Assembly: GCF_000739615.1 (NCBI RefSeq)
Contig: NZ_BATP01000005.1
Location: 1-64,000, forward strand
Direction of reading: 5' to 3'
Length of the DNA: 64,000 nucleotides
DNA from: Haloferula sp. BvORR071
Lineage (GTDB): Bacteria > Verrucomicrobiota > Verrucomicrobiia > Verrucomicrobiales > Akkermansiaceae
Shown here piece by piece: positions 1-64,000 of this stretch. Both the position numbers and the translations under genes were made by a program. The first letter of the stretch is position 1, and every line of letters begins with the position of its first letter. A model generated the notes under the pieces. The model searched no databases. It was not told the DNA's origin and was given only the letters and a program-made list of their open reading frames with translations.

Positions 1-44
1 TAAAACTACAGACAAACAGCCTACATGAAAGCCCGAGCTTCCGC

Positions 45-1091
45 TCAGCGCTTCGCCGCATCCTGCAACAAGCGCAGCCGATCCAGCGCGCTGCCATCAT
101 TGATCAGCTTGCGCGAGATCTCGATGCCATCGCCCACATCATCGGCGAGACCACAGCACGCGATCGCGGCACCGGCATTCAGCAGCACCATGTCGCGCTT
201 CGGTCCGGTTTCCTTGCCGGAGAGAATCGCTTCCAGGATCGCCGCATTCACCTCGGCATCGCCGCCTTGCAGCTCCTCGACCTCGGCATGCTTCATGCCG
301 AAGTCGCGCGGGCGCACTTCTTCGTCTTCCAAATCCTGATAGGCGCCGGCTTTGCAGATGCGGGTGGAGCCCAAGAGGCTCAATTCATCGACCGAGCGGC
401 CATCACCGGTGGTACCATGCACCACCCATGCGCTCTCGCGTCCGAGACGCTGGAGGATCTCCGCGAAGGCCGGGCACATCTCACGCTCGACCACACCCAC
501 CAATTGGCACTGCGGCTTGGCCGGATTCATCAGCGGCCCGATCTTGTTGAAGATCGTGCGCACACCTTTTTCCGCGAGCTGTTTGCGGACACTCGCGACC
601 GCCTTGAAGGCCGGATGATAGGCCGGCGCGAAGAGGAAACCGACGCCCGCCTTCTCCAAGCAGTCGCGGAAGCCCTCCGCAGGCAGATCAATGCGGATGC
701 CCAGCGACTCCAGCACATCGGCACCACCGCTCTTGGAGGTGATGCCGCGGTTTCCGTGCTTGAGCACCACCGCGCCAGTCGCCGCCACCACGAACATCGC
801 CGTGGTGGAGACATTGAAGAGATTCAACTTATCGCCACCGGTCCCGCAGACGTCGATCGTCGGGCCCTCGAGGTCCAACAGTCCGACGTGCGGGTCCACC
901 GCGTGCTCCAGGAAGGCCTCGACGAAGCCAGCGATCTCGGCCGGTGTCTCGCCCTTGCGGGACAGATTCTCCAGCAGCGAGGCCTTTTTTTCGTCCGGAG
1001 CGTTCGGGTCGAGCAAGAGCTCGGCTGCAACCTGGATCTCCCGCGGTGAAAGTTCCTCTTTCCGTTCCAGATGGTGAATCAGCGCGTCCAT
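45..1091 (-). CDS. trpD: Anthranilate phosphoribosyltransferase
   Basis: The product transfers the phosphoribosyl group of PRPP to anthranilate, the second step of tryptophan synthesis from chorismate, in the cytoplasm. The PRPP-binding glycine-rich motif DVCGTGGDKLNLFNVST is followed by KHGNRGITSKSGGADVLE and, later, GPLMNPAKP and HGTTGDGRSVDE, all hallmarks of the family. I place the start at the ATG giving MDALIHHLERKEEL (348 residues, the usual family length). An in-frame start 48 bases upstream would add an unrelated Arg/Gly/Pro stretch. The gene stands alone: no other trp gene is adjacent, and the symporter upstream on the same strand ends 52 bases before it. No leader peptide or T-box is visible. 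The identification is firm. Confidence 0.96.
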   Translation of the reverse strand: MDALIHHLERKEELSPREIQVAAELLLDPNAPDEKKASLLENLSRKGETPAEIAGFVEAFLEHAVDPHVGLLDLEGPTIDVCGTGGDKLNLFNVSTTAMFVVAATGAVVLKHGNRGITSKSGGADVLESLGIRIDLPAEGFRDCLEKAGVGFLFAPAYHPAFKAVASVRKQLAEKGVRTIFNKIGPLMNPAKPQCQLVGVVEREMCPAFAEILQRLGRESAWVVHGTTGDGRSVDELSLLGSTRICKAGAYQDLEDEEVRPRDFGMKHAEVEELQGGDAEVNAAILEAILSGKETGPKRDMVLLNAGAAIACCGLADDVGDGIEISRKLINDGSALDRLRLLQDAAKR

Positions 1092-1143
1092 GGTTCCCGC
1101 GGGTCTGCCCAACCCGGCGGGTATCCTATACCCCCGCAATCCA

Positions 1144-3054
1144 TCATGTCCAGAGCTTGCGGATCACTTGGAGCAAGACGATGCCGCTCACCACAAAGAC
1201 CCCGGTCAGAATCCATGCCATCGTCATTTCCCCGTAGAGGAACTTGCCGATCGCGAAAAGCGAGGACCAGATCACCGTGCAACCGGAAACCCAGCCGAGG
1301 GTGGCGAGGCCCATGTGGTCGCCGGATTCCTTCACGGTGCTCTCCGGCACGCCCGCCTCGCGGCGGATGGCATCCCAGCCGGGACCGGCGGGCTGCACTT
1401 TTTTGAAGAAGGACAGCAGGGTTGCGCGGTCGGTTTGAGGAGCGACGAAGGCGGCGACGAGCCAAGTGACGGAAGTCAGGGAAACACCAATGATGATTTC
1501 CTTGGCGAAGCCCATTTCCAGTCCGTTCTTCTTGGCGATGAAGAAACCGACCGCAATCAGGAAGGAGCTGATCATGGCGACGATCTCGCACCAAGCGTTG
1601 ATGCGCCACCAGAACCAGCGCAGCATGTAGAGCAGGCCGGTGCCGGCTCCAATCTGGAGCAGGATCTGGAAGGCCTCTTGCGCCGAGGACATCACCGTGC
1701 TGAGCAAGGCTGCGATGACGTAGAGTAGCAGCGTGCAGATGCGGCCTACGCCCACGTAGTGCTTCTCGCTGCCCGTAGGATTGATGAAGCGGCGATAGAA
1801 ATCATGAACCAGGTAGGAAGCGCCCCAGTTCAGGTGCGTTAGAATGGTCGAGGAATTGGCCGCGATCAGGCCGCCGACCATCAGGCCCATGAAGCCCACG
1901 GGCAGGAATTTCAGCATCGCCGGGAAGGCGCTGTCATGGCCGATCAGCCCCTGATCGGCAGTCGGGAAAGCTGCCTTAATCGAAGCGAGGTCCGGATAGA
2001 TGATGATCGAGCAGAGCGCGGTGATGATCCACGGCCACGGGCGCAGCACGTAGTGAGCGATATTGAAGAACAAGGTGCCACCGAGGGAGTCCTTTTCCGA
2101 CTTCGAAGCCAGCATCCGCTGGGCGATGTAGCTGCCGCCGCCAGGCTCCGCACCGGGATACCAGTTGGCCCACCAGCCGATGGCGATCGGGACGATGAAG
2201 ATCATCAGCGCGAGGCTCCACATGTCGAAGTTCGGCAGGATATTGAGGATCGGCTGGCCGCTGCCATCGATGGCACTCATCACCGGTTGCGCTCCCGCCT
2301 CCGCGGGCATCACCACCTGCTGCTTGCTCAGAGTGGAGACCAGCTCCTGAAGCCCTGCAAAGGCGGTCTCCCCCACCCCCGTGCGCTTGGCCACTTCCCT
2401 GAGCGAGAAGTAGGCAGCGGCGAAAACGGCGGTCATCTTGATGAAGAACTGCACCATGTCGATGATCAGCACGCCCCACAGACCGGAGTGGGCGGCGAAG
2501 ACGACGTTGAGCACGCCGCAGATCACGATGGTCTGCCAATAGGGCATGTCGAAGAGGATGTTGGCGATCTTGCAGGCCGCCAGCGTCACCATGCCCATGA
2601 TGAAGCAGTTGAAGAACAGGCCCAGATAGACGGCGCGGAAACCCCGCACCACCGAGGCCGCCTTGCCGGAATAGCGGAGCTCGTAGAACTCAAGGTCGGT
2701 CATGACCCCCGAGCGACGCCACAGGCGGGCGAAGAAGAACACCGTCGAAACCCCGGTCAGCACGAAAGCCCACCACTGCCAGTTGCCGGCCACGCCGAAT
2801 TTCCGCACCTGCTCCGTCACCCAGTTCGGCGTGTCCGACGAGAAGGTGGTCGCCACCATCGAAAGACCAGCGAGCCACCATGGTACCGATCGACCGGAAG
2901 CGAAGAACTCGGACGTGCTCTCCCCCGATTTCTTTCCGACAAACAAGGCCGGGACGAAGCAAACCAAGATCGAGGCGATGATGATCACCCAGTCGAGCGT
3001 CTTCAGCTCGATAGCTGCAAGGAGCGCTGGGTTCAGGAGGAAAGCGTGAGCCAT
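1144..3054 (-). CDS. Sodium:solute symporter family protein (SSS/SLC5)
   Basis: This is a large inner-membrane protein of 636 residues with about 13-15 hydrophobic segments, starting near residue 20 (DWVIIIASILVCFVPALFVG). The segment SEFFASGRSVPWWLAGLSMV is the characteristic first-loop signature of the Na+/solute symporter superfamily, and GLMVGGLIAANSSTILTHLN matches the conserved transmembrane segment carrying the sodium-site serines. Such proteins move sugars, inositol, sialic acid, proline or other solutes with Na+; the sequence alone does not settle the substrate. The length resembles the long SSS proteins that PVC bacteria often place next to sugar-catabolism genes, but no such gene is adjacent here. 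It could be transcribed with trpD, 52 bases downstream, although the functions are unrelated. Confidence 0.9.
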   Translation of the reverse strand: MAHAFLLNPALLAAIELKTLDWVIIIASILVCFVPALFVGKKSGESTSEFFASGRSVPWWLAGLSMVATTFSSDTPNWVTEQVRKFGVAGNWQWWAFVLTGVSTVFFFARLWRRSGVMTDLEFYELRYSGKAASVVRGFRAVYLGLFFNCFIMGMVTLAACKIANILFDMPYWQTIVICGVLNVVFAAHSGLWGVLIIDMVQFFIKMTAVFAAAYFSLREVAKRTGVGETAFAGLQELVSTLSKQQVVMPAEAGAQPVMSAIDGSGQPILNILPNFDMWSLALMIFIVPIAIGWWANWYPGAEPGGGSYIAQRMLASKSEKDSLGGTLFFNIAHYVLRPWPWIITALCSIIIYPDLASIKAAFPTADQGLIGHDSAFPAMLKFLPVGFMGLMVGGLIAANSSTILTHLNWGASYLVHDFYRRFINPTGSEKHYVGVGRICTLLLYVIAALLSTVMSSAQEAFQILLQIGAGTGLLYMLRWFWWRINAWCEIVAMISSFLIAVGFFIAKKNGLEMGFAKEIIIGVSLTSVTWLVAAFVAPQTDRATLLSFFKKVQPAGPGWDAIRREAGVPESTVKESGDHMGLATLGWVSGCTVIWSSLFAIGKFLYGEMTMAWILTGVFVVSGIVLLQVIRKLWT

Positions 3055-3114
3055 GTGTGACAGGCTTGTTAGCCGAGCCGTCCCCGGCCCGGCAATGGTA
3101 AAAAGCGAAAGGTT

Positions 3115-3696
3115 TCAGGCAAAATACGGCGGTTCGCTGCCAGCCCGCCACTTGATGTTACAGCCACTGCTGGGAAATGGCCGGGCCGGAGGCTCCTTGC
3201 CTGCCAGCATATCGGTCACCGCAGCGCGCAAATCGTCACCGGTCGGTGTCTGGCCGCTTTTCGGCCGGGTGCCGTCGAATTGCCCCGCGTAGTAGAGCCG
3301 CAGCTCGCGGTCGAAGAGGAAGAAGTCCGGCGTGCAGGCGGCCCCGTAGGCCTTCGCCACCTCCTGCGTCTCGTCGAAGAGGTAGGGAAAGTCCCAGCAG
3401 TGCTCTGCCGCGAAGGTCGCCATTCGCTCCGGCGCGTCCTGGGGGTATTTCTCGATGTCATTCGAGCTGATCGCCACCGTATTCACCCCGTGGGACTCGA
3501 TCTCCGCAGCCAAGGAGCCCAGCGCAGCGGCCAAATGGATCACATAGGGACAGTGATTGCAGGCGAAGACCACCAGCAGCCCCTCATGCCCCCGCAACCC
3601 GTGCAAGTCATGCATGCTCTCATCCGGCGCGGGCAATTGGAACTCGGGCGCGGCATCGCCGGGGCGGAGGGTAAAGGTGGAATGGACTTCTGCCAT
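3115..3696 (-). CDS. Thioredoxin-like (AhpC/TSA-fold) protein
   Basis: The 193-residue protein has the peroxiredoxin/thioredoxin fold layout: PGDAAPEFQLPAPD at the N-terminus, then a beta strand ending in a CxxC-type motif (FACNHCPYV), then SSNDIEKYPQDAPERM and ACTPDFFLFD with the cis-proline loop. This CNHCPYV subgroup is widespread and usually annotated simply as thioredoxin family protein; the conserved C-terminal PSSGCNIKW is also typical. A redox role on an unknown partner is inferred. It has no signal peptide, so it is probably cytoplasmic. The symporter start lies 60 bases downstream on the same strand, so co-transcription is possible but not implied. Confidence 0.88.
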   Translation of the reverse strand: MAEVHSTFTLRPGDAAPEFQLPAPDESMHDLHGLRGHEGLLVVFACNHCPYVIHLAAALGSLAAEIESHGVNTVAISSNDIEKYPQDAPERMATFAAEHCWDFPYLFDETQEVAKAYGAACTPDFFLFDRELRLYYAGQFDGTRPKSGQTPTGDDLRAAVTDMLAGKEPPARPFPSSGCNIKWRAGSEPPYFA

Positions 3697-3832
3697 GACA
3701 TTCCCTTTCCGGATTGAGCGGACGGGTCAAGACAAAGCCCCTCCGGGAATTTTTCCTCGTGCCTGCCTCCGACCAATCGCCTTTACCCGAAGATGTTAAA
3801 TATTAAGCTCCGGCGCTCACCCGCACCCTAAC

Positions 3833-5365
3833 ATGTCAATCTCCTCTCCGCCGGCGGATCGCCGGAGCGCTTGTAACGCGCACCCTCTTGCCAAGCGCAC
3901 CTTGTCGATGTTGCTGACATTCCTCTCGATCGCACTGTCACTGACTGGGAAATCCGCGCCGCCTCCGCCGGCGGCTCCACCGTTTCTGGTCGGAGGAATA
4001 AGCGCGACACCGATTGTAGTTCAGCCAGGCAGCAAACCGCTAGTAGCTTGGACTATCACGCTGCCGGAGAATGCAAACTCCGCCGTCTACACGTTTTACA
4101 TCCGGCAGAAGCAATTGTGGAGCGGTTTTAACTGGGACTTTCCGGTAGAGCGCGAGGGAAAGACCCTATCCCCGCTCTCCCTCGATGTGACCGGCTCCAC
4201 CTTTGAATTGCGGGCGGTCAAGGCAACCACGCCGCCTACCGAATACCTGTTAGACACCACCACCGTTGGAGCCTATCTACCCCTTGCTGCGGTGAGCATC
4301 CGCACGGAGGATCCCTATCCCACGGTGCGGAGAACCCGCGCGGACCGGCCGATTTTCGTGGATATCGATATCCATAACCTCATTTCCGATCCCGAGGTTC
4401 CGGAAACCTTGAAGGGGGTCACGCTGCAACGGCACGTGCAATCTTATGGCGCGAGCGGCACGGGAAATCCGCTCAACCGAGAGCTGGCCACTCTTCTTTC
4501 CCAAAGCAACATCACGTCCAACGGCGTGACAACCTTGTCCATTCCGGCGACTTTGATCCCAGGCGCGGACCCCAGTAAGGTGCGCGGCGAAGAGCGCTTC
4601 ACCATCCTTTCCTTGGAGGGCTATCAGTCTGCCCCGGCCATCATCGACTCTCAGTTCGTCCAAGTGTGGCCGGTGGCCAATGGCAGCATCAGCGGATTTA
4701 CCGCAGGTCAGAACCTCGGCGCGAACCTGCCGCAGCTTACCTTTCAACTGACCGACCTCTATCCCAGCTCCACGACCTGGGCACAGGTTTACAAGGGCAC
4801 GCCAAAGCTCAACTTCACGGGCACCACGATTCCCGGCTCCAGCGTCGTGATCAATGGCGCCGTCCCGGTCAATCGCAGCATCATCCTCAGCAACTATGAC
4901 TCGGTCTTCAATTCGGATGGCCTCTGGACCATGGAACTGCTCACCAAGACGCCCTTCGGCACGGATCGTCTGGCCTACGTGAGCTTCAATGTGCAACGCG
5001 GCATGACACTTGAGGCCTGGCGGCAAGTTCAATTCGGCGGTGTTCCCTACGGGACCTCGGATGAGGATGACTACGACGGCGACGGAATCGCCAACCTCAT
5101 CGAGTTCGCCTTCGGCCTGGATCCGAAGCAAAATAGCGCCGGTCAGTTGCCCGTGCCGGAGCGCATCGGGGACCAGCTCACCATCCGCTTCACCCCGCCC
5201 GCAGGGATCAGCGGCGTTCTCCACGGCGTGGAATGGAGCAGCACGCTCGCGACTGACAGCTGGCTGCCACTGACGAATACCGGCGTGTCGCCCGAGCAGG
5301 TCTATAGCCTGCCCGTAAGCACCACTCCGCAGATCTTCCTGCGACTGACGGCCACGACGCCGTAG
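3833..5365 (+). CDS. Secreted protein with C-terminal DxDGDG-type calcium motif module
   Basis: I do not recognise the family of the main body. The N-terminus has a basic stretch (KR near residues 21-22) and a hydrophobic core MLLTFLSIALSLTG, consistent with export; an internal ATG at 3908 could also serve but would lose the positive n-region. The middle (about residues 60-390) looks like beta-rich Ig-like modules. The C-terminal 120 residues hold EDDYDGDGIANLIEFAFGL, a module common at the ends of verrucomicrobial secreted proteins, where a DxDxDG calcium-type loop precedes a beta domain ending near LRLTATTP. The same kind of tail recurs in the large secreted proteins near 25 and 38 kb. Probably extracellular or cell-surface; function unknown. 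Confidence 0.75.
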   Translation: MSISSPPADRRSACNAHPLAKRTLSMLLTFLSIALSLTGKSAPPPPAAPPFLVGGISATPIVVQPGSKPLVAWTITLPENANSAVYTFYIRQKQLWSGFNWDFPVEREGKTLSPLSLDVTGSTFELRAVKATTPPTEYLLDTTTVGAYLPLAAVSIRTEDPYPTVRRTRADRPIFVDIDIHNLISDPEVPETLKGVTLQRHVQSYGASGTGNPLNRELATLLSQSNITSNGVTTLSIPATLIPGADPSKVRGEERFTILSLEGYQSAPAIIDSQFVQVWPVANGSISGFTAGQNLGANLPQLTFQLTDLYPSSTTWAQVYKGTPKLNFTGTTIPGSSVVINGAVPVNRSIILSNYDSVFNSDGLWTMELLTKTPFGTDRLAYVSFNVQRGMTLEAWRQVQFGGVPYGTSDEDDYDGDGIANLIEFAFGLDPKQNSAGQLPVPERIGDQLTIRFTPPAGISGVLHGVEWSSTLATDSWLPLTNTGVSPEQVYSLPVSTTPQIFLRLTATTP

Positions 5366-5414
5366 AACTCCTATCGGTTGCCATCGGCGTGGGGCCCGCT
5401 ATTTTCACGGCGCG

Positions 5415-6548
5415 ATGCCTGAGCTGCCTGAGCTGTCCACCGAAGAAATCCGCCGCTATGCCCGCCACCTTTCCGTGCCGGGCGTCGGAGTCGAAGGCCA
5501 GCGCAAGCTGAAGGCCTCCTCGGTGCTGATGATCGGCACCGGCGGCCTGGGCTCTCCCGCAGCTCTCTACTTAGCCGCAGCAGGCGTCGGCCGGATCGGC
5601 CTGATCGATCCGGATACGGTGGACCGCTCGAATCTTCAGCGGCAGATCCTGCACGGCGAATCCTGGGTCGGTAAGTCCAAGCTCGAGAGCGCTGCCGCCC
5701 GGATCCGCGAGGTGAACCCACACGTCGTCCTCGATCTGCACCCGGTCCGCTTCACCCCGGAGAACGCGCTCGATCTCGTCTCCCGCTACGACGTGGTGCT
5801 GGACGGCTGCGACAACTTCCCCACCCGCTTCCTTTCGAATGACGCCTGCTTCTTCCTGAAGAAGCCTTGTGTCTACGGCTCGATCTTCCGCTTCGATGGC
5901 CAGGTGACCGTCTTCGCCCCGCACCTCGACGGCCCCTGTTACCGCTGCATGCTCCCGGGTCTGCCAGCCCCCGGTTCAGCCCCCTCTTGTGAAGAAGCGG
6001 GCGTGCTCGGGGTGCTGCCCGGGGTGATCGGCTCGCTGCAAGCCATGGAGACGATCAAGCTCATGCTGGGCATCGGCGAGCCGCCCCTGGGCAAGCTCCT
6101 TTGCTACGACGCGCTGGCCACCAGCTTCCGGACCTTGCGTTTGCGGCGCGATCCGGCTTGCCGCCTGTGCGGGGATGCCCCATCGATCCGCTCCGTGAGC
6201 AATACCGAGACCACCGCCAGCGCCTCCTGCGAGCTGCCCGACCAAGACATCGCCGAAATCAGCGCCGCCGATCTGGCCACCCGTATCGACGCCGGAGAAG
6301 ACCTTTTCATCGTCGATGTCCGCCAGCCGGAGGAGGAAGCGGAAGGCACCATCCCTGGTGCCCGCCTGATCCCTTTGGCCACCTTGTCGCAACGTCTTGC
6401 GGAGATCCCGGCCGACCGCGAAGTGCTGGTCCATTGCCGTTCCGGCGGCCGCTCCTCCCGCGCGGTGAAATTCCTGCGCGAGGCCGGCGTGCCCCGCGCG
6501 GTGAATGTCGCCGGTGGCATCAACGCATGGAACGCGCTGGACCGATGA
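5415..6548 (+). CDS. moeB: MoeB/ThiF-type adenylyltransferase fused to rhodanese domain
   Basis: The N-terminal ~250 residues form an E1-like adenylyltransferase: RYARHLSVPGVGVEGQRKL, the ATP-binding GTGGLGSPAALYLAAAGVG, and IDPDTVDRSNLQRQ. Two CxxC pairs (CYRC and CRLC) make the structural zinc site. The C-terminal ~110 residues are a rhodanese domain with the persulfide-carrying cysteine in VHCRSGGRSSRA. This MoeZ/Uba4-like architecture activates the C-terminus of a small sulfur-carrier protein (MoaD, ThiS or similar) by adenylation and then supplies sulfur from the rhodanese cysteine. The true partner cannot be read from context: no moaD or thiS is adjacent. Its last 29 bases overlap the end of rodA on the opposite strand. 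Confidence 0.93.
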   Translation: MPELPELSTEEIRRYARHLSVPGVGVEGQRKLKASSVLMIGTGGLGSPAALYLAAAGVGRIGLIDPDTVDRSNLQRQILHGESWVGKSKLESAAARIREVNPHVVLDLHPVRFTPENALDLVSRYDVVLDGCDNFPTRFLSNDACFFLKKPCVYGSIFRFDGQVTVFAPHLDGPCYRCMLPGLPAPGSAPSCEEAGVLGVLPGVIGSLQAMETIKLMLGIGEPPLGKLLCYDALATSFRTLRLRRDPACRLCGDAPSIRSVSNTETTASASCELPDQDIAEISAADLATRIDAGEDLFIVDVRQPEEEAEGTIPGARLIPLATLSQRLAEIPADREVLVHCRSGGRSSRAVKFLREAGVPRAVNVAGGINAWNALDR

Positions 6549-7737
6549 TCACCGGCGCGGCTGCCGGTTCTTCCTCGACCACGCGCCCGGCATCGCGGTG
6601 CACCCAGACACTTTGCACCAGGCCGAGCAGGAACATACAAATCACCACGAAGGTGCCGGAGTAGCTGATCAGTGGCAGCGGAATCCCGGTAATCGGCATC
6701 AGCAGCACACACATGCCGATGTTCTCGAAAATGTGCGCGAAGAGGATCGAGACCGCACCCCCGACCAGCAGTCGCCCCAGCGGATCCCGGGCATAGGTGC
6801 CGATGAAAAGACATAGCACCAGCAATAGAGCGAAGGAGCTCAGCAGCAGCAGACTGCCGCGGAAGCCCTGCTCCTCCGCGATCACCGCGAAAATGTAGTC
6901 ATTGTGGGCCGTTTTCTGGGGAATGAAGCCCTTGGCATGGAGAGACCCCCGGCTGACATCCGCCATCCAGCCGGTGCCCAGCCAACCGGCCTTGCCGACG
7001 GCCACGGAAACACGGTGGGCGGCGTAGCCTTCGGCAAGGATGTCCACCTTCTCCTCATGGCCATGCAGCATGTTGAGGTAGGTCTCAATACGCTCGGGAC
7101 CGCGCTTTGAGACCGCTGGCAGGGCGATAAAGTAGGCGATGGGAACCAACGCCACCCCCAGCAAGGCAAGGCTCGACAGGTAACGGAACGGAACCCCAGC
7201 AACCAGCAGCGAGACACCGGCCAAGGGCAGCCACACAATCGCGGAGCCCATGTCGCCCATCTTCATCACCACCAGGAAGGAAATTCCGGAAATCACTCCG
7301 ATGATCGCGGTCTTGAGAAAAGGTTCCTCCAGGAGCCAGCCGATCTTGGGAATCAGGCGACCGAGACGAGGCAGATCCTGCAGCAGCCACGCGGTAAGCA
7401 AAAGCCCCCCAGCCAGAACGATCTGGGCCGGCTGGAAAGAAAAGGAGCCGAAGTCGACCTGTGCGACGTCGTTGACCTTCGTCATCAAGCCCAAGCCCAC
7501 AATCCAAACGGGCAGTCCGACCCAGCGATACCAGCGGTAGTCGATGAGGGCGGTGCTGAAGTAGATGACCGAGCCGACCAAGATCCACATCCTTTGCCGC
7601 TCGGCATACCAAGCCCCGCCGTTTGGCAGGTGCCGGGCCGCGCTTTCGATACAGAAAACCCCGAAGGCCAGCAGGCCATACATGGTCAGGATCAACGGCC
7701 AGTTCAGGCCGAGTAATTTCCGGAAAAGCGGGGTCAT
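6520..7737 (-). CDS. rodA: Rod-shape-determining SEDS glycosyltransferase RodA
   Basis: This integral membrane protein of 405 residues has about ten hydrophobic segments and belongs to the SEDS (FtsW/RodA/SpoVE) family, which polymerises lipid II into glycan strands together with a class B PBP. The catalytic region KTAHNDYIFAVIAEEQGF carries the conserved Asp, and the C-terminal signature reads LLMPITGIPLPLISYSGT, slightly divergent from the usual PF-SYGGS. The N-terminus (LNWPLILTMYGLLAFGVFCI) fits RodA better than FtsW. The start chosen gives MTPLFRKLLGLNWPL; an upstream in-frame extension of 29 residues is Arg-rich and unlikely. No mreBCD or PBP2 gene is in the window. Its 3' end overlaps the MoeB-like gene tail to tail. 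Confidence 0.92.
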   Translation of the reverse strand: MTPLFRKLLGLNWPLILTMYGLLAFGVFCIESAARHLPNGGAWYAERQRMWILVGSVIYFSTALIDYRWYRWVGLPVWIVGLGLMTKVNDVAQVDFGSFSFQPAQIVLAGGLLLTAWLLQDLPRLGRLIPKIGWLLEEPFLKTAIIGVISGISFLVVMKMGDMGSAIVWLPLAGVSLLVAGVPFRYLSSLALLGVALVPIAYFIALPAVSKRGPERIETYLNMLHGHEEKVDILAEGYAAHRVSVAVGKAGWLGTGWMADVSRGSLHAKGFIPQKTAHNDYIFAVIAEEQGFRGSLLLLSSFALLLVLCLFIGTYARDPLGRLLVGGAVSILFAHIFENIGMCVLLMPITGIPLPLISYSGTFVVICMFLLGLVQSVWVHRDAGRVVEEEPAAAPVIIGPARSMR

Positions 7738-7835
7738 TGGGCGACGTGCCGGATCATAGCGGGATCGCCCGAACTGACAAGCCGGGTCCCGCAAGCTTCT
7801 TGCGAATCTCCTGAAACCCCGCAAAGCTTCGCCTC

Positions 7836-8342
7836 ATGCGCCGCCGTTTGGTCCCTATTGTCATCCTGCTCATCGTTGCCGCCGCCTTCGCCTGGTGGTG
7901 GAATCGGCCGGAGCGAGTCATCGCCCGGCGGGTGGCGAGCCTGTTCGAGGCTGCGAATATCCCGGGGGATATGAGCCCCATCGGCCGCGGCACCCGCGGC
8001 GAGGCCCTGGTGCCCTTTCTGACCAAGAAGATCAGCTTCAAGGGGCCAAACGCCGCCTCTCTCGGCGACGAAGACGAGCCCAAGACCCGGGAAGAAGTCT
8101 CCAGCCTCTATAGCTGGGTGGCCACCGCCTGCCGCAGTGCCACCGTCCAGGACCTGAAAGTGGAGGACGTGACCGTCTCCGGAGACGAAGCCACGGTGAA
8201 CGCCACCATCGACGCCCTGATCGAGATGCCGAACCAAGAGCGGCCGGTCGACGGGATCCAGCATTTGGAGATGACTTGGGCGAAGGAGGAAGGAAAATGG
8301 AAGATGTCCGGGGCCAAATGGCGGGAGACTCCCAGAAATTGA
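7836..8342 (+). CDS. Hypothetical membrane-anchored protein
   Basis: I do not recognise this 168-residue protein. A basic MRRR start and a hydrophobic segment (VPIVILLIVAAAFAWWW) give a single N-terminal membrane anchor or uncleaved signal. The remainder is soluble and periplasmic by inference; the pattern of an alpha-helical first half and a beta-rich end (VEDVTVSGDEATVNATIDAL, then LEMTWAKEEGKWKMSGAKW) resembles NTF2/SnoaL-like small folds, but that is only an impression. It is divergent from rodA with 98 bases between the starts, so both promoters must lie in that gap. About 100 bases separate it from rpsP. Confidence 0.7.
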   Translation: MRRRLVPIVILLIVAAAFAWWWNRPERVIARRVASLFEAANIPGDMSPIGRGTRGEALVPFLTKKISFKGPNAASLGDEDEPKTREEVSSLYSWVATACRSATVQDLKVEDVTVSGDEATVNATIDALIEMPNQERPVDGIQHLEMTWAKEEGKWKMSGAKWRETPRN

Positions 8343-8441
8343 TGAAATTGGCCGGAGATTCTGCTTGGCAAGACACGGAGGCTCGTTCAGCTTCCCCGCC
8401 CCGCCACCCGGCGGAGTCTTTTCTCGAACGAATTCACGCAC

Positions 8442-8696
8442 ATGGCCGTCGCACTACGCCTCAACCGCCAGGGAACCAAGGACCGTCCCTACTACAAGAT
8501 CGTTGCCGTCGACAGCCGCAAGCGCCGCGATGGTCGTTACATTGAGCAAGTCGGCACCTACGATCCGGGCAAGGAAGGCGTCAACTACACCGTTGACCTC
8601 GAAAAGGCCGACAAGTGGGTTGGCGTCGGCGCTCAGGTCTCCGAGACCGTGAACAGCATCATCCGCAAGGCCCGCACTGCAGCCTCCAAGGCTTAG
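8442..8696 (+). CDS. rpsP: 30S ribosomal protein bS16
   Basis: bS16 is a small-subunit protein needed for 30S assembly. The 84 residues begin [20 protein letters not shown] and continue with [20 protein letters not shown], the diagnostic bS16 opening. The gene is monocistronic here: a strong intrinsic terminator follows within 30 bases. In many bacteria rpsP is followed by rimM, trmD and rplS, but here the next gene is prfA and those genes are absent from the window. No Shine-Dalgarno sequence is visible before the ATG. Confidence 0.98.
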
Positions 8697-8721
8697 TTCG
8701 CCAGCCCCTGATCTTTTTACG

Positions 8722-8751
8722 GCCGCAGCTCTCTCGGAGCTGCGGCTTTTT
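8722..8751 (+). terminator. Intrinsic terminator of rpsP
   Basis: A perfect 10-bp GC-rich stem (GCCGCAGCTC paired with GAGCTGCGGC) closes a five-base TCTCG loop and is followed directly by TTTTT. This is a textbook Rho-independent terminator placed 25 bases after the rpsP stop and before prfA. Confidence 0.93.
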
Positions 8752-8783
8752 CGTACCCTCATCCCCCGCTCCATTCTTCATCC

Positions 8784-9860
8784 ATGGACTACTCCGCCCT
8801 GATCGCCCAACGCCGCCGCCGTGCAGGCGAGATCGACGATATGATGGCGGACGCTTCCTTCTTCAATAATCCGAAGAAGGCCGGTGAGATCGTGCGCGAG
8901 CACCGCCGGATCAAGGAGACCCTTGAGCTGTGGGATCGACTGGAAACCGCCAAGCGCCAGCTCGAGGAGAACGAGGAACTGTCCCGCGGCGATGACGCCG
9001 AACTGGCGGAGATCGCGAAGGAGGAAATCCCCGCCCTGCTGGTGGAGATCCCCAAACTCACCGAGGAGATCCAGTACGCACTGCTCCCTGCTGATCCGAA
9101 CGAGGATCGCGACGCGATCGTCGAAATCCGCGCAGGAGCCGGTGGCGATGAGGCCTCGCTCTTCGCCGCGGAACTACTGCGACTCTACCAGCGCTACGCG
9201 GAAGGCCGCGGCTGGAAGACCGAGCACCTTTCCAGCAGCCCTTCCGAAGTCGGCGGCTTCAAGGAAGTCTTCCTGCGGGTGACTGGCGATGAAGTCTTTC
9301 GCATTTTGAAGTACGAGTCAGGTGTGCACCGCGTGCAACGCGTGCCCGCCACCGAGACCCAAGGGCGCATTCACACCTCCACCGTGACCGTCGCCGTCAT
9401 GCCTGAGGCGGAAGAAGTCGACGTCGAACTCAAGCCCGACGACCTGCGGATCGAAGTCTGCCGCGCGGGCGGCGCCGGTGGCCAGCACGTGAACCGGACC
9501 GAATCCGCAGTGCAGGTCTTCCACCTTCCCACCGGTCTCTATGTCCGCTGCGAAGATGGCCGCTCTCAAGGCCAGAACAAGGAGCGCGCCCTCCAGATCA
9601 TGCGCTCACGGCTGTATGAGATGAAGCTGCGCGAGGAACAGGAGAAGCACAGCGCACACCGTCGTGCACAGATCGGCTCCGGCGACCGCTCCGAAAAGAT
9701 CCGCACTTACAACTTCCCGCAAAGCCGGATCACGGATCACCGCATCGGCTTCACCTCCCACAATCTCTCGGGCGTGATGGCCGGGGATTTGAGCGAGCTT
9801 ACCGGCGAACTGCAGAAGGCCGAGATGGCGGAGAGATTGAGCGAGGCGGGGGTGAAGTAA
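8784..9860 (+). CDS. prfA: Peptide chain release factor 1
   Basis: RF1 reads UAA and UAG stop codons and triggers peptide release. The stop-codon recognition tripeptide is PAT (residues 188-190, in VPATETQGRIHTS), which marks RF1 and not RF2 (SPF). The catalytic GGQ lies at 232-234 in RAGGAGGQHVNRTESAVQ; its glutamine is normally methylated by PrmC. The length of 358 residues is standard. In many genomes prmC follows prfA; here a short unknown gene follows instead, so the methylase must be elsewhere. Confidence 0.98.
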   Translation: MDYSALIAQRRRRAGEIDDMMADASFFNNPKKAGEIVREHRRIKETLELWDRLETAKRQLEENEELSRGDDAELAEIAKEEIPALLVEIPKLTEEIQYALLPADPNEDRDAIVEIRAGAGGDEASLFAAELLRLYQRYAEGRGWKTEHLSSSPSEVGGFKEVFLRVTGDEVFRILKYESGVHRVQRVPATETQGRIHTSTVTVAVMPEAEEVDVELKPDDLRIEVCRAGGAGGQHVNRTESAVQVFHLPTGLYVRCEDGRSQGQNKERALQIMRSRLYEMKLREEQEKHSAHRRAQIGSGDRSEKIRTYNFPQSRITDHRIGFTSHNLSGVMAGDLSELTGELQKAEMAERLSEAGVK

Positions 9861-9955
9861 ACGTTCAAGGGATCGTTTCCTTCGATGCTTCAACCAATGG
9901 AATCGATTGGAGGAAGTAGGCCCTCCGGAGCAGCATCATTGGTGCAAACAGCACC

Positions 9956-10375
9956 ATGCCTGAGCAGCAGCCAGCAAAGCAGAAGCAACGCAAATTGGGA
10001 CGTCTCGAATGGGCGATCATTCTGCTGCTTGCCATGGCCTTACTCCCTTGGAACTGGCTGACAGGTCCACATCGAAAATCTCTGATCCTACCTCGCGGCG
10101 AATTCAATACATCCTTCCCTGAGGGCCTTTACCCCAACCGAACGAAAGAGATCGAAGCTTGGTTTCGGAAGAAGCTTCCAGAAGGGACCTCAAAGAGCGA
10201 TGCTGACACGATCCTTGCCCAGAGCTTCTCCAAAGCGATCACCAGCGGGAACCAGATTTCCATTGATGAAAGCAGCTCCCTAGGGGGCGGATATTACACC
10301 AAAATAACTCTCGTCTTCGATGCCCATGGCCGCCTCCAAGATGTGAAGGTGGAGCAGCATTGGGCCTACATGTGA
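9956..10375 (+). CDS. Hypothetical small membrane-anchored protein
   Basis: This 139-residue protein is not one I recognise. A charged N-terminus (MPEQQPAKQKQRKLGRLEW) precedes one transmembrane segment (AIILLLAMALLPWNWL), giving a type II topology with about 100 residues outside the membrane. The outer part includes EIEAWFRKKLPEGTSKSDAD and ends in a beta-like stretch (YTKITLVFDAHGRLQDVKVE) reminiscent of small lipoprotein-type folds. It lies 95 bases after prfA and may be transcribed with it. Base composition is less GC-rich than the neighbouring genes. Confidence 0.65.
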   Translation: MPEQQPAKQKQRKLGRLEWAIILLLAMALLPWNWLTGPHRKSLILPRGEFNTSFPEGLYPNRTKEIEAWFRKKLPEGTSKSDADTILAQSFSKAITSGNQISIDESSSLGGGYYTKITLVFDAHGRLQDVKVEQHWAYM

Positions 10376-10501
10376 ATCCGCTGAGTTAGGGGCGATGAGT
10401 TCACGCCAGAAGCTGCGTTACCCAGCACTTCGGGCTGGGCTTCCATGAGTCGTCCTCTTCGGACCGAAAAGCATCGCGATACGCGCCGTTAGAGCAGCTT
10501 C

Positions 10502-10524
10502 GTCCGCACACGGCGTGTGCGGAC
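10502..10524 (-). terminator. Perfect hairpin downstream of folE2 (terminator-like)
   Basis: A perfect 10-bp inverted repeat, GTCCGCACAC and GTGTGCGGAC, closes a three-base GGC loop eight bases beyond the folE2 stop. There is no T-run on either side, so it may act as an RNA-stabilising 3' hairpin or a weak bidirectional terminator. Confidence 0.45.
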
Positions 10525-10532
10525 CACCTCTG

Positions 10533-11315
10533 CTACCTCGGCTTCTCAATCACCGCATACGCGTTGTGATTGTGGATCGACTCGAAGTTCTCCGCCTCGA
10601 CCTTGTACCACACGATGTCTTCGTGGGCGTTCGAGCGTGAAGCGACGTTGCGCACCAGGTCCTCCACGAAGACCGGGTTGTCGTAGGCACGCTCGGTCAC
10701 GGCCTTTTCATCCGGCCGCTTGAGCAAGCTGTAGAGCTCGCAGCTTGCGGAGCGCTCGACCAACTGCACGAGATCCTCGATCCACACCGGCTCTTTGCAG
10801 CGCACGGAGTAGGTCACCACGCCACGCTGATTGTGCGCACCACGGTCACTGATCTGCTTGGAGCAAGGGCAGAGCGTCGCCACGGGAACCATCACGGTCA
10901 CCACGAAATCCCAAGGGCCATCCTTGGTGGCTTCGACCTCAAAGCGCACCTCATAATCCATCAAGCCGACGCGCCCCGTGACCGGTGCCGGCTTCGAGCG
11001 GAAAAAGGGAAACTGGAATTCCACGTGCGCCTTCCGCGCATCCAGACGCTTCAGCAACTCACGCGGCAGGTTCGCCATGGTCCGCACATCAATGCAGGAG
11101 CCGTGGGAATTCAGCACTTCCACGAAGCGGCTCATGTGCGTGCCCTTGTAGTGGTGCGGCAGGTCCACCGCCAAGGCCACGGTCGCGACCGTGCGCTGGG
11201 TGGTACCCCCCTTGTCACTGACCTCCACAGGGAAGCGCAGGCCCTTCACGCCCACGCGATCGATCGCCAGGTTGCGATCATCCCGCTCATTCTGCGTATC
11301 CTTGAGTTCCTTCAT
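10533..11315 (-). CDS. folE2: GTP cyclohydrolase FolE2 (type IB)
   Basis: FolE2 opens GTP to 7,8-dihydroneopterin triphosphate, the entry step of folate and (via QueD) queuosine synthesis. The family motifs are present: GTHMSRFVEVLNSHG, the core ATLCPCSKQISDRGAHNQRG with the metal-ligand cysteine, and a C-terminal IHNHNAYAV. FolE2 works with metals other than zinc, and in several bacteria it is induced when zinc is scarce, replacing the Zn-dependent FolE. Here it is last in a minus-strand cluster after a DksA-like protein, rpmG and rpsR, an unusual set that recalls zinc-sparing regulons. Length (260) is normal. Confidence 0.95.
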   Translation of the reverse strand: MKELKDTQNERDDRNLAIDRVGVKGLRFPVEVSDKGGTTQRTVATVALAVDLPHHYKGTHMSRFVEVLNSHGSCIDVRTMANLPRELLKRLDARKAHVEFQFPFFRSKPAPVTGRVGLMDYEVRFEVEATKDGPWDFVVTVMVPVATLCPCSKQISDRGAHNQRGVVTYSVRCKEPVWIEDLVQLVERSASCELYSLLKRPDEKAVTERAYDNPVFVEDLVRNVASRSNAHEDIVWYKVEAENFESIHNHNAYAVIEKPR

Positions 11316-11336
11316 CGCCGTTCTTGGAAACGACAG

Positions 11337-11363
11337 AAGCCCGCCCGGGATTCGGGCAGGCTT
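11337..11363 (-). terminator. Hairpin between rpsR and folE2
   Basis: An 11-bp stem with one mismatch (AAGCCCGCCCG against CGGGCAGGCTT) encloses a five-base loop in the 84-base gap between rpsR and folE2. Read on the minus strand it is followed by TTCTGTCGTTT, a poor T-tract. It may be a partial terminator that lowers folE2 transcription relative to the ribosomal genes. Confidence 0.45.
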
Positions 11364-11399
11364 CCGTTAAAGCTTAGCTTACAGATAAACCCGTGCCGC

Positions 11400-11642
11400 T
11401 CAGGACATCAGGTTGACCGCGCGGGAGCGCTTGATGGAGCGCGTGATCTTGCGGTGCAGCTTGGCGGAAACGCCGGTCACACGGCGTGGCAGAATCTTGC
11501 CGGTCTCAGAAGTGAACTTCGAGAGCAGGTCGGGATTCTTGTAATTCACGTCACCGGCCGGAATATCGTGCCGGCGGGTGGTCATCTTGCGGTTCGACTT
11601 GCGGAAGCGAATCCGGCGCTCGACGGTCTTTGGTTCGGACAT
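11400..11642 (-). CDS. rpsR: 30S ribosomal protein bS18, cysteine-free
   Basis: bS18 binds the platform of the 30S subunit. The core [20 protein letters not shown] followed by [20 protein letters not shown] is diagnostic. The 80-residue protein contains no cysteine, so it has no zinc site. In many bacteria rpsR lies between rpsF and rplI; here it follows rpmG by 11 bases in a different cluster, so it is either a relocated single copy or a cysteine-free paralogue of a second rpsR. The sequence of this window cannot decide between these. Confidence 0.96.
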
Positions 11643-11653
11643 GGGAAGCTAGA

Positions 11654-11827
11654 TTAGCGGAGTTCGCGGTGCACGGTGCGGCGTTGCAGGGAAGGATTGA
11701 ACTTTACCTTCTCCAGACGGCCCGGTGTACGCAGGCTCTTCTTATTGCGCGTCGTCACGTAGCGCGAGGGCGGCTTGCCCAGCGCACGAGCTTCCGTGCA
11801 TTCGATGATAATAATTTCGCGTGGCAT
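11654..11827 (-). CDS. rpmG: 50S ribosomal protein bL33, C-minus form
   Basis: Translation of the minus strand gives 57 residues starting MPREIIIIECTEARALGKPP and ending HRELR, with the central SRYVTTRNKKSL typical of bL33. Zinc-binding bL33 proteins carry two CxxC pairs; this one has a single cysteine (residue 10), so it is the zinc-free form. It sits 29 bases after the DksA-like gene and 11 bases before rpsR, clearly in one transcription unit. No Shine-Dalgarno sequence precedes the ATG. Confidence 0.93.
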   Translation of the reverse strand: MPREIIIIECTEARALGKPPSRYVTTRNKKSLRTPGRLEKVKFNPSLQRRTVHRELR

Positions 11828-11856
11828 TAGCGGGAAGTTGGGGCGCGAACGCTAAT

Positions 11857-12495
11857 TTAGTCGTCGTCCTCGTCAAGCGAAACCGTCTCGGAATCGTCAT
11901 CATCTTGATAATTTCCACCAGCGAAGCCGACTTCATTGGACGGACGGAAGCGGCGATTGCCGTATTCCTTCTCCCACTGGGCCTGGCATTCCACCGTCAG
12001 GCGGGCGAAGGGAATCGCCTCCAAGCGCGCCTGCGGGATGCTCTTGCCGGACATTTCGCAGACGCCGTAAACGCCGCGGTCAATGCGGCGCAGGGCCTGC
12101 TCGATCTCGTAAAGGGCGTCCTGTTCCTTGGCCAATACGCTCAAGGCGAAGTCGCGGTCGTAGGCATCGCTGCCGGCATCCCCTTGGTGCATGCCGCTGC
12201 CGGAGGCCTCGCTGCCTTCCGGGGCATTGCGAATCTCACCGGTCATGCCGGACATGGCGTCCACCAGCTCATCGCGCAGATCCAGCAGGCGCTGCTTCTG
12301 CTTGAGGGCGAAACCGCTGACCTTGACCGGGCCGGAGGGAACTTGGACCACGGCCGGGACTTCCTCTTCGACCTCGGGCTTGGCCTTGGCGGCAGGCGCA
12401 GGCTTCTTGGCCTCGGCTTTCGGGGCTGCGGCGGCGGGCTTCTTCTCGACTTTAGCGGGAGCCGCCTTCTTCGCGGGTTGCTTTTTCTCGGCCAT
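11857..12495 (-). CDS. DksA/TraR-family protein with only two zinc-finger cysteines
   Basis: DksA proteins enter the RNA polymerase secondary channel and tune transcription with ppGpp. The C-terminal half (about residues 75-185) has the family layout: a coiled coil with DAYDRDFALSVLAKEQDALY and then IDRGVYGVCEMSGKSIPQAR leading to LTVECQAQW. Against the usual four-cysteine finger the second and third cysteines are replaced (by Ser and Thr), leaving two, as in the zinc-independent DksA2 type of Pseudomonas. The first ~60 residues are a Lys/Ala/Pro-rich low-complexity tail, and the C-terminus is very acidic (DDDDSE and DEDDD). Downstream on the same strand come rpmG, rpsR and folE2. The function as a transcription factor is inferred from the family. 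Confidence 0.85.
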   Translation of the reverse strand: MAEKKQPAKKAAPAKVEKKPAAAAPKAEAKKPAPAAKAKPEVEEEVPAVVQVPSGPVKVSGFALKQKQRLLDLRDELVDAMSGMTGEIRNAPEGSEASGSGMHQGDAGSDAYDRDFALSVLAKEQDALYEIEQALRRIDRGVYGVCEMSGKSIPQARLEAIPFARLTVECQAQWEKEYGNRRFRPSNEVGFAGGNYQDDDDSETVSLDEDDD

Positions 12496-12744
12496 GATAG
12501 GGATTACTGCTGGGGTCAGAAAGCTTTGGGTATCCGGATTGCTTCCGGAGTGCGGAATTTCGGGCGCGGTCGATTAGCGCCTTAGGGGTAGCTCTGCAAG
12601 GTGAAAGTTCACCCGGCTCCCCATATCTTCAACGACGGAATTCACGTAGGGCCAATTTCAAACGCAGAATTCCGGACATTGGCTTTTCCTGCCTTTCGGC
12701 ACGCTTGAAATGGCAGGCGGGCCGCCTAAGCTCCGCCGCCCGCC

Positions 12745-13446
12745 ATGGAACTTCCCTCGATTGTCGAAGCCCTGCTAACCGGTTCTGACGAACCCTTGCC
12801 CGCCGAGGAGCTCGCCCGCCTGATCCGCGCCCGGGTTGCGGAAGCGGAGGACTCCCGTGCCCGTAAGATCGAGGAAGGCGAAACCCCGGAAGAGCTGCCG
12901 GAATGGCTCACCAGTATGGCCGCCATTTCCGCGGAGCCCGTGATCGTGGCCATCGCCAAGCTCAACCACGACTATGAGACCACCGGCCGTGCCTTCGTCC
13001 TGATGGAGCGGGCCAAGGGCTGGAAGCTCTTCACCCGTCCGGCTTACGGCGAGTTCGTCCGCCAGCTCTTCCCCGGCCGCAAGCCGGAGCGTCTCAGCGG
13101 CCCGGCGATGGAAACCCTGGCGATCATCGCCTACCGCCAGCCCATCACCAAGGGCGCCATCGAGGCGGTCCGCGGCGTAGCCTGCGACGGCATGCTCCAA
13201 AAGCTGCTCGACCGCGAACTGGTCCGCATCGGCGGCCGTGCCGAGCTGCCCGGACGTCCCCTGCTCTACGAGACCACCGAGCTCTTCTACGAGCACTTCG
13301 GAATCCGTAGCATCGACGATCTGCCGAACGCCACCGAGCTGCGCCGCGTGAAGCTGCCTGAGGCACCCGCGGAAAGCACCGCGGCCGCTGAGTCCCAACT
13401 GGCCCTCAGCGCAACGGATGCAAAGCCGGCGGAAAATGCCGAATGA
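12745..13446 (+). CDS. scpB: Segregation and condensation protein B
   Basis: ScpB is a winged-helix partner of ScpA and SMC in chromosome condensation. The signature METLAIIAYRQPITKGAIEA followed by VRGVACDGMLQKLLDRELVR is unmistakable. There is an N-terminal winged-helix region first, with a charged insertion (DSRARKIEEGETPEELPEW) longer than usual, and a disordered Ala/Glu-rich tail after residue 200. scpA, which often precedes scpB, is not in the window. The gene diverges from the dksA-like cluster; the 249-base gap must hold both promoters, though no clear elements stand out. Confidence 0.95.
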   Translation: MELPSIVEALLTGSDEPLPAEELARLIRARVAEAEDSRARKIEEGETPEELPEWLTSMAAISAEPVIVAIAKLNHDYETTGRAFVLMERAKGWKLFTRPAYGEFVRQLFPGRKPERLSGPAMETLAIIAYRQPITKGAIEAVRGVACDGMLQKLLDRELVRIGGRAELPGRPLLYETTELFYEHFGIRSIDDLPNATELRRVKLPEAPAESTAAAESQLALSATDAKPAENAE

Positions 13447-13538
13447 CGAATTTCCGAATGTCGAATTGCTTCTAACAGTCCTCCCGCTCTCTCTTTTCCA
13501 CACTTCATTCGGAATTCAGACCTTCTGAATTCGTCATT
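13442..13538. repeat. Nested inverted repeat between scpB and pheA
   Basis: AATGACGAATT (13442-13452) is the exact reverse complement of AATTCGTCATT (13528-13538). Inside it TTCCGAATG (13452-13460) pairs exactly with CATTCGGAA (13506-13514). The two nested arms frame a pyrimidine-rich centre (CTCCCGCTCTCTCTTTTCC). It starts in the last codons of scpB and ends eight bases before pheA. The AATGTCGAAT/AATGACGAAT wording resembles short intergenic repeats common in PVC genomes. Confidence 0.7.
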
Positions 13539-13546
13539 GGCATCCC

Positions 13547-14617
13547 ATGAATCTCGACGACATCCGCAAGCAGATCGACGAAATCGACGGCAAGCTGCTA
13601 TCCCTTCTCTCTGACCGCGCGGAACTCGTCCATCAGGTCGGCTTGGTCAAGAAACGCGACGGCCTGCAGATCTACGCACCTGAGCGCGAAGAAGCGCTGC
13701 TGCGCCGCCTGATCGAGCGCAACCAGGGCCGCCTGCCGGAGAAGTCGATCCGCGCGATCTACCGCGAGATCATGTCCGCGGCACTGGCCTTGGAGGATGA
13801 CCTGAAGATCGCCTACCTCGGCCCCGAGGGCTCCTGGACCCATCAAGCGGCCATCAAGAAATTCGGTCACTCGGTCGCCTACACCCCGCTCCACAACTTC
13901 TCGGAAGTCTTCGACCACGTCGCCCGCCGCCGTGCCGACTATGGCGTGGTGCCGATCGAGAATTCCACTGAAGGTGCCGTCTCCCACACTCTCGATCTCT
14001 TCGTCGATTCCCCGCTCCAGATCTGTGCCCAGATCCTCCTTCGCATCGAAAACAGCCTGATGGCCTCGATCCCGCGCGAGCAGATCAAGACTCTCTACTC
14101 CCACCCGCAGGCCCTCGCCCAGTGCCGCGGCTGGATCTTGAAGCACTTCCCCGACGCCGACCTCGTCGAAGTCTCTTCCACCACCCGCGCCGCACAGCTC
14201 GCCAAGGAGTATGCCGAGCAGGGCGCGGCCGCCATTGGCAGCCCGCTCGGCGCCGAAATCTACGGCCTCAACGTGCTTGAGGAATCGATCCAGGACCGCG
14301 CCACCAATACCACGCGCTTCCTGGTGATCGGCGAGAAGACCTGCCCGCCAACCGGCAAGGACCGCACCTCGATCCTCTTCGCGATCCACGACCGACCCGG
14401 CTCGCTGGTCCGAGCGCTGCAAGCCTTCGATCAATTCCACGTCAACATGTCGAAGATCGAATCCCGCCCCTCCAAGCGGAAGGACTGGGAATACATCTTC
14501 TACGTCGACCTCTCCGGCCACTGCGAGGATGCGGAGGTCCGCAACGGCATCGAAGAACTCGAGAAGCATTGCTCGATGGTGAAGCTGCTGGGGTCATATC
14601 CGGATGCGGGGGAGTGA
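13547..14617 (+). CDS. pheA: Bifunctional chorismate mutase / prephenate dehydratase (P-protein)
   Basis: The enzyme converts chorismate to prephenate and then to phenylpyruvate, committing carbon to phenylalanine. Residues 1-90 are an AroQ chorismate mutase (IRKQIDEIDGKLLSLLSDRA). The prephenate dehydratase domain follows (IAYLGPEGSWTHQAAIKKFG, VPIENSTEGAVSHTLDLF, and the catalytic TTR in ATNTTRFLVIG). The last ~80 residues are an ACT domain with the phenylalanine-binding ESRPSK motif, so feedback inhibition by phenylalanine is expected. Full length for the family (356). Confidence 0.97.
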   Translation: MNLDDIRKQIDEIDGKLLSLLSDRAELVHQVGLVKKRDGLQIYAPEREEALLRRLIERNQGRLPEKSIRAIYREIMSAALALEDDLKIAYLGPEGSWTHQAAIKKFGHSVAYTPLHNFSEVFDHVARRRADYGVVPIENSTEGAVSHTLDLFVDSPLQICAQILLRIENSLMASIPREQIKTLYSHPQALAQCRGWILKHFPDADLVEVSSTTRAAQLAKEYAEQGAAAIGSPLGAEIYGLNVLEESIQDRATNTTRFLVIGEKTCPPTGKDRTSILFAIHDRPGSLVRALQAFDQFHVNMSKIESRPSKRKDWEYIFYVDLSGHCEDAEVRNGIEELEKHCSMVKLLGSYPDAGE

Positions 14618-14640
14618 GCGCTTCCCCCAAAGTTACCCCT

Positions 14641-14741
14641 CTCCGATCCCGAAGGGATCACAGCGCGAGTAGCCGGGGGTTGAGCGCAGCGACACCTCCG
14701 GTAGGGTCTGCCTAGAGACGTCGATCCCGTAGGGATTGCAG
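14641..14741. repeat. Intergenic palindromic repeat element
   Basis: Two related hairpin cores occur: GATCCCGAAGGGATC (14645-14659, perfect 6-bp stem with a GAA loop) and GATCCCGTAGGGATT (14723-14737). Between them lies AGTAGCCGGGGGTTGAGCGC and AGCGACACCTCCGG, whose ends can pair imperfectly. I recall very similar text (GTAGCCGGGGGT, GCGCAGCGACACC) scattered between genes in Verrucomicrobia and Planctomycetes. The element fills most of the 287-base gap between pheA and the next gene. It has no coding potential. The rest of the gap holds nothing I can identify. Confidence 0.75.
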
Positions 14742-14904
14742 CGGTCCACGCATCACCTCTCGGTGCCCGGCCCAAGATGTAAGTCCTGTGATTTCATCAT
14801 CCAAAGAATTGAGGCCCATTCCCCGGGGCTAGGCTCCCCGGATCGAAGACCCGGCTCCATCGCAAGCAAATCCGTGTCCCAGCGGCTTTCTACGATGTCC
14901 AGCC

Positions 14905-15432
14905 ATGAGCTCATCATCCATGAGAACCCTGATTTCCTGCCTTCTCCTTTCCCTTCTTTCCATCGCCCACGCCAGGTTCGCGCCCAGCTATACCTTCGAG
15001 GAACTGATGCAACGCTCCGATCTGGTGGTGATCATCGAGCATGAAAGCACCCGCCAAACGGATGAGCGCGACGAGGAACGCTACGGCAGCGGCCGTTTGA
15101 CCACCGCCAAGATCCTCACCACGCTCAAAGGCGAGAGCAAGGAGACCAAGATTTCCATCCGCCACATCTACTACCCCAGAAATCCCAACTCACCCAACTC
15201 CGTCGAGTTCCCCGACACCAAGGAGCAGGTTCCTCTCTCAAGAGGAACCAAGACTACCTACGCCAATCCTCCCTGGCGTTATCTGGCATTTCTCAAGAAG
15301 GGGCCGGATGGAACCTACGTCCCTTCGGTCGATGCCTACGATTCCGCGCTCTGCTTCCTGAGCCTGGTTGACTCCGGCATCGTCGCTTGGTTGGCCGAGC
15401 CTCCGCCGAAGGCAGAGGACAAGGGAAAGTGA
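14905..15432 (+). CDS. Hypothetical exported protein
   Basis: The family is unknown to me. A signal peptide is clear: MRTLISCLLLSLLSIAHA follows a short Ser-rich start (the ATG at 14920 would give it directly). The mature part of about 150 residues begins RFAPSYTFEELMQRSDLVVI and includes TAKILTTLKGESKETKISIR. This resembles small secreted proteins in which a beta-barrel-like module follows YTFEELxxxSDLVV. It faces hisD tail to tail with an 18-base gap. No partner gene is evident. Confidence 0.7.
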   Translation: MSSSSMRTLISCLLLSLLSIAHARFAPSYTFEELMQRSDLVVIIEHESTRQTDERDEERYGSGRLTTAKILTTLKGESKETKISIRHIYYPRNPNSPNSVEFPDTKEQVPLSRGTKTTYANPPWRYLAFLKKGPDGTYVPSVDAYDSALCFLSLVDSGIVAWLAEPPPKAEDKGK

Positions 15433-15450
15433 AGCTCTGGCGTAAGCAGA

Positions 15451-16734
15451 CTACCTCTCGACCCGGATCGCCGTGGACCTTCCGTGCGCATCCAAGCCTT
15501 CGATCCGCGCGAACTCCTGCACCACCGGCAGTGACTTCCGCACCGCCTTCTTGTCGAGCTTCACGATGCTGGTGCGGCGCTGGAATTGATCCGCGCGCAG
15601 GCCGGAGAAGGAACGACCGCTGCCCCCGGTCGGCAAGGTGTGGCTCGGTCCGGCGAGGAAGTCGCCGACCGCCACTGGCGAGTCGTTGCCGAGATAGATC
15701 GCACCCGCGGTGCGGATCTGCGGCAGCCACTTCTTCTCCTCCGCGCAGATGAGGGACACGTGCTCCGCGGCGAAGTCATTCGAGATCTGCACCGCCTCGG
15801 CCATGCTCTTCACCTGCAAGAGGAAGGTCCCCTGCTTGAGCACCTCCTTGAGATACTTGGCGCGGCTCAAGGTCTGAAGTTGCTGGTCGATCGCCTTCAC
15901 CACCTTGCCGAGCAGCGCCTTCGAGTCGGTCACGAAACCGATCACGCTATCGCCACCGTGCTCCGCCTGCGCGAGCAGGTCCGCGGCAATATAGTCGGCA
16001 TTCCCGGTCTTGTCCGCGATGATCAGGATCTCGCTGGGTCCCGGCAACAGGTCGATCGACACCGCGCCGAAGAGCTGGCGCTTGGCCTCGACCACGAAGC
16101 GGTTGCCCGGTCCGAAGAGCCGGTCCACCGGACGCACGGTCTTGGTGCCCAGTGACAGCGCGGCAATCGCCTGCGCGCCACCGATCTTCAAAATCTCGGT
16201 CACGCCTGACGCCTTGAGCGCATAGAGCAGCTCGGGGTTGATCGTGCCATCCGCACCACAGGGCGTGGCCGCGATGATCTCCGGCACGCCGGCGGCACGG
16301 GCAAAGCCGGCCGTCATCAACGCGGTCGAGACCAGCGGAGCCTTGCCACCGGGCACATAGATACCCACGCGGTCGAAAGGCTGGAAGCGCTCCCCCACCC
16401 TCGCGCCTTCGGCATTGGTCATCGACCAATCCTTGCGCAGCCCGCGCTTCGCGAAGGCGGTGATGTTCTTCAAGCTCGCCGCCACTGCCTTGCGGGTGGA
16501 CGGCGAGACCTTCACCGCGGCCAGTTCCTCCGCCGTGACGAAGAGCTGCTTCTCCTTCAGCACCGCATTGTCGAAGCGCTTGGCATAGGCCACCAGCGCC
16601 TTGTCCCCCTGCGAGGCCACTTCCGCGATGATCTCCGCCACCAGATCGCGCACGTCATGCGTCGGCAGCGCGCGGCGGTTCAGGCGCTTGACGAAGGACT
16701 CGTAGTCGGCGTCGCGATAGCTGAGGATCTTCAT
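15451..16734 (-). CDS. hisD: Histidinol dehydrogenase
   Basis: HisD oxidises L-histidinol to L-histidine in two NAD-dependent steps. The core signatures are VGIYVPGGKAPLVSTALMTA, the catalytic-site LLAQAEHGGDSVIGFVTD and the zinc/active-site GPSHTLPTGGSGRSFSGL. The length of 427 is standard. No other his gene adjoins it; the gene lies 19 bases after a DUF420 gene on the same strand and may ride on the cytochrome oxidase assembly transcript. Dispersal of amino-acid genes (trpD, pheA, hisD all stand alone here) seems to be the rule in this genome. Confidence 0.97.
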   Translation of the reverse strand: MKILSYRDADYESFVKRLNRRALPTHDVRDLVAEIIAEVASQGDKALVAYAKRFDNAVLKEKQLFVTAEELAAVKVSPSTRKAVAASLKNITAFAKRGLRKDWSMTNAEGARVGERFQPFDRVGIYVPGGKAPLVSTALMTAGFARAAGVPEIIAATPCGADGTINPELLYALKASGVTEILKIGGAQAIAALSLGTKTVRPVDRLFGPGNRFVVEAKRQLFGAVSIDLLPGPSEILIIADKTGNADYIAADLLAQAEHGGDSVIGFVTDSKALLGKVVKAIDQQLQTLSRAKYLKEVLKQGTFLLQVKSMAEAVQISNDFAAEHVSLICAEEKKWLPQIRTAGAIYLGNDSPVAVGDFLAGPSHTLPTGGSGRSFSGLRADQFQRRTSIVKLDKKAVRKSLPVVQEFARIEGLDAHGRSTAIRVER

Positions 16735-16753
16735 GAGAGGAAGCGGAAGTACG

Positions 16754-17377
16754 TCACTGATAGTACGGCTTGAGCATCAGGTAGCAGATCGGTCCCGTGA
16801 CCGCCACGTAAAGCCACAGCGGAAAAACCCACTTGGCTAGCCGGCGGTGTGCGGAAAAGCGGTTCGTCCAAGCCGAGATGAAGGTGAAAAGGATGAAGGG
16901 CAAGCTGATCCCCGCCAGCGAAATGTGGGTGATCAGCAGGATCAGATAAACCGCCCGCTTGCCGCCGACTGCCGCCTTTTCCGCGGCGTCCACGATGCGG
17001 TCACCGTTCACGTCGCCGTAAAGCGTTTCACTCGTAGTGAAATGATAGGCCACGTAGCAGAGCAGGAAGAGCACCGAGAGCCCCATCGCCACCAGGATTG
17101 CCTTCCGGTGCAGGCTGATCTTGCCCTGCTTCACGGCGACCAGTGCCACCAGCAGCGAAACTGCCACCAGTGAGTTCAGCACGGCGTGCACCGGCGGCAG
17201 GAAGGCGAAGGACCAGCCCGCCGGCAACGGGATCTGCAGATTCGGCTGCCGCATCAGGCCGACCAAACCAAGCACCACCGCGGTGAGAATCCACGCGACG
17301 ATCCCCAGCTTCTTCGACAGCGCTTCCTGCGGCGCGCGGGACAGCCACTCTTTCCTTTCGTCGCTCATCGCAGACAT
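16754..17377 (-). CDS. DUF420 family membrane protein (cytochrome oxidase assembly, CtaM-like)
   Basis: The protein of 207 residues has five or so membrane segments and the DUF420 pattern: PPVHAVLNSLVAVSLLVALV and KQGKISLHRKAILVAM (His-containing), then YLILLITHISLAGISLPFIL and the C-terminal WLYVAVTGPICYLML. DUF420 proteins such as Bacillus CtaM are needed for maturation of haem-copper oxidases, and the conserved histidines are thought to bind a cofactor. The start at MSAMSDERKEW is preferred because the upstream extension overlaps the SCO gene and is Arg-rich. An EF-hand-like DVNGDRIVDAAEK occurs in one loop. Context (SCO proteins, ctaB) supports the role. Confidence 0.88.
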   Translation of the reverse strand: MSAMSDERKEWLSRAPQEALSKKLGIVAWILTAVVLGLVGLMRQPNLQIPLPAGWSFAFLPPVHAVLNSLVAVSLLVALVAVKQGKISLHRKAILVAMGLSVLFLLCYVAYHFTTSETLYGDVNGDRIVDAAEKAAVGGKRAVYLILLITHISLAGISLPFILFTFISAWTNRFSAHRRLAKWVFPLWLYVAVTGPICYLMLKPYYQ

Positions 17378-17384
17378 CCCACGC

Positions 17385-18167
17385 TTAGCGATTATCCCCC
17401 GCCACGGGCGCTCCGGCCGCTTCCTGCTGCACGGTATCGGCATCAGTATGCGCGGTCTCGTTCTTCTCAAGCTCCGCCTTGATGCGGTCCATCATATCTT
17501 TCTTGAGGCGCTCGTAGAGCTCCGGATCCTGCTTGCGCCCCTCATCGGAGGCCGCGTCGTAGAGCGGCCACTTGCCGATCACGTTCCACTCGCGATCCAC
17601 CAGCATGATGCCCATGTCGTGCGCAAAGCGTCCATTCACCTGCTGGTCCACCGGATCCTTGCGCAGGCGCACGCCCATGAAACCAAGCTGCTTCTCCAGA
17701 TAGTCATGCGTCTCCTTCTCATCCGGATGACTCATGAACCACCACTTCTCCGGATCGGCGCCCAAGACCTTCCCGTAATCCTGGAAAACCTCCCGAGTGT
17801 CGTTCTTCGGGTCCACCGAGATATTCACCATGTGGAAATCCGGGTGATCCTTGAAGGCGTGGTAAATCTCCGAGAGGTCCTTGCCATTGCGGATCCCGCA
17901 GTGCGGGCAGACCGCCAGGAACTCCGTGACCACCCACACCTTGCCCTTCAGGTCGGAAAGCTTCACTTCCTTGCCGGTCTGGTTCACGCCGCTGAGATCG
18001 TTCTTGATCTGGAAGAACTGCATCTCCTTCGGCGTGCCCACCTCCGTGAAATTCGGCACCGGTTGCTCCGGCACCTGCTTGCCGAGGTAGATCATCCCCC
18101 CGATGAAAGCGGCGGAGATCACGGCGACGCTGCCGTAGATCATGGCGATTTTACCGCGGTCGTTCAT
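17385..18167 (-). CDS. SCO1/SenC-type thioredoxin-fold protein with CxxC
   Basis: SCO proteins deliver copper to, or reduce, the CuA site of cytochrome oxidase subunit II. After an N-terminal membrane anchor (IAMIYGSVAVISAAFIGGMI) the protein has a thioredoxin fold: LSDLKGKVWVVTEF, then the cysteine motif AVCPHCGIRNGK and a downstream histidine in GRFAHDMGIMLVD. Classical SCO has CxxxC; this protein has CxxC, so it is either a variant SCO or a TlpA-like relative. Its 260 residues end in a charged helical tail with Glu and Lys. The gene starts inside the end of the upstream paralogue (ATGA overlap), so the two are translationally coupled. Confidence 0.85.
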   Translation of the reverse strand: MNDRGKIAMIYGSVAVISAAFIGGMIYLGKQVPEQPVPNFTEVGTPKEMQFFQIKNDLSGVNQTGKEVKLSDLKGKVWVVTEFLAVCPHCGIRNGKDLSEIYHAFKDHPDFHMVNISVDPKNDTREVFQDYGKVLGADPEKWWFMSHPDEKETHDYLEKQLGFMGVRLRKDPVDQQVNGRFAHDMGIMLVDREWNVIGKWPLYDAASDEGRKQDPELYERLKKDMMDRIKAELEKNETAHTDADTVQQEAAGAPVAGDNR

Positions 18168-18928
18168 GGCTTGGTAACAGGTTTGGCGAGGAGGCCATCG
18201 ATGACCTCCGTGAGCAGGTTCTCCAAATCGCGGGACACGCGGTTCGGGTCATCGGCGGGCGAGTGCTGGGCATCCCAGCTCGCCGCCTTTTCAAAGTTGA
18301 AGGGCGGATTGTTCCTCCGGGTCTCGCCCGCTTGGGTCGTGCCCTTGCGGATGTGGCGGTCGCGGTCGATCACCACCAGAGTCCCGTCATAGATCCATTC
18401 TCCGTCTTTGACATACGGGATGGTCTCCATCTTCAGGACGTTCTTCAGGAACTTGTGCACGCTTTCCTCGCGCGTCGCGGCCAGCCACCACTGCGGCAGC
18501 TCCGCGCCCAGTTCCTTGGCCTGGATGCCGAGCTTCTCGGGCGTCTCGTGATCGGGATCGATCGTCAGGCAGACGATGTGGAAATCGGGATTGCCCGCAT
18601 AGTGCTTGGACAGCCGCTTGAGCACCTCGCGCGTCTGCGGCCAGCCCTCCGGCTTGCTGAAAAGCACCGGCGCGATCACATACACCTGCCCCTCCATGTC
18701 AGCCAGCGAGCCCTCGCTGCCGTCCTGCCGCCAGACCTTGAGGTTCTTCTCGATCCTGCCAACGTAAGATGGCGTGGCGTCCTTCGCGGCGTTTTTCGCA
18801 GCCTTGTTATAGGCCATCAGGATCAGCGCCCCGCCCAAAACGATGAGCGCGATCAGGATCAGCGCCGTATTCCGCAACTTGCGCGGATCACGCACGGCGG
18901 GTTCAAGCTTCTCGGCAGACGTACTCAT
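18164..18928 (-). CDS. SCO1/SenC-like protein lacking the cysteine motif
   Basis: This 254-residue paralogue of the downstream gene has the same plan: one N-terminal membrane anchor (TALILIALIVLGGALILMAY) followed by an SCO/thioredoxin-like fold (GSLADMEGQVYVIAPVLF, then FHIVCLTIDPDHETPEKLGI and GTLVVIDRDRHIRKGT). At the position of the CxxxC motif it reads FSKPEGWPQTREVLKRL, with no cysteine, so it cannot act as a thiol oxidoreductase or bind copper in the usual way. A chaperone-like or partner role for the CxxC protein is inferred from the ATGA overlap with it. It lies 27 bases after ctaB. Confidence 0.8.
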   Translation of the reverse strand: MSTSAEKLEPAVRDPRKLRNTALILIALIVLGGALILMAYNKAAKNAAKDATPSYVGRIEKNLKVWRQDGSEGSLADMEGQVYVIAPVLFSKPEGWPQTREVLKRLSKHYAGNPDFHIVCLTIDPDHETPEKLGIQAKELGAELPQWWLAATREESVHKFLKNVLKMETIPYVKDGEWIYDGTLVVIDRDRHIRKGTTQAGETRRNNPPFNFEKAASWDAQHSPADDPNRVSRDLENLLTEVIDGLLAKPVTKP

Positions 18929-18955
18929 GGGTGAGCAAAGGCGGCGGACCCTAGA

Positions 18956-19960
18956 CTAGGCCCACGCGATGGCAAGCAATCCAAGCTCCAAGGGCAAATA
19001 CAGCAGGGTGAAAAAGAAAAGCTGCCGGAACGAGGTCCGCAGGCCATCGCGCATGAAACGGATGCCCAGGGCCGCCATCAGGAGGCCCGCCAGAACCCCG
19101 CCACCGAGCGCGATATCGCCCTTCCAGCCGGGCGTCCAGCCCGCCAGCCAAGGCCAGACCGGGAGCGCCGCCAGCCCCAGCGCGAAAATCGCCGCCAGGA
19201 AGCCGCTCCGGCGCCCGCTCACGTCGCCGTCCGACCACATTTTATACCCGGCACCCTCGTATTCCTCCCGGCAGAGCCAGTTGATCGCCACGAAATGCGG
19301 GAGCTGCCACAGGAAGAGCAGCGAGAAAAGGAACCATGCCGGCCCATCCAGTTGCCCCCCGGCCGCCGTCCAGCCGATCATCGGCGGGATCGCCCCGGGG
19401 ATCGCCCCCACCAGCGTATTGGTGCTGCTGAAGCGCTTCAGCGGCGTGTAGACGAAGACGTAAACCGCCACCGTGGCCGCAGCCAGCCAAGCTGGGACGG
19501 TGCCGACCTTCGCCGCAAGATGGATGATCCCGGCTGCGGAGAGGACCCAGCCGATCGCAAAGGCGACAAAAGGATCCATTCGCCGCGAGGGCAGCGGGCG
19601 GTTGGCCGTCCGCTTCATCCGCGCATCCAGATCCACTTCCATCACCTGATTGAAGGCCGCCGACCCGAAGGCCGCCGCGGCGGTCCCGAGCAAGGTTTGG
19701 AGCACCATCAGGAAATCGAAATGCCGCCCGCCGGAACGCGCCGCCAGCAGGAAGCCAAAGAAAGTCGTAATCAGGACGAAGACGTTTAGCCGCATCTTCG
19801 TCAGCACCAACAGGTCACGGCGCAGGCCGGGTGCTGCCTCAGCTTCCGCAACGGGACTCTCCGCCCCACCCGCCTCCGGCACGGCTGCAGGCGAGCTCGT
19901 CACCAGCGGGCCTGTTGGCGGCGGCGGTGGCGGGACTTCTTTGGGCAAATCGTCGTTCAT
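18956..19960 (-). CDS. ctaB: Protohaem IX farnesyltransferase (haem O synthase)
   Basis: CtaB/CyoE attaches a farnesyl group to haem B to make haem O, the precursor of haem A for cytochrome oxidase. The UbiA-family Asp-rich motif is NQVMEVDLDARMKRTANRPL; the second conserved loop is YTPLKRFSSTNTLVGAIPGA followed by IPPMIGW. About nine membrane segments follow an unusual Pro-rich, Glu/Ala-rich cytoplasmic N-terminus (PPPPPPTGP, about 50 residues). The start at MNDDLPKEV is chosen; a further 14 upstream residues look non-coding. It heads the minus-strand series ctaB, Cys-less SCO, SCO, DUF420. The oxidase subunits themselves are not in the window. Confidence 0.94.
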   Translation of the reverse strand: MNDDLPKEVPPPPPPTGPLVTSSPAAVPEAGGAESPVAEAEAAPGLRRDLLVLTKMRLNVFVLITTFFGFLLAARSGGRHFDFLMVLQTLLGTAAAAFGSAAFNQVMEVDLDARMKRTANRPLPSRRMDPFVAFAIGWVLSAAGIIHLAAKVGTVPAWLAAATVAVYVFVYTPLKRFSSTNTLVGAIPGAIPPMIGWTAAGGQLDGPAWFLFSLLFLWQLPHFVAINWLCREEYEGAGYKMWSDGDVSGRRSGFLAAIFALGLAALPVWPWLAGWTPGWKGDIALGGGVLAGLLMAALGIRFMRDGLRTSFRQLFFFTLLYLPLELGLLAIAWA

Positions 19961-20072
19961 CCGGAACGGCGGAAAGAGAGCGCCGAACGCCGAGCAAGGC
20001 ACGGAAAATATCTAGCGGCGCTTTGCCCCGGGCCATGGCAGGCCGATTCCGCTCGGGGTGCCGCGAGCTTCG

Positions 20073-20432
20073 TTAGGCTCCCGGACGCTTCCGTCTCAGC
20101 AAGGAGCTGACACCTGTGAGCGACAATATGGCAAAAGACGATGCCTCCGGAACGGTATATTGGATCGCCAGCGTGGGGGCCGGGCCGCCGGGATAGTAGT
20201 GATCGCGGCTATAAAATTTCCTTCCATACCCAAATGAGTTCTGGCCGACAATGAATCCCGCATACCCATTGCCACCATTCACAAGTGCCTGGACAAAGGA
20301 AGTGACGTCAAAGTCGTCGGCGTATTTGCCACGATGGGCAGGTCGCCGAAATCCGACAGCGTGATTCGACAATCTTCGGCATATCCCGCAACGCTTTGGC
20401 CCGAGAACGGCCCGGGTTGCCGAGCGAGGCCT
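20073..20432 (-). pseudogene. Decayed C-terminal remnant of a PEP-CTERM protein
   Basis: The minus strand encodes a DNRLRE-like end (DFDVTSFVQALVNGGNGYAG) and then a PEP-CTERM sorting tail: VPEASSFAIL, a hydrophobic stretch and a basic RRKRPGA end before the stop. The reading frame opens only at a stop codon near 20433 and has no ATG; its first ~45 codons (Arg/Gly/Cys-rich) do not look like protein. The body and the signal peptide of the gene are therefore missing or frame-disrupted. The adjoining 240 bases up to the next gene are visibly AT-richer and hold nothing I can name. An intact gene with a TTG start is the less likely alternative. Confidence 0.7.
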
Positions 20433-20673
20433 TCATTAGCGGTCATCTGGAGGATGAATGGTTAGATAAAGCGAGGCTCAGATATTTATGTAACCATTGT
20501 CTCGCTTCGAGACCATGGCATCATCACCCATTTGGTTCCACTACGGTGAACTGGCCTTTGTATCTCCTACGATCCGGGTCGGTGCGATGTAAAATCTACC
20601 TGATAATCAGGAAGCCATAAGTCGCCGACACAAATCTTGGCAAAGAGGTCCACGGTGCTAGGCTGGGCCCAAA

Positions 20674-23600
20674 ATGAATATCGCTCCGAAATTTCCGGAT
20701 TCGGCCTCTTCCCGGGGCGCTACGGTGGTTTCAGGAGCTTCTCTCAAACGTAAATTCCCAGCAGTCGCTGGAGTTCTACGGAGCTGGCTTGGTTTCATGG
20801 CCGCGCTGTCTTTTTGCTGCCTGATCCCATCGGCGGCGGGGCAGGTCCGCGCGCAGAAACGGATTGGCACCGCGGAGGAGTTTCTTTCGCCCACCTATCA
20901 CCGGTATGCCACCAATGCCATAGGCGGTCTTACCGACGTAGGGGACGTTTATGCATACACCGCCTACGACTTGCCCCCGGGAGGGACCGGCATCACGGCT
21001 CTAGCGTGGCGCTGGACCCTCGATGACGGGGCCATCTACACGACGCCATCGGCAACCTACAGCACTCCCCTGTCAGCGCATGACCAGACCCCTTATCCTT
21101 ATGCCAATGCCAGGCAGCATGGGATCGGGTTCTATTCCGTTGAGCCTGGCGGCCAGGCGCTGGCCTTTTCCTCGGACGACCGGACTGAGAGTCCCGGAGT
21201 GACGGGCCCTTTGAGCATGGACCCGATCACCACCAGTCGGACCACTGTCTGGACCGGCGGCCCGACAGGCTGGCTGTCTTTTGTAAATAACCCGGCATCC
21301 GCCTCCAATGGGCTGGAGTTTGACTTGGAAACCCACGACTATGACCGCATTTACCCCGGCGGGAATATTCTCGGGAACTCCCGGCGACAGCATGCGAAGG
21401 TCGTCAATTATGCGAGCAATGGCTCGTATTGGGAATGGCAGGCTCTCTCGCCGGTGCAACTGGTGGACTTCCTCTTGCCCTCCGCAGTCGGCACCCGCCA
21501 GTATTATGCGGGGCCTTCCGGCTACCCGGACGACCGGCTGATTGAGGCGGATATCAATCGGACCGGCAAAACCGTCGGCTTGGCGATGCGCTTGCTTCCT
21601 GACAATAGCGGGAAGCTGGAATGGAAGGGCGTCTATTGGCCAGTCCCGGGAAGTCCGTTTCTGATTGATCAGATCATCGGCATCCAAGCCTATCCGCAGC
21701 ACATCACGGCTGCCGGGGAGATTTGCGGCGTTTTGCCTTCGCTCACCGGAGGTGTTGGCGGCGAGGGCAACCTGCGGGATGGTCGGCTCTTCGTCTGGCT
21801 GCCCAAAGCAAAATGGGGACTTCCCGCTGGACTCAACTGGCTCTCTCCCGCCGGAAGCCAGGCGCAATTTATCTGTGCGAACGACCGGGGCCTGCTCTTT
21901 TACCAGATCACCAGCCCCGCCGGGTCCACGGTGTATTACCAATGGTCGAGCGGGTCTCTGAGACAGTGGAGTTTCACTTCGACGACATGGTCGACCCTAA
22001 TTCCGATCGGCCCTGTGAACAACAAGGGCGCGGTTGTCTGCGTGGGGCAGCGCGTGGATGACGGAACCGACGACTACGTGCTCAGCTACCCGGTGATCGA
22101 TGTGGACCTTACCGTCGAACCCAAAGAGGTTGAAGTGGGAGATGAGTTTGAATTGGTCGCCACGGTGCAGAGCCGCTCCCAATACGATGTGCTGGGATTT
22201 GGGCAGACGGCCGTGCCAGAGATTTCCGGAGACCGGAATGCGACCATCAATGGCACTCCCACGCCCACTGCTCCGCGGACCCTGCCCGCAGGTGGCACGA
22301 TGACGTACCGATGGCGGTGCCGAGCCACTCACTCTGGGGAGGCTCGCTTTTCCGCGGAACTCAAAGGGACGCCTTCCAATGACGCCACCACCGTCTACCG
22401 GACCCTCAACATGACTTCCGATGCGGTTACCATCAAGAAGCCGGAAATCATCGTCAACCTGGCCACGGATGAAGGCGATGCCGATGTGAGCGACGAGTGC
22501 GCCGATATCGATCTGCAAAAGACCGGGCGGCAGACCACGCTGCGGTCCGCCTTGCAATATGCCGCGACGACTCCGGCGGCCGACCGGGTCATCAAGTTTG
22601 ACATTCCTGGCGGCACCGCACGCAGCGTGAAGATCCAATCGCCACTGCCGCAACTGCCGGACGAATGCGAAATCAATGGCAAGAACCCATCGGGTTCGAT
22701 TACCGGGATCGATGGGAGCCTGCTGGCGAGGGGGCTGACCCTATTGACGGGCCAGTCAAAAAGCAAAGTGCGCAACCTTGCCTTCAATTCGCAGCCTTTG
22801 CGGAATAACACGGGCCTTTATTTTCTTGGTCCGGACAATGAGGTCACGGGCTGCCGCTTCGGTCAAAACGAGGACGGGGAACCGATATCACTGGATATCG
22901 CCATCCGTTGCGAGACCGGGCCCCAGCATCTCGGAGGAACGGGAGTTGGTGATGGCAATGAATTTCTCGACGGAACGTCGGGGATCATCCTCCAGCGGGC
23001 CGACCTCGGAGTGATCCATGGCATTGTCATTGAAGGCAACCATTTTGGCCGCAGCTCCCTTTCCTCAAAGTCAGGACCCGACAATGGAATCTTCCTGGGC
23101 AACGTGGCCGACTCCCGAATCGGCGGGCTGACAGTTAGTGCGCGCAACTACTTCATCGGATGCGGGAATGCGGGGATCGTGCTCGTCGGTCCCGGCGCGG
23201 CGGGAAATGATATTCAGGGCAATTGGTTTGGGCTCAAGGATGATGGCAACCTGCCCGATCTGGCAGCCTTCAATGGCAACGGTATCGGCCTTGGTTTCGG
23301 CGCGCATCACAACCGCATCGGAGGCTCCGGGGATTCCGCACGCAACATCATTTCCGGTTCGGAGGAGTGCGGGGTTGTTGTGACCCTCGGGGCACATGAC
23401 AACATCATATCGGGAAACTGGATCGGTCTTAACAATTCCGGAGTGGGCGAGGGAGCGTCGAACAATGGCGTCGGGATCCAGCTCTTGGCCGGCTACAGCA
23501 ACCGCATCGGCGGCTCTGGCACGGGCGAACGCAATGTCATCTCGGACAACCGGCTCACAGCCATCCAAGTGGGTCGCGATCCGAGGCAGACCTACAAAGA

Positions 23601-25248
23601 TCCGGTCCAGAATCCTGGAAATGAGATCTGCCTGGATACCTCCATTCAGGGAAACTGGATCGGCACCGACCGTTCCGGCGCACAACCTGTGCCCAACGGC
23701 CGGAGTTGGAATGGCGGCGGCAGTGCGATCCAGGTGCTCAATTTCGCCAGCGGCACCGTCATCGGCGGCGAGGTACTTTCGAAGCGGAACGTGATCAGCG
23801 GAAACTTCGGCACCGGTATCGCTATAGCCGGAGACACGGGCACCACCACGGCGATCCTCGGCAACCGCATCGGCACTGCCGTGGACGGCCTTTCAGGGAT
23901 TCCCAACCAGCAGGCAGGCATCGTGCTGCAAGGTTCATCTTCCATCACCATCGGCGGATTGAACCCGGGACAGGGCAACGAAATTGCCTATAACAAAGGA
24001 CCAGGCATCGATTTCACGCGGATGAAAGCGCCGGCACCGGGCGTAATTCTGGCGGGCAATCTCATCTATGACAATGGCAGCTCCAAGAGCATTGTCCTGG
24101 CTTCAGGACACACGGCCAATGACGAGGGCGATGGAGATTCAGGACCAAACGGATTGCAGAATTGGCCGATACCGGTGGCGGCGGTCAATCAAGCATCCAA
24201 CACGCTGATCGCCTTTGATCTCTCCAGTTTCGCCCGTGGAGTGCAGGTCCGCGTCGACGCCTACGCGGCCTCGGGAGGTGGCGGGAAATCCATCATCGGC
24301 ACCAAGTCGGTCATCACCGGCTCCGATCCGGCGGATCGGTATGTGATCACGGGCACGCTTCAGTTTGCCGGAGCCCCAATCACACTGATGGCCACCACGC
24401 AGGATGGATCCTCCGAATTTTCTCCTTCCTTCAAGGTTGTATCAGGCTTGGATAGTGACGGCGATGGATTGCCGGATGCACTGGAAAGACAGGTGCCCAT
24501 CACTTCCGGTAACGGTCCACGCGGTGTCCCTACCTTGGGCGACCGGAATGGCGACACCATCGCCGATGAAACCCAGGCCAATGTCGCATCGATCCAGGTG
24601 CCGGATGAAGGCGCGTGGATCACCATCGTTGCTCCCGCAGGCTTCCCGATCACGGGTGTTACCGGCCTCCGGAATATTGATGTGCCCAGCCTCCCGGCAG
24701 AAAATATGGTACAGCCAGGGGCCGTGCGGTTCACGCTGGGCGGAAACACCGGCATCTCCCAGCCCATGACATTGATCGTCCCGTCATGGGCCGAAAGCAC
24801 CAAAATCTGGCTTCGCAATGGCGCGGCCTGGCAAGAACTCACCGGAGTGGTGGTGCAGCCTACCGGCAGCCTGACGGCCTTGGCCTTCACTCTGCCTCCC
24901 CGCGCTCCTGGCAGCCTCTGGCTGCTGGCAATCGGGCATGCCATTCCCAATCTTCCCCTACCCACACTTACCCTGCTGCCTCCCCAACTCCGGCCGGTCG
25001 AACGCGGCATCCCCACATCCTCCCTGAACCTGACTGGTGAGGGAGGCGCGGCCGATCCTCCCGTGTTAGACCTCGTGCAACCGCTTACCGTCAGCCGCCC
25101 TCCGGGTTCCAGCCTATGGACGCTGCAGACCTCTTCCGATATGATGGAATGGGAGAACATTCCATCTCCGGACCCGGCGGCGGCGGAATACCAACTGACC
25201 TGGCCACTGAACGCCGGTTCGAGGTTCTTCCGGTGGTTCGTGCCGTAA
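20674..25248 (+). CDS. Giant secreted right-handed beta-helix protein
   Basis: At 1524 residues this is the largest gene here. An N-terminal hydrophobic stretch near residues 36-60 (SWLGFMAALSFCCLIPSAAG) is the likely signal, with a long basic lead. Residues ~80-440 and 460-600 form beta-rich domains of unknown type. From about residue 640 to 1120 the sequence falls into beta-helix rungs with repeated phrases such as ISGNWIGLNNSG, RNVISDNR and IQGNWIGTDRSG, plus IGGSG turns; this is the NosD/pectate-lyase-like repeat pattern typical of bacterial surface proteins. Around residue 1255 a calcium loop DSDGDGLPDALE begins the C-terminal domains. No PEP-CTERM tail is present. Export and a carbohydrate-binding or adhesive role are inferred; enzymatic activity is not shown. 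Confidence 0.8.
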   Translation: MNIAPKFPDSASSRGATVVSGASLKRKFPAVAGVLRSWLGFMAALSFCCLIPSAAGQVRAQKRIGTAEEFLSPTYHRYATNAIGGLTDVGDVYAYTAYDLPPGGTGITALAWRWTLDDGAIYTTPSATYSTPLSAHDQTPYPYANARQHGIGFYSVEPGGQALAFSSDDRTESPGVTGPLSMDPITTSRTTVWTGGPTGWLSFVNNPASASNGLEFDLETHDYDRIYPGGNILGNSRRQHAKVVNYASNGSYWEWQALSPVQLVDFLLPSAVGTRQYYAGPSGYPDDRLIEADINRTGKTVGLAMRLLPDNSGKLEWKGVYWPVPGSPFLIDQIIGIQAYPQHITAAGEICGVLPSLTGGVGGEGNLRDGRLFVWLPKAKWGLPAGLNWLSPAGSQAQFICANDRGLLFYQITSPAGSTVYYQWSSGSLRQWSFTSTTWSTLIPIGPVNNKGAVVCVGQRVDDGTDDYVLSYPVIDVDLTVEPKEVEVGDEFELVATVQSRSQYDVLGFGQTAVPEISGDRNATINGTPTPTAPRTLPAGGTMTYRWRCRATHSGEARFSAELKGTPSNDATTVYRTLNMTSDAVTIKKPEIIVNLATDEGDADVSDECADIDLQKTGRQTTLRSALQYAATTPAADRVIKFDIPGGTARSVKIQSPLPQLPDECEINGKNPSGSITGIDGSLLARGLTLLTGQSKSKVRNLAFNSQPLRNNTGLYFLGPDNEVTGCRFGQNEDGEPISLDIAIRCETGPQHLGGTGVGDGNEFLDGTSGIILQRADLGVIHGIVIEGNHFGRSSLSSKSGPDNGIFLGNVADSRIGGLTVSARNYFIGCGNAGIVLVGPGAAGNDIQGNWFGLKDDGNLPDLAAFNGNGIGLGFGAHHNRIGGSGDSARNIISGSEECGVVVTLGAHDNIISGNWIGLNNSGVGEGASNNGVGIQLLAGYSNRIGGSGTGERNVISDNRLTAIQVGRDPRQTYKDPVQNPGNEICLDTSIQGNWIGTDRSGAQPVPNGRSWNGGGSAIQVLNFASGTVIGGEVLSKRNVISGNFGTGIAIAGDTGTTTAILGNRIGTAVDGLSGIPNQQAGIVLQGSSSITIGGLNPGQGNEIAYNKGPGIDFTRMKAPAPGVILAGNLIYDNGSSKSIVLASGHTANDEGDGDSGPNGLQNWPIPVAAVNQASNTLIAFDLSSFARGVQVRVDAYAASGGGGKSIIGTKSVITGSDPADRYVITGTLQFAGAPITLMATTQDGSSEFSPSFKVVSGLDSDGDGLPDALERQVPITSGNGPRGVPTLGDRNGDTIADETQANVASIQVPDEGAWITIVAPAGFPITGVTGLRNIDVPSLPAENMVQPGAVRFTLGGNTGISQPMTLIVPSWAESTKIWLRNGAAWQELTGVVVQPTGSLTALAFTLPPRAPGSLWLLAIGHAIPNLPLPTLTLLPPQLRPVERGIPTSSLNLTGEGGAADPPVLDLVQPLTVSRPPGSSLWTLQTSSDMMEWENIPSPDPAAAEYQLTWPLNAGSRFFRWFVP

Positions 25249-25456
25249 GGATTGATCCCGTGACCATATGGTCTGGATAATCTTTCGCACGCTGCCTTGG
25301 TCTCGCTCTGTGAGTGACTGGTCTTTTCGATTTCCGCGATGCCCGCGCAGATCACAACTCCCAGCTCAAGATCATAGGGGAGATATTCAAGAATCTGGCA
25401 GGGGTTAAGCCCTACCATTGCGAGGTGCCGGATTCTGATACGGGTTTCTTCCATAC

Positions 25457-25485
25457 AAAAAGCCTCCCGGTCACCCGGGAGGCTT
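25457..25485 (-). terminator. Intrinsic terminator of eno
   Basis: A perfect 11-bp stem (AAGCCTCCCGG with CCGGGAGGCTT) closes a four-base loop and, on the minus strand, is followed by a run of five T. It sits 31 bases beyond the eno stop. The same inverted repeat may also stop reads from the large gene on the other strand. The gap between that gene and this site (25249-25456) holds no gene I can support. Confidence 0.9.
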
Positions 25486-25516
25486 CTTGAAAGCAGGCGA
25501 TGTTAGAACCGCGCGA

Positions 25517-26899
<1,383 letters not shown>

Positions 26900-26930
26900 T
26901 CAAATGCCAAAATCGACATGATGACTCCAG

Positions 26931-26968
26931 ACTCCGGATTTCCGCGGCAATTCCTCGGAATCCGGAGT
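26931..26968 (-). terminator. Inverted repeat between the GreA fusion gene and eno
   Basis: ACTCCGGATTTCCG and CGGAATCCGGAGT pair over 13 bases with one bulged T, enclosing an 11-base loop. The hairpin starts 29 bases after the stop of the GreA fusion gene. No T-tract follows on the minus strand, so it is a terminator-like or 3'-stabilising structure and not a canonical terminator. Confidence 0.45.
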
Positions 26969-26997
26969 TTGGAAGGGGCGTATCCCCGCGGGAGATC

Positions 26998-28833
26998 TCA
27001 GGGATTCACCGCCACAATCGATTGCACCGTGTAGCTGTGCATGACCTCGGTCGCCGGGTCGCGGACCTGGACGCTGTCGCCCTGCTTCTTGTGGAGCAGC
27101 GCGGCACCGAGTTCGGAGAGGTAGGAAAGCTCGGCCTTCTCCGGATCGGAGTCCCAGGCACCCAGCACGGTGTAGGTGGCTTTCTTGCCCTCTTCGGTGA
27201 CCAGCGCGACGATGGTGCCGACGTTCACCGCGGAAGTATCGGCGCCCTTGAAATCAGAGCCACGAGCGCGGGAGATGTCCCGTTGAAGCTCGGACTTGCG
27301 GTTGTTGAGATACTTCTGCTGATCCTTCGCCGACTTATACTCAAAGTTCTCGCGCAGATCGCCATACTCCTTGGCAATTTGGATATCCTTCGTATTCTGA
27401 GGGATACGGACCCGAATGATGTCGTCCAACTCGGCCTTCTTCCTCTCAAGGCTGGGCCATGAGACGAGCAGTTCCTGCTCCTTCTTGGCACCGTGACCGG
27501 CGACCAGCTCGCCGGTTTCCGGGCGCGCCTTGATCACCCGGGCGAGCAAAGACTTGCGGTCGAGATCGCTGAAGACCGGGCACTCCATCAGGCGGCGGCC
27601 GAAGTTGCGCGCCTCGTTGACGTCCATATGGGAGACGATGTCGCCTAGCAGATTCTTGTCTTCCGAAAGCAGGGTCTGCAGGCGGGTCGTCTTGCGCGGA
27701 CCGTCGCTGAGATGGTCGGTTTCCAGCAGATTCAGGGTGCAGGCACCCACTTCGCCACTGAAGACATTGGCAGCTGCGCCATTGCGCTCGCGGCAGACCC
27801 AGATCAGCGCGTCGGTGCCGAGCGAACGGCGGGCCAGCGCGGACACGAGATGGGCCTCGAGCCTCTCGACCTTGCCCTTTTCGTCCAGCAACTTGGCGAT
27901 CTCCGCGACCCCGCGGGAGCCCACCTTGTCGAAGATGTGCGTAAGAACGTCCACCCAGCGGTCGCCGAAGGCGGTGGGAAATTGCTCGTAGATGGCCCGC
28001 TGGCGGCCGGCAGAAAGCGCGGTCAGGGCATCCGACAGGCGATTTTCCTCCGAAGCCAACAGATCCGACAGCCGCAGCGATTCGGGCGGCAGCTCGATAT
28101 CCTTGAAGGCCTTGATCAGCTCGTCGCGGGCGGAAAGTAGCTCCAAGGCTGGCCCAAGCGCGATCCGCACACTCTTGGCGGCAGAATCATTGATCCCCGA
28201 AAGCAAGCGCTGAAGGGCCTGCGGATTCTGTTTGAAGAGAGCTAGATCAACCGTGATCGCCTCCAGCGCCTTCGACATCGTCTTCAGGTCACGGGCTTGT
28301 TCGAAGTCCCCGACCAGCGCATCGGCCGGACTCAGGTCACCGGCGCGCAAGGACAGCGGCTCAGTGCGGCGGGTCGGCACGATCACGCGCTTGCTGTCAC
28401 GCAGCGCGCGCTTGGCCGCGTCCCACCACTTGCGGAAATCATTCGCGGGCACCACGGCTCCAGTCAATTCGCGCTCCAGCGCGTCCACCGACATGGTGCC
28501 GCCGTGGCTCTCCAGCAGGTGGATCACCAGACCGACCGAGTCGGACTTCGCCAGGGCCCGCAGTTCTTCGAGTTGTTCGACCTTCTTGGCGCGGAAGTCA
28601 CCGGCATCGAGAGGTTCGGTTCGCTGGATCGCGAACTGCAGGTCCATCACCTGGCCGCTGCTTTGTTCGAAGTCGATGGTGACCTTCTTGCCGGGTAGAT
28701 CCCACTCCACGATCTTACCCGCCCCCCATGCCTTGTGCAGACAGAATTTTCCGGGGGCGAGTTGGTCGAGACGCCCCGCGACGGCTTGATTGATTCTTCC
28801 GGCGTCGAGCAGTTTCGCCAAATCAGGATGCAT
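26998..28833 (-). CDS. greA: GreA-type transcript cleavage factor fused to a long N-terminal domain
   Basis: The C-terminal ~130 residues are GreA: the coiled-coil tip EYGDLRENFEYKSAKDQQ keeps the Asp and Glu (about residues 492 and 495) that coordinate the catalytic Mg2+ in backtracked RNA polymerase, and the globular end has VGTIVALVTEEGKKATYTVL and LGAALLHKKQGDSVQV. The ~480 residues in front are not in E. coli GreA. They start with a short RNAP-binding-like beta domain (KAWGAGKIVEWDLPGKKVTI, reminiscent of the CarD/TRCF interaction domain) followed by a long helical region. Chlamydia GreA proteins have the same giant architecture, which supports a PVC origin. It should rescue stalled RNA polymerase; the extra domain's role is unknown. 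Confidence 0.88.
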   Translation of the reverse strand: MHPDLAKLLDAGRINQAVAGRLDQLAPGKFCLHKAWGAGKIVEWDLPGKKVTIDFEQSSGQVMDLQFAIQRTEPLDAGDFRAKKVEQLEELRALAKSDSVGLVIHLLESHGGTMSVDALERELTGAVVPANDFRKWWDAAKRALRDSKRVIVPTRRTEPLSLRAGDLSPADALVGDFEQARDLKTMSKALEAITVDLALFKQNPQALQRLLSGINDSAAKSVRIALGPALELLSARDELIKAFKDIELPPESLRLSDLLASEENRLSDALTALSAGRQRAIYEQFPTAFGDRWVDVLTHIFDKVGSRGVAEIAKLLDEKGKVERLEAHLVSALARRSLGTDALIWVCRERNGAAANVFSGEVGACTLNLLETDHLSDGPRKTTRLQTLLSEDKNLLGDIVSHMDVNEARNFGRRLMECPVFSDLDRKSLLARVIKARPETGELVAGHGAKKEQELLVSWPSLERKKAELDDIIRVRIPQNTKDIQIAKEYGDLRENFEYKSAKDQQKYLNNRKSELQRDISRARGSDFKGADTSAVNVGTIVALVTEEGKKATYTVLGAWDSDPEKAELSYLSELGAALLHKKQGDSVQVRDPATEVMHSYTVQSIVAVNP

Positions 28834-28890
28834 GCCGGGGAAAAATGAGAAGCGGGGCCGAAAAACGCAAGGCCCTTCCCGACCATTTCC

Positions 28891-30000
28891 TCACTTGTCG
28901 CCAATGTCTTGGCGAACTGGCAGCGACCGCGGGCGTGGCAAGCGGGAGTTATTCTCCCTTACCACATGAGTCAGACCGCGTTCCAGAGCCTCAACACGGG
29001 CCTGCCAGACGTCGGGAACCAAGAAGCCTCCCCTTTCGTCGCGGACCAAGCCTTCGTAAATCAGGGATCCGGAGTCCGAGACGATCCTTACTTCCGAGAC
29101 GCCGCCGGCCTGCCAGAGGATCGCCTTGCCATCGGGCCTTTCGATCTCCGCGTGATCCTTACGGATCACCTTCATCGGCATATCCAGTTCCCCGTCCTTC
29201 GAGCGGGCAGAACCCAAGGCGAGGGTGTAGGCGCGCAATTCGTCGGGGAAGGCTCCCGCCACTACCGGCACGTCGAGGGCCTTGCCCGAACGGTAAATGC
29301 CGAGTTTCACCTCCTCCCCCTCTTGGTGGAGCTGAAGGAGAGTCAGGAACTGGGCCTTGTTGGCGAGCCACTGGTCGCCGATCTTCCAAAGGATGTCATT
29401 GGGCTTCACGCCCGCCTTGCCGTAGGGCCCTTCCGCCTCGACCGAGGTCACCAGGAAGCCGAATCCACGCGGCAGCTCCGGGACTTGGGCGCGGACCGCC
29501 TCATTCAGATCCCCCATCGCGAGGCCGAGCCCCTTGGTATCCGGACCGGAGCTGGCGACTACAGGCAGCTTGGCCTCTTCTTCCGGGGTATCATGCCCTT
29601 CGCCACGGCAGGTGACGACCACTTCGTAATCGGTTTTGAGATCCCGCACCCGGGCCTGATTGACGAAGGTGCTCGCCAAGGAAAGCACACCCGGCTCCTC
29701 CATCGGGGCGATCGGATTCGGAGAAACCGCCAGCGGGCCCAACACCGGACCTCTTTCGCCCGGTTGCGGCCCCGACGGAATCTGGAAGGCCATAGCCAGC
29801 ACGGCAGCGGCACCCACCCCCAGCCCACCGATCCAGCCCCAAGGGAGGCGGCGGCTTGCGGGCATTTCCATTTCCAGCAGCGGGGCATTTCCCGCGGCCA
29901 GGTTGTCGATCAGGTCGTCCAGCGAGCGCTGGCCCTTCTCGCTGATAGCGGAGGGGACTAGAGCGGCGAGGGCCTTTTCGATATCCTCAGGCGATTCCAT
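28891..30000 (-). CDS. Membrane protein with PDZ domain, likely anti-sigma partner
   Basis: The gene overlaps the ECF sigma gene upstream by 14 bases, so the two are translationally coupled. The first ~60 residues look like a cytoplasmic sigma-binding region (EDIEKALAALVPSAISEKGQ). One transmembrane segment follows near residue 55-75 (LPWGWIGGLGVGAAAVLAMA). A PDZ domain occupies about residues 165-265 (GFGFLVTSVEAEGPYGKAGV, NDILWKIGDQWLAN, EEVKLGIYRSGKALDVPVV), as in periplasmic sensors or site proteases without a protease. The C-terminus is unrecognised. An anti-sigma or regulator role is inferred from position and topology, not from a known family motif. Confidence 0.72.
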   Translation of the reverse strand: MESPEDIEKALAALVPSAISEKGQRSLDDLIDNLAAGNAPLLEMEMPASRRLPWGWIGGLGVGAAAVLAMAFQIPSGPQPGERGPVLGPLAVSPNPIAPMEEPGVLSLASTFVNQARVRDLKTDYEVVVTCRGEGHDTPEEEAKLPVVASSGPDTKGLGLAMGDLNEAVRAQVPELPRGFGFLVTSVEAEGPYGKAGVKPNDILWKIGDQWLANKAQFLTLLQLHQEGEEVKLGIYRSGKALDVPVVAGAFPDELRAYTLALGSARSKDGELDMPMKVIRKDHAEIERPDGKAILWQAGGVSEVRIVSDSGSLIYEGLVRDERGGFLVPDVWQARVEALERGLTHVVRENNSRLPRPRSLPVRQDIGDK

Positions 30001-30517
30001 GTCGTTCTTCCTTCAATCGGCGCATGTCTTGCGCCAGTTGTTCGAGCGCGTAGCGGTAGCGCGACGCGGCAGTGTTCTGGGAGATGGCGAGGGCTTCGGA
30101 AATCTGTGCGAACGTGAGACCACCCCAGATCTTCATGGTGACCACTTCGCGGAGCTTCGGGCTGAGTTTCTGGACGGCATCGCGCAGGCGCACGGCGTCC
30201 TCGTCGTCCTCCACCGCCGGGTCCAGCCAGACGTCGGTGAAGTCATTCAGGTAGATGATGGATTCCTCCCGCTTGCGGCGGCGGCTTTCCGACCGGTGGT
30301 GGTTCAGGCCGCAGAAACGGATGGTGGAGAAGGCCAGCGGCAGGTCGGGGACTCCCCCGCCCTTGTCCTGCTGGTAGTTCCAGAGCCGCAGGACCGCCTC
30401 TTGGACCAAGTCCTCGGCATCTTCCCGACTTGGGGCCCAGCCGCGAGCAAACAGGAGAAGCCGGGGACCGAACTCGGCCAACCAAGCTTTCCATGCCGCG
30501 GAGTTACAGACCTTCAT
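29987..30517 (-). CDS. ECF RNA polymerase sigma factor
   Basis: The protein of 176 residues has sigma region 2 (DAEDLVQEAVLRLWNYQQD, core-binding and -10 recognition) and region 4 (LSPKLREVVTMKIWGGLTFA followed by QISEALAISQNTAASRYRYA, a helix-turn-helix for the -35). The linker between regions 2 and 4 contains a stretch of Arg/Lys and the acidic segment DPAVEDDEDAV. Its target promoters and signal are unknown. It overlaps the PDZ membrane protein gene, the presumed anti-sigma factor. Probably auto-regulated, as is usual for this class, but no promoter motif is visible. Confidence 0.9.
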   Translation of the reverse strand: MKVCNSAAWKAWLAEFGPRLLLFARGWAPSREDAEDLVQEAVLRLWNYQQDKGGGVPDLPLAFSTIRFCGLNHHRSESRRRKREESIIYLNDFTDVWLDPAVEDDEDAVRLRDAVQKLSPKLREVVTMKIWGGLTFAQISEALAISQNTAASRYRYALEQLAQDMRRLKEERHGIA

Positions 30518-30653
30518 CCGGTGAGAAAATGCCTTCCCGGCGCTCGTTTGTCTCCAAAATCTTCAATCACCCGCCCCTTTACGCCGGGCCGATCCCATCT
30601 ATCCTCTACCGGCACCGGGGGAATACGCCTCGCGACTGCCCGCTCCCACCGTC

Positions 30654-31286
30654 ATGAAACGCCGTAACCTGCTCGCCCTGTTATTCTTGCTCCCCACCAT
30701 CGCGTCCTGCGAACCCGAGAAAACCATGTCTGAAGACGCCAAGAAGCCTGCCCCGATGCCTAAAGTCCCCGAAGGAGCCGAGACCATCACCCTCGGCGCC
30801 GGCTGTTTCTGGTGCGTGGAGGCCGCCTTCAAGCAGCTCGACGGCGTCTATTCCGCGACATCCGGCTACATGGGCGGCACCACCGCAAATCCCACCTACG
30901 AGCAGGTCTGTGGGGGCTCGACCGGCCATGCCGAGGTGGTACAGGTGGTCTTCGACCCCAAGAAGGTCACTGGCGAGAAGGTTCTCGGCTGGTTCTGGGA
31001 ACTGCACGACCCGACTAGCCTGAACAAGCAGGGTGCCGACGAGGGCACCCAGTACCGCTCCGCAATTTTCTACCACACCGACGCCCAGAAGACTCTCGCC
31101 GAAGCCTCCAAAAAAGCGGCCCAAGAGCACTTCGAAAAGCCGATCGTAACCGAGATCGTGAAGGCTGGGACTTTTTACCCGGCAGAGAACTACCACCAGG
31201 ACTTCTACTTCCTGAACAAGAACAAGAACGGCTACTGCCGGATGGTGATCGAGCCGAAGCTCAAGAAGCTAAAGCTGGATCACTGA
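30654..31286 (+). CDS. msrA: Peptide methionine-S-sulfoxide reductase, lipoprotein form
   Basis: MsrA reduces methionine S-sulfoxide in damaged proteins. The catalytic GAGCFWCVEAAF motif (Cys51) is intact, as are SGYMGGTTANPTYEQVCGG, STGHAEVVQVVFDP and ENYHQDFYF. The N-terminus MKRRNLLALLFLLPTIASC is a lipoprotein signal with Cys19 as the lipidated residue, so the enzyme should repair proteins in the envelope and must be recharged by an exported thiol donor. Resolving cysteines near the end (NGYCRM) are present. It is a single gene, followed by a hairpin. Confidence 0.94.
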   Translation: MKRRNLLALLFLLPTIASCEPEKTMSEDAKKPAPMPKVPEGAETITLGAGCFWCVEAAFKQLDGVYSATSGYMGGTTANPTYEQVCGGSTGHAEVVQVVFDPKKVTGEKVLGWFWELHDPTSLNKQGADEGTQYRSAIFYHTDAQKTLAEASKKAAQEHFEKPIVTEIVKAGTFYPAENYHQDFYFLNKNKNGYCRMVIEPKLKKLKLDH

Positions 31287-31319
31287 GCTTGCCAGCTCTG
31301 GCGCTCCCGGATTTCCAAG

Positions 31320-31344
31320 CAGGCGGCTCGATTCGAGCCGCCTG
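31320..31344 (+). terminator. Hairpin after msrA
   Basis: CAGGCGGCTCGA and TCGAGCCGCCTG form a perfect 12-bp inverted repeat with one base in the middle (in practice a 10-bp stem with a five-base loop). The T-tract after it is weak (TCTCATTTGATATTTG). It lies 33 bases after the msrA stop and just before the next gene. Confidence 0.7.
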
Positions 31345-31392
31345 TCTCATTTGATATTTGAGCTTTCGCGGCTGCGATTTCACCTTTCGTGC

Positions 31393-32010
31393 ATGTCCAA
31401 GTACGCCGGTGAGCAAGTCCTAGTCGTCCCCCGCCCCCTTTTCGAGGTGATCGGCTCCTTCCAGGGGATCCGCACCCACGGCGTGGAGGAGGCCATGGCG
31501 AAGCTGCTGGACCCGGAAAACCACTTCTTCATGGACCGCGCGACGGCCGAGGCGGACCCGACCCACAAGCAACTCATTCCCTACTGCTTGATCCGTTGCG
31601 GGACCTCGATCCTGACCTACACCCGCGGCAAGTCCGGCGGCGAAGACCGTCTGCACGCGCAGCGCTCGGTGGGCGTGGGCGGTCACATCAACCCGGTGGA
31701 CACTGGCAACGGCCGGACCGGTCCGGATGCCTACCAAGCCGCGGTCGAGCGCGAGCTGGATGAAGAATTGATTTTCGATACCGCCCACACCAATCGGATC
31801 GCCGCTCTCTTGAACGACGACAGCAACGAGGTGGGTCGGGTGCATCTCGGGATCGTCCATGTGATCGACGTGGAGAACACCCGCATCAGCGCGCGCGAGG
31901 ATGCCTTGGCGAACCTGGAGTTCATCGAGCTCGCCGAACTTCAGGGACCACTGCTGCCCCACTTGGAGACCTGGTCGCAGCATGTGATCCGGGACATCGC
32001 GAATTTGTGA
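31393..32010 (+). CDS. Nudix-like protein (COG4112 type)
   Basis: The 205-residue protein holds a degenerate Nudix box: VGVGGHINPVD begins the fold, and ERELDEELIF has the metal-binding Glu residues but Ile in place of the glycine of the usual RExxEExG signature. Proteins of the COG4112 group (predicted phosphoesterases of the MutT family) carry exactly this GGHIN version. Substrate unknown. The start is the ATG giving MSKYAGEQVLVVPRPLF; an upstream TTG is less likely. The gene faces the solute-binding gene tail to tail with a four-base gap. Confidence 0.72.
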   Translation: MSKYAGEQVLVVPRPLFEVIGSFQGIRTHGVEEAMAKLLDPENHFFMDRATAEADPTHKQLIPYCLIRCGTSILTYTRGKSGGEDRLHAQRSVGVGGHINPVDTGNGRTGPDAYQAAVERELDEELIFDTAHTNRIAALLNDDSNEVGRVHLGIVHVIDVENTRISAREDALANLEFIELAELQGPLLPHLETWSQHVIRDIANL

Positions 32011-32014
32011 GGCA

Positions 32015-33499
32015 TCAAGGCTGCTCCGCGAGATTCGAGGCCCGCTGATAGTTCGCGCGGAAGATCTCCGAAAGCCGGGTCATCTCCCGGCCCGCCGCCA
32101 CGGTGTCCTTCTTCGTGAAGAGCGGTACGATCTCGTTCATGAGGTGCTCGTAGCTTAGCGATGAGACATCGGAAAAGGCCACGAGCGCGGCGCGATCTGC
32201 GTCACCTCCGCCGCCGCGGTTCATGGCGAGCCACGCGGCCCTGAGTTCCTCGTGGGGGTCCATGCACATGGCGCGGAAGGTGGCGGTAATGGCAGGCAGG
32301 GCCCCGCGGGTCAGCTCCTCCCGATAGACGAAGTCCGCAGCTCCCTCAAAGGGCATGGCATCGTGATCGGAGAAGCGCTGGAGATTCTCCGGGGTATAGA
32401 GATCCCGTCTCACCGGCAGGCGGCGGAGGGCGACGTGCTGCGGGCCGCCGGGTTCGCCGGGCCGGAGGTTCCAGAGCAGCTGCCCTTCATCGGAAAGGCA
32501 GAAGCGGACGAACTCCTGGGCGATATCCGCATGCGGCGCGCCCTTGAGCACCGCAACGGGATCCACGCTGACAGAACCACCACCCTTCGGGGCGACCCAA
32601 CGGAAGCGAGGACCGGTCCGGGAACTACGCAGCTTTTCCTCGAATGAGCGGCCATAGTAATCGATGCAGACTCCCGCAGCCGCATCCCCTTGGGCAACAT
32701 CGTAGGGCACCCGGTTGGCGGAGTCCGTGAAGTAGCGGGTATTCGCCGCGAGCTTCTGGAGCAGCTTGAGGCTGCGCTGCCAACCTTCCTCGCGGGCAAC
32801 GGGGTTGTCGCCCCGTTCGCGGAGCACACGCTGCATCTGCTCCTGGATGATCATCTCCAGTACCCGAGCCACGGATCCGCTCTTGGTGGGATCGGCGAAG
32901 GCAACTTGGCCTGCATAGGCGGGATTCGCGAGATCTTCCCAGCGCTCCGGCGGCTGAACTCCCAGCCCTTCCAGCACACCGGGATTGTAACAAATCCCGA
33001 GCTGGAACAGGCAAACCCCGACCCAAGTACGGCCTTCATCGTAGTATCGTTCCCCGGTGAATGTCTTCGGGATTACTTCTTCCCGGAACCACGAGGGGTT
33101 TGACGCAAAGACATCCAGGACTTCCAGCCGCTCGCGCGAGGACTGGAGAAGAAACTCCGGAGTTCCGCCTCCAAAAAGGACGTCGATTCCGGCCTCTTGC
33201 TTGCCGAGGGCTGCGGAAGCGGCGTAGGCGCTATCAAGCACCTTGCGGATATCCGCCGCCCCGCCGGGAGTCCGCCAATCGATGTAGAGGGTGCGACCGG
33301 TCTGCTTCTTCCAATGCCGCGCGAAGGCTGCGCCGAACTCCGCACGGATGGTATTCGTGTGGGGAGTGATGACCACCAGGCGGTCATCGCTATTCCCCGC
33401 CCCTGCCCCGCTACTCTTGCGCTGCAAGAGGATGGGTCCGGTAACCACCGCCACCAGCAGCAGGAGGATGAAGGCGAGGCGGCGCATGCCGAGGGACAT
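32015..33499 (-). CDS. Extracellular solute-binding protein (iron/cation-type family)
   Basis: A type II periplasmic-binding fold is indicated by LVVITPHTNTIRAEFGAAFA, DVLFGGGTPEFLLQSS, GVCLFQLGICYNPGVLEGLG and VAFADPTKSGSVARVLEMII, and the protein of 494 residues resembles ferric- and thiosulfate-type binding proteins. The N-terminal hydrophobic stretch (RRLAFILLLLVAVVTGPILL) looks like an uncleaved anchor. No ABC permease or ATPase gene is adjacent, so it is an orphan in this window. The start giving MSLGMRRLAFIL is chosen; a TTG 78 bases upstream is unlikely. Ligand not known. Confidence 0.75.
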   Translation of the reverse strand: MSLGMRRLAFILLLLVAVVTGPILLQRKSSGAGAGNSDDRLVVITPHTNTIRAEFGAAFARHWKKQTGRTLYIDWRTPGGAADIRKVLDSAYAASAALGKQEAGIDVLFGGGTPEFLLQSSRERLEVLDVFASNPSWFREEVIPKTFTGERYYDEGRTWVGVCLFQLGICYNPGVLEGLGVQPPERWEDLANPAYAGQVAFADPTKSGSVARVLEMIIQEQMQRVLRERGDNPVAREEGWQRSLKLLQKLAANTRYFTDSANRVPYDVAQGDAAAGVCIDYYGRSFEEKLRSSRTGPRFRWVAPKGGGSVSVDPVAVLKGAPHADIAQEFVRFCLSDEGQLLWNLRPGEPGGPQHVALRRLPVRRDLYTPENLQRFSDHDAMPFEGAADFVYREELTRGALPAITATFRAMCMDPHEELRAAWLAMNRGGGGDADRAALVAFSDVSSLSYEHLMNEIVPLFTKKDTVAAGREMTRLSEIFRANYQRASNLAEQP

Positions 33500-33631
33500 G
33501 CCACGAGAGCAGGAAACTTTCAACGGCTCCGCATCCACTGCCGCGGAAGAACTTCGCAGTGACAAAAACGCCAACAAGTGTGGCCGGTCTCGCCATGGAG
33601 AAATTCGCCCGTCCTACAGAGTATTCTTGGA

Positions 33632-34576
33632 ATGAATCCGGGAGGCGACAGCTCGACCGTGGCCCTCACCTTCGGGTCCACGGCCCCGGGCGCTATTTCC
33701 GCTGACCAGGGCATCGCGCGGATCCTCGGGAGATTTCACGATGCGAATGATCCTCACGTGCTGGTGGTGGCCCACCGCGGCGGCTATCTGTCGGAACGCG
33801 GGGAGATCCTGCCGGAAAACTCGATGCCCGCGATCGAGCGATCGATCGCAGGAGGGGCGGAGATTCTGGAGATCGATGTGCGACCTACCCGGGACGGGCA
33901 TCTGGTACTGATGCATGACAAGACGGTAACCCGCACCACCACCGGTCGCGGAGCGGTGGCATCCCTCAGCTTGACCGAGATCCGGGCCCTACACCTGCGT
34001 GACGCCGATGGCGTAGCCACCAGCCTGCGGGTTCCCACCTTTGCCGAGGTGATGCTGCGGGCTAAAGGCGAGGTAATGGTCAATCTGGACAAGCTGGATT
34101 TTACGAATCCTGCGGTACTGGGCGAAGCCATCCGGGTGCTCCAAGACACTGACACACTAGACCATGCGCTCTTCAAGGGCTCCGCCCCCGCGAGTGCCGT
34201 GAAGGAGGCACTCAGTTCCCGCCCCGAGATCATCCACTACATGCCGGTATTCACGGACACTACAGACAAGATGGTGCTGTCCGTCATGGAGACCCTGCGA
34301 CCTCCAGCGGTGGAGCTGATTTTTTCCAAGGCCTCGACGCCCATGCTCGGTCCCGAGGTCCTGGCCAAGGCCCGGCAATATGGCTGCCGGATTTGGGTGA
34401 ACTCGCTGTGGCCACACCTCAACGGCGGGCACCATGACGCCATGGCGATCCGCGGGAATCCGGACTTGGCCTGGGGCTGGATCATCGGCAAGGGTGCCAA
34501 AATCATCCAGACGGACTATCCGGCGGAGCTGGCGGCTTATCTCCAGCGCTTGGGCAAGCAGGGCCAGCAAGGGTGA
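33632..34576 (+). CDS. Glycerophosphodiester phosphodiesterase-like protein
   Basis: The GDPD fold is shown by VVAHRGGYLSERGEILPENS (catalytic His of the HRG motif and metal-binding Glu), then EILEIDVRPTRDGHLVLMHD with the second catalytic His and the metal Asp, and TVTRTTTGRGAV. The C-terminal strand reads IWVNSLWPHLNGG, a common GDPD variant. The family hydrolyses glycerophosphodiesters to glycerol-3-phosphate and an alcohol; other members act on polymer-linked phosphates. There is no convincing signal peptide. It is transcribed divergently from the solute-binding gene and upstream of a regulator gene in the same direction. Confidence 0.85.
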   Translation: MNPGGDSSTVALTFGSTAPGAISADQGIARILGRFHDANDPHVLVVAHRGGYLSERGEILPENSMPAIERSIAGGAEILEIDVRPTRDGHLVLMHDKTVTRTTTGRGAVASLSLTEIRALHLRDADGVATSLRVPTFAEVMLRAKGEVMVNLDKLDFTNPAVLGEAIRVLQDTDTLDHALFKGSAPASAVKEALSSRPEIIHYMPVFTDTTDKMVLSVMETLRPPAVELIFSKASTPMLGPEVLAKARQYGCRIWVNSLWPHLNGGHHDAMAIRGNPDLAWGWIIGKGAKIIQTDYPAELAAYLQRLGKQGQQG

Positions 34577-34668
34577 CGGAATCGTTGGATTCGCGGGATC
34601 TGCAAACTTGCGCGGACATCTAGGGACGTTAGGCTGGAAACGGGTCCTACGACCCTGACCCTATCGGC

Positions 34669-35853
34669 ATGGCTGCCCATTCCCCCGCCCCCTCGTCTGC
34701 TCCTGCCGTGGCTCTCGCGCTGGGACGCAGGACCTATCCGCGGCTGGGGATGCGCCGTGGGGTGGAGCGCTTCATCCGCGAGCACGCGCCAGCCTGGACG
34801 CTGATCCGCAAGACGAACTACACCCATCTGGATTGGCACGAGGCGATGGAATCGCAGCCGGATGCGCTGCTCGGTTTCTTCGAGGAAGCCGGGCAATTCG
34901 AATGGGTGAAGGGACGGCCGGGACTGGTCGCGGTGAATATGCACCGGGTTCCCGGCTGCGTGGGTATCCCCGAGGTGCTGGTCGATGACATCGAAGTCGG
35001 ACGGGAGGCGGCGCGCCACTTGATGGCAAAGGGTTTCCTGAAATTCGGCTACTGCACCCATCTGCCCGACAAGGGATTCTCGATCGACCGACTGGAAGGC
35101 TTCCGGAGCGAACTGGAGAAGGCGGGGTCCACGGTGAAATTGCTGGAAATGGAGTTCAGCGATCCGCCGCGCTGCCCGGGCTTGCAGGCGTGGGTCAGCA
35201 AGTCGGACGAGACCCGGCCCGCGGTCTTTTGCTGCGACGATGCCTGCGCGACACTCCTGATCACGTGCTGCCGGGACAGCGATCTGCAAGTGCCCGGCGA
35301 TCTGGCGGTGCTGGGCGCGGGAGACGATGACTTCCACGTAGAGAATGACAGCGTTACCCTGTCCTCGGTGCGCATCGACTTCGCAGGAGTGGGTTACCAA
35401 GCGGCGGCTCTCTTGACCGTCCTGATGGCTGGGAAAGCGGCCCCGGAGGAAGCTCTCCGGATTCCGCCACAAGGAATCTCCGAGCGCTCCAGCACCGCGA
35501 GCGGGCCAGAGCCCCCGGCACTGCGCCGCCTCTTCCGCCTGCTAGAAGAGCGGCATGCCGATCCGCATTTCAATCCGGAGGTGGCCGCGAGCCTCTGCCA
35601 TGTGTCTGCCCGCACGCTGCGCCGCTACCTTCAAGAGAGCGGTCGGCCCTCGCTGGTGGAGCTACTTCGAGAGCGGCGACTGGAGACGGCTATGCAACGG
35701 CTTCTGGTGACGGACGAGCCTGTGGAGCGGGTCGCGGAGCATGCGGGATTCCTCGACTACACCACCTTCTTCAGAGCCTTCCGCAAGCGCTACGGGGTGA
35801 GTCCAACCGACCAGAGGCGGGAGGCCGCCCGGCGCCGGGCCGCGGCGGAATAG
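34669..35853 (+). CDS. XylR-like regulator: LacI-type sensor with AraC helix-turn-helix
   Basis: The 394-residue protein has a periplasmic-binding-like sensor in residues ~1-275 (RRGVERFIREHAPAWTLIRK, VDDIEVGREAARHLMAKG, DLAVLGAGDDDFHVENDS) and an AraC/XylS DNA-binding domain at 285-385 (HFNPEVAASLCHVSARTLRR, VERVAEHAGFLDYTTFFRAF). This LacI/AraC hybrid is the XylR type; many such regulators occur in PVC genomes and respond to sugars. It follows the GDPD gene by 92 bases and precedes a secreted Calx-beta protein by 124. The target and ligand cannot be read from sequence. Confidence 0.88.
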   Translation: MAAHSPAPSSAPAVALALGRRTYPRLGMRRGVERFIREHAPAWTLIRKTNYTHLDWHEAMESQPDALLGFFEEAGQFEWVKGRPGLVAVNMHRVPGCVGIPEVLVDDIEVGREAARHLMAKGFLKFGYCTHLPDKGFSIDRLEGFRSELEKAGSTVKLLEMEFSDPPRCPGLQAWVSKSDETRPAVFCCDDACATLLITCCRDSDLQVPGDLAVLGAGDDDFHVENDSVTLSSVRIDFAGVGYQAAALLTVLMAGKAAPEEALRIPPQGISERSSTASGPEPPALRRLFRLLEERHADPHFNPEVAASLCHVSARTLRRYLQESGRPSLVELLRERRLETAMQRLLVTDEPVERVAEHAGFLDYTTFFRAFRKRYGVSPTDQRREAARRRAAAE

Positions 35854-35977
35854 CGCGGGGTGTCCGCGATTGCATGATTCCGCGGCCAGTGCCGCCATTC
35901 TCGGGAGATGGGCAAGGGCTAGCGTGCGCAGGCCACCGGCGAGCTTCCGCACTGCCGGTCCGCTTCCCCAAGAAACC

Positions 35978-38368
35978 ATGAAAGCCCTACCCGCGATCGC
36001 CGTGCTCGGCGGACTCCAATTCCTCGCCTCCCCCACGGCGCTAGCCGCCGGCCAAATCGTCTACGCCTTCTCTCCGGGAGACTTGGCGCAGTGGACCCAA
36101 GTCACGATCCCCGGCGGCAACAGCCTCGACCGCCGCTTCTACGCCACCAGTAGTAATTTCGGCAACCGCATCACTTGGGGCGATCCCAACGGTAACATCG
36201 GCGGTCTGGTGGTGACTTCCGCGGACAACATCGACTCCCGCGACGGTGCTCACAATACCGCGGTGCTGCGCTCGCCCACCTTCACGCTCAACGGCACGAA
36301 TCCCGCCGCGGATCTCGGGACCCTCGCCCCCACCGAGATCAGCTTCAAGCTGCTCGCCGGGATGGGCTCAACGACGGGTCCGGCCAGTTTCTCAAGTCTG
36401 CCGGCAGTTTCGGTGAACAACGTGAACAATGTCGCGTGGGTGGGCGTGGCCCTGCACCGGGTGACGGACGATGCCTACCTCAAGTGGGGCCGCCGGACTT
36501 CGACCGCGCAAGGCAATGCCTGGGAAACGGTCACATGGAACGCAGCCGCGCTATCGGCTGCGGTGGCCAGTGATCCTCCGGGCACCCTCTACACGCTGGA
36601 CCTGATCGACGCAGCACATGGCTCATGGGGCTGGCTCGCGATGGACTCGCTCACGATGATCGATGCGAACACTCTGGTGAATGTCTCGGTCAAGCCGCTG
36701 GACACCGTGGGCGCGGAGAGCGGAGCCGACCAGAATCTCTCGGTCCGCTTCAGCCGCACCGGCAATGTCACTCCGGCGCTGGCCGTGAACTTCACGCTGC
36801 AAGGCACGGCGGCTGAGTCCGCCGATTTCGATGCGCTGCCGAACTACGTGGGACCCGACTATGTGGTGAACTTCCCCGCCGGGGTGAGCTCAGTGGATGT
36901 ACCGCTGCACATCATCCCGAATTCAGACCCGCAGTTGGACCGCTTCGTCCGCTTCAAGATCCTTGAGTCTAACAACTACTCCATCGCCGGTGCCACCGCC
37001 GACCTGTATATCCAGGATCTGCCTGCTCCGGGCTGCATGATCGCCGTGAGCGGACCGCTCAGCACCGGCAACTACCTGCCGATCCCGAATCCCTTTACGG
37101 AAGGCGCGGCGGGCAGCCTGTTCTTCTACGGCGAGGCGACTTACTCCGCTGGCTATCTGACACTCGGCATCCGCGGGGTGCCGCAGGACAACTCGGTCAA
37201 TGGTGGCGTCGATATCGGCCGGAACAATGCCTCGGCGGGCGCGGCGATCTTCGACTATCTCGACAACAAGGGTGGTGCGAGTGCCACGGCACGCGCTCCG
37301 GGCAGCCCCGAGATCGGGATCCAGCCCGGGATCCGCTGCACCCTGATCGGCGAGATCGAAATGCACGCGGACAAGACCGGAACCCTGCGCGGCTGGGTCT
37401 GGGACGGGACCAACGGCACGCTCGACTACTCGGCTCCAAACATCGTGACCACCTTCTCCAGCGGCTTCACCGGGCTGGGCGAGCAGATCTACCTGCGACT
37501 CGATGCGGTCGGCAACCCGGGCAATACTTGGACCAACGCCCGCGCGGCATGGGTGGAAGGATCGGACCCGGTGGCCCGGGAAGCGGCCTTCCATGCGCTC
37601 GATCCCGCGCGGCCCTTCCTCTACGTCGATTCACCGGCTGGCGCCGGGGAGTATGGCCCGAACCAGCAGCTGGTGTTCAATGTCTTCCGCTCCGGTGCAC
37701 CGGATGGAGCCTTGGAAGTCCCGCTGCAATTCTCCGGCACGGCCTCTGCGGCAGATTTCACCGCAGCGTTTCCGACCTCAGCCTCCTTCGCCAGCGGCCA
37801 ATCCTCGGTCCAGTTCGGGCTGCCGATCGCGAGCGACTCAATCTACGAGGGCAACGAAAGCCTCGGCGTGGATCTGCAGAATACGACGCAGTGGCTGCTG
37901 CCCCTGACGGCATCCCCGGCGGGAACGGTGAACGATCGCCCTTTCCAAGGTTGGATGGCCACCTACCTGCCCGGAAACACAGGCGGCGCTGAGGATGATG
38001 CTGATCATGACTTCAGCCCGAACATCCTCGAATACTTCTCCGGAAGCTTGCCGAGCGATCCCCTCAGCCGGACCTTCGTCCAGCTCGCACCGGGGCAGAA
38101 CACGACGCTGCGCTTCCAGCGCGATCCCCGCGCCAGCGATGTGGTGAAGCGGGTACTGTGGTCCACGGATCTGACGACTTGGCATGAGTCCGGGGAATCG
38201 GAGGGAGCTCTCAACGTCACCATCACGGAAACCGTGGCAGGAGTCTCGGAAAGCGGAATCGAGACGGTGGATTCCGCGGCCAGCTTCACCGGTGGCACTC
38301 CGCAGCGGATCTTCCTGCGTCTCTCCGTGGACCTATCTCCTGCAAATACGGTCTCACTCGTTAAATAA
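35978..38368 (+). CDS. Secreted protein with two Calx-beta-type domains
   Basis: The protein of 796 residues starts with a signal peptide (MKALPAIAVLGGLQFLASPT ending ALAA) and is exported. The first ~230 residues are a beta domain of a type common in PVC surface proteins. A Calx-beta-like domain follows (NVSVKPLDTVGAESGADQNL, with a GTAAESADFDAL repeat), then a jelly-roll-like region, and a second Calx-beta module (YVDSPAGAGEYGPNQQLVFN, GTASAADFTAAF). The end has EDDADHDFSPNILEYF and beta strands as in the secreted protein near 4 kb. Function unknown; surface or matrix role inferred. It lies downstream of the XylR-like regulator, which might control it. Confidence 0.8.
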   Translation: MKALPAIAVLGGLQFLASPTALAAGQIVYAFSPGDLAQWTQVTIPGGNSLDRRFYATSSNFGNRITWGDPNGNIGGLVVTSADNIDSRDGAHNTAVLRSPTFTLNGTNPAADLGTLAPTEISFKLLAGMGSTTGPASFSSLPAVSVNNVNNVAWVGVALHRVTDDAYLKWGRRTSTAQGNAWETVTWNAAALSAAVASDPPGTLYTLDLIDAAHGSWGWLAMDSLTMIDANTLVNVSVKPLDTVGAESGADQNLSVRFSRTGNVTPALAVNFTLQGTAAESADFDALPNYVGPDYVVNFPAGVSSVDVPLHIIPNSDPQLDRFVRFKILESNNYSIAGATADLYIQDLPAPGCMIAVSGPLSTGNYLPIPNPFTEGAAGSLFFYGEATYSAGYLTLGIRGVPQDNSVNGGVDIGRNNASAGAAIFDYLDNKGGASATARAPGSPEIGIQPGIRCTLIGEIEMHADKTGTLRGWVWDGTNGTLDYSAPNIVTTFSSGFTGLGEQIYLRLDAVGNPGNTWTNARAAWVEGSDPVAREAAFHALDPARPFLYVDSPAGAGEYGPNQQLVFNVFRSGAPDGALEVPLQFSGTASAADFTAAFPTSASFASGQSSVQFGLPIASDSIYEGNESLGVDLQNTTQWLLPLTASPAGTVNDRPFQGWMATYLPGNTGGAEDDADHDFSPNILEYFSGSLPSDPLSRTFVQLAPGQNTTLRFQRDPRASDVVKRVLWSTDLTTWHESGESEGALNVTITETVAGVSESGIETVDSAASFTGGTPQRIFLRLSVDLSPANTVSLVK

Positions 38369-38393
38369 GGTCAGCGAGCGAATCCTAGCGGGA

Positions 38394-38427
38394 CTTGACC
38401 CGGAGCCCGGCAGGGCTCCGGGTCAAG
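38394..38427. repeat. Perfect 15-bp inverted repeat after the Calx-beta gene
   Basis: CTTGACCCGGAGCCC and GGGCTCCGGGTCAAG are exact reverse complements with a GGCA loop. It lies 26 bases after a stop codon, where a terminator would be expected, but no T-tract follows on either strand. The rest of the 223-base gap to the amylase gene holds no feature I can name. Confidence 0.65.
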
Positions 38428-38591
38428 ATCCGCACAGCTCCGAACCGACAGGACATCGGCACAATCGATCAAGCTCGGGAGAAGATCATCAAAGGCTCGT
38501 CATTGGCATAACTCTAGGCACCACCTAGCGGAGTAAAGCCAGCACAGAATCTTGTCGCATCCGGCGTTAGATTCCGCTATCGCGACTGGTG

Positions 38592-40253
38592 ATGAAGACT
38601 GCCTTCCACAAGCTCAGGACTCAATTCCGCGATGTCTCGCCGAAACAGGGGCAAGCGGTCGGCAATCTTCATCGCTGGCTTGAAGAGCACGCCGCGGATG
38701 TGGCCGCGACCAAACCGGCGGCGGAGTTCAATGGCACGATGCTGCAGGGCTTTCACTGGTATACCGACGGCGACGGACAGCACTGGAAGCGGCTCGCGGA
38801 ACTTGCTCCTTCTCTGGCAGCGGCGCACTTCACCGGGATCTGGTTTCCGCCAGCCTCCAAGGCCATGGGCGGGACCAATGATGTCGGTTACGGGATCTAC
38901 GATCTCTTCGATCTCGGTGAATTTGTCCAAGGCGCGAACCCGAAGCCGGGCGGCGAGACGCGGACCAAGTACGGGACCCGTGAGGAATACATCGCCGCGG
39001 TCCACGCCTGCCGCGAGCACGGCATCGAGGTATATGCCGACGTCGTCTTCAACCACAAGATGGGCGGCGAGTTCGAGGAAGAGTATGAGGCCATCCCCTT
39101 CGACCCCGCGGACCGCAACCGCGCCCTGGACGGGGTCAACCTGATCAAGTCCTATACCGGCTTCGATTTCCCGGATCGCAAGGGCAAGTATTCGACGATG
39201 AAGTGGCGCTGGCAGCACTTCGGATCCGTGGATTACAACAGCCTGCGGCCGGAGTTCCGGGCGATATGGAGGAAGAAGGACAAGCCCTTCGACGAGGAGG
39301 TAGACCTTGAGAACGGCAACTACGACTTCCTGATGGGCTGCGACCTGGACGTGGATCATCCGGAGGTCCGCGGCGAACTGAAGTATTGGGGCAAGTGGAT
39401 GCTGGATACCGCGCCGATCTGCGGCTTCCGGCTGGATGCGATCAAGCACATCGAGAGCGACTTCTTCGAGGAATGGCTGGACGAATTGGAAACCTCCTCG
39501 GGGCGGGATCTCTTCTGCGTAGGCGAGTATTGGACCCCGCGCATCGACACGCTGGTCTGGTATATCGGGAACACCGGCGGCCAACTGAATCTCTTCGACG
39601 CGCCGCTGCAACAGCACTTCCACTTGGCGAGCCAAGCCGGCGGCAACTTCGACATGGGACGGATCCTCGATGGAACCCTGATGAAGGAGTCGCCCATGCA
39701 TGCGGTGACGCTGGTGGAGAATCACGACACCCAACCGTTGCAGGCGCTGGAAGCGGTGGTCGACCCCTGGTTCAAGCCGCTGGCCTACGCGATCATCCTC
39801 CTACGCTCCGAGGGCTACCCCTGTGTTTTCTGGGCCGACTACTTCGGCGCGGACTACACCGGCAAGGGCCGCGACGGGAATGATTACCACATCGTGCTGG
39901 CGAGCCATAAGCGGATCATCGATCTGCTGATGCTCGCCCGCTGGCACTTCGCGCACGGCCCGCAGTACAGCTATCTCGACCACTTCAACACGATCGGCTG
40001 GACCCGACTCGGGACCGAGCAGCATCCACATGCCATGGCCGTGATCCTGAGCGACGGCCCCGAAGGCAGCAAGTGGATGGAGGTCGGCAAGCGGGACACG
40101 GACTTCATGGACATCACCGGGCATGTGAGCGGCAAGATCCGGAGTAATGGGGATGGATGGGCCGAGTTCCGCTGCAATGGCGGATCCGTATCGGTCTGGG
40201 TGGAGGATCACGCGGAGCTGGCGGGGATGATCGCCGCTTTGCCCGGAGATTGA
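38592..40253 (+). CDS. Alpha-amylase, GH13 subfamily 5 type
   Basis: The 553-residue enzyme hydrolyses internal alpha-1,4 bonds of starch or glycogen. The GH13 motifs are all present: YADVVFNHK, the nucleophile in GFRLDAIKHI (Asp282), the acid/base in VGEYW (Glu312) and the stabiliser in ENHDTQP (Asp379). The conserved GIWFPPASKAMGGTNDVGYG marks the subfamily of Bacillus liquefying amylases. Unlike those, it has no signal peptide, so it probably acts in the cytoplasm on stored glycogen or imported dextrins. The start is the ATG giving MKTAFHKLRT; a GTG codon directly before it could be used. It ends 18 bases before a GAPDH-like gene on the other strand. Confidence 0.93.
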   Translation: MKTAFHKLRTQFRDVSPKQGQAVGNLHRWLEEHAADVAATKPAAEFNGTMLQGFHWYTDGDGQHWKRLAELAPSLAAAHFTGIWFPPASKAMGGTNDVGYGIYDLFDLGEFVQGANPKPGGETRTKYGTREEYIAAVHACREHGIEVYADVVFNHKMGGEFEEEYEAIPFDPADRNRALDGVNLIKSYTGFDFPDRKGKYSTMKWRWQHFGSVDYNSLRPEFRAIWRKKDKPFDEEVDLENGNYDFLMGCDLDVDHPEVRGELKYWGKWMLDTAPICGFRLDAIKHIESDFFEEWLDELETSSGRDLFCVGEYWTPRIDTLVWYIGNTGGQLNLFDAPLQQHFHLASQAGGNFDMGRILDGTLMKESPMHAVTLVENHDTQPLQALEAVVDPWFKPLAYAIILLRSEGYPCVFWADYFGADYTGKGRDGNDYHIVLASHKRIIDLLMLARWHFAHGPQYSYLDHFNTIGWTRLGTEQHPHAMAVILSDGPEGSKWMEVGKRDTDFMDITGHVSGKIRSNGDGWAEFRCNGGSVSVWVEDHAELAGMIAALPGD

Positions 40254-40271
40254 GCGAGTCGGCATTCCCGG

Positions 40272-41288
40272 CTACCAGCGTCCTCTGAGCAAGCGTTGCT
40301 GAATGACAGCAAGAACCTGATCTCGTTCCGGAAATCCGACCTGCAAAAGAAAGGCGTCCAAAGTTGAGAGCACGGTGTTGCCCTCTTGCGGCACGAAAAT
40401 CCACCCCCGGATGCGGTTTCCCTCCACTAGGAGATTCCCGTCGACCACAATCGCATGCTCGAAGATACGACCTTGGAACCCATAGCGCCGGCCTAGCTCG
40501 AAAACCGAATTGGAATCGAATTTCCCGGTCGTCCCGACCAAAGGATTGGCCGCGATCCTATCCTTGATCTCCTCGCCGCTGGTCTCGTGATCCAGAATCA
40601 AATGGAAACGAGCCGCGTGCATGAGCTGACTGGGTGTCGTGACATCGGAACTGGAAATATTCGGCGCAATCCCGACCGTCTTCCAGAGATCAATCACATC
40701 GATGGCGTGATGGGTGCCGATCACTGGATCGAGATGCCGGGCGACCACGCTCGCCGCAACCAAGCGCTGGTGAGCACCAATATCCTCACAGCGGCGCACG
40801 ACCACCGTGTCGCCTTCGATCAAGCGTTCGAGGTTTTCTCCCGCGAAAGTCTTGAGGACCGCCGCCGTGCCATGGGTATTGCAGGAAACGATCTGGACGA
40901 ACCTAGCCCCTCTAACAGCCGCGGTATTGATCCCCGTCATGAAAGGGATGCCAAATCCCTTCTCGCTTCCCTGTGCACAGGCACCGATCAGACGCGGCAG
41001 ACGCTCGTAGTAATGCTTGAGGGAAAGTGCGGTTCCGTTCTCCGCGCAGTCAAAGACGTAGTCCACATGGGATTCGATCTCGGACAGGAGAGTCATTCCT
41101 GCGATCCGCTCCCTAGAACAAAGGACCGCGCCGCGCTCCCGCAGGATATCGAGATCAGGAAGTTGCCAGGGCTGCAGGCGATTCTTGAGCACCCACAGGG
41201 TCCCAATCCCCAACAGGTCGCGATATTCCAGCAGAAGGTTAATGAGTGTACTCGCAATGTTTCCGGTCCCAACCACTAGAATATTCAT
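40272..41288 (-). CDS. Archaeal-type (type II) glyceraldehyde-3-phosphate dehydrogenase-like protein
   Basis: The 338-residue protein does not match bacterial GapA but fits the archaeal type II enzyme along its length: a Rossmann motif GTGNIASTL, then a substrate-region phrase ACAQGSEKGFGIPF, the catalytic cysteine in VQIVSCNTHGT (Cys136), VVVRR, GTHHAIDV (His193-194), TTPSQLMHAARFHL and a C-terminal FEHAIVVDGN followed by PQEGNTV. Order, spacing and length agree with archaeal GAPDH, which oxidises glyceraldehyde-3-phosphate with NAD(P) and phosphate. Dinucleotide and phosphate dependence are not proven. The preferred start gives MNILVVGTGN; upstream in-frame codons are Arg/Ser-rich. It is alone, tail to tail with the amylase gene. 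Catalytic identity is likely but unverified. Confidence 0.72.
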   Translation of the reverse strand: MNILVVGTGNIASTLINLLLEYRDLLGIGTLWVLKNRLQPWQLPDLDILRERGAVLCSRERIAGMTLLSEIESHVDYVFDCAENGTALSLKHYYERLPRLIGACAQGSEKGFGIPFMTGINTAAVRGARFVQIVSCNTHGTAAVLKTFAGENLERLIEGDTVVVRRCEDIGAHQRLVAASVVARHLDPVIGTHHAIDVIDLWKTVGIAPNISSSDVTTPSQLMHAARFHLILDHETSGEEIKDRIAANPLVGTTGKFDSNSVFELGRRYGFQGRIFEHAIVVDGNLLVEGNRIRGWIFVPQEGNTVLSTLDAFLLQVGFPERDQVLAVIQQRLLRGRW

Positions 41289-41467
41289 GAATCTCCGCAA
41301 AGGCGACGCCCACTCCCACATCCCCGAACGAGAACATGATGAAGTTCTAACGAAAATTCCGGGCCCTGATCGGGCGTTTGAAAGGGGCTGGCGCACTTGA
41401 CACGAAAAAATCGCCCCCGGGCTGCTAACCTTCCGCCGATTCCGGTATTCTCCAAGGAAGCCCAACC

Positions 41468-42001
41468 ATGGAGCCGGATCCGGACATTCCCTTCGTCAAG
41501 CTACTCACGGAGCACCAGAGCGTGATCTGCTCCTTCGTGATCTCGCTGCTGCCGGGGGCGCCGGGGGTGGACGATGTAATCCAGGAGACGAACGCACTCC
41601 TATGGACAAAGCGCAGTCAGTTCGAGATAGGCACGAATTTCCGGGCCTGGGCACTGACGATCGCGCGCTTCCAGGTGATGGTGCACCTGCGCCTGTTGAA
41701 GAAGCGACGCTGGGTGACCTTGGACGATGACGTGGCCGAGTTGCTGGCAGACGAACTGGAGGAGCAAACCGATCCCGAGCTTACCGAAAGCCGGATCGAG
41801 GCGCTGAGCGCCTGCCTCGGCAAGCTGCGGCCCGAGGATCGGGAACTGCTGATGCAGCGCTACTGGCGGAAGATCCGCCTGCAGGATTTCGCGGTCAGCA
41901 GCGGGCGCTCGCTGAGCGGACTGAAGGTCCAACTTTTCCGGCTGCGGGCCGCACTGAAACGCTGTATCGAGGACCGGGTCGGCCGGAAATGCCTGCCATG
42001 A
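41468..42001 (+). CDS. ECF sigma factor, Rhodopirellula/Verrucomicrobium family
   Basis: The 177-residue protein has region 2 (VDDVIQETNALLWTKRSQFE, FRAWALTIARFQVMVHLR) and region 4 (LRPEDRELLMQRYWRKIRLQ followed by SSGRSLSGLKVQLFRLRA). The N-terminal DIPFVKLLTEHQSVICSFV fits the Rhodopirellula/Verrucomicrobium ECF family I know from PVC genomes. Its ATG is preceded by AAGGAAG, one of the few Shine-Dalgarno-like sites here. It shares an ATGA overlap with the FecR-LamG gene downstream, its presumed anti-sigma or sensor. The likely targets are the surface proteins that follow, but promoter evidence is lacking. Confidence 0.9.
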   Translation: MEPDPDIPFVKLLTEHQSVICSFVISLLPGAPGVDDVIQETNALLWTKRSQFEIGTNFRAWALTIARFQVMVHLRLLKKRRWVTLDDDVAELLADELEEQTDPELTESRIEALSACLGKLRPEDRELLMQRYWRKIRLQDFAVSSGRSLSGLKVQLFRLRAALKRCIEDRVGRKCLP

Positions 42002-43566
42002 GTCTTCGCCGTTCCATCCCCCGCCGCCGTCTGGAACAGGTCCTGCAGGACCTGGAAGACGGGGCCTTGAGTGCCGAGGACCACTGGTGGCTGATGTCGC
42101 AGTTGCGCGAGAGCCCGGAGGTCCGCCGCGCCTATCGCGAGCACATGGCCTTCGCCGCCGCGCTGCACGGCTCCGCCGAGGCATGGGCACCGGAACATGA
42201 TTACGAGGAAAAGGTTTTCCAGATTCCCCCACCCCCGCTGTGGCAGCGGCTGCCACGCAAAGCGATCTACGCCGCGGCCGCGCTCATCGCGCTGCTGGCG
42301 GTGGCGGCGAGTTTCCTGGCGATCCGCTCCTCGCGCCTGCCTCCGGTGAAGGTGACCGCTGGTGCCGAGACCCTGTGGGAATACACCAGCGGCGGGATTG
42401 GCCGGGATGGCGAGTTCCTGCCGGGCACGCGGCTGCTGGTGGATCGCGGCAGCTTGGAAATCGTGACGCGGACCCGCACTCGCATGTTTGTGGAAGGACC
42501 CGCCACGCTTGAGATCACCGATCCCGCGCAGGTGAGCCTCTCCAGCGGCAAAGCTTGGTTCGAGTCACCCGATGGCAGCCAGGACCTCACGGTGAATACC
42601 GAGCGCCTGCGCGCGAATGGCGCGGGGGCGCGCTTCGGGGTGGCAGTTTCCACTGCTGGTGACCGGATCCAAGTGGAGGCTGGCAATCTCCGCGTTGAAT
42701 CAAAGTCGCCGGGAATTCCCGTTACCACTCTCGGCCCCGGCCAGGCCGCTACCTCCGATCTAGTAGGTCGCTCGAAACCCGCGCCGGTGGATCCCGGCTT
42801 ATTCCTGGATGAGCTCTCCAGAGAGCCTGCCTATATCCATTGGACCTTCGACGAGGAGAGCTCTGGCGGCTTCCCGGCGAAGTCTGCGGGGATTGAGGCG
42901 GCGCCAATCCGGATCACCGGAGTGAAGGGCAAGGCTGTCACGCCGCAGCTGACCCCAGGCGCCTTCGGGTCGGGTCTCGATCTAACAGGCGGAGACTGTT
43001 TTGCTGAAAGCGACTTTCCCGGCATCTCCGGCAGCGGGCCGCGAAGCGTAGCCCTGTGGATCAAGGGTCGGCCGATCCCGCGCCGGGTCAATGCAAAGCG
43101 CGTGGACTACACGCCCTCCGTGGTGATGTGGGGCGACCAGTCGATCAATGGCGGCAGCTGGACCTTCCGGGCCCACTGCGTCACCGGGATCATCGGCACG
43201 CAGTGGGGCTCCAATGGCCTGCTCACAGCGGGCAAGATCGGCACGATGAGCGTGCTGGACGGCCAGTGGCATCACATCGCCAGCGTTTTCACCGGTGAAG
43301 TTACCGAGACCGGCGAGGTGGAAGTCCGCCACTACATCGATGGTCAGCGCGTATTCACCACCACCGCGGCCATGGATATCGGGGTGGATACACGGCTCGG
43401 TAGCGAACCAGCCAACCGCTTGAGGGTCGCCTGCGATAACCAGATGCCCGACGGGCCGGGCAATGTGCCGGTGTCGGTCGACGAGTTGTTCATCTTCCGC
43501 AGTGCCTTGAGCGACGAGCAAATCAAGACCCTGTATCAGGAGAACCGCTTCATGCTGCGGGAGTGA
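41998..43566 (+). CDS. FecR-domain/LamG membrane protein, sigma partner
   Basis: The 522-residue protein starts with a short cytoplasmic region (RRRLEQVLQDLEDGALSAED) of the kind that binds an ECF sigma, then one transmembrane segment (AIYAAAALIALLAVAASFLA). A FecR-like domain follows (GAETLWEYTSGGIGRDGEFL, RTRTRMFVEGPATLEITDPA, NTERLRANGAGARFGVAV), and the C-terminal ~250 residues are a LamG/concanavalin-like domain (IHWTFDEESSGGFPAKSAG, and YIDGQRVFTTTAAMD). FecR proteins carry a signal from the envelope to a sigma factor. The LamG domain resembles the surface proteins downstream, so the sensor and its targets may bind the same ligand; this is inference. Coupled to the sigma gene by ATGA overlap. 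Confidence 0.86.
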   Translation: MSLRRSIPRRRLEQVLQDLEDGALSAEDHWWLMSQLRESPEVRRAYREHMAFAAALHGSAEAWAPEHDYEEKVFQIPPPPLWQRLPRKAIYAAAALIALLAVAASFLAIRSSRLPPVKVTAGAETLWEYTSGGIGRDGEFLPGTRLLVDRGSLEIVTRTRTRMFVEGPATLEITDPAQVSLSSGKAWFESPDGSQDLTVNTERLRANGAGARFGVAVSTAGDRIQVEAGNLRVESKSPGIPVTTLGPGQAATSDLVGRSKPAPVDPGLFLDELSREPAYIHWTFDEESSGGFPAKSAGIEAAPIRITGVKGKAVTPQLTPGAFGSGLDLTGGDCFAESDFPGISGSGPRSVALWIKGRPIPRRVNAKRVDYTPSVVMWGDQSINGGSWTFRAHCVTGIIGTQWGSNGLLTAGKIGTMSVLDGQWHHIASVFTGEVTETGEVEVRHYIDGQRVFTTTAAMDIGVDTRLGSEPANRLRVACDNQMPDGPGNVPVSVDELFIFRSALSDEQIKTLYQENRFMLRE

Positions 43567-43581
43567 GACGACGGGAAGGCA

Positions 43582-43613
43582 GATTTGAAATCTGAGATTT
43601 CAGATTCCAAATC
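43582..43613 (+). terminator. Imperfect hairpin after the FecR-LamG gene
   Basis: GATTTGAAATCT and AGATTCCAAATC pair with one mismatch around an eight-base loop, 16 bases after the stop. The stem is AT-rich and no T-tract follows directly, so it may be only a weak terminator or a short repeat of the GATTTGAAATC kind. Confidence 0.4.
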
Positions 43614-43730
43614 GAAAGGCAGCTCTGCCCCCTCTACGGAGAGCGAAATTTTTTCGCGGAATCCTGCTAACCGATTTGCGGTTTCTGCATTCCCTAGCAC
43701 CGGCATGCCCAAAGCCGGTTCTCAAACCCG

Positions 43731-44507
43731 ATGAAACCCCTCTTTCCCGGCCTGGCGGCCTTGGCTTTGCTCGCACCGCTGCACGCGGCTGTCTATGCCC
43801 ACTATTCCTTTGATAGCGACTACTCGGATTCATCTGGGAATGGCCGCAATGGAACCCTGACCGATGTCGGGACACTCGGAAACAGCGGCATTACCAGCAC
43901 CGCTGGCGAATACGTGTTCGGCGGCGGCGCGGTGAATTTCAGCGCGGACCGCGACTATGTGGACGTGCCGGCCGGCGCTTTCGGTTCGGGCAATGCCTAC
44001 ACCATCTCCTTCTGGGCCAAGAAAACCGCGGGCGATACCGGCACTGCGGCGGACTATGACATGGTGATCGGCGACCGCTCCCAGACGGGCTTTTTCATCG
44101 CACTGAATGACGTGACCGGCACCGGCTTGCGCTGGCGCAGCTCGGACAGCACGACGGCCCGCCAAGCCGACTTCACAGTGGCGAAAGACTACGCGTGGCA
44201 CCAGTACGCCATCGTGGCCTCCGGGACGACGATCAGCTTGTATGTGGATGGCCAGTTCTCCAGCAGCGCCACCGGCAAGATGACCGGCTTCCAGTGGAAT
44301 ACAATCGGCGAGGCCTACCCGAACACCAACGACTTCGATTTCAACGGCCAGATCGATGAGGTGTGGATTTTCAATGAAGCCCTCAGCGCTCCCGCGATCA
44401 CGAGTCTCTATCAGACCAATACGGTGCCGGAGCCTTCCTCCCTACTGCTCTGCGCAGGAGGCCTCGCCGTGGCCTGCTGCCGCCGCTCCCGCAAACGCCG
44501 GATCTAA
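43731..44507 (+). CDS. LamG-domain protein with PEP-CTERM anchor
   Basis: The 258-residue protein has a signal peptide (MKPLFPGLAALALLAPLHAA), one LamG/concanavalin-like domain (residues ~20-225: VYAHYSFDSDYSDSSGNGRN, YTISFWAKKTAGDTGTAAD, ISLYVDGQF, FDFNGQIDEVWIFNEAL) and a PEP-CTERM tail: VPEPSSLLLCAGGLAVACC then RRSRKRRI. Exosortase should cleave at the PEP and attach the protein to the cell surface or matrix. The exosortase gene is not in the window. Its LamG domain is nearly the same as the first LamG of the next gene, evidence for tandem duplication. A carbohydrate ligand is likely for LamG but not shown. Confidence 0.9.
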   Translation: MKPLFPGLAALALLAPLHAAVYAHYSFDSDYSDSSGNGRNGTLTDVGTLGNSGITSTAGEYVFGGGAVNFSADRDYVDVPAGAFGSGNAYTISFWAKKTAGDTGTAADYDMVIGDRSQTGFFIALNDVTGTGLRWRSSDSTTARQADFTVAKDYAWHQYAIVASGTTISLYVDGQFSSSATGKMTGFQWNTIGEAYPNTNDFDFNGQIDEVWIFNEALSAPAITSLYQTNTVPEPSSLLLCAGGLAVACCRRSRKRRI

Positions 44508-44561
44508 CACTTGTTCCCTTTTTAAATCCAAAATCAAGCAACCCAAGCCCTGACTTCTTCC

Positions 44562-47009
44562 GTGACCCGCCATCTTCTCCTGCCTTTCGCTCCCCTGCTC
44601 CTTTCCATCCCCGCCACCGCCGGGGTGTATGCGCACTACTCCTTCGACACCGATTACTCCGACACCTCCGGGAATGCCCACAATGGCACCCTGGTAGACA
44701 ACGGCACTGTGGGAAACAGCGGGATCACCAGCACCGCCGGTGACTTCAAGTTCGGAGCTGGCGCCATGAACTTCCACGCCGATCGCGACTACATCGACCT
44801 CGGCGCCACGAAGGCCTTCGGCTCCGGCACTCCCTATACCATCGCCTTCTGGGCAAAGAAGGCTCCCGGCGACACCGGCGATGCCGCGACTTGGGACATG
44901 GTGATCGGCGACCGCTCCCAGACGGGCTTTTTCATCGCGCTGAACGATTCGAGCGGCGCCGGCCTGCGCTGGCGCAGCGTGGACAGCACGGCGGCGCGAC
45001 AGGCCGACTTCACGCTGACCAAGGACTACCTCTGGCACCACTACGCCATCGTCGGCTCCGGCACCACCATCACCCTGTATGTGGATGGGCAGCTCTCTGG
45101 CACTCCCGCCACCGGCAAGCAGACCGGCTTCCAGTTCAATACGATCGGCGAGGCTTACCCCACCAACGACTTCGACTTCAACGGCCAGCTTGACGAGGTG
45201 TGGATCTTTGATGAGGCGCTCAATGCCGCTGCGGTGAGCGCCCTCTTCCAATCGAATGATGCGACTGCCGTCCCGCCCTATTCCGGATTCCACTATCGCT
45301 TCGATGGCGACTTCAATGACAGCGGGACCGGCGCAAACAACGCCACCGCTGCGGGTAACGCCACCATCACCACCGAGCCGGCCCTGCTGGTGACCGGCCC
45401 CGGCTCACTCTTGCTCGACGGCACGGATGCTTCGCTGGTGTCCCTCCCCTCCGCCGGAACCTACACTTCCGCGCATCCGTGGTCGGCCGCCTGGTGGGCA
45501 CGCCGCGACGCCATCGGCAGCAATCACGGCATGGTGATGGGCACCGCTGAAAACACCGCTGACTTCATCTGGCTGAATGATTCCTTCACCGGCCTGCGCT
45601 TCCGCTCGTCGGACAACATCAACTTCGACTTCACGGTGGCGAAGGACAGCGATCTCCATCATTACACTCTGGTGGCGGACGGTGCAGGCAGCCTCTCACT
45701 GTATGTGGACGGCCAGCCCAGCGAGACGCTGACGGGCAATACCTCATTCAATGTGGACAGCATCGGCAAGGCCTACCCGACAACCTCGTTGCATTACAAT
45801 TTCCAAGGCACGCTGGATGAGGTCCACCTGATGCCGCAGGCCATGACCGATCTCCAGGTCGCCACCATGTATGCGCAGGAGCATCCGGCGGTCGATCCCG
45901 CTGCGGTGAGCAAGGTGCGGATCGTGCTACTCGCGGGACAATCGAATGCCGATGGCCGGGCCACGATCGCCGACCTGCCTGCCGCCTTCCAAGTGCCGCA
46001 GGCCGATGTGGACTTCTACTACAAGGTGGAGGGCGGCTCCGGCACGCTCACCACCCTGCGCCCCGGGCTCAGCGAGACTTCCCAATTCGGCCCGGAGATC
46101 GTGATGGGTAACCGGCTTGCGGATCTCTATGCAAGCGAAGCGGGAACCCGCGTCGCGATCATCAAGTATGCCAATGGCGGCACCGACCTGAAGACCCAGT
46201 GGAAAGCTGGCGGCAATGCCACCACCACGGGCGATGGCCCGGAGTACGTGACCTTCCAGCAAACTGTCACTGCCGGCCGCGCGGCGCTCGCGGCGAAATA
46301 CCCGGGTGCCACGCTAGAGCTCGACTCAATCGTCTGGATGCAGGGCGAGAGTGATGCGGTCGCGGCTTCGGCGGGCTCCTACCAGACCAACCTCATCACC
46401 TTCATCGCGGATGTGCGGGCGACCTATGGCAGCACGCTACCTTTCGTGATCGCACGCCTCGGAAGCCAACAAACGGCACTGGATAGCACCTATCTGAATC
46501 AAGTGCGTGCGGCGCAGGATGCCGTGGCACTGGCCGATCCGCGAACCGCGATCTTCTCCACCGATGGCTTTGGCATGAACGGCGACGGCTTGCACTTCAA
46601 TGCCAGCGGCCAGCAAGCGATGGGCAGCGCCTTTGCAGAAGAGGCTGCCTACTACGACTGGATGATCTCCACTTTCTCCGCCGCCGACATCAATGCCGGC
46701 CTCGGCGAACCGGATGCCGACCAGGACAAGGATGGACAAAGCAACCGGACCGAGTTCCTGGGTGCCAGCAATCCTACCTCCAGCGATTCGCGCTTCACTG
46801 CTTCTGTCACGCGCACGGGTGCCAGCACCGCCAGCATCCTGTATCCCTCCTCATCATCCCGCTTCTATGCGGTGGAGCAATGGTCGGAAGGCAGCGGCTT
46901 GTGGGAAACAGCCCTGCCTTACGCCAAGGGACAGGAAGGACAAACCACCCGGGCTTTCAACTCTTCCACCGCGGCGGGCATCTACCGCGTGATTTCCAAG
47001 CTGCCGTGA
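44562..47009 (+). CDS. Secreted LamG-LamG-sialate O-acetylesterase-type (SGNH) protein
   Basis: The 815-residue protein begins at a GTG with a signal peptide (LLLPFAPLLLSIPATAG). Two LamG domains follow (residues ~20-230 and 240-450), then a SASA-type SGNH esterase (~455-705): LLAGQSNADGR has the nucleophile serine, WMQGESDA is the QGESD block and DGLHFNASGQ holds the Asp-x2-His pair. These enzymes remove acetyl groups from sialic acids or other sugars. A calcium loop (DADQDKDGQSNRTEF) and a beta domain end the protein; there is no PEP-CTERM tail. LamG1 closely matches that of the preceding gene, 54 bases away. Together with that gene and the ECF/FecR pair it forms one surface module. Confidence 0.87.
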   Translation: MTRHLLLPFAPLLLSIPATAGVYAHYSFDTDYSDTSGNAHNGTLVDNGTVGNSGITSTAGDFKFGAGAMNFHADRDYIDLGATKAFGSGTPYTIAFWAKKAPGDTGDAATWDMVIGDRSQTGFFIALNDSSGAGLRWRSVDSTAARQADFTLTKDYLWHHYAIVGSGTTITLYVDGQLSGTPATGKQTGFQFNTIGEAYPTNDFDFNGQLDEVWIFDEALNAAAVSALFQSNDATAVPPYSGFHYRFDGDFNDSGTGANNATAAGNATITTEPALLVTGPGSLLLDGTDASLVSLPSAGTYTSAHPWSAAWWARRDAIGSNHGMVMGTAENTADFIWLNDSFTGLRFRSSDNINFDFTVAKDSDLHHYTLVADGAGSLSLYVDGQPSETLTGNTSFNVDSIGKAYPTTSLHYNFQGTLDEVHLMPQAMTDLQVATMYAQEHPAVDPAAVSKVRIVLLAGQSNADGRATIADLPAAFQVPQADVDFYYKVEGGSGTLTTLRPGLSETSQFGPEIVMGNRLADLYASEAGTRVAIIKYANGGTDLKTQWKAGGNATTTGDGPEYVTFQQTVTAGRAALAAKYPGATLELDSIVWMQGESDAVAASAGSYQTNLITFIADVRATYGSTLPFVIARLGSQQTALDSTYLNQVRAAQDAVALADPRTAIFSTDGFGMNGDGLHFNASGQQAMGSAFAEEAAYYDWMISTFSAADINAGLGEPDADQDKDGQSNRTEFLGASNPTSSDSRFTASVTRTGASTASILYPSSSSRFYAVEQWSEGSGLWETALPYAKGQEGQTTRAFNSSTAAGIYRVISKLP

Positions 47010-47050
47010 GTAGTGGTCAGGCAGGGTAGATGCCATATGGGTTCATGGCG

Positions 47051-47743
47051 CTACCCTGCCAGAAGCCGCCTGACCCACTCAGGAACTACCTCTGAGGCCG
47101 GCCCCCGCAGGCACTCTTCAAACTCTGCCGACTTTGCTGTTTCGACCGTATTGATTTCCACGGTGCGTGCGCCATAGACCTTCGCCTTGATGGCAAAACG
47201 GGAGGCTGGCTCAACCACGCCCGAGGTGCCGATGGCCGCGAAGATCCCGGTATTCTCCAAAACCGCCTGAATCTGCTCCAGCCCGTAAGGCACTTCACCG
47301 AACCAGACAACGTCGGGCCGCATGCCCATTTCTCGCCCGCATTTGGAGCAAAGATCCTCCGGACTTAGGTCTTCATTGCAGGACGTGACCCAATTGCACC
47401 AGAGGCAGCGCTTCTTGAGCAGCTCGCCGTGCATGTGGACCAGTCGCCGGCTGCCCGCACGCTCATGCAGGTCATCGACGTTCTGGGTGACTAACAGAAA
47501 GTCATCGCCGAGTTCCCGCTCCAGTTCGGCGAGAGCGAAGTGGGCGGCATTCGGCAGCACCGTGGCCAACTGCTGTCGGCGCTGGTTGTAAAAACGGTTC
47601 ACCAAACCCGGATTGCGGCCGAAGCCGATCCGGGTGGCAACCTGATCCACCGAATGCCCTTCCCAGAGTCCGTTGGAATCACGGAAGGTCCTGATCCCCG
47701 ATTCCGCGGAAATCCCCGCACCGGTTAGAACCACGACCTTCAT
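47051..47743 (-). CDS. cobB: NAD-dependent protein deacylase (sirtuin) CobB
   Basis: CobB removes acetyl or other acyl groups from lysines using NAD+, controlling enzymes such as acetyl-CoA synthetase. The motifs are GAGISAESGIRTFRDSNGLW (NAD), TQNVDDLHERAG (Asn/Asp catalytic loop), HMHGELLKKRC (active His), and a zinc site CLWCN with CSKCG. The FYNQRR segment (Tyr and Arg) suggests the class III type that prefers succinyl or malonyl lysines. The length of 230 is normal. It lies 12 bases after the aldo/keto reductase gene, so the two may be co-transcribed. Confidence 0.95.
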   Translation of the reverse strand: MKVVVLTGAGISAESGIRTFRDSNGLWEGHSVDQVATRIGFGRNPGLVNRFYNQRRQQLATVLPNAAHFALAELERELGDDFLLVTQNVDDLHERAGSRRLVHMHGELLKKRCLWCNWVTSCNEDLSPEDLCSKCGREMGMRPDVVWFGEVPYGLEQIQAVLENTGIFAAIGTSGVVEPASRFAIKAKVYGARTVEINTVETAKSAEFEECLRGPASEVVPEWVRRLLAG

Positions 47744-47755
47744 CGCCCGGCTTGG

Positions 47756-48871
47756 TCACCAGTTGTCGCCCAACCCGCGACGGCCGGCGAGAGCCAGCAG
47801 GTCATCGCGCATGGGCCATTCGTCGGGGCGCTCGCTGACCTGGTGACGCTTGCTGGCGCCCTTCAGCATCATGCAGCCGGTGTTGTCGCCGATCTGGCTA
47901 ACCGCCGCGGATTCTTCCGCGCTGAGGCGGATGTCCGGTACGGCCGCGAAGTCACGGATCTGATCTTCAATCGAGCGGGCTCCCTCGCCGGCTTCCTGGA
48001 TGAAAGTTGGTACCACGCTCTCGACCGCGGGCTGGCTGAGATTCCACACTGAAGCGAACTGGATCAGCGAGAGACCGTGCTTTTCGGCAATCGGCTTCAT
48101 GCGCTCGATCTTGTCCAAACCATGATCGACCCAGCCTTCGGCGCGGTAGGAACGGTGATCGCCGGGCTTGAACTGGTGGCCCTTCTTCATGTCGCCATGG
48201 AAGAGGCCGCCGTAGTCGGCCACGCGGGTCAGGACCTTCACTCCCTTCTCCGCACAGACTGGCAGCACGTGACAGGAGGGCCAGGGCTCGAGCGGGTTGA
48301 GAATCAGCATCGCCCAGTCGATGTCGTCGCCGTAGCGCTCAAGGCAGTCGATGATATCCAGCGAGAAGCCGTTCGCTGGTCCCGGTGCGAGGCCGAGGCG
48401 CTCGGCCATGCCTTCCGACTTGAGGGCGCGCAGGCCATCCCAGACCGCATCGCTGGTGTAGCCGGTCTGGTCCGGATTGTGGAGCATCAGCAGGTCGAAG
48501 CGGTCGGTGCGGCAGCGCTCGAGCGACTTCTCGCAAGCCTTTCGCAGGTAGTCCCGGTAGTGGCTCGGCTGGTGCAGCTCGGGATCGGTGAAACGGGGGT
48601 AGCCCTTCGCGCCTTGGCGCTGGCCTTCGTAGAAATCGTGGCCGAGCATCCCGACGAGGCTGTATTCCTCGCGCGGCTTGTCGGCGAGGGCCTGCCCGAG
48701 CAGTTCATCCGCCTTGCCATTGCCATAGACGTCCGCGGTCACATAGGTGCGGATGCCGGCGTCCCAAGCGGTGGCGATGCAGGAGAGGAAGCGGTCCTCG
48801 GGAAGCGTTTCGCCGAAGTGCATGAAGCGCCCGGCGCTCCAGGTGCCGTAAGCCGTGGTGGTCAGATCCAT
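47756..48871 (-). CDS. Aldo/keto reductase-like protein, catalytic Lys not found
   Basis: The TIM-barrel pattern is clear: TYVTADVYGNGKADELLGQA (Asp and Tyr of the tetrad), FDLLMLHNPDQTGYT (His), and SLIQFASVWNLSQPAVESVV plus a C-terminal cofactor-binding IRLSAEESAAVSQIGDNTG. Where the catalytic Lys usually stands (after strand 3, in IxTK) the text reads EYSLVGMLGHDF with no Lys in the expected place. The protein may be inactive or use a different residue, so oxidoreductase activity is uncertain. Its start is placed at MDLTTTAYGTWSAG (371 residues); 12 extra upstream residues look basic and unnatural. Downstream of it lies cobB. Confidence 0.85.
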   Translation of the reverse strand: MDLTTTAYGTWSAGRFMHFGETLPEDRFLSCIATAWDAGIRTYVTADVYGNGKADELLGQALADKPREEYSLVGMLGHDFYEGQRQGAKGYPRFTDPELHQPSHYRDYLRKACEKSLERCRTDRFDLLMLHNPDQTGYTSDAVWDGLRALKSEGMAERLGLAPGPANGFSLDIIDCLERYGDDIDWAMLILNPLEPWPSCHVLPVCAEKGVKVLTRVADYGGLFHGDMKKGHQFKPGDHRSYRAEGWVDHGLDKIERMKPIAEKHGLSLIQFASVWNLSQPAVESVVPTFIQEAGEGARSIEDQIRDFAAVPDIRLSAEESAAVSQIGDNTGCMMLKGASKRHQVSERPDEWPMRDDLLALAGRRGLGDNW

Positions 48872-48971
48872 GCGGAAATCTCTAGAGCGCCCGGCCCGCC
48901 CGGTCAACCGGCTCGCAAAATCCGCGCGACATCCGGGAAAAAATGCCGAATTCCGAAAAGGCAGGGATTTG

Positions 48972-49075
48972 AACAGGAGAAAGACAAGAGAAAGACAGGA
49001 GGAAGAATGAAAAGACCCTCTCCCTTAAATCTCTTAGCCTCAAAACTCCTGCCTTTCTCTTGTCTTTCTCCTGTT
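48972..49075. repeat. 30-bp purine/pyrimidine inverted repeat
   Basis: AACAGGAGAAAGACAAGAGA continues to GACAGGAG (48972-49001) and is matched by its reverse complement at 49046-49075 with a single mismatch over 30 bases. The 44-base spacer is free of genes. All the purines are on one strand, so each arm is a homopurine block. The arms could fold into a long hairpin or be the ends of a small mobile unit; no direct target duplication is visible. The remaining gap (48872-48971 and 49076-49161) holds nothing else I recognise. Confidence 0.8.
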
Positions 49076-49161
49076 AAAAATCTCTTGGATCAGCGCCCGG
49101 AAATCCGGGTCTTCGGCATTCGCTATTGCGCCCTGCCCCGCCTCCAAGGTCTCCTAGCCCC

Positions 49162-49959
49162 ATGGCCGCCACGGAACGCTGGCACGAACGGACCCTGCAG
49201 GATGGCGAATGGCTGCGCGCCGATTTCGGCAACCTGACCCTCGTGGTCCTGAGCGTCTTGGAGGAATGGCGGGTGGCGGCGCTCTACGGCGAGCAGCGGC
49301 GGGTGCTGGACAACCTGAACATGCCCCCGGACGAGCTGCCCTGGCAGCGCTGGGACCGCGGGGTGAAGGACGTGAAGCTGCAATTCCGCCCGGTTTTCCC
49401 CGACCGCCCCGTAATCGTGCGGCCGCGCTCGGCGCTGCACCTCTCACCCCGGGCGAAAGCGAATTTCTTCGTCGGGATCCCCGCCTTCATCGAGCTGAAT
49501 GCCCACAGCGAAGGGGAATACGTGCGGCTGCATGCCTGGCCGAGCGACCCGCCCTCAAATACTTGGCACGGCACGCCGATCTCCGGGACCCTGTGCTACT
49601 CGGTGAAAACCCGCGCACGGCGGCAGTTCATCCCCGATGACTGGCAGGAGCTGTCGATCATTTCCACGGTCGAGATCGCCAACAGCGGCACCCATACCCT
49701 GCCCTTCGAGCGGCTCTTCTTCGAGACCGGCCACCTGGCGGTCTTCGAGCACCTTGGCCGCCTGTGGTCGAACCACGCGCGAATCCGCACGGGCGACAAG
49801 GACGACTCGCTGAGCGGCGTGGTCTTCGGCCAGAAGCCCTTCGGCGATGCGGCCAATGCAGTGGAGCTGACCCCGCCACGGTTGGGCCGGGTGCGGCGCA
49901 GCATGCTGAAGGAGGCTTTTTCCACTTTCCTCGGGGTCAGCCACCCCCACCTCACCTGA
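49162..49959 (+). CDS. Unknown protein, possibly DUF432-like, paired with MscS
   Basis: The 265-residue protein has no signal peptide or membrane segment. It is beta-rich and has the sentence-like motif PSNTWHGTPISGTLCYSVKT, which reminds me of the DUF432 family known mainly from archaea (SxTWFGxxxSGELCY); this is recall, not a check. PVIVRPRSALHLSPRAKANF and FFVGIPAFIELNAHS precede it. Its stop codon lies three bases before the MscS start, so the two genes form an operon. A role as regulator or accessory of the channel is inferred only from that. Confidence 0.65.
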   Translation: MAATERWHERTLQDGEWLRADFGNLTLVVLSVLEEWRVAALYGEQRRVLDNLNMPPDELPWQRWDRGVKDVKLQFRPVFPDRPVIVRPRSALHLSPRAKANFFVGIPAFIELNAHSEGEYVRLHAWPSDPPSNTWHGTPISGTLCYSVKTRARRQFIPDDWQELSIISTVEIANSGTHTLPFERLFFETGHLAVFEHLGRLWSNHARIRTGDKDDSLSGVVFGQKPFGDAANAVELTPPRLGRVRRSMLKEAFSTFLGVSHPHLT

Positions 49960-49962
49960 TTG

Positions 49963-50832
49963 ATGCTGGAATACCTCAACAACTTGTTCTGGAGCAGTCC
50001 GGTCTTGCAGAGAGCGGCACGGGTGCTGGTGATCCTGATCACCGGGGTCCCGATCGTGATGCTGGTCTCGCGGATCATCGCGGGAATCCTGCGCCGGCGA
50101 CTGGGCCAGCAAGGGGGGGATTTGCTGGCAAAAATCGCCCGCTACGGGGGCTATTTACTGGTCCTCATCGCCATCCTGGAGGAGTTCGGCTTCAATCTCG
50201 GGGCGGTTCTAGGCGCGGCGGGAATCGCCGGCGTGGCGATCGGCTTCGCCTCCCAGACCTCCCTCTCGAACCTGATCTCAGGACTCTTCATCGTCGGCGA
50301 GCGGCCCTTTGAGAAGGGCGACATCATTGAGGTGGGGGCCTTCACCGGCACGGTCGAGGAGATCGGGCTGATGGCCCTGACCTTGCGGACCTTCGACAAC
50401 CGCTCGGTGCGGATCCCGAATGAGACCCTGGTGAAGACCAATGTGGTCACCGTGACCCGCTATCCAATCCGGCGGGTCGATCTCACGGTGGGGGTTTCCT
50501 ACAATGAGGCGATTGACCGGGTGATGAAGATCTTGCGCGAGGTCGCCGAACTTCATCCGGCGGTGCTGGACGAGCCTGAAGCGATGATCGTTTTCAACGG
50601 CTTCGGCGAATCCTCGCTGAACTTCATGATCGGCGCCTGGACCATCAAGCAGGACGTGCTGAAGGTGAAGAACGAGCTGCCGCTGCGGATCAAGGAAGCC
50701 TTCGACCGCGAGGGAATCGAGATGCCCTTCCCACACCGGGTGTTGGGCGGCGGCAGGGCAATGGAACCGATCCCGGTGGTGGTGATGGCGGAGAAGAAGC
50801 CTGTGGAGGGCAAGCCGCCGGGAGCTGCTTGA
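49963..50832 (+). CDS. mscS: Small-conductance mechanosensitive channel, MscS family
   Basis: The MscS family opens on membrane tension to release solutes in hypo-osmotic shock. Two or three membrane segments come first (LVILITGVPIVMLVSRIIAG, YGGYLLVLIAILEEFGF), then the pore-lining helix with Gly/Ala packing (GAVLGAAGIAGVAIGFASQT) and the beta domain signature GLFIVGERPFEKGDIIEVGA, DNRSVRIPNETLVKTNVVTV. The 290-residue length is standard. It is directly behind the DUF432-like gene and probably transcribed with it. Confidence 0.92.
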   Translation: MLEYLNNLFWSSPVLQRAARVLVILITGVPIVMLVSRIIAGILRRRLGQQGGDLLAKIARYGGYLLVLIAILEEFGFNLGAVLGAAGIAGVAIGFASQTSLSNLISGLFIVGERPFEKGDIIEVGAFTGTVEEIGLMALTLRTFDNRSVRIPNETLVKTNVVTVTRYPIRRVDLTVGVSYNEAIDRVMKILREVAELHPAVLDEPEAMIVFNGFGESSLNFMIGAWTIKQDVLKVKNELPLRIKEAFDREGIEMPFPHRVLGGGRAMEPIPVVVMAEKKPVEGKPPGAA

Positions 50833-50939
50833 GCCCGCATCTCACCTGGCAGGGAAGCCGCGCGGAGCCGATTTTGCGGATCTGCTAGCGCAAATCTCCC
50901 TTTGCGTCCCCTACCCGGCAGGACGATAAACAGGCGCCC

Positions 50940-53363
50940 ATGCCCGCCGCGCCGCTCCAACCCTTCTTCAAGTCCAAGGGTTGGAAGCCATTCGCTTTCC
51001 AGAAGGAGGTGTGGGCGGCCTATGCGGCGGGGAAGTCGGGCCTGCTACATGCGCCGACCGGTCAGGGCAAGACCCTGGCGGTCTGGTTAGGTCCAGTGGC
51101 GGAAGCGCTGGAGGAAGAGACCAAGCCACACACCTGTGGAGTGATCTGGCTGACGCCACTGCGGGCGCTGGCGCAGGATACATTGCGGGCCTTGCGGGAG
51201 CCGCTGGAGGCGCTGGCACCGAGCTTGCAGGTGGAGGCGCGGACCGGAGACACGTCTGCGGCAGTTAGAGCGCGGCTGCGGAAATCGCTGCCTTTCGGGC
51301 TGGTGACCACGCCGGAGAGCCTGTCGCTGATGCTGACGCATGAAGACACGCGGGAGAAGCTGGCGGGCTTGAAGGCCGTGATCGTGGACGAATGGCACGA
51401 GCTGTTAGGCAGCAAGCGCGGGGTCCAGGCGGAGCTTTGCCTGGCTCGGCTGCGGGCGTGGTTCCCGGCGCTGAAGATCTGGGGCCTGTCCGCCACCTTG
51501 GGAAATCTCGACGAGGCCCGGGCGGTGCTACTCGGTTCCCCGACCCCGCCGGATGCGGTGACAGTGGCGGCGGATCTCAAGAAGGAGATCAAGGTCGAGA
51601 CGATCATCCCGAAGGAAATCGACCGCTTTCCTTGGTCCGGGCACATCGGGACCCGGCTCGCGCCGCAGGTGCTCAAGCAGCTCGACAAGGCGCGGACGAC
51701 GCTGGTTTTCACCAACACTCGATCCCAGACAGAAATCTGGTACCAAGAGCTGCTGAGCTTGCGGCCGGAGTGGGTGGAGCAGATCGCGATGCACCACGGC
51801 TCGCTGGACCCGGCAGAGCGGATCAAGGTCGAGCAGGGGCTGCGGGATGGATCGCTGCGCTGCGTGGTATGTACTTCCTCGCTGGACCTCGGGGTGGACT
51901 TCTCACCCGTAGACCAAGTGATCCAGATCGGCTCGCCGAAGGGGATCGCGCGGATGCTGCAGCGGGCCGGACGCTCCGGGCACCAACCAGGAAAGACCTC
52001 GAAGATTTTCGGGGTGCCGACCTTCGCGATGGAGCTGGTCGAGTTCGCGGCGGTCCGGGACGCGGCGGAGGTCCGCCACCTCGAGGCCCGTCGGCCGCTC
52101 CAGAAGCCGCTCGACGTGCTAGTCCAGCACCTCGTGACCTGTGCGATCGGGGAGCCCTTCGAGGCGGAGGCGATGCGCCGCGAGATCCAGTCGGCCCACG
52201 CCTTCCGCGAGCTGAGCGACCCGGAGTGGGACTGGGCGCTCAGCTTCATCTCCAGTGGTGGCAAGGCACTTGCCAACTACCCGCGCTATCAGAAGGCCCG
52301 GCTTGTGGAGGGCCGCTATACGGTGGACGACAAGCGCCTGATCCAGCAGCACCGGCTCTCGATTGGAACGATTTCCTCCGACCTTAACATCAGCGTCCGC
52401 TTCGCCAGTGGGCAGACTTTAGGGACCGTCGAAGAAGGATTCATCGGACGTTTGAAACCCGGCAGCGTATTCGTCTTTGCCGGTCGCAAATTGGAACTGC
52501 TTCGCCTGCGGGACAAGGTGGCAACCGTTCGAGCATCGAAGGGCGACGCCAAGGGGAACATCGCGGTCTGGGGTGGCAGCAAGATGCCGCTCTCCACCGA
52601 GCTATCCCACGCCACCGCCGCCCGGCTCCGTGGTGAGGGCAAGGCAGCCCCGGAAATGAAGGCGGTGGCCCCGATCCTAGCGATCCAGAAGCGCTGGTCC
52701 GAACTGCCGGATGACCGGACACTCCTGATCGAACATGCCCGCTCGCGAGGAGAAGAACACTTGTTTGTTTTTCCGATGGCCGGGCGAGTCGTGCACGAGG
52801 GTATCGGCGCGCTGATGACCCATCGGATGAATCTGAAGGACAGCGTGACGATCACGCAGAACGACTACGGCTTCTGCCTCACTGCCCGCCGCGGCTTGAA
52901 TCTCGACGAGCAATCCATTCGTTTGAATCTATCGATTGAGAACTTGTTGGGAGACGTGATTGCCTGCCTCAATACCCACGAGCTGGCGCGTCGGCAGTTC
53001 CGGGAAGTCGCTCGGGTAGCGGGGTTGATCCTGCAGAACCTCCCGGGGCGGGCCCAGCGCGGACAGCGTGAAGTGCAGGCCAGTTCCAGACTCCTGTTTG
53101 AAGTGCTGGAGCGCTACGATCCGGGCAACCTCCTCCTTCTCCAGTCCGAGCGTGAAATTCTAGAGAGACAATTTGAGTTCAGTAGCTTGCATGCAGTTTT
53201 GGCGGATATGGAAACAAGGCCCATACACTTGATTGAAACTGAGCATCTCACTCCAATGGCCTTCCCCTTGTGGGCGGAGCGATTGTCGGCAACCTTGTCA
53301 CCCGGCGACGCGGCCACGCGACTCGAACAAATGATTCAAGAGCTCAACCAAGCAGCGAAATGA
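50940..53363 (+). CDS. Ligase-associated DNA damage response DEXH-box helicase (Lhr-like)
   Basis: This superfamily 2 helicase of 807 residues has motif I APTGQGKT, motif Ia WLTPLRALAQD, motif II VDEWHE, motif III GLSATLGN, and motifs IV-VI (NTRSQTEIW, GVDFSPVDQVIQIGSPKG, MLQRAGRSGH). The C-terminal ~350 residues (winged helix and Lhr-like C-domain) match the ligase-associated helicase family rather than the longer Lhr. It unwinds DNA or RNA-DNA in repair with PdeM, an ATP-dependent ligase and an exonuclease in the systems where all four are clustered. Here PdeM follows with an ATGA overlap, but ligase and exonuclease are absent from the window. Confidence 0.92.
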   Translation: MPAAPLQPFFKSKGWKPFAFQKEVWAAYAAGKSGLLHAPTGQGKTLAVWLGPVAEALEEETKPHTCGVIWLTPLRALAQDTLRALREPLEALAPSLQVEARTGDTSAAVRARLRKSLPFGLVTTPESLSLMLTHEDTREKLAGLKAVIVDEWHELLGSKRGVQAELCLARLRAWFPALKIWGLSATLGNLDEARAVLLGSPTPPDAVTVAADLKKEIKVETIIPKEIDRFPWSGHIGTRLAPQVLKQLDKARTTLVFTNTRSQTEIWYQELLSLRPEWVEQIAMHHGSLDPAERIKVEQGLRDGSLRCVVCTSSLDLGVDFSPVDQVIQIGSPKGIARMLQRAGRSGHQPGKTSKIFGVPTFAMELVEFAAVRDAAEVRHLEARRPLQKPLDVLVQHLVTCAIGEPFEAEAMRREIQSAHAFRELSDPEWDWALSFISSGGKALANYPRYQKARLVEGRYTVDDKRLIQQHRLSIGTISSDLNISVRFASGQTLGTVEEGFIGRLKPGSVFVFAGRKLELLRLRDKVATVRASKGDAKGNIAVWGGSKMPLSTELSHATAARLRGEGKAAPEMKAVAPILAIQKRWSELPDDRTLLIEHARSRGEEHLFVFPMAGRVVHEGIGALMTHRMNLKDSVTITQNDYGFCLTARRGLNLDEQSIRLNLSIENLLGDVIACLNTHELARRQFREVARVAGLILQNLPGRAQRGQREVQASSRLLFEVLERYDPGNLLLLQSEREILERQFEFSSLHAVLADMETRPIHLIETEHLTPMAFPLWAERLSATLSPGDAATRLEQMIQELNQAAK

Positions 53364-54010
53364 ACATCGAACTCGGCAATCAAACGCTTAGACTCATTCC
53401 TGGTGGCGGAGTCCTTCTGGAGGACTCCACCCTAATCGTAGCGGACCTTCACCTCGGAAAAGCCACTGCGTTTCAAGCAAAGGGATTGGCGATTCCGGAA
53501 GGCGACAGTGAGGCCGATTTGGATCGGCTGAGCGCCTTGGTGAAATGGCACCAGGCGACGAAGCTGATCGTGAACGGAGACCTGTTTCACTCCCCCGCCG
53601 GGCTTACAGATGAAATCCAACGTTTGCTGGAAACATTTCTAAACAAGCTCCAAATTCCGGTTCAACTGATCTTGGGAAACCATGAGGCCAAGCTTCCATT
53701 TATCCCCCACGGACTGAACCCAGTCGCCGCCACCGAGCAGGCCGGGCTCCATATCGTCCACGATCCGAAGGACGCTCCAGCAAACGTTTCAAGCATTACC
53801 GCCCACTGGCATCCGGTGGTGAGGATCGCGGATGGAAAGCGGACCACGTTGCGCCTACCCTGCTTCCTGCGCCGAGGGGAGATACTGGTGTTGCCGGCTT
53901 TCGGGTCCTTCACGGGCGGACAGGTTCTGGATGTGGAGCCGGGCGATACCTACTTCGTGAGCCCCGGGGAGGAGGTCGTGCAGGTGCCAAGCGAGCTAGT
54001 GAGAGGATGA
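53360..54010 (+). CDS. pdeM: Ligase-associated DNA damage response endonuclease PdeM
   Basis: The 216-residue metallophosphoesterase has LIVADLHLGKATAF (metal site Asp and His), VNGDLFHS (GD), LGNHEA (GNH) and AHWHPVV (GHxH-type end), the pattern of calcineurin-like phosphoesterases of the PdeM family. It begins within the stop of the helicase gene, strong evidence for coupled expression. The family accompanies the Lhr-like helicase in DNA repair clusters; its exact substrate is still debated. An in-frame extension of 30 residues upstream is inside the helicase gene and rejected. Confidence 0.92.
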   Translation: MNIELGNQTLRLIPGGGVLLEDSTLIVADLHLGKATAFQAKGLAIPEGDSEADLDRLSALVKWHQATKLIVNGDLFHSPAGLTDEIQRLLETFLNKLQIPVQLILGNHEAKLPFIPHGLNPVAATEQAGLHIVHDPKDAPANVSSITAHWHPVVRIADGKRTTLRLPCFLRRGEILVLPAFGSFTGGQVLDVEPGDTYFVSPGEEVVQVPSELVRG

Positions 54011-54119
54011 CCGAGCCCCCGGCCAAGCAAAGCTGGAGCACCGAAGGGCACCCGGGAGGCACCGCCGGGAACATTTCAGAAATGAAAAGCGTTTCACCAT
54101 TGCGTCGTAGTGAGGTCCT

Positions 54120-56930
54120 ATGCGTCTTGCGATTCCCTTCCCTTTCCGGCTCAGCCTTGCCGCCTTGGCACTTGCGGGAAATGGCTGGGCGGCGGACAGC
54201 ACCAGCTTCGATGCCGCCCGGAAGGTGCTGGAGTCGAAGTGCCTGTCTTGCCACTGCCCGGAGAAGACCAAGGGCGAGCTGCTGATGACCACCCGGGAGC
54301 AGTTTCTGAAGGGGGGCGAGGGCGGCGCGGCGATCCAGTTGGAGAAGCCTGCGGAGTCGGAAGTCCTGAAGCGGATCAAGCTGGACGAGGACGACGACGA
54401 CGTGATGCCCCCGAAGGACGGGCCGCTCAAGAGCGAGGAGATTGCCGCCATCGAGGCATGGCTGACGGCCGGCGCGCCATGGCCAGAGGGCGTGGTGATG
54501 GCACCGCGAGCCAAGACCGCCCTTCCCGATTGGGACGCGCCGGCAGATCCGGCGATCGGCGCGATCGAACCTTTCCCGAAGACCGTGACGCTGGAGACGG
54601 CGGCCGACTTCCACAAGGTGCTGGTGATGGCCCGCTTCAAGGATGCCGCGACCCAGGACGTCACCCGGCAGGTCAAGGCGAGCATCGCCGATCCTAGCGT
54701 GGCGAAGCTGGAGGGCACCCTGCTGAAGCCACTCAAGGACGGCAGCACGACCCTGAATCTGGAATACCGGGGCCTGAAGGCGGAGGTCGCGGTGATTGTG
54801 AAGGATGCCAACAAGCCGCGGCCGGTTTCCTTCCAGCTCGATGTAATGCCGGTACTAACCTCCTCCGGTTGCAATACCGGTTCCTGCCACGGCTCGGCAC
54901 GGGGGAAGGACGGCTTCCACCTGAGTCTTTTCGGCTTCGACCCACAGGGCGATCACTTCCGCCTGACCCGCGAGAACCCGGGCCGGCGCGTGAATCTGGC
55001 ACTGCCGGAGGAGTCGCTGATGATCACCAAGTCGACCGGCGGGGTGCCGCACACCGGCGGCAAGCTCTTTGAGAAAGGCAGCGCTCCCTACGAGACCCTT
55101 GTCGCATGGATCCGCGATGGGGCGGAGTATGACCAAGGTGAGATCGCCAAGCCCACGGGGGTGACAATCGAGCCGCCGCAGGTGGTGCTCAAGGGCGAGG
55201 GCCTGGAGACACCCTATACGGTCAGGGCGACTTACTCCGACGGCACGGACCGCGACGTGACCACGCTTTCGTCCTTCTCGACTTCGAACGACAACTCGGT
55301 TTCGGTGAACAAGCGTAGCGGTCTCGCGACATCGAAGAACCGGGGCGAGGCCTTCCTGTTAGGCCGCTTCATGACCTTCACGGAGGTCTCGCAGTCGATC
55401 GTGATTCCGAAGGAGTCGAACTACACCCGACCAGAGCTGCCAGAGTTCAACTACATCGACAAGCTGGTCTACGACAAGCTGCACAAGCTGCGGATCATCC
55501 CTGCCCCGCTCTGCGACGATGAGACCTTCCTGCGGCGCGTCTTCATTGACGTGGTCGGCAAGCTGCCCGAACCCTCCGAGCGCGAGCAATTCCTGACCAG
55601 CACGGATCCGAAAAAGCGAGAGCAACTGGTGGACGAACTGATCGCCCGCAAGGAATTTTCCGAAATGTGGGTGATGAAGTGGGCGGAGCTACTCCAGATC
55701 CGGACCTTCAACAATGGGGGCCAGCAAGTTTCCTACAAGGCGGCGCTAGGCTACTACAATTGGCTGCGCGACCGGATCGCCAGCAACATGCCCTTCAACC
55801 AGGTGGTGAAGGAGATCCTATCCTCCGAGGGCGGCACCTTCTCCAGCCCGCCGACGAATTTCTTCCAGATCGAGCAGGACACGCTGAAGCTGACGGAGAA
55901 CGTGGCGCAGGTCTTCATGGGCACACGGATCCAGTGCGCGCAGTGCCACAACCATCCCTTCGACCGCTGGACGATGGATGACTACTATGGCTTCGCCTCC
56001 TTCTTCGCGCAGGTGAAGCGCAAGCCCGCCGAGGACCCCCGTGAGCGCATCGTCTTTGATGGTGGCGGTGAGGTGAATCATCTGGTCACAAAGCAGCCGG
56101 TAAAGCCGCGCTTCCTGGGAGCGAAGACGCCGGACGACTTCGGTAAGAAGACGCGGCGCGAGGCGGTGGCGGAGTGGCTGAGCTCGAATGACAATCCCTG
56201 GTTCGCGCGGAACGTCTCTAACATCGTGTGGTCACACTTCTTCGGGGTAGGCATCACCGATCCGGTGGATGACATGCGGATCTCGAACCCGCCCTCGAAT
56301 CCCGAGCTACTGGCCGCCCTCTCCAGCAAGTTCGTGGAATACAACTACGACGTGCGCAAGCTCGTGCGGGACATCTGCACCAGCCGCACCTACCAACTCT
56401 CCAGCGCGGTGAATGAGACCAACGAGACCGATAGCCGGAACTTCTCGCGCTCCCTGGTGCGCCGGGTGCGGGCGGAGGTGCTGCTCGACTGCATCTCGCA
56501 GGTGACGCAGACGCCGAACAAGTTCAAGGGTCTGCCGCTGGGCTCGCGCGCGGTGCAGATCGCGGATGGCAACACCTCGAACTACTTCCTTACCACCTTC
56601 GGTCGTGCGACCCGCGCCACAGTCTGCTCCTGCGAGGTGAAGATGGAGCCGAACCTCTCGCAGGCGCTGCATCTCCTTAATGGCGACGCCACGCATAACC
56701 GGATCCAGCAGGGCAAGGTGGTGCAGGCACTGGCAGAACAGAAGAAGAGCCCGGAGGAGATCATCAAACTGCTCTACCTGAAGACCCTGAACCGCGATCC
56801 GGTGCCGGAGGAGCAGACGAAGCTGATGGAGGCGGTCAACGAGGGGAAAGACGACAAGGAGAAGCAGGCGATCCTGAATGATGTGTTCTGGGCGCTGCTG
56901 AACTCGAAAGAGTTCATCTTTAACCATTGA
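54120..56930 (+). CDS. Multihaem cytochrome c DUF1549/DUF1553 protein (PSCyt1-PSCyt2-PSD1)
   Basis: The 936-residue protein starts with a signal peptide (RLSLAALALAGNGWA) and has the planctomycete layout: a PSCyt1 haem domain (CLSCHCPEKTKGE with Met in VMPPKDG), an Ig-like beta domain, a CNTGSCHGSARGKDG segment (CxxxCH), a second Ig-like domain (TYSDGTDRDVTTLSSFSTSN), DUF1549 (DKLVYDKLHKLRIIPAPLCD, RRVFIDVVGKLP) with CAQCHNHPFDRW (CxxCH), and DUF1553 (AVAEWLSSNDNPWFARNVSN, NPPSNPELLAALSSKF, TSRTYQLSS). Three haem-c motifs are visible. The function of such proteins, abundant in Planctomycetes and Verrucomicrobia, is not known; the usual DUF1501 partner is absent here. GAGG four bases before the ATG is a rare Shine-Dalgarno. 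Confidence 0.9.
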   Translation: MRLAIPFPFRLSLAALALAGNGWAADSTSFDAARKVLESKCLSCHCPEKTKGELLMTTREQFLKGGEGGAAIQLEKPAESEVLKRIKLDEDDDDVMPPKDGPLKSEEIAAIEAWLTAGAPWPEGVVMAPRAKTALPDWDAPADPAIGAIEPFPKTVTLETAADFHKVLVMARFKDAATQDVTRQVKASIADPSVAKLEGTLLKPLKDGSTTLNLEYRGLKAEVAVIVKDANKPRPVSFQLDVMPVLTSSGCNTGSCHGSARGKDGFHLSLFGFDPQGDHFRLTRENPGRRVNLALPEESLMITKSTGGVPHTGGKLFEKGSAPYETLVAWIRDGAEYDQGEIAKPTGVTIEPPQVVLKGEGLETPYTVRATYSDGTDRDVTTLSSFSTSNDNSVSVNKRSGLATSKNRGEAFLLGRFMTFTEVSQSIVIPKESNYTRPELPEFNYIDKLVYDKLHKLRIIPAPLCDDETFLRRVFIDVVGKLPEPSEREQFLTSTDPKKREQLVDELIARKEFSEMWVMKWAELLQIRTFNNGGQQVSYKAALGYYNWLRDRIASNMPFNQVVKEILSSEGGTFSSPPTNFFQIEQDTLKLTENVAQVFMGTRIQCAQCHNHPFDRWTMDDYYGFASFFAQVKRKPAEDPRERIVFDGGGEVNHLVTKQPVKPRFLGAKTPDDFGKKTRREAVAEWLSSNDNPWFARNVSNIVWSHFFGVGITDPVDDMRISNPPSNPELLAALSSKFVEYNYDVRKLVRDICTSRTYQLSSAVNETNETDSRNFSRSLVRRVRAEVLLDCISQVTQTPNKFKGLPLGSRAVQIADGNTSNYFLTTFGRATRATVCSCEVKMEPNLSQALHLLNGDATHNRIQQGKVVQALAEQKKSPEEIIKLLYLKTLNRDPVPEEQTKLMEAVNEGKDDKEKQAILNDVFWALLNSKEFIFNH

Positions 56931-57038
56931 TTTCCCGGGAACCCACCTTAAGTAGCACACGACAACGGATTTCCAGTTTCGTTCAAAAATTAATTTTAAA
57001 AGATTGTCTACCTACGCGATCGCGGGTAGAAGGTGTCC

Positions 57039-57437
57039 ATGCTGTCCCACCCAGCCAATGGCGATGAATCCGCAGTCGCCGCGGAGGATTCGTTGGAGCC
57101 CAACACCCGGGCAAATCGCAGGCGACAAGCAACCGTGGAAGAACTTCTGTCCCGCCTTGACCGGGAGTTTTTCCGCAACTGGTTCATCGACGGTCCCCGA
57201 CTGTTGCTGAAGGGCAAGTTCAGCCGCCGTGCAGCGGTCTTCATGATCGTCGCAGCCCTTCCGGCAATCGCGGCGACCCTGTTCCTCACGGTTCCGGGGA
57301 TGCTATTCCCAACGCCAGCGCACAACGCGTTCTTCTATTTCTGGAAGGGCGTGAATAGCGATATGGCCTCACTCATCCCGGTCGGTATTGGTCTTATTTC
57401 CTCGGTGTTCAGCCTCCGGCTGCCACTGGGTTCCTGA
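57039..57437 (+). CDS. Hypothetical small membrane protein
   Basis: The family of this 132-residue protein is unknown to me. Residues 1-60 are charged (TRANRRRQATVEELLSRLDR, REFFRNWFIDGPRLL) and could be cytoplasmic; two hydrophobic segments follow (AVFMIVAALPAIAATLFL and ASLIPVGIGLISSVFSL). It lies between the DUF1549 gene and a frameshifted small gene. The region before it (56931-57038) is AT-rich. A GTG six bases upstream is another possible start. Confidence 0.6.
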   Translation: MLSHPANGDESAVAAEDSLEPNTRANRRRQATVEELLSRLDREFFRNWFIDGPRLLLKGKFSRRAAVFMIVAALPAIAATLFLTVPGMLFPTPAHNAFFYFWKGVNSDMASLIPVGIGLISSVFSLRLPLGS

Positions 57438-57466
57438 CTCCCCTTTTTAGAGTGTGTTTCTTGGCT

Positions 57467-57494
57467 AGCCCGGCATCCGAAAAGATGCCGGGCT
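57467..57494 (+). terminator. Perfect hairpin after the small membrane gene
   Basis: AGCCCGGCATC and GATGCCGGGCT pair perfectly over 11 bases with a six-base CGAAAA loop, 30 bases after the stop. Only TTCGCC follows, so the T-tract is weak. A TATAAT sits at 57500-57505 just beyond, with no matching -35. Confidence 0.6.
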
Positions 57495-57538
57495 TCGCCT
57501 ATAATGAACACGCCCACACGAATCGCATCCGACTCCCC

Positions 57539-57918
57539 ATGTCCCGGCTCTACCAGCTCGTGCGGCTGATCCGCGCCCTGCTTATCATTGCGATGGTGCC
57601 TGCACTCTACTTCGGGGGCTTCGTCGCGAGCTGGGAAATGACCACGAATGGCCGCATCGACCTGAATTCCAAGCACGGCAGCTGGGTGCGCGAACTCTAT
57701 GCACCGCTCTTCCGCCTGGATATGAACTCGCCGGGCTTCCATGAGTTCGTGAAGACGTGTGCCCGGACATTCTCTTGAAGCCCGGCTCCCGCTGGTGGGA
57801 CCTCGACGAGAACAAGGTACGCAAGGCGATCCTGCTCAACGAATCCTACGTGATGCAGTTCTGGATCGAGCCGTCCGGTAGCAAGGGGGCCACTGTCTAT
57901 TTTCACCAAAGCGACTGA
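57539..57918 (+). pseudogene. Small membrane-anchored gene interrupted by a two-base frameshift
   Basis: An ATG opens 79 codons with one membrane segment (ALLIIAMVPALYFGGFVASW) and then ends at a TGA after FHEFVKTCARTFS. The next 48 codons, in another frame, read protein-like to a natural stop: CPDILLKPGSRWWDLDENK continues to an end of YFHQSD. If the GTGTG at 57757-57761 lost one TG, the two would join as KTCPDILLKPG with no stop. The simplest reading is one gene of about 125 residues, broken by a dinucleotide duplication or a sequencing error. The intact family is not known to me. Confidence 0.6.
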
Positions 57919-57994
57919 GCGCTGGATGCGCGGTCATCCAATTTCGTTTCATTCGCGCAAGAAACGTCACGCATGGTGACGTATTGGGTCCCGA

Positions 57995-60595
57995 ATGCGC
58001 CGGAAGATCGCTGCCACGACCGTTTTCTGGGTATCCCAGGCGTTCATCCTGAACGCCGCGGACAAGGTCACCTATGACGACCATGTCCTGCCGCTATTCC
58101 AGCAGACCTGCCTGAATTGCCATAATCCGGACAAGACCAAGGGCGGGCTCGACCTTTCAACTTACGCGGGCGCGATGAAGGGTGGCTCCGGCGGGAAGAT
58201 CGCGGAGCCGGGCGATGCCGGCTCGAAGCTGATCGTGGTGGTGATGCAGACGGGCGATCCGAAGATGCCGCCGGAGGGCGAGAAGCTCGGCGGCTCGCAG
58301 ATCGAGATCCTGAAGGCGTGGATCGAGGGCGGGCTGCTGGAGAACAAGAGCTCCTCCGCGCGCAAGCCCTCGAAGCCGAAGTTCGATACCTCGATCGCCT
58401 CGGCCGCAGACCAGAAGCCGGATGGGCCACCGCCGCTGCCACAGGACGTTTTGTTAGAGCCGCCGGTGCATGCCGCGCGGGCCTCCTCCGTTCATGCGAT
58501 GGCCACCTCGCCGTGGGCGCCGCTGCTGGCGGTCACGGGTCAGAAGCAGGTGCTGCTTTTCGATACCAACACGCTGGAGCTCGCCGGGGTGCTACCCTTC
58601 CCCGAGGGCGAGCCGGTGGCGCTGGCCTTCACGCCGAATGCGCGCTACCTGATCGTTGGAGGCGGCGTGCCGGGGAAGTCGGGGCTAACGGTGACCTTCG
58701 ACGTGGTGACCGGTGAGCGCATGCTGGTGGCGGGCAAGGAATTCGACAGCGTGCTGGCGGCTGACTTGAAGCCGGATCTTTCCATGGTGGCAACCGGCTC
58801 CCCTTCCCGCCTGATCAAGGTTTGGAAGGCGGAGGACGGCTCGCAACTGCGCTCAATCAAGAAGCATACCGACTGGGTGACCGCACTGGACTTCTCACCG
58901 GACGGGATCCTGCTCGCCACCGGTGACCGCAACGGGGGTGTGTGGGTGTGGGAGGCAGACAGCGGGAATGAATACCAGACCTTGCGTGCCCACCAGGCGG
59001 CGATCACGGCAACTTCCTTCCGGGCGGACTCGAATCTGTTAGCCAGTGCCTCGGAGGATGGCACGGTGCGCTTCTGGGAGATGAGCGGTGGCAGCGAGGT
59101 GAAGAAGCTCGATGCCCACGGCGGTGGCGTGCTGGCCTTTGCCTGGGCGCGCGATGGCTCCTTCATTACCTCAGGCCGCGACAAGAAGGTGAAGCTGTGG
59201 AAGGCGGACTTCAACCTGCTGCGCGAGTACAAGGACCTGCCGGACTTGCCGGTGGCGGTGGCGATCGACTCGGAGGGCAAGCGAGCCTTCGCGGCGGACT
59301 ATCGCGGACAGGTCAGCGTATGGGACATCGCGAGTGGGAATCCGGTGGGGAATTTCGATGCCAATCCGCCGTCGATCGAGGGGCGCTTGGCCAAGCTGCG
59401 CGAGGAGATCGCGGCGCATCCACAGGCGTTGGCTGCGTCGGAAGGCGCGGCGAATGCGTCGAAGCAAAAGCTGGAGGAGGCCCGCAAGCAACTCGCCGAT
59501 GCGCAGGCCGCGATCCAACAAGCAAAGGATGCGCAGGCGAATGCCAACAAGCTCAAGCAAGAGAGCGAGCAGAAGCTGGCGCAGCTGAATGGCGAGCTTC
59601 CCGGCAAGAAGGATGCTGCCAATCAGGCACGCGCCAAGCTCGACGAGGCGACGAAGGAGGTTGAGGCCAAGAAGGCTCTGATCACCACGGTGAGCGAGAA
59701 GATCGCGGCGACTGCCAAGGAGCAGGAAGGAGCTGCAGCGGAGCTCAAGCGCCTCGAAGAGGAATTGGCGAAGGCGCGCAACGAGAAGCGCGATAATGCG
59801 ATCGCCGGACTCGAGGCCGGGGTGAATGGGCAGCGTCCGAAGCTGGAGACGGCCACTGCGAATCTGGAAGCCTCGCGCTCCGAGAAGGGTCGCGAGGAAG
59901 GGGCGCTCGGTGAGCTGGAGAATCGCAAGAAGGCTGCCGGTGATGAGTTTGCGAAGCTGGACGGTGAAGCTGCTGCCCTGGCGAAGGAAGCGGAGACCCT
60001 GCCGAAGACGATTGCCGATGCAGGCAAGACGGCCGGCGAGGCGGAGGCCGCGATCAAGCAGCGTGAAGCCGGGCTGAAGCCCGCCGAGGACGCGATCCCG
60101 CCGGTGGAGAAGGCAGCGAATGATGCTGTGGCCCAACTGGAGCAGGTGAAGCAAAAGCTCGCGGCGCTGCAAGCCAGCGAGCTGCGCTGGGCCGCCGCGG
60201 AGATTAACACACAGGCGATCAAGGCCAAGGCCGAGGCTGATAAGCAAGGGGCCGAGGCAGAGGGGTTGACCGCGGATTTTGAGGCGCTCAAGAAGGCCGC
60301 AGAGGAGCAGCCCGCCGCTCTCAACGAGGCCCGCAAGCAAGCAGGCGAGCTGGAGGCGAAGCATGTGGAGCTGGCCAAGGCTGCACCGGCTCCGGAGCCA
60401 AATGCGCTCGCCGAATCTGAGAAGGCCGTGGCCGCAGGAAAGGCGAAGGTAGCGGAGCTGGAGAAGAAGATTGCCGCGACCAAGGCGGAGTTGCCGGAGA
60501 TGAAGGCGAAGATGGAGCAGGCAGTGCCGGCGGCACAGGCGCTGAAGGCGAAGGCAGAGGAGCTGAAGGCGAAGTATCTGGCGGCGAAGAAGTAA
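57995..60595 (+). CDS. Cytochrome c-WD40-coiled-coil protein
   Basis: The 866-residue protein has an N-terminal hydrophobic signal (FWVSQAFILNA), a PSCyt1 haem domain (TCLNCHNPDKTKGGLDL, and PKMPPEGEKLG with the Met ligand), a WD40 propeller from about residue 150 to 450 (repeats such as HTDWVTALDFSPDGILLATG and HQAAITATSFRADSNLLASA), and a ~400-residue helical coiled coil rich in Ala, Glu and Lys. Proteins joining PSCyt1 with WD40 are known in Planctomycetes and Verrucomicrobia, often near DUF1549/DUF1553 genes. The haem, propeller and long helix suggest a periplasmic redox or scaffold complex; function unknown. The genes between it and the DUF1549 gene may belong to the same unit. Confidence 0.87.
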   Translation: MRRKIAATTVFWVSQAFILNAADKVTYDDHVLPLFQQTCLNCHNPDKTKGGLDLSTYAGAMKGGSGGKIAEPGDAGSKLIVVVMQTGDPKMPPEGEKLGGSQIEILKAWIEGGLLENKSSSARKPSKPKFDTSIASAADQKPDGPPPLPQDVLLEPPVHAARASSVHAMATSPWAPLLAVTGQKQVLLFDTNTLELAGVLPFPEGEPVALAFTPNARYLIVGGGVPGKSGLTVTFDVVTGERMLVAGKEFDSVLAADLKPDLSMVATGSPSRLIKVWKAEDGSQLRSIKKHTDWVTALDFSPDGILLATGDRNGGVWVWEADSGNEYQTLRAHQAAITATSFRADSNLLASASEDGTVRFWEMSGGSEVKKLDAHGGGVLAFAWARDGSFITSGRDKKVKLWKADFNLLREYKDLPDLPVAVAIDSEGKRAFAADYRGQVSVWDIASGNPVGNFDANPPSIEGRLAKLREEIAAHPQALAASEGAANASKQKLEEARKQLADAQAAIQQAKDAQANANKLKQESEQKLAQLNGELPGKKDAANQARAKLDEATKEVEAKKALITTVSEKIAATAKEQEGAAAELKRLEEELAKARNEKRDNAIAGLEAGVNGQRPKLETATANLEASRSEKGREEGALGELENRKKAAGDEFAKLDGEAAALAKEAETLPKTIADAGKTAGEAEAAIKQREAGLKPAEDAIPPVEKAANDAVAQLEQVKQKLAALQASELRWAAAEINTQAIKAKAEADKQGAEAEGLTADFEALKKAAEEQPAALNEARKQAGELEAKHVELAKAAPAPEPNALAESEKAVAAGKAKVAELEKKIAATKAELPEMKAKMEQAVPAAQALKAKAEELKAKYLAAKK

Positions 60596-60683
60596 GGCTG
60601 CTCCTTTCGGTGCATGGGGAGGCGTTTTACCGTGCTGCTTGCGGGCAATCTGATGGACTTGCCGGGAGCCCGCCCCGCGATCC

Positions 60684-61508
60684 ATGCCCACGCTCCAGCG
60701 CCCCAATACCCCCCTCTACTACGAGACCGCAGGCGATTCCGGCCCGCCGGTGCTGCTGATCCAGGGCGTGGGCGTCACCGGTGAGGGCTGGCGGCGGCAG
60801 GTCGATGCGCTGAGCCGGAATCATCGCACCTTGGTTTTCGACAACCGCGGGATCGGCCGCAGCCAACTTTGCAGCGGGCCGATCTCGATCGAGGCAATGG
60901 CGGAGGATGCGCGGGCGCTGATGGATGAAGTCGGCTGGGAGTCCGCGCATGTGGTCGGGCATTCGATGGGCGGGCTGATGGCACAGCAGATGGCGATCGA
61001 TGCGCCGAAGCGAGTCCGCAGCCTGGCCTTTGTGTGCTCCTTTGCGCGTGGCGAGGAAGTGTCCCGGCTCACGCCGCGGGTGCTGTGGCTCGGGATGCGG
61101 TCGCGGATCGGCACACGGGCGATGCGGCGGAATGCCTTTCTGGAGATGCTCTATTCACGCGACTGCCTTGCGGCATCGGACCGCGCGGAGTTGGCAGCGG
61201 AGACCGCCCGCTTGGTCGGCCGTGATCTGGCGGATAGCCCGCCGATCCTGATGCAGCAGCTCAAGGCCTGCGGGCAGCACCAGCTCTACCCACGCCTCGG
61301 CGAGCTGGCGGGGATTCCTTCGCTGGTGATCAGCGCGGAGTTCGACCCAATCGCACTGCCCGCCTATGGGCGGAATCTGGCGGAGGCGATCCCCGGCGCG
61401 GAGTTCTCGCTGCATGCAGGCATGGCGCACGGCAATCTGCTGGAAGACCCGACGTGGCTGAATGAGCGCCTCACCCGGCACTTCGACACGGAGGGGAGAA
61501 GCAGCTGA
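60684..61508 (+). CDS. Alpha/beta hydrolase
   Basis: The 274-residue protein has the fold's hallmarks: an oxyanion loop LIQGVGVTGEGWRRQV, FDNRGIGRSQ, the nucleophile elbow GHSMGG (Ser), the acid in ISAEFDPIALP (Asp) and the His in AGMAHGNLLED. Substrate unknown; esterases, lipases and haloperoxidase-like enzymes share this pattern. It shows no signal peptide and stands 88 bases after the WD40 gene. Confidence 0.88.
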   Translation: MPTLQRPNTPLYYETAGDSGPPVLLIQGVGVTGEGWRRQVDALSRNHRTLVFDNRGIGRSQLCSGPISIEAMAEDARALMDEVGWESAHVVGHSMGGLMAQQMAIDAPKRVRSLAFVCSFARGEEVSRLTPRVLWLGMRSRIGTRAMRRNAFLEMLYSRDCLAASDRAELAAETARLVGRDLADSPPILMQQLKACGQHQLYPRLGELAGIPSLVISAEFDPIALPAYGRNLAEAIPGAEFSLHAGMAHGNLLEDPTWLNERLTRHFDTEGRSS

Positions 61509-61593
61509 ATTCCTCCAATCTTCACACAGTGTCCTTTATGAGCAGGCGCGACCGTGGTTCACTGCCGCCGCTTGTCAGGAGCGCCCGCCGTCC

Positions 61594-62112
61594 ATGAAGC
61601 ATACCGGAATCCGGATTCCCGCTTTGATTGCATCCTTCGCGCTGACCGCGGTGGCAGCCGCGGCCGAGCTGGCTGAGGATATCCCCATGGAAGATGACTC
61701 CGCGCCGGGGCTATTCATCCTCCTCTTGTTCGTCTTGGCCGTGCTCTTCGTGCTGGCAGTTGTGGGCATCATCCTTGGGATCATTTGCATTGCCGCCACC
61801 GCGTTGTTCGTGGGGCTCGGCATCCTCTCATCTTCGGCGCTCGTTGGGATTTTCAAGCGGCGCTTCTCGGCAGGATTCCGGGCGCTGCACTATCAGATCT
61901 CGGCTCTGATTGCCCTGCCTTTCGGCATCGGTGTCGTCTGGCTCGGCTCCGCATTGTTCGAGTTCCAGCTCCGGGAGCGTGACCTGCTGATCTACGGGGC
62001 GCTCGCTGGCATCTTGGCGGGTATCGGCCTGGCTGTGGTGCTCGACCGGCTGATCCAGCTCGCCTACCGGCGCTTGGTCCCGCAAGCTGCGCCCTTGAAG
62101 GCACTACCCTAG
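61594..62112 (+). CDS. Hypothetical membrane protein with signal peptide
   Basis: This 172-residue protein is unrecognised. A signal-like start (IRIPALIASFALTAVAAAAE) and then four hydrophobic segments (GLFILLLFVLAVLFVLAVVG, GIICIAATALFVGLGILSSS, ISALIALPFGIGVVWLGSAL and ALAGILAGIGLAVVLDRLIQ) make it a small inner-membrane protein. The acidic ELAEDIPMEDDSAP links the first two. It lies 85 bases after the hydrolase gene and 11 before another membrane protein gene. Confidence 0.7.
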   Translation: MKHTGIRIPALIASFALTAVAAAAELAEDIPMEDDSAPGLFILLLFVLAVLFVLAVVGIILGIICIAATALFVGLGILSSSALVGIFKRRFSAGFRALHYQISALIALPFGIGVVWLGSALFEFQLRERDLLIYGALAGILAGIGLAVVLDRLIQLAYRRLVPQAAPLKALP

Positions 62113-62123
62113 CCCGCCCGCCG

Positions 62124-62672
62124 ATGAACCCGCCTGACGAATCCCAAAAACCCGCGCCACGCCGGATGGCCCCGCCGCCAGCGATCTCCGCCCGCAGTAC
62201 GGTGAGCGCGCACGGCAGCGGACGCTGGCGCATCAACAAGCAGCGCCAGTTGGAGATCGAGTCCGGCACCGTCCTGCCGGACATCTGCATCTACGGCAGT
62301 GATCCGGGCACGCCGGGGCAAAAGATCGCCTTGGTCCTGCCCTTCGACCGTCGCGACGGGCAGCCGCCGGAGGAGGTGCGGCTCACCGCCTACCAATCGT
62401 CGCAGCACACGCGGAAACTGAGGCTGATCAAGCGCGTGCTCGCGTTCACCCTTTCCCCGCTGATTGGCTACTTGGTCTGGCATTTCCTGGAGCCCTCCCC
62501 GCGCTACGTGATTATTTCCACGCTTCTGCCCTTCGGCGCGCTGATGGCATGGGAGGAAGGCCGAGGCTTGGCCGTGAGCCCCGCCCGCGAGCCGGGCTGG
62601 TGGGCCGTGGCGGGAGTCCATCCGAAGGCCATCGCGCGCCTGAACAAGGAGGCCGGGCAGGATCCCGCCTGA
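62124..62672 (+). CDS. Hypothetical protein with two membrane segments
   Basis: The 182-residue protein has a disordered Pro-rich start, a soluble beta stretch (GRWRINKQRQLEIESGTVLP, ICIYGSDPGTPGQKIALVLP) and then two hydrophobic segments near residues 105-145 (LIKRVLAFTLSPLIGYLVWH and YVIISTLLPFGALMAW). Its family is unknown to me. It starts 11 bases after the previous gene, so the two are probably co-transcribed. No other feature links them to a known process. Confidence 0.68.
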   Translation: MNPPDESQKPAPRRMAPPPAISARSTVSAHGSGRWRINKQRQLEIESGTVLPDICIYGSDPGTPGQKIALVLPFDRRDGQPPEEVRLTAYQSSQHTRKLRLIKRVLAFTLSPLIGYLVWHFLEPSPRYVIISTLLPFGALMAWEEGRGLAVSPAREPGWWAVAGVHPKAIARLNKEAGQDPA

Positions 62673-62763
62673 GCTAGCAGCCCGCCCGCCCCCGGAAAAG
62701 CGCGCTGCGAGCCGCCCGCCGGGTGTCCCAATTCCCGCTTGGCAGGGGCCGCATCCCATTTAG

Positions 62764-64000
<1,237 letters not shown>

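Follow-up and report, generated by a model that had tools for sequence, protein, structure and literature searches.

A type II GAPDH-like gene in the window

The window, i.e. the whole stretch of 64,000 nucleotides of Haloferula sp. BvORR071 analysed here, carries a gene for a type II GAPDH-like dehydrogenase (protein P0001), whose position and conserved elements are listed in Table 1. It is flanked by a convergent alpha-amylase gene and a divergent gene for a sigma-70-type factor. Downstream of the latter, which has sigma-70 region 2, lies the gene for a Laminin_G_3 protein with a FecR match below the cut-off; by inspection, the genes beyond have a LamG-type secreted look, too. At 0.564, the GC content of the dehydrogenase gene is the lowest among the 46 window ORFs, some of which may be spurious, and its GC3 of 0.664 is only the eighth lowest of this set.

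Table 1. Coordinates of the GAPDH-like gene, its conserved elements and adjacent genes in the window.
Feature	Position	Strand	Remarks
Type II GAPDH-like dehydrogenase gene	40272..41288	minus	338 codons plus stop; ATG at 41288, stop 40274-40272
Cys136	40881..40883	minus	C in 120/120 family rows and at least 95% of 120 archaeal rows
Arg165-Arg166	40791..40796	minus	120/120 and 119/120 family rows; common to archaeal Arg167-Arg168
Codon 167, beside the conserved loop	40790-40788	minus	Cys in P0001-P0006 (8/120 rows), Ser in 112
Family-specific conserved loop, codons 169-186	40731..40784	minus	in place of the archaeal GPIN segment
Codon 180, in the conserved loop	40751-40749	minus	Ser in P0001-P0007 (9/120 rows), Asn in 111
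His224	40617..40619	minus	H in 120/120 family rows and at least 95% of archaeal rows
Gln301-Glu302 of the PQEGNT motif	40383..40388	minus	120/120 family rows
Alpha-amylase gene	38589-40253	plus	
Sigma-70-type gene	41468-42001	plus	
Sigma-70 region 2 factor and Laminin_G_3 protein	41468-43566		

Relationship to archaeal and bacterial GAPDHs

An earlier note on this DNA had described an archaeal-type (type II) GAPDH-like gene with kinship to the archaeal enzymes and not to bacterial GapA, and both statements were confirmed. Archaeal type II phosphorylating GAPDHs are the nearest relatives of the window protein in sequence and fold: the predicted fold is common to both over 313-319 residues (PDB 1B7G, 1CF2, 2CZC, 2YYY), and the alignment includes Cys136, His224, the RR, HH and QE pairs and QG-EK, at an overall identity of about 20%. 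Cys136 and His224 align with Cys140 and His219 of Methanothermus fervidus GAPDH, the catalytic cysteine and catalytic base of that enzyme. Arg165-Arg166 may form a phosphate site. Type I GAPDH (gapA, TIGR01534) has the overall GAPDH fold in common with the window protein and likewise uses a cysteine nucleophile; neither TIGR01534 nor a Pfam GAPDH domain matched P0001 up to E 10 in scans of Pfam and NCBIfam.

The profile search against TIGR01546 that had been proposed earlier gave a match of 53.2 bits, but this is far from the cut-off of 232.9; the second NCBIfam model for GAPDH-II, NF003251, scored 71.7 bits (cut-off 185), and no GAPDH family was matched in Pfam. Since all 30 members of the family alignment A1 match both models at E 1e-3 or better, the kinship to GAPDH-II is a property of the whole family. 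Against profile A1, which includes P0001 itself, the window protein scored 563.8 bits over its full length (1-338), with the family-invariant residues in place.

A database search yielded 723 homologs among 7996 candidates scored. Among the 120 matches listed, identity to P0001 (itself excepted) ranges from 50 to 71%, 70 are 338 aa long, and all are bacterial wherever an organism is named. We further fetched 57 loci from species genomes, a lower bound obtained with two peptide patterns. Their titles name Bacteroidota groups in 43 cases, the others being Spirochaetes, Myxococcota, Verrucomicrobiales, Ignavibacteria, Chlorobi, Leptotrichiaceae, Nocardioides, Planctomycetota, Neisseriaceae, Gammaproteobacteria or merely "bacterium"; none of the 57 titles is archaeal.

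Cys136, Arg165, His224, QE and the two HH histidines show no variation in 120 family rows, whereas several conserved positions close to the active-site motifs differ from archaeal type II GAPDH (T143 to H139, GP178-179 to LV176-177, PS191-192 to GT191-192, TT215-216 to SQ220-221, S302 to G303). His139 is invariant in the family, and in the archaeal GPIN, PSHH and PTT segments GP, PS and TT are replaced in at least 95% of the 120 family rows, while HH and the P of PTT are kept. Within the conserved loop, residues 170-175 are predicted with pLDDT below 50. The departures at codons 167 and 180 possibly reflect a specificity shift in the clade of the window protein. By inspection, the Nocardioides MAG copy (L049:2216-3190), which has no adjoining transferase, appears to lack some of the loop that follows the RR pair.

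We considered whether the family comprises true type II GAPDHs, i.e. phosphorylating, NAD(P)-dependent enzymes that would act as a second, perhaps gluconeogenic, GAPDH, as the earlier note had suggested. The proximity to archaeal GAPDHs, the conserved catalytic pair and the JGI naming of a part of the 120 listed homologs as glyceraldehyde-3-phosphate dehydrogenase (type II or NAD(P)) speak for this reading, which we nevertheless regard as unlikely given the scores under both equivalog cut-offs, the changed positions listed above and the sugar transferase encoded as operon partner (see below). In addition, the own genome has an ordinary gapA (one match, 434 bits), as do 28 of 31 further carrier genomes, chosen from the 57 loci; in two of the others (G744, G763) it falls just below the cut-off (360.7 and 363.2 bits), and the MAG G764 has only a weak match. 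A role as substitute for a missing gapA is thereby ruled out for the own genome and these 28. A possible precedent is a Pseudoclostridium thermosuccinogenes protein annotated as type II GAPDH, for which no detectable activity with NAD or NADP is reported in E. coli cell-free extract (PMC6543838).

Pairing with a short phosphoglycosyl transferase

Neighbour clustering revealed one recurrent neighbour, a protein of about 165-200 aa encoded directly upstream of the dehydrogenase. This transferase was found in 49 of 51 loci, the latter number being the 57 loci minus six that start inside the gene (L050, L051, L055-L058). Paired loci include L037 (only the last 57 transferase residues on the contig), L053 (broken copies) and L059 (dehydrogenase tail only), and the two loci without the partner are a Leptotrichiaceae MAG (L029) and a Nocardioides MAG (L049). 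Spacing was measured for 42 pairs, leaving out seven without a located start (L005, L007, L010, L013, L052, L053, L059) and L061, apparently identical in sequence to L046. In 40 pairs the genes are within 30 bases of each other; an overlap occurs in 28 and measures exactly 4 bases in 19, with L034 taken as spacing 0 and the widest gaps in L030 (121 bases) and L033 (88 bases).

All 12 partners scanned (of 49) contain the PF02397 sugar transferase domain, and the nearest PDB entry is N,N'-diacetylbacillosaminyl-1-phosphate transferase (PglC). As in small monotopic phosphoglycosyl transferases, DE of the DELPQ region is invariant (12 rows), whereas about 12 residues that follow the KFRTM motif in PglC are absent from the partner. 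The SmPGT mobile loop is described as substrate-specific (PMC12550135), and the absent stretch would be part of this loop.

Co-occurrence was analysed in 249 genomes drawn from Flavobacteriales, the order to which the Fluviicola MAG L004 belongs. The dehydrogenase was detected in 13 of them (E 1e-30 or better), and in the same 13 the transferase adjoins it (E 1e-45 or better). This test is only partly independent, because ten of the genomes were already among the known loci (new are G863, G933 and G945) and the transferase profile A2 was built from paired transferases. Nor is the link absolute, since in three carriers no short-loop transferase was found next to the gene or elsewhere in the genome, namely the window bacterium and the two MAGs L029 and L049, both possibly incomplete. 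The earlier description of the gene as standing alone is true for the window, but members of the family normally share a two-gene operon with the phosphoglycosyl transferase.

The gene overlaps and the matching occurrence would also fit a complex in which the GAPDH-like protein binds a cofactor without acting as a dehydrogenase and regulates or scaffolds the transferase, for instance as a redox-responsive subunit with the flexible conserved loop (170-186) as possible docking site. The strict conservation of Cys, the HH pair, His224, Arg165 and QE in 120 rows and the three carriers without a partner make this explanation unlikely.

Distribution and origin of the window copy

Among relatives of the window bacterium the gene is sparse: it occurs in one of 18 genomes of the genus (its own), two of 260 of the taxonomic family, three of 189 in the order sample (E 1e-3; two plus one marginal partial match) and one of 387 in the phylum sample (E 1e-20). 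In G160, the other hit in the taxonomic family, the pair is present and the dehydrogenase gene has a frameshift. A short-type transferase was not found in the own genome, where the best of four transferase matches reached 110.9 bits compared with at least 220.5 for the 13 partners of the co-occurrence test, and two of the four are proteins of 507 and 289 aa. Directly upstream of the window gene, the divergent sigma factor takes the place of the short-loop transferase. In a quick tree, the window protein groups with P0002-P0006 (97) and P0007 (97), and this clade is nested in a set that includes rows from Myxococcota, Spirochaetes and Nocardioides (85). Based on the sparse presence, the low GC, the tree grouping and the lack of a short transferase, the gene was probably gained from another bacterium.

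The suggestion of a transferred gene is not supported for archaea as donors. Atypical GC, absence from close relatives and archaeal-type motifs could be taken as signs that the window bacterium recently acquired an archaeal GAPDH gene, but we consider this highly improbable: the homologs listed share 50-71% identity and come from bacteria where named, identity to archaeal GAPDH is only about 20%, and in the phylogeny with archaeal sequences the window protein stands among bacterial rows, very far from the archaeal ones and with no archaeal sequence among its nearest relatives. Transfer from archaea was rejected on the very long branch to the archaeal rows together with the lack of archaeal titles. 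An origin from a mobile element was rejected, as searches of plasmid and phage records gave no match and viral contigs contained no relative.

Proposed function

In our best explanation, to which we assign a probability of about 0.6, the window gene encodes an NAD(P)-dependent aldehyde oxidoreductase from a distinct, type II GAPDH-like family of bacteria, whose members would supply the sugar of the partner transferase for an envelope glycan. The analysis shows the predicted fold, the retained Cys/His, RR and HH pairs and QE, the near-constant operon pairing, the coexistence with gapA in most genomes tested and the orphan state of the gene here. Points against the explanation are the three carriers in which the transferase was not found, the mere dehydrogenase tail in L059, the lack of visible conserved sugar-polymer clusters around the pair and the GC3 rank of the window gene. 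Because family members usually adjoin a gene whose product initiates sugar chains of the cell surface, the role of the enzyme is probably surface-sugar chemistry rather than glycolysis, and of the three suggestions in the earlier note, that of a dehydrogenase with new specificity has the best support.

The pairing in an operon hints at a dehydrogenase that prepares or edits the sugar loaded by the transferase on a polyprenol carrier. An aldehyde on a nucleotide-sugar or phosphorylated sugar would react with Cys136 to give a thiohemiacetal, hydride would pass to NAD(P) with His224 as base, and the thioester would be released as acid (or acyl phosphate). The partner could then load the product, an activated sugar, onto undecaprenyl phosphate for use in an envelope glycan. 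In the window bacterium, it may instead enter a general sugar pathway or be used by one of the ordinary transferases of the genome. Judging from the carriers without the transferase, formation of the substrate may not require it, so that a soluble substrate such as the aldehyde of a sugar-phosphate or nucleotide-sugar is more likely than a lipid-linked one.

More tentatively, and at somewhat short of even odds, the two genes may form a module in which a protein of the type II GAPDH fold, with a new aldehyde dehydrogenase activity, produces or edits an acidic or otherwise oxidised unusual sugar, and the short-loop transferase places it on a polyprenol carrier, giving a new class of lipid-linked sugars in Bacteroidota and scattered other phyla. 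Among the matches listed from the openly licensed literature (titles and abstract openings), we found no paper on the pair. The GAPDH label in a public source (JGI) places some family proteins in central carbon metabolism, whereas their operon context indicates glycan chemistry at the cell surface. If this is true, it adds a new role for a GAPDH-fold enzyme and marks out a phosphoglycosyl transferase subfamily, directly testable in Paenimyroides tangerinum YIM 102701-2, a named strain among the loci (L041).

Genomic surroundings of the pair

Across lineages, no larger conserved cluster beyond the pair, including sugar-polymer clusters, was seen among the fetched loci; groups of related genomes do have neighbours in common. 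In L020 the pair is preceded by a membrane-type glycosyltransferase domain (PF13231, PMT_2), and in L042 and L047 by large proteins without Pfam match that look multi-pass by inspection, which together hint at glycan transfer. A Spirochaetes and a Cytophagales MAG (L047:4223-9002 and L054) have a five-gene run in common, whose roles by inspection are YARHG-like, large multi-pass-looking, M15-type-peptidase-looking, transferase and GAPDH-like.

In a Gammaproteobacteria MAG (L059:584-1980) the transferase frame is open, only a C-terminal dehydrogenase tail lies about 0.7 kb downstream, and a small secreted-looking reading frame stands between them. The pair is also present in a Verrucomicrobiales relative (L046/L061:1501-2346), where a frameshift near residue 275 splits the dehydrogenase, reflecting either decay or an assembly error.
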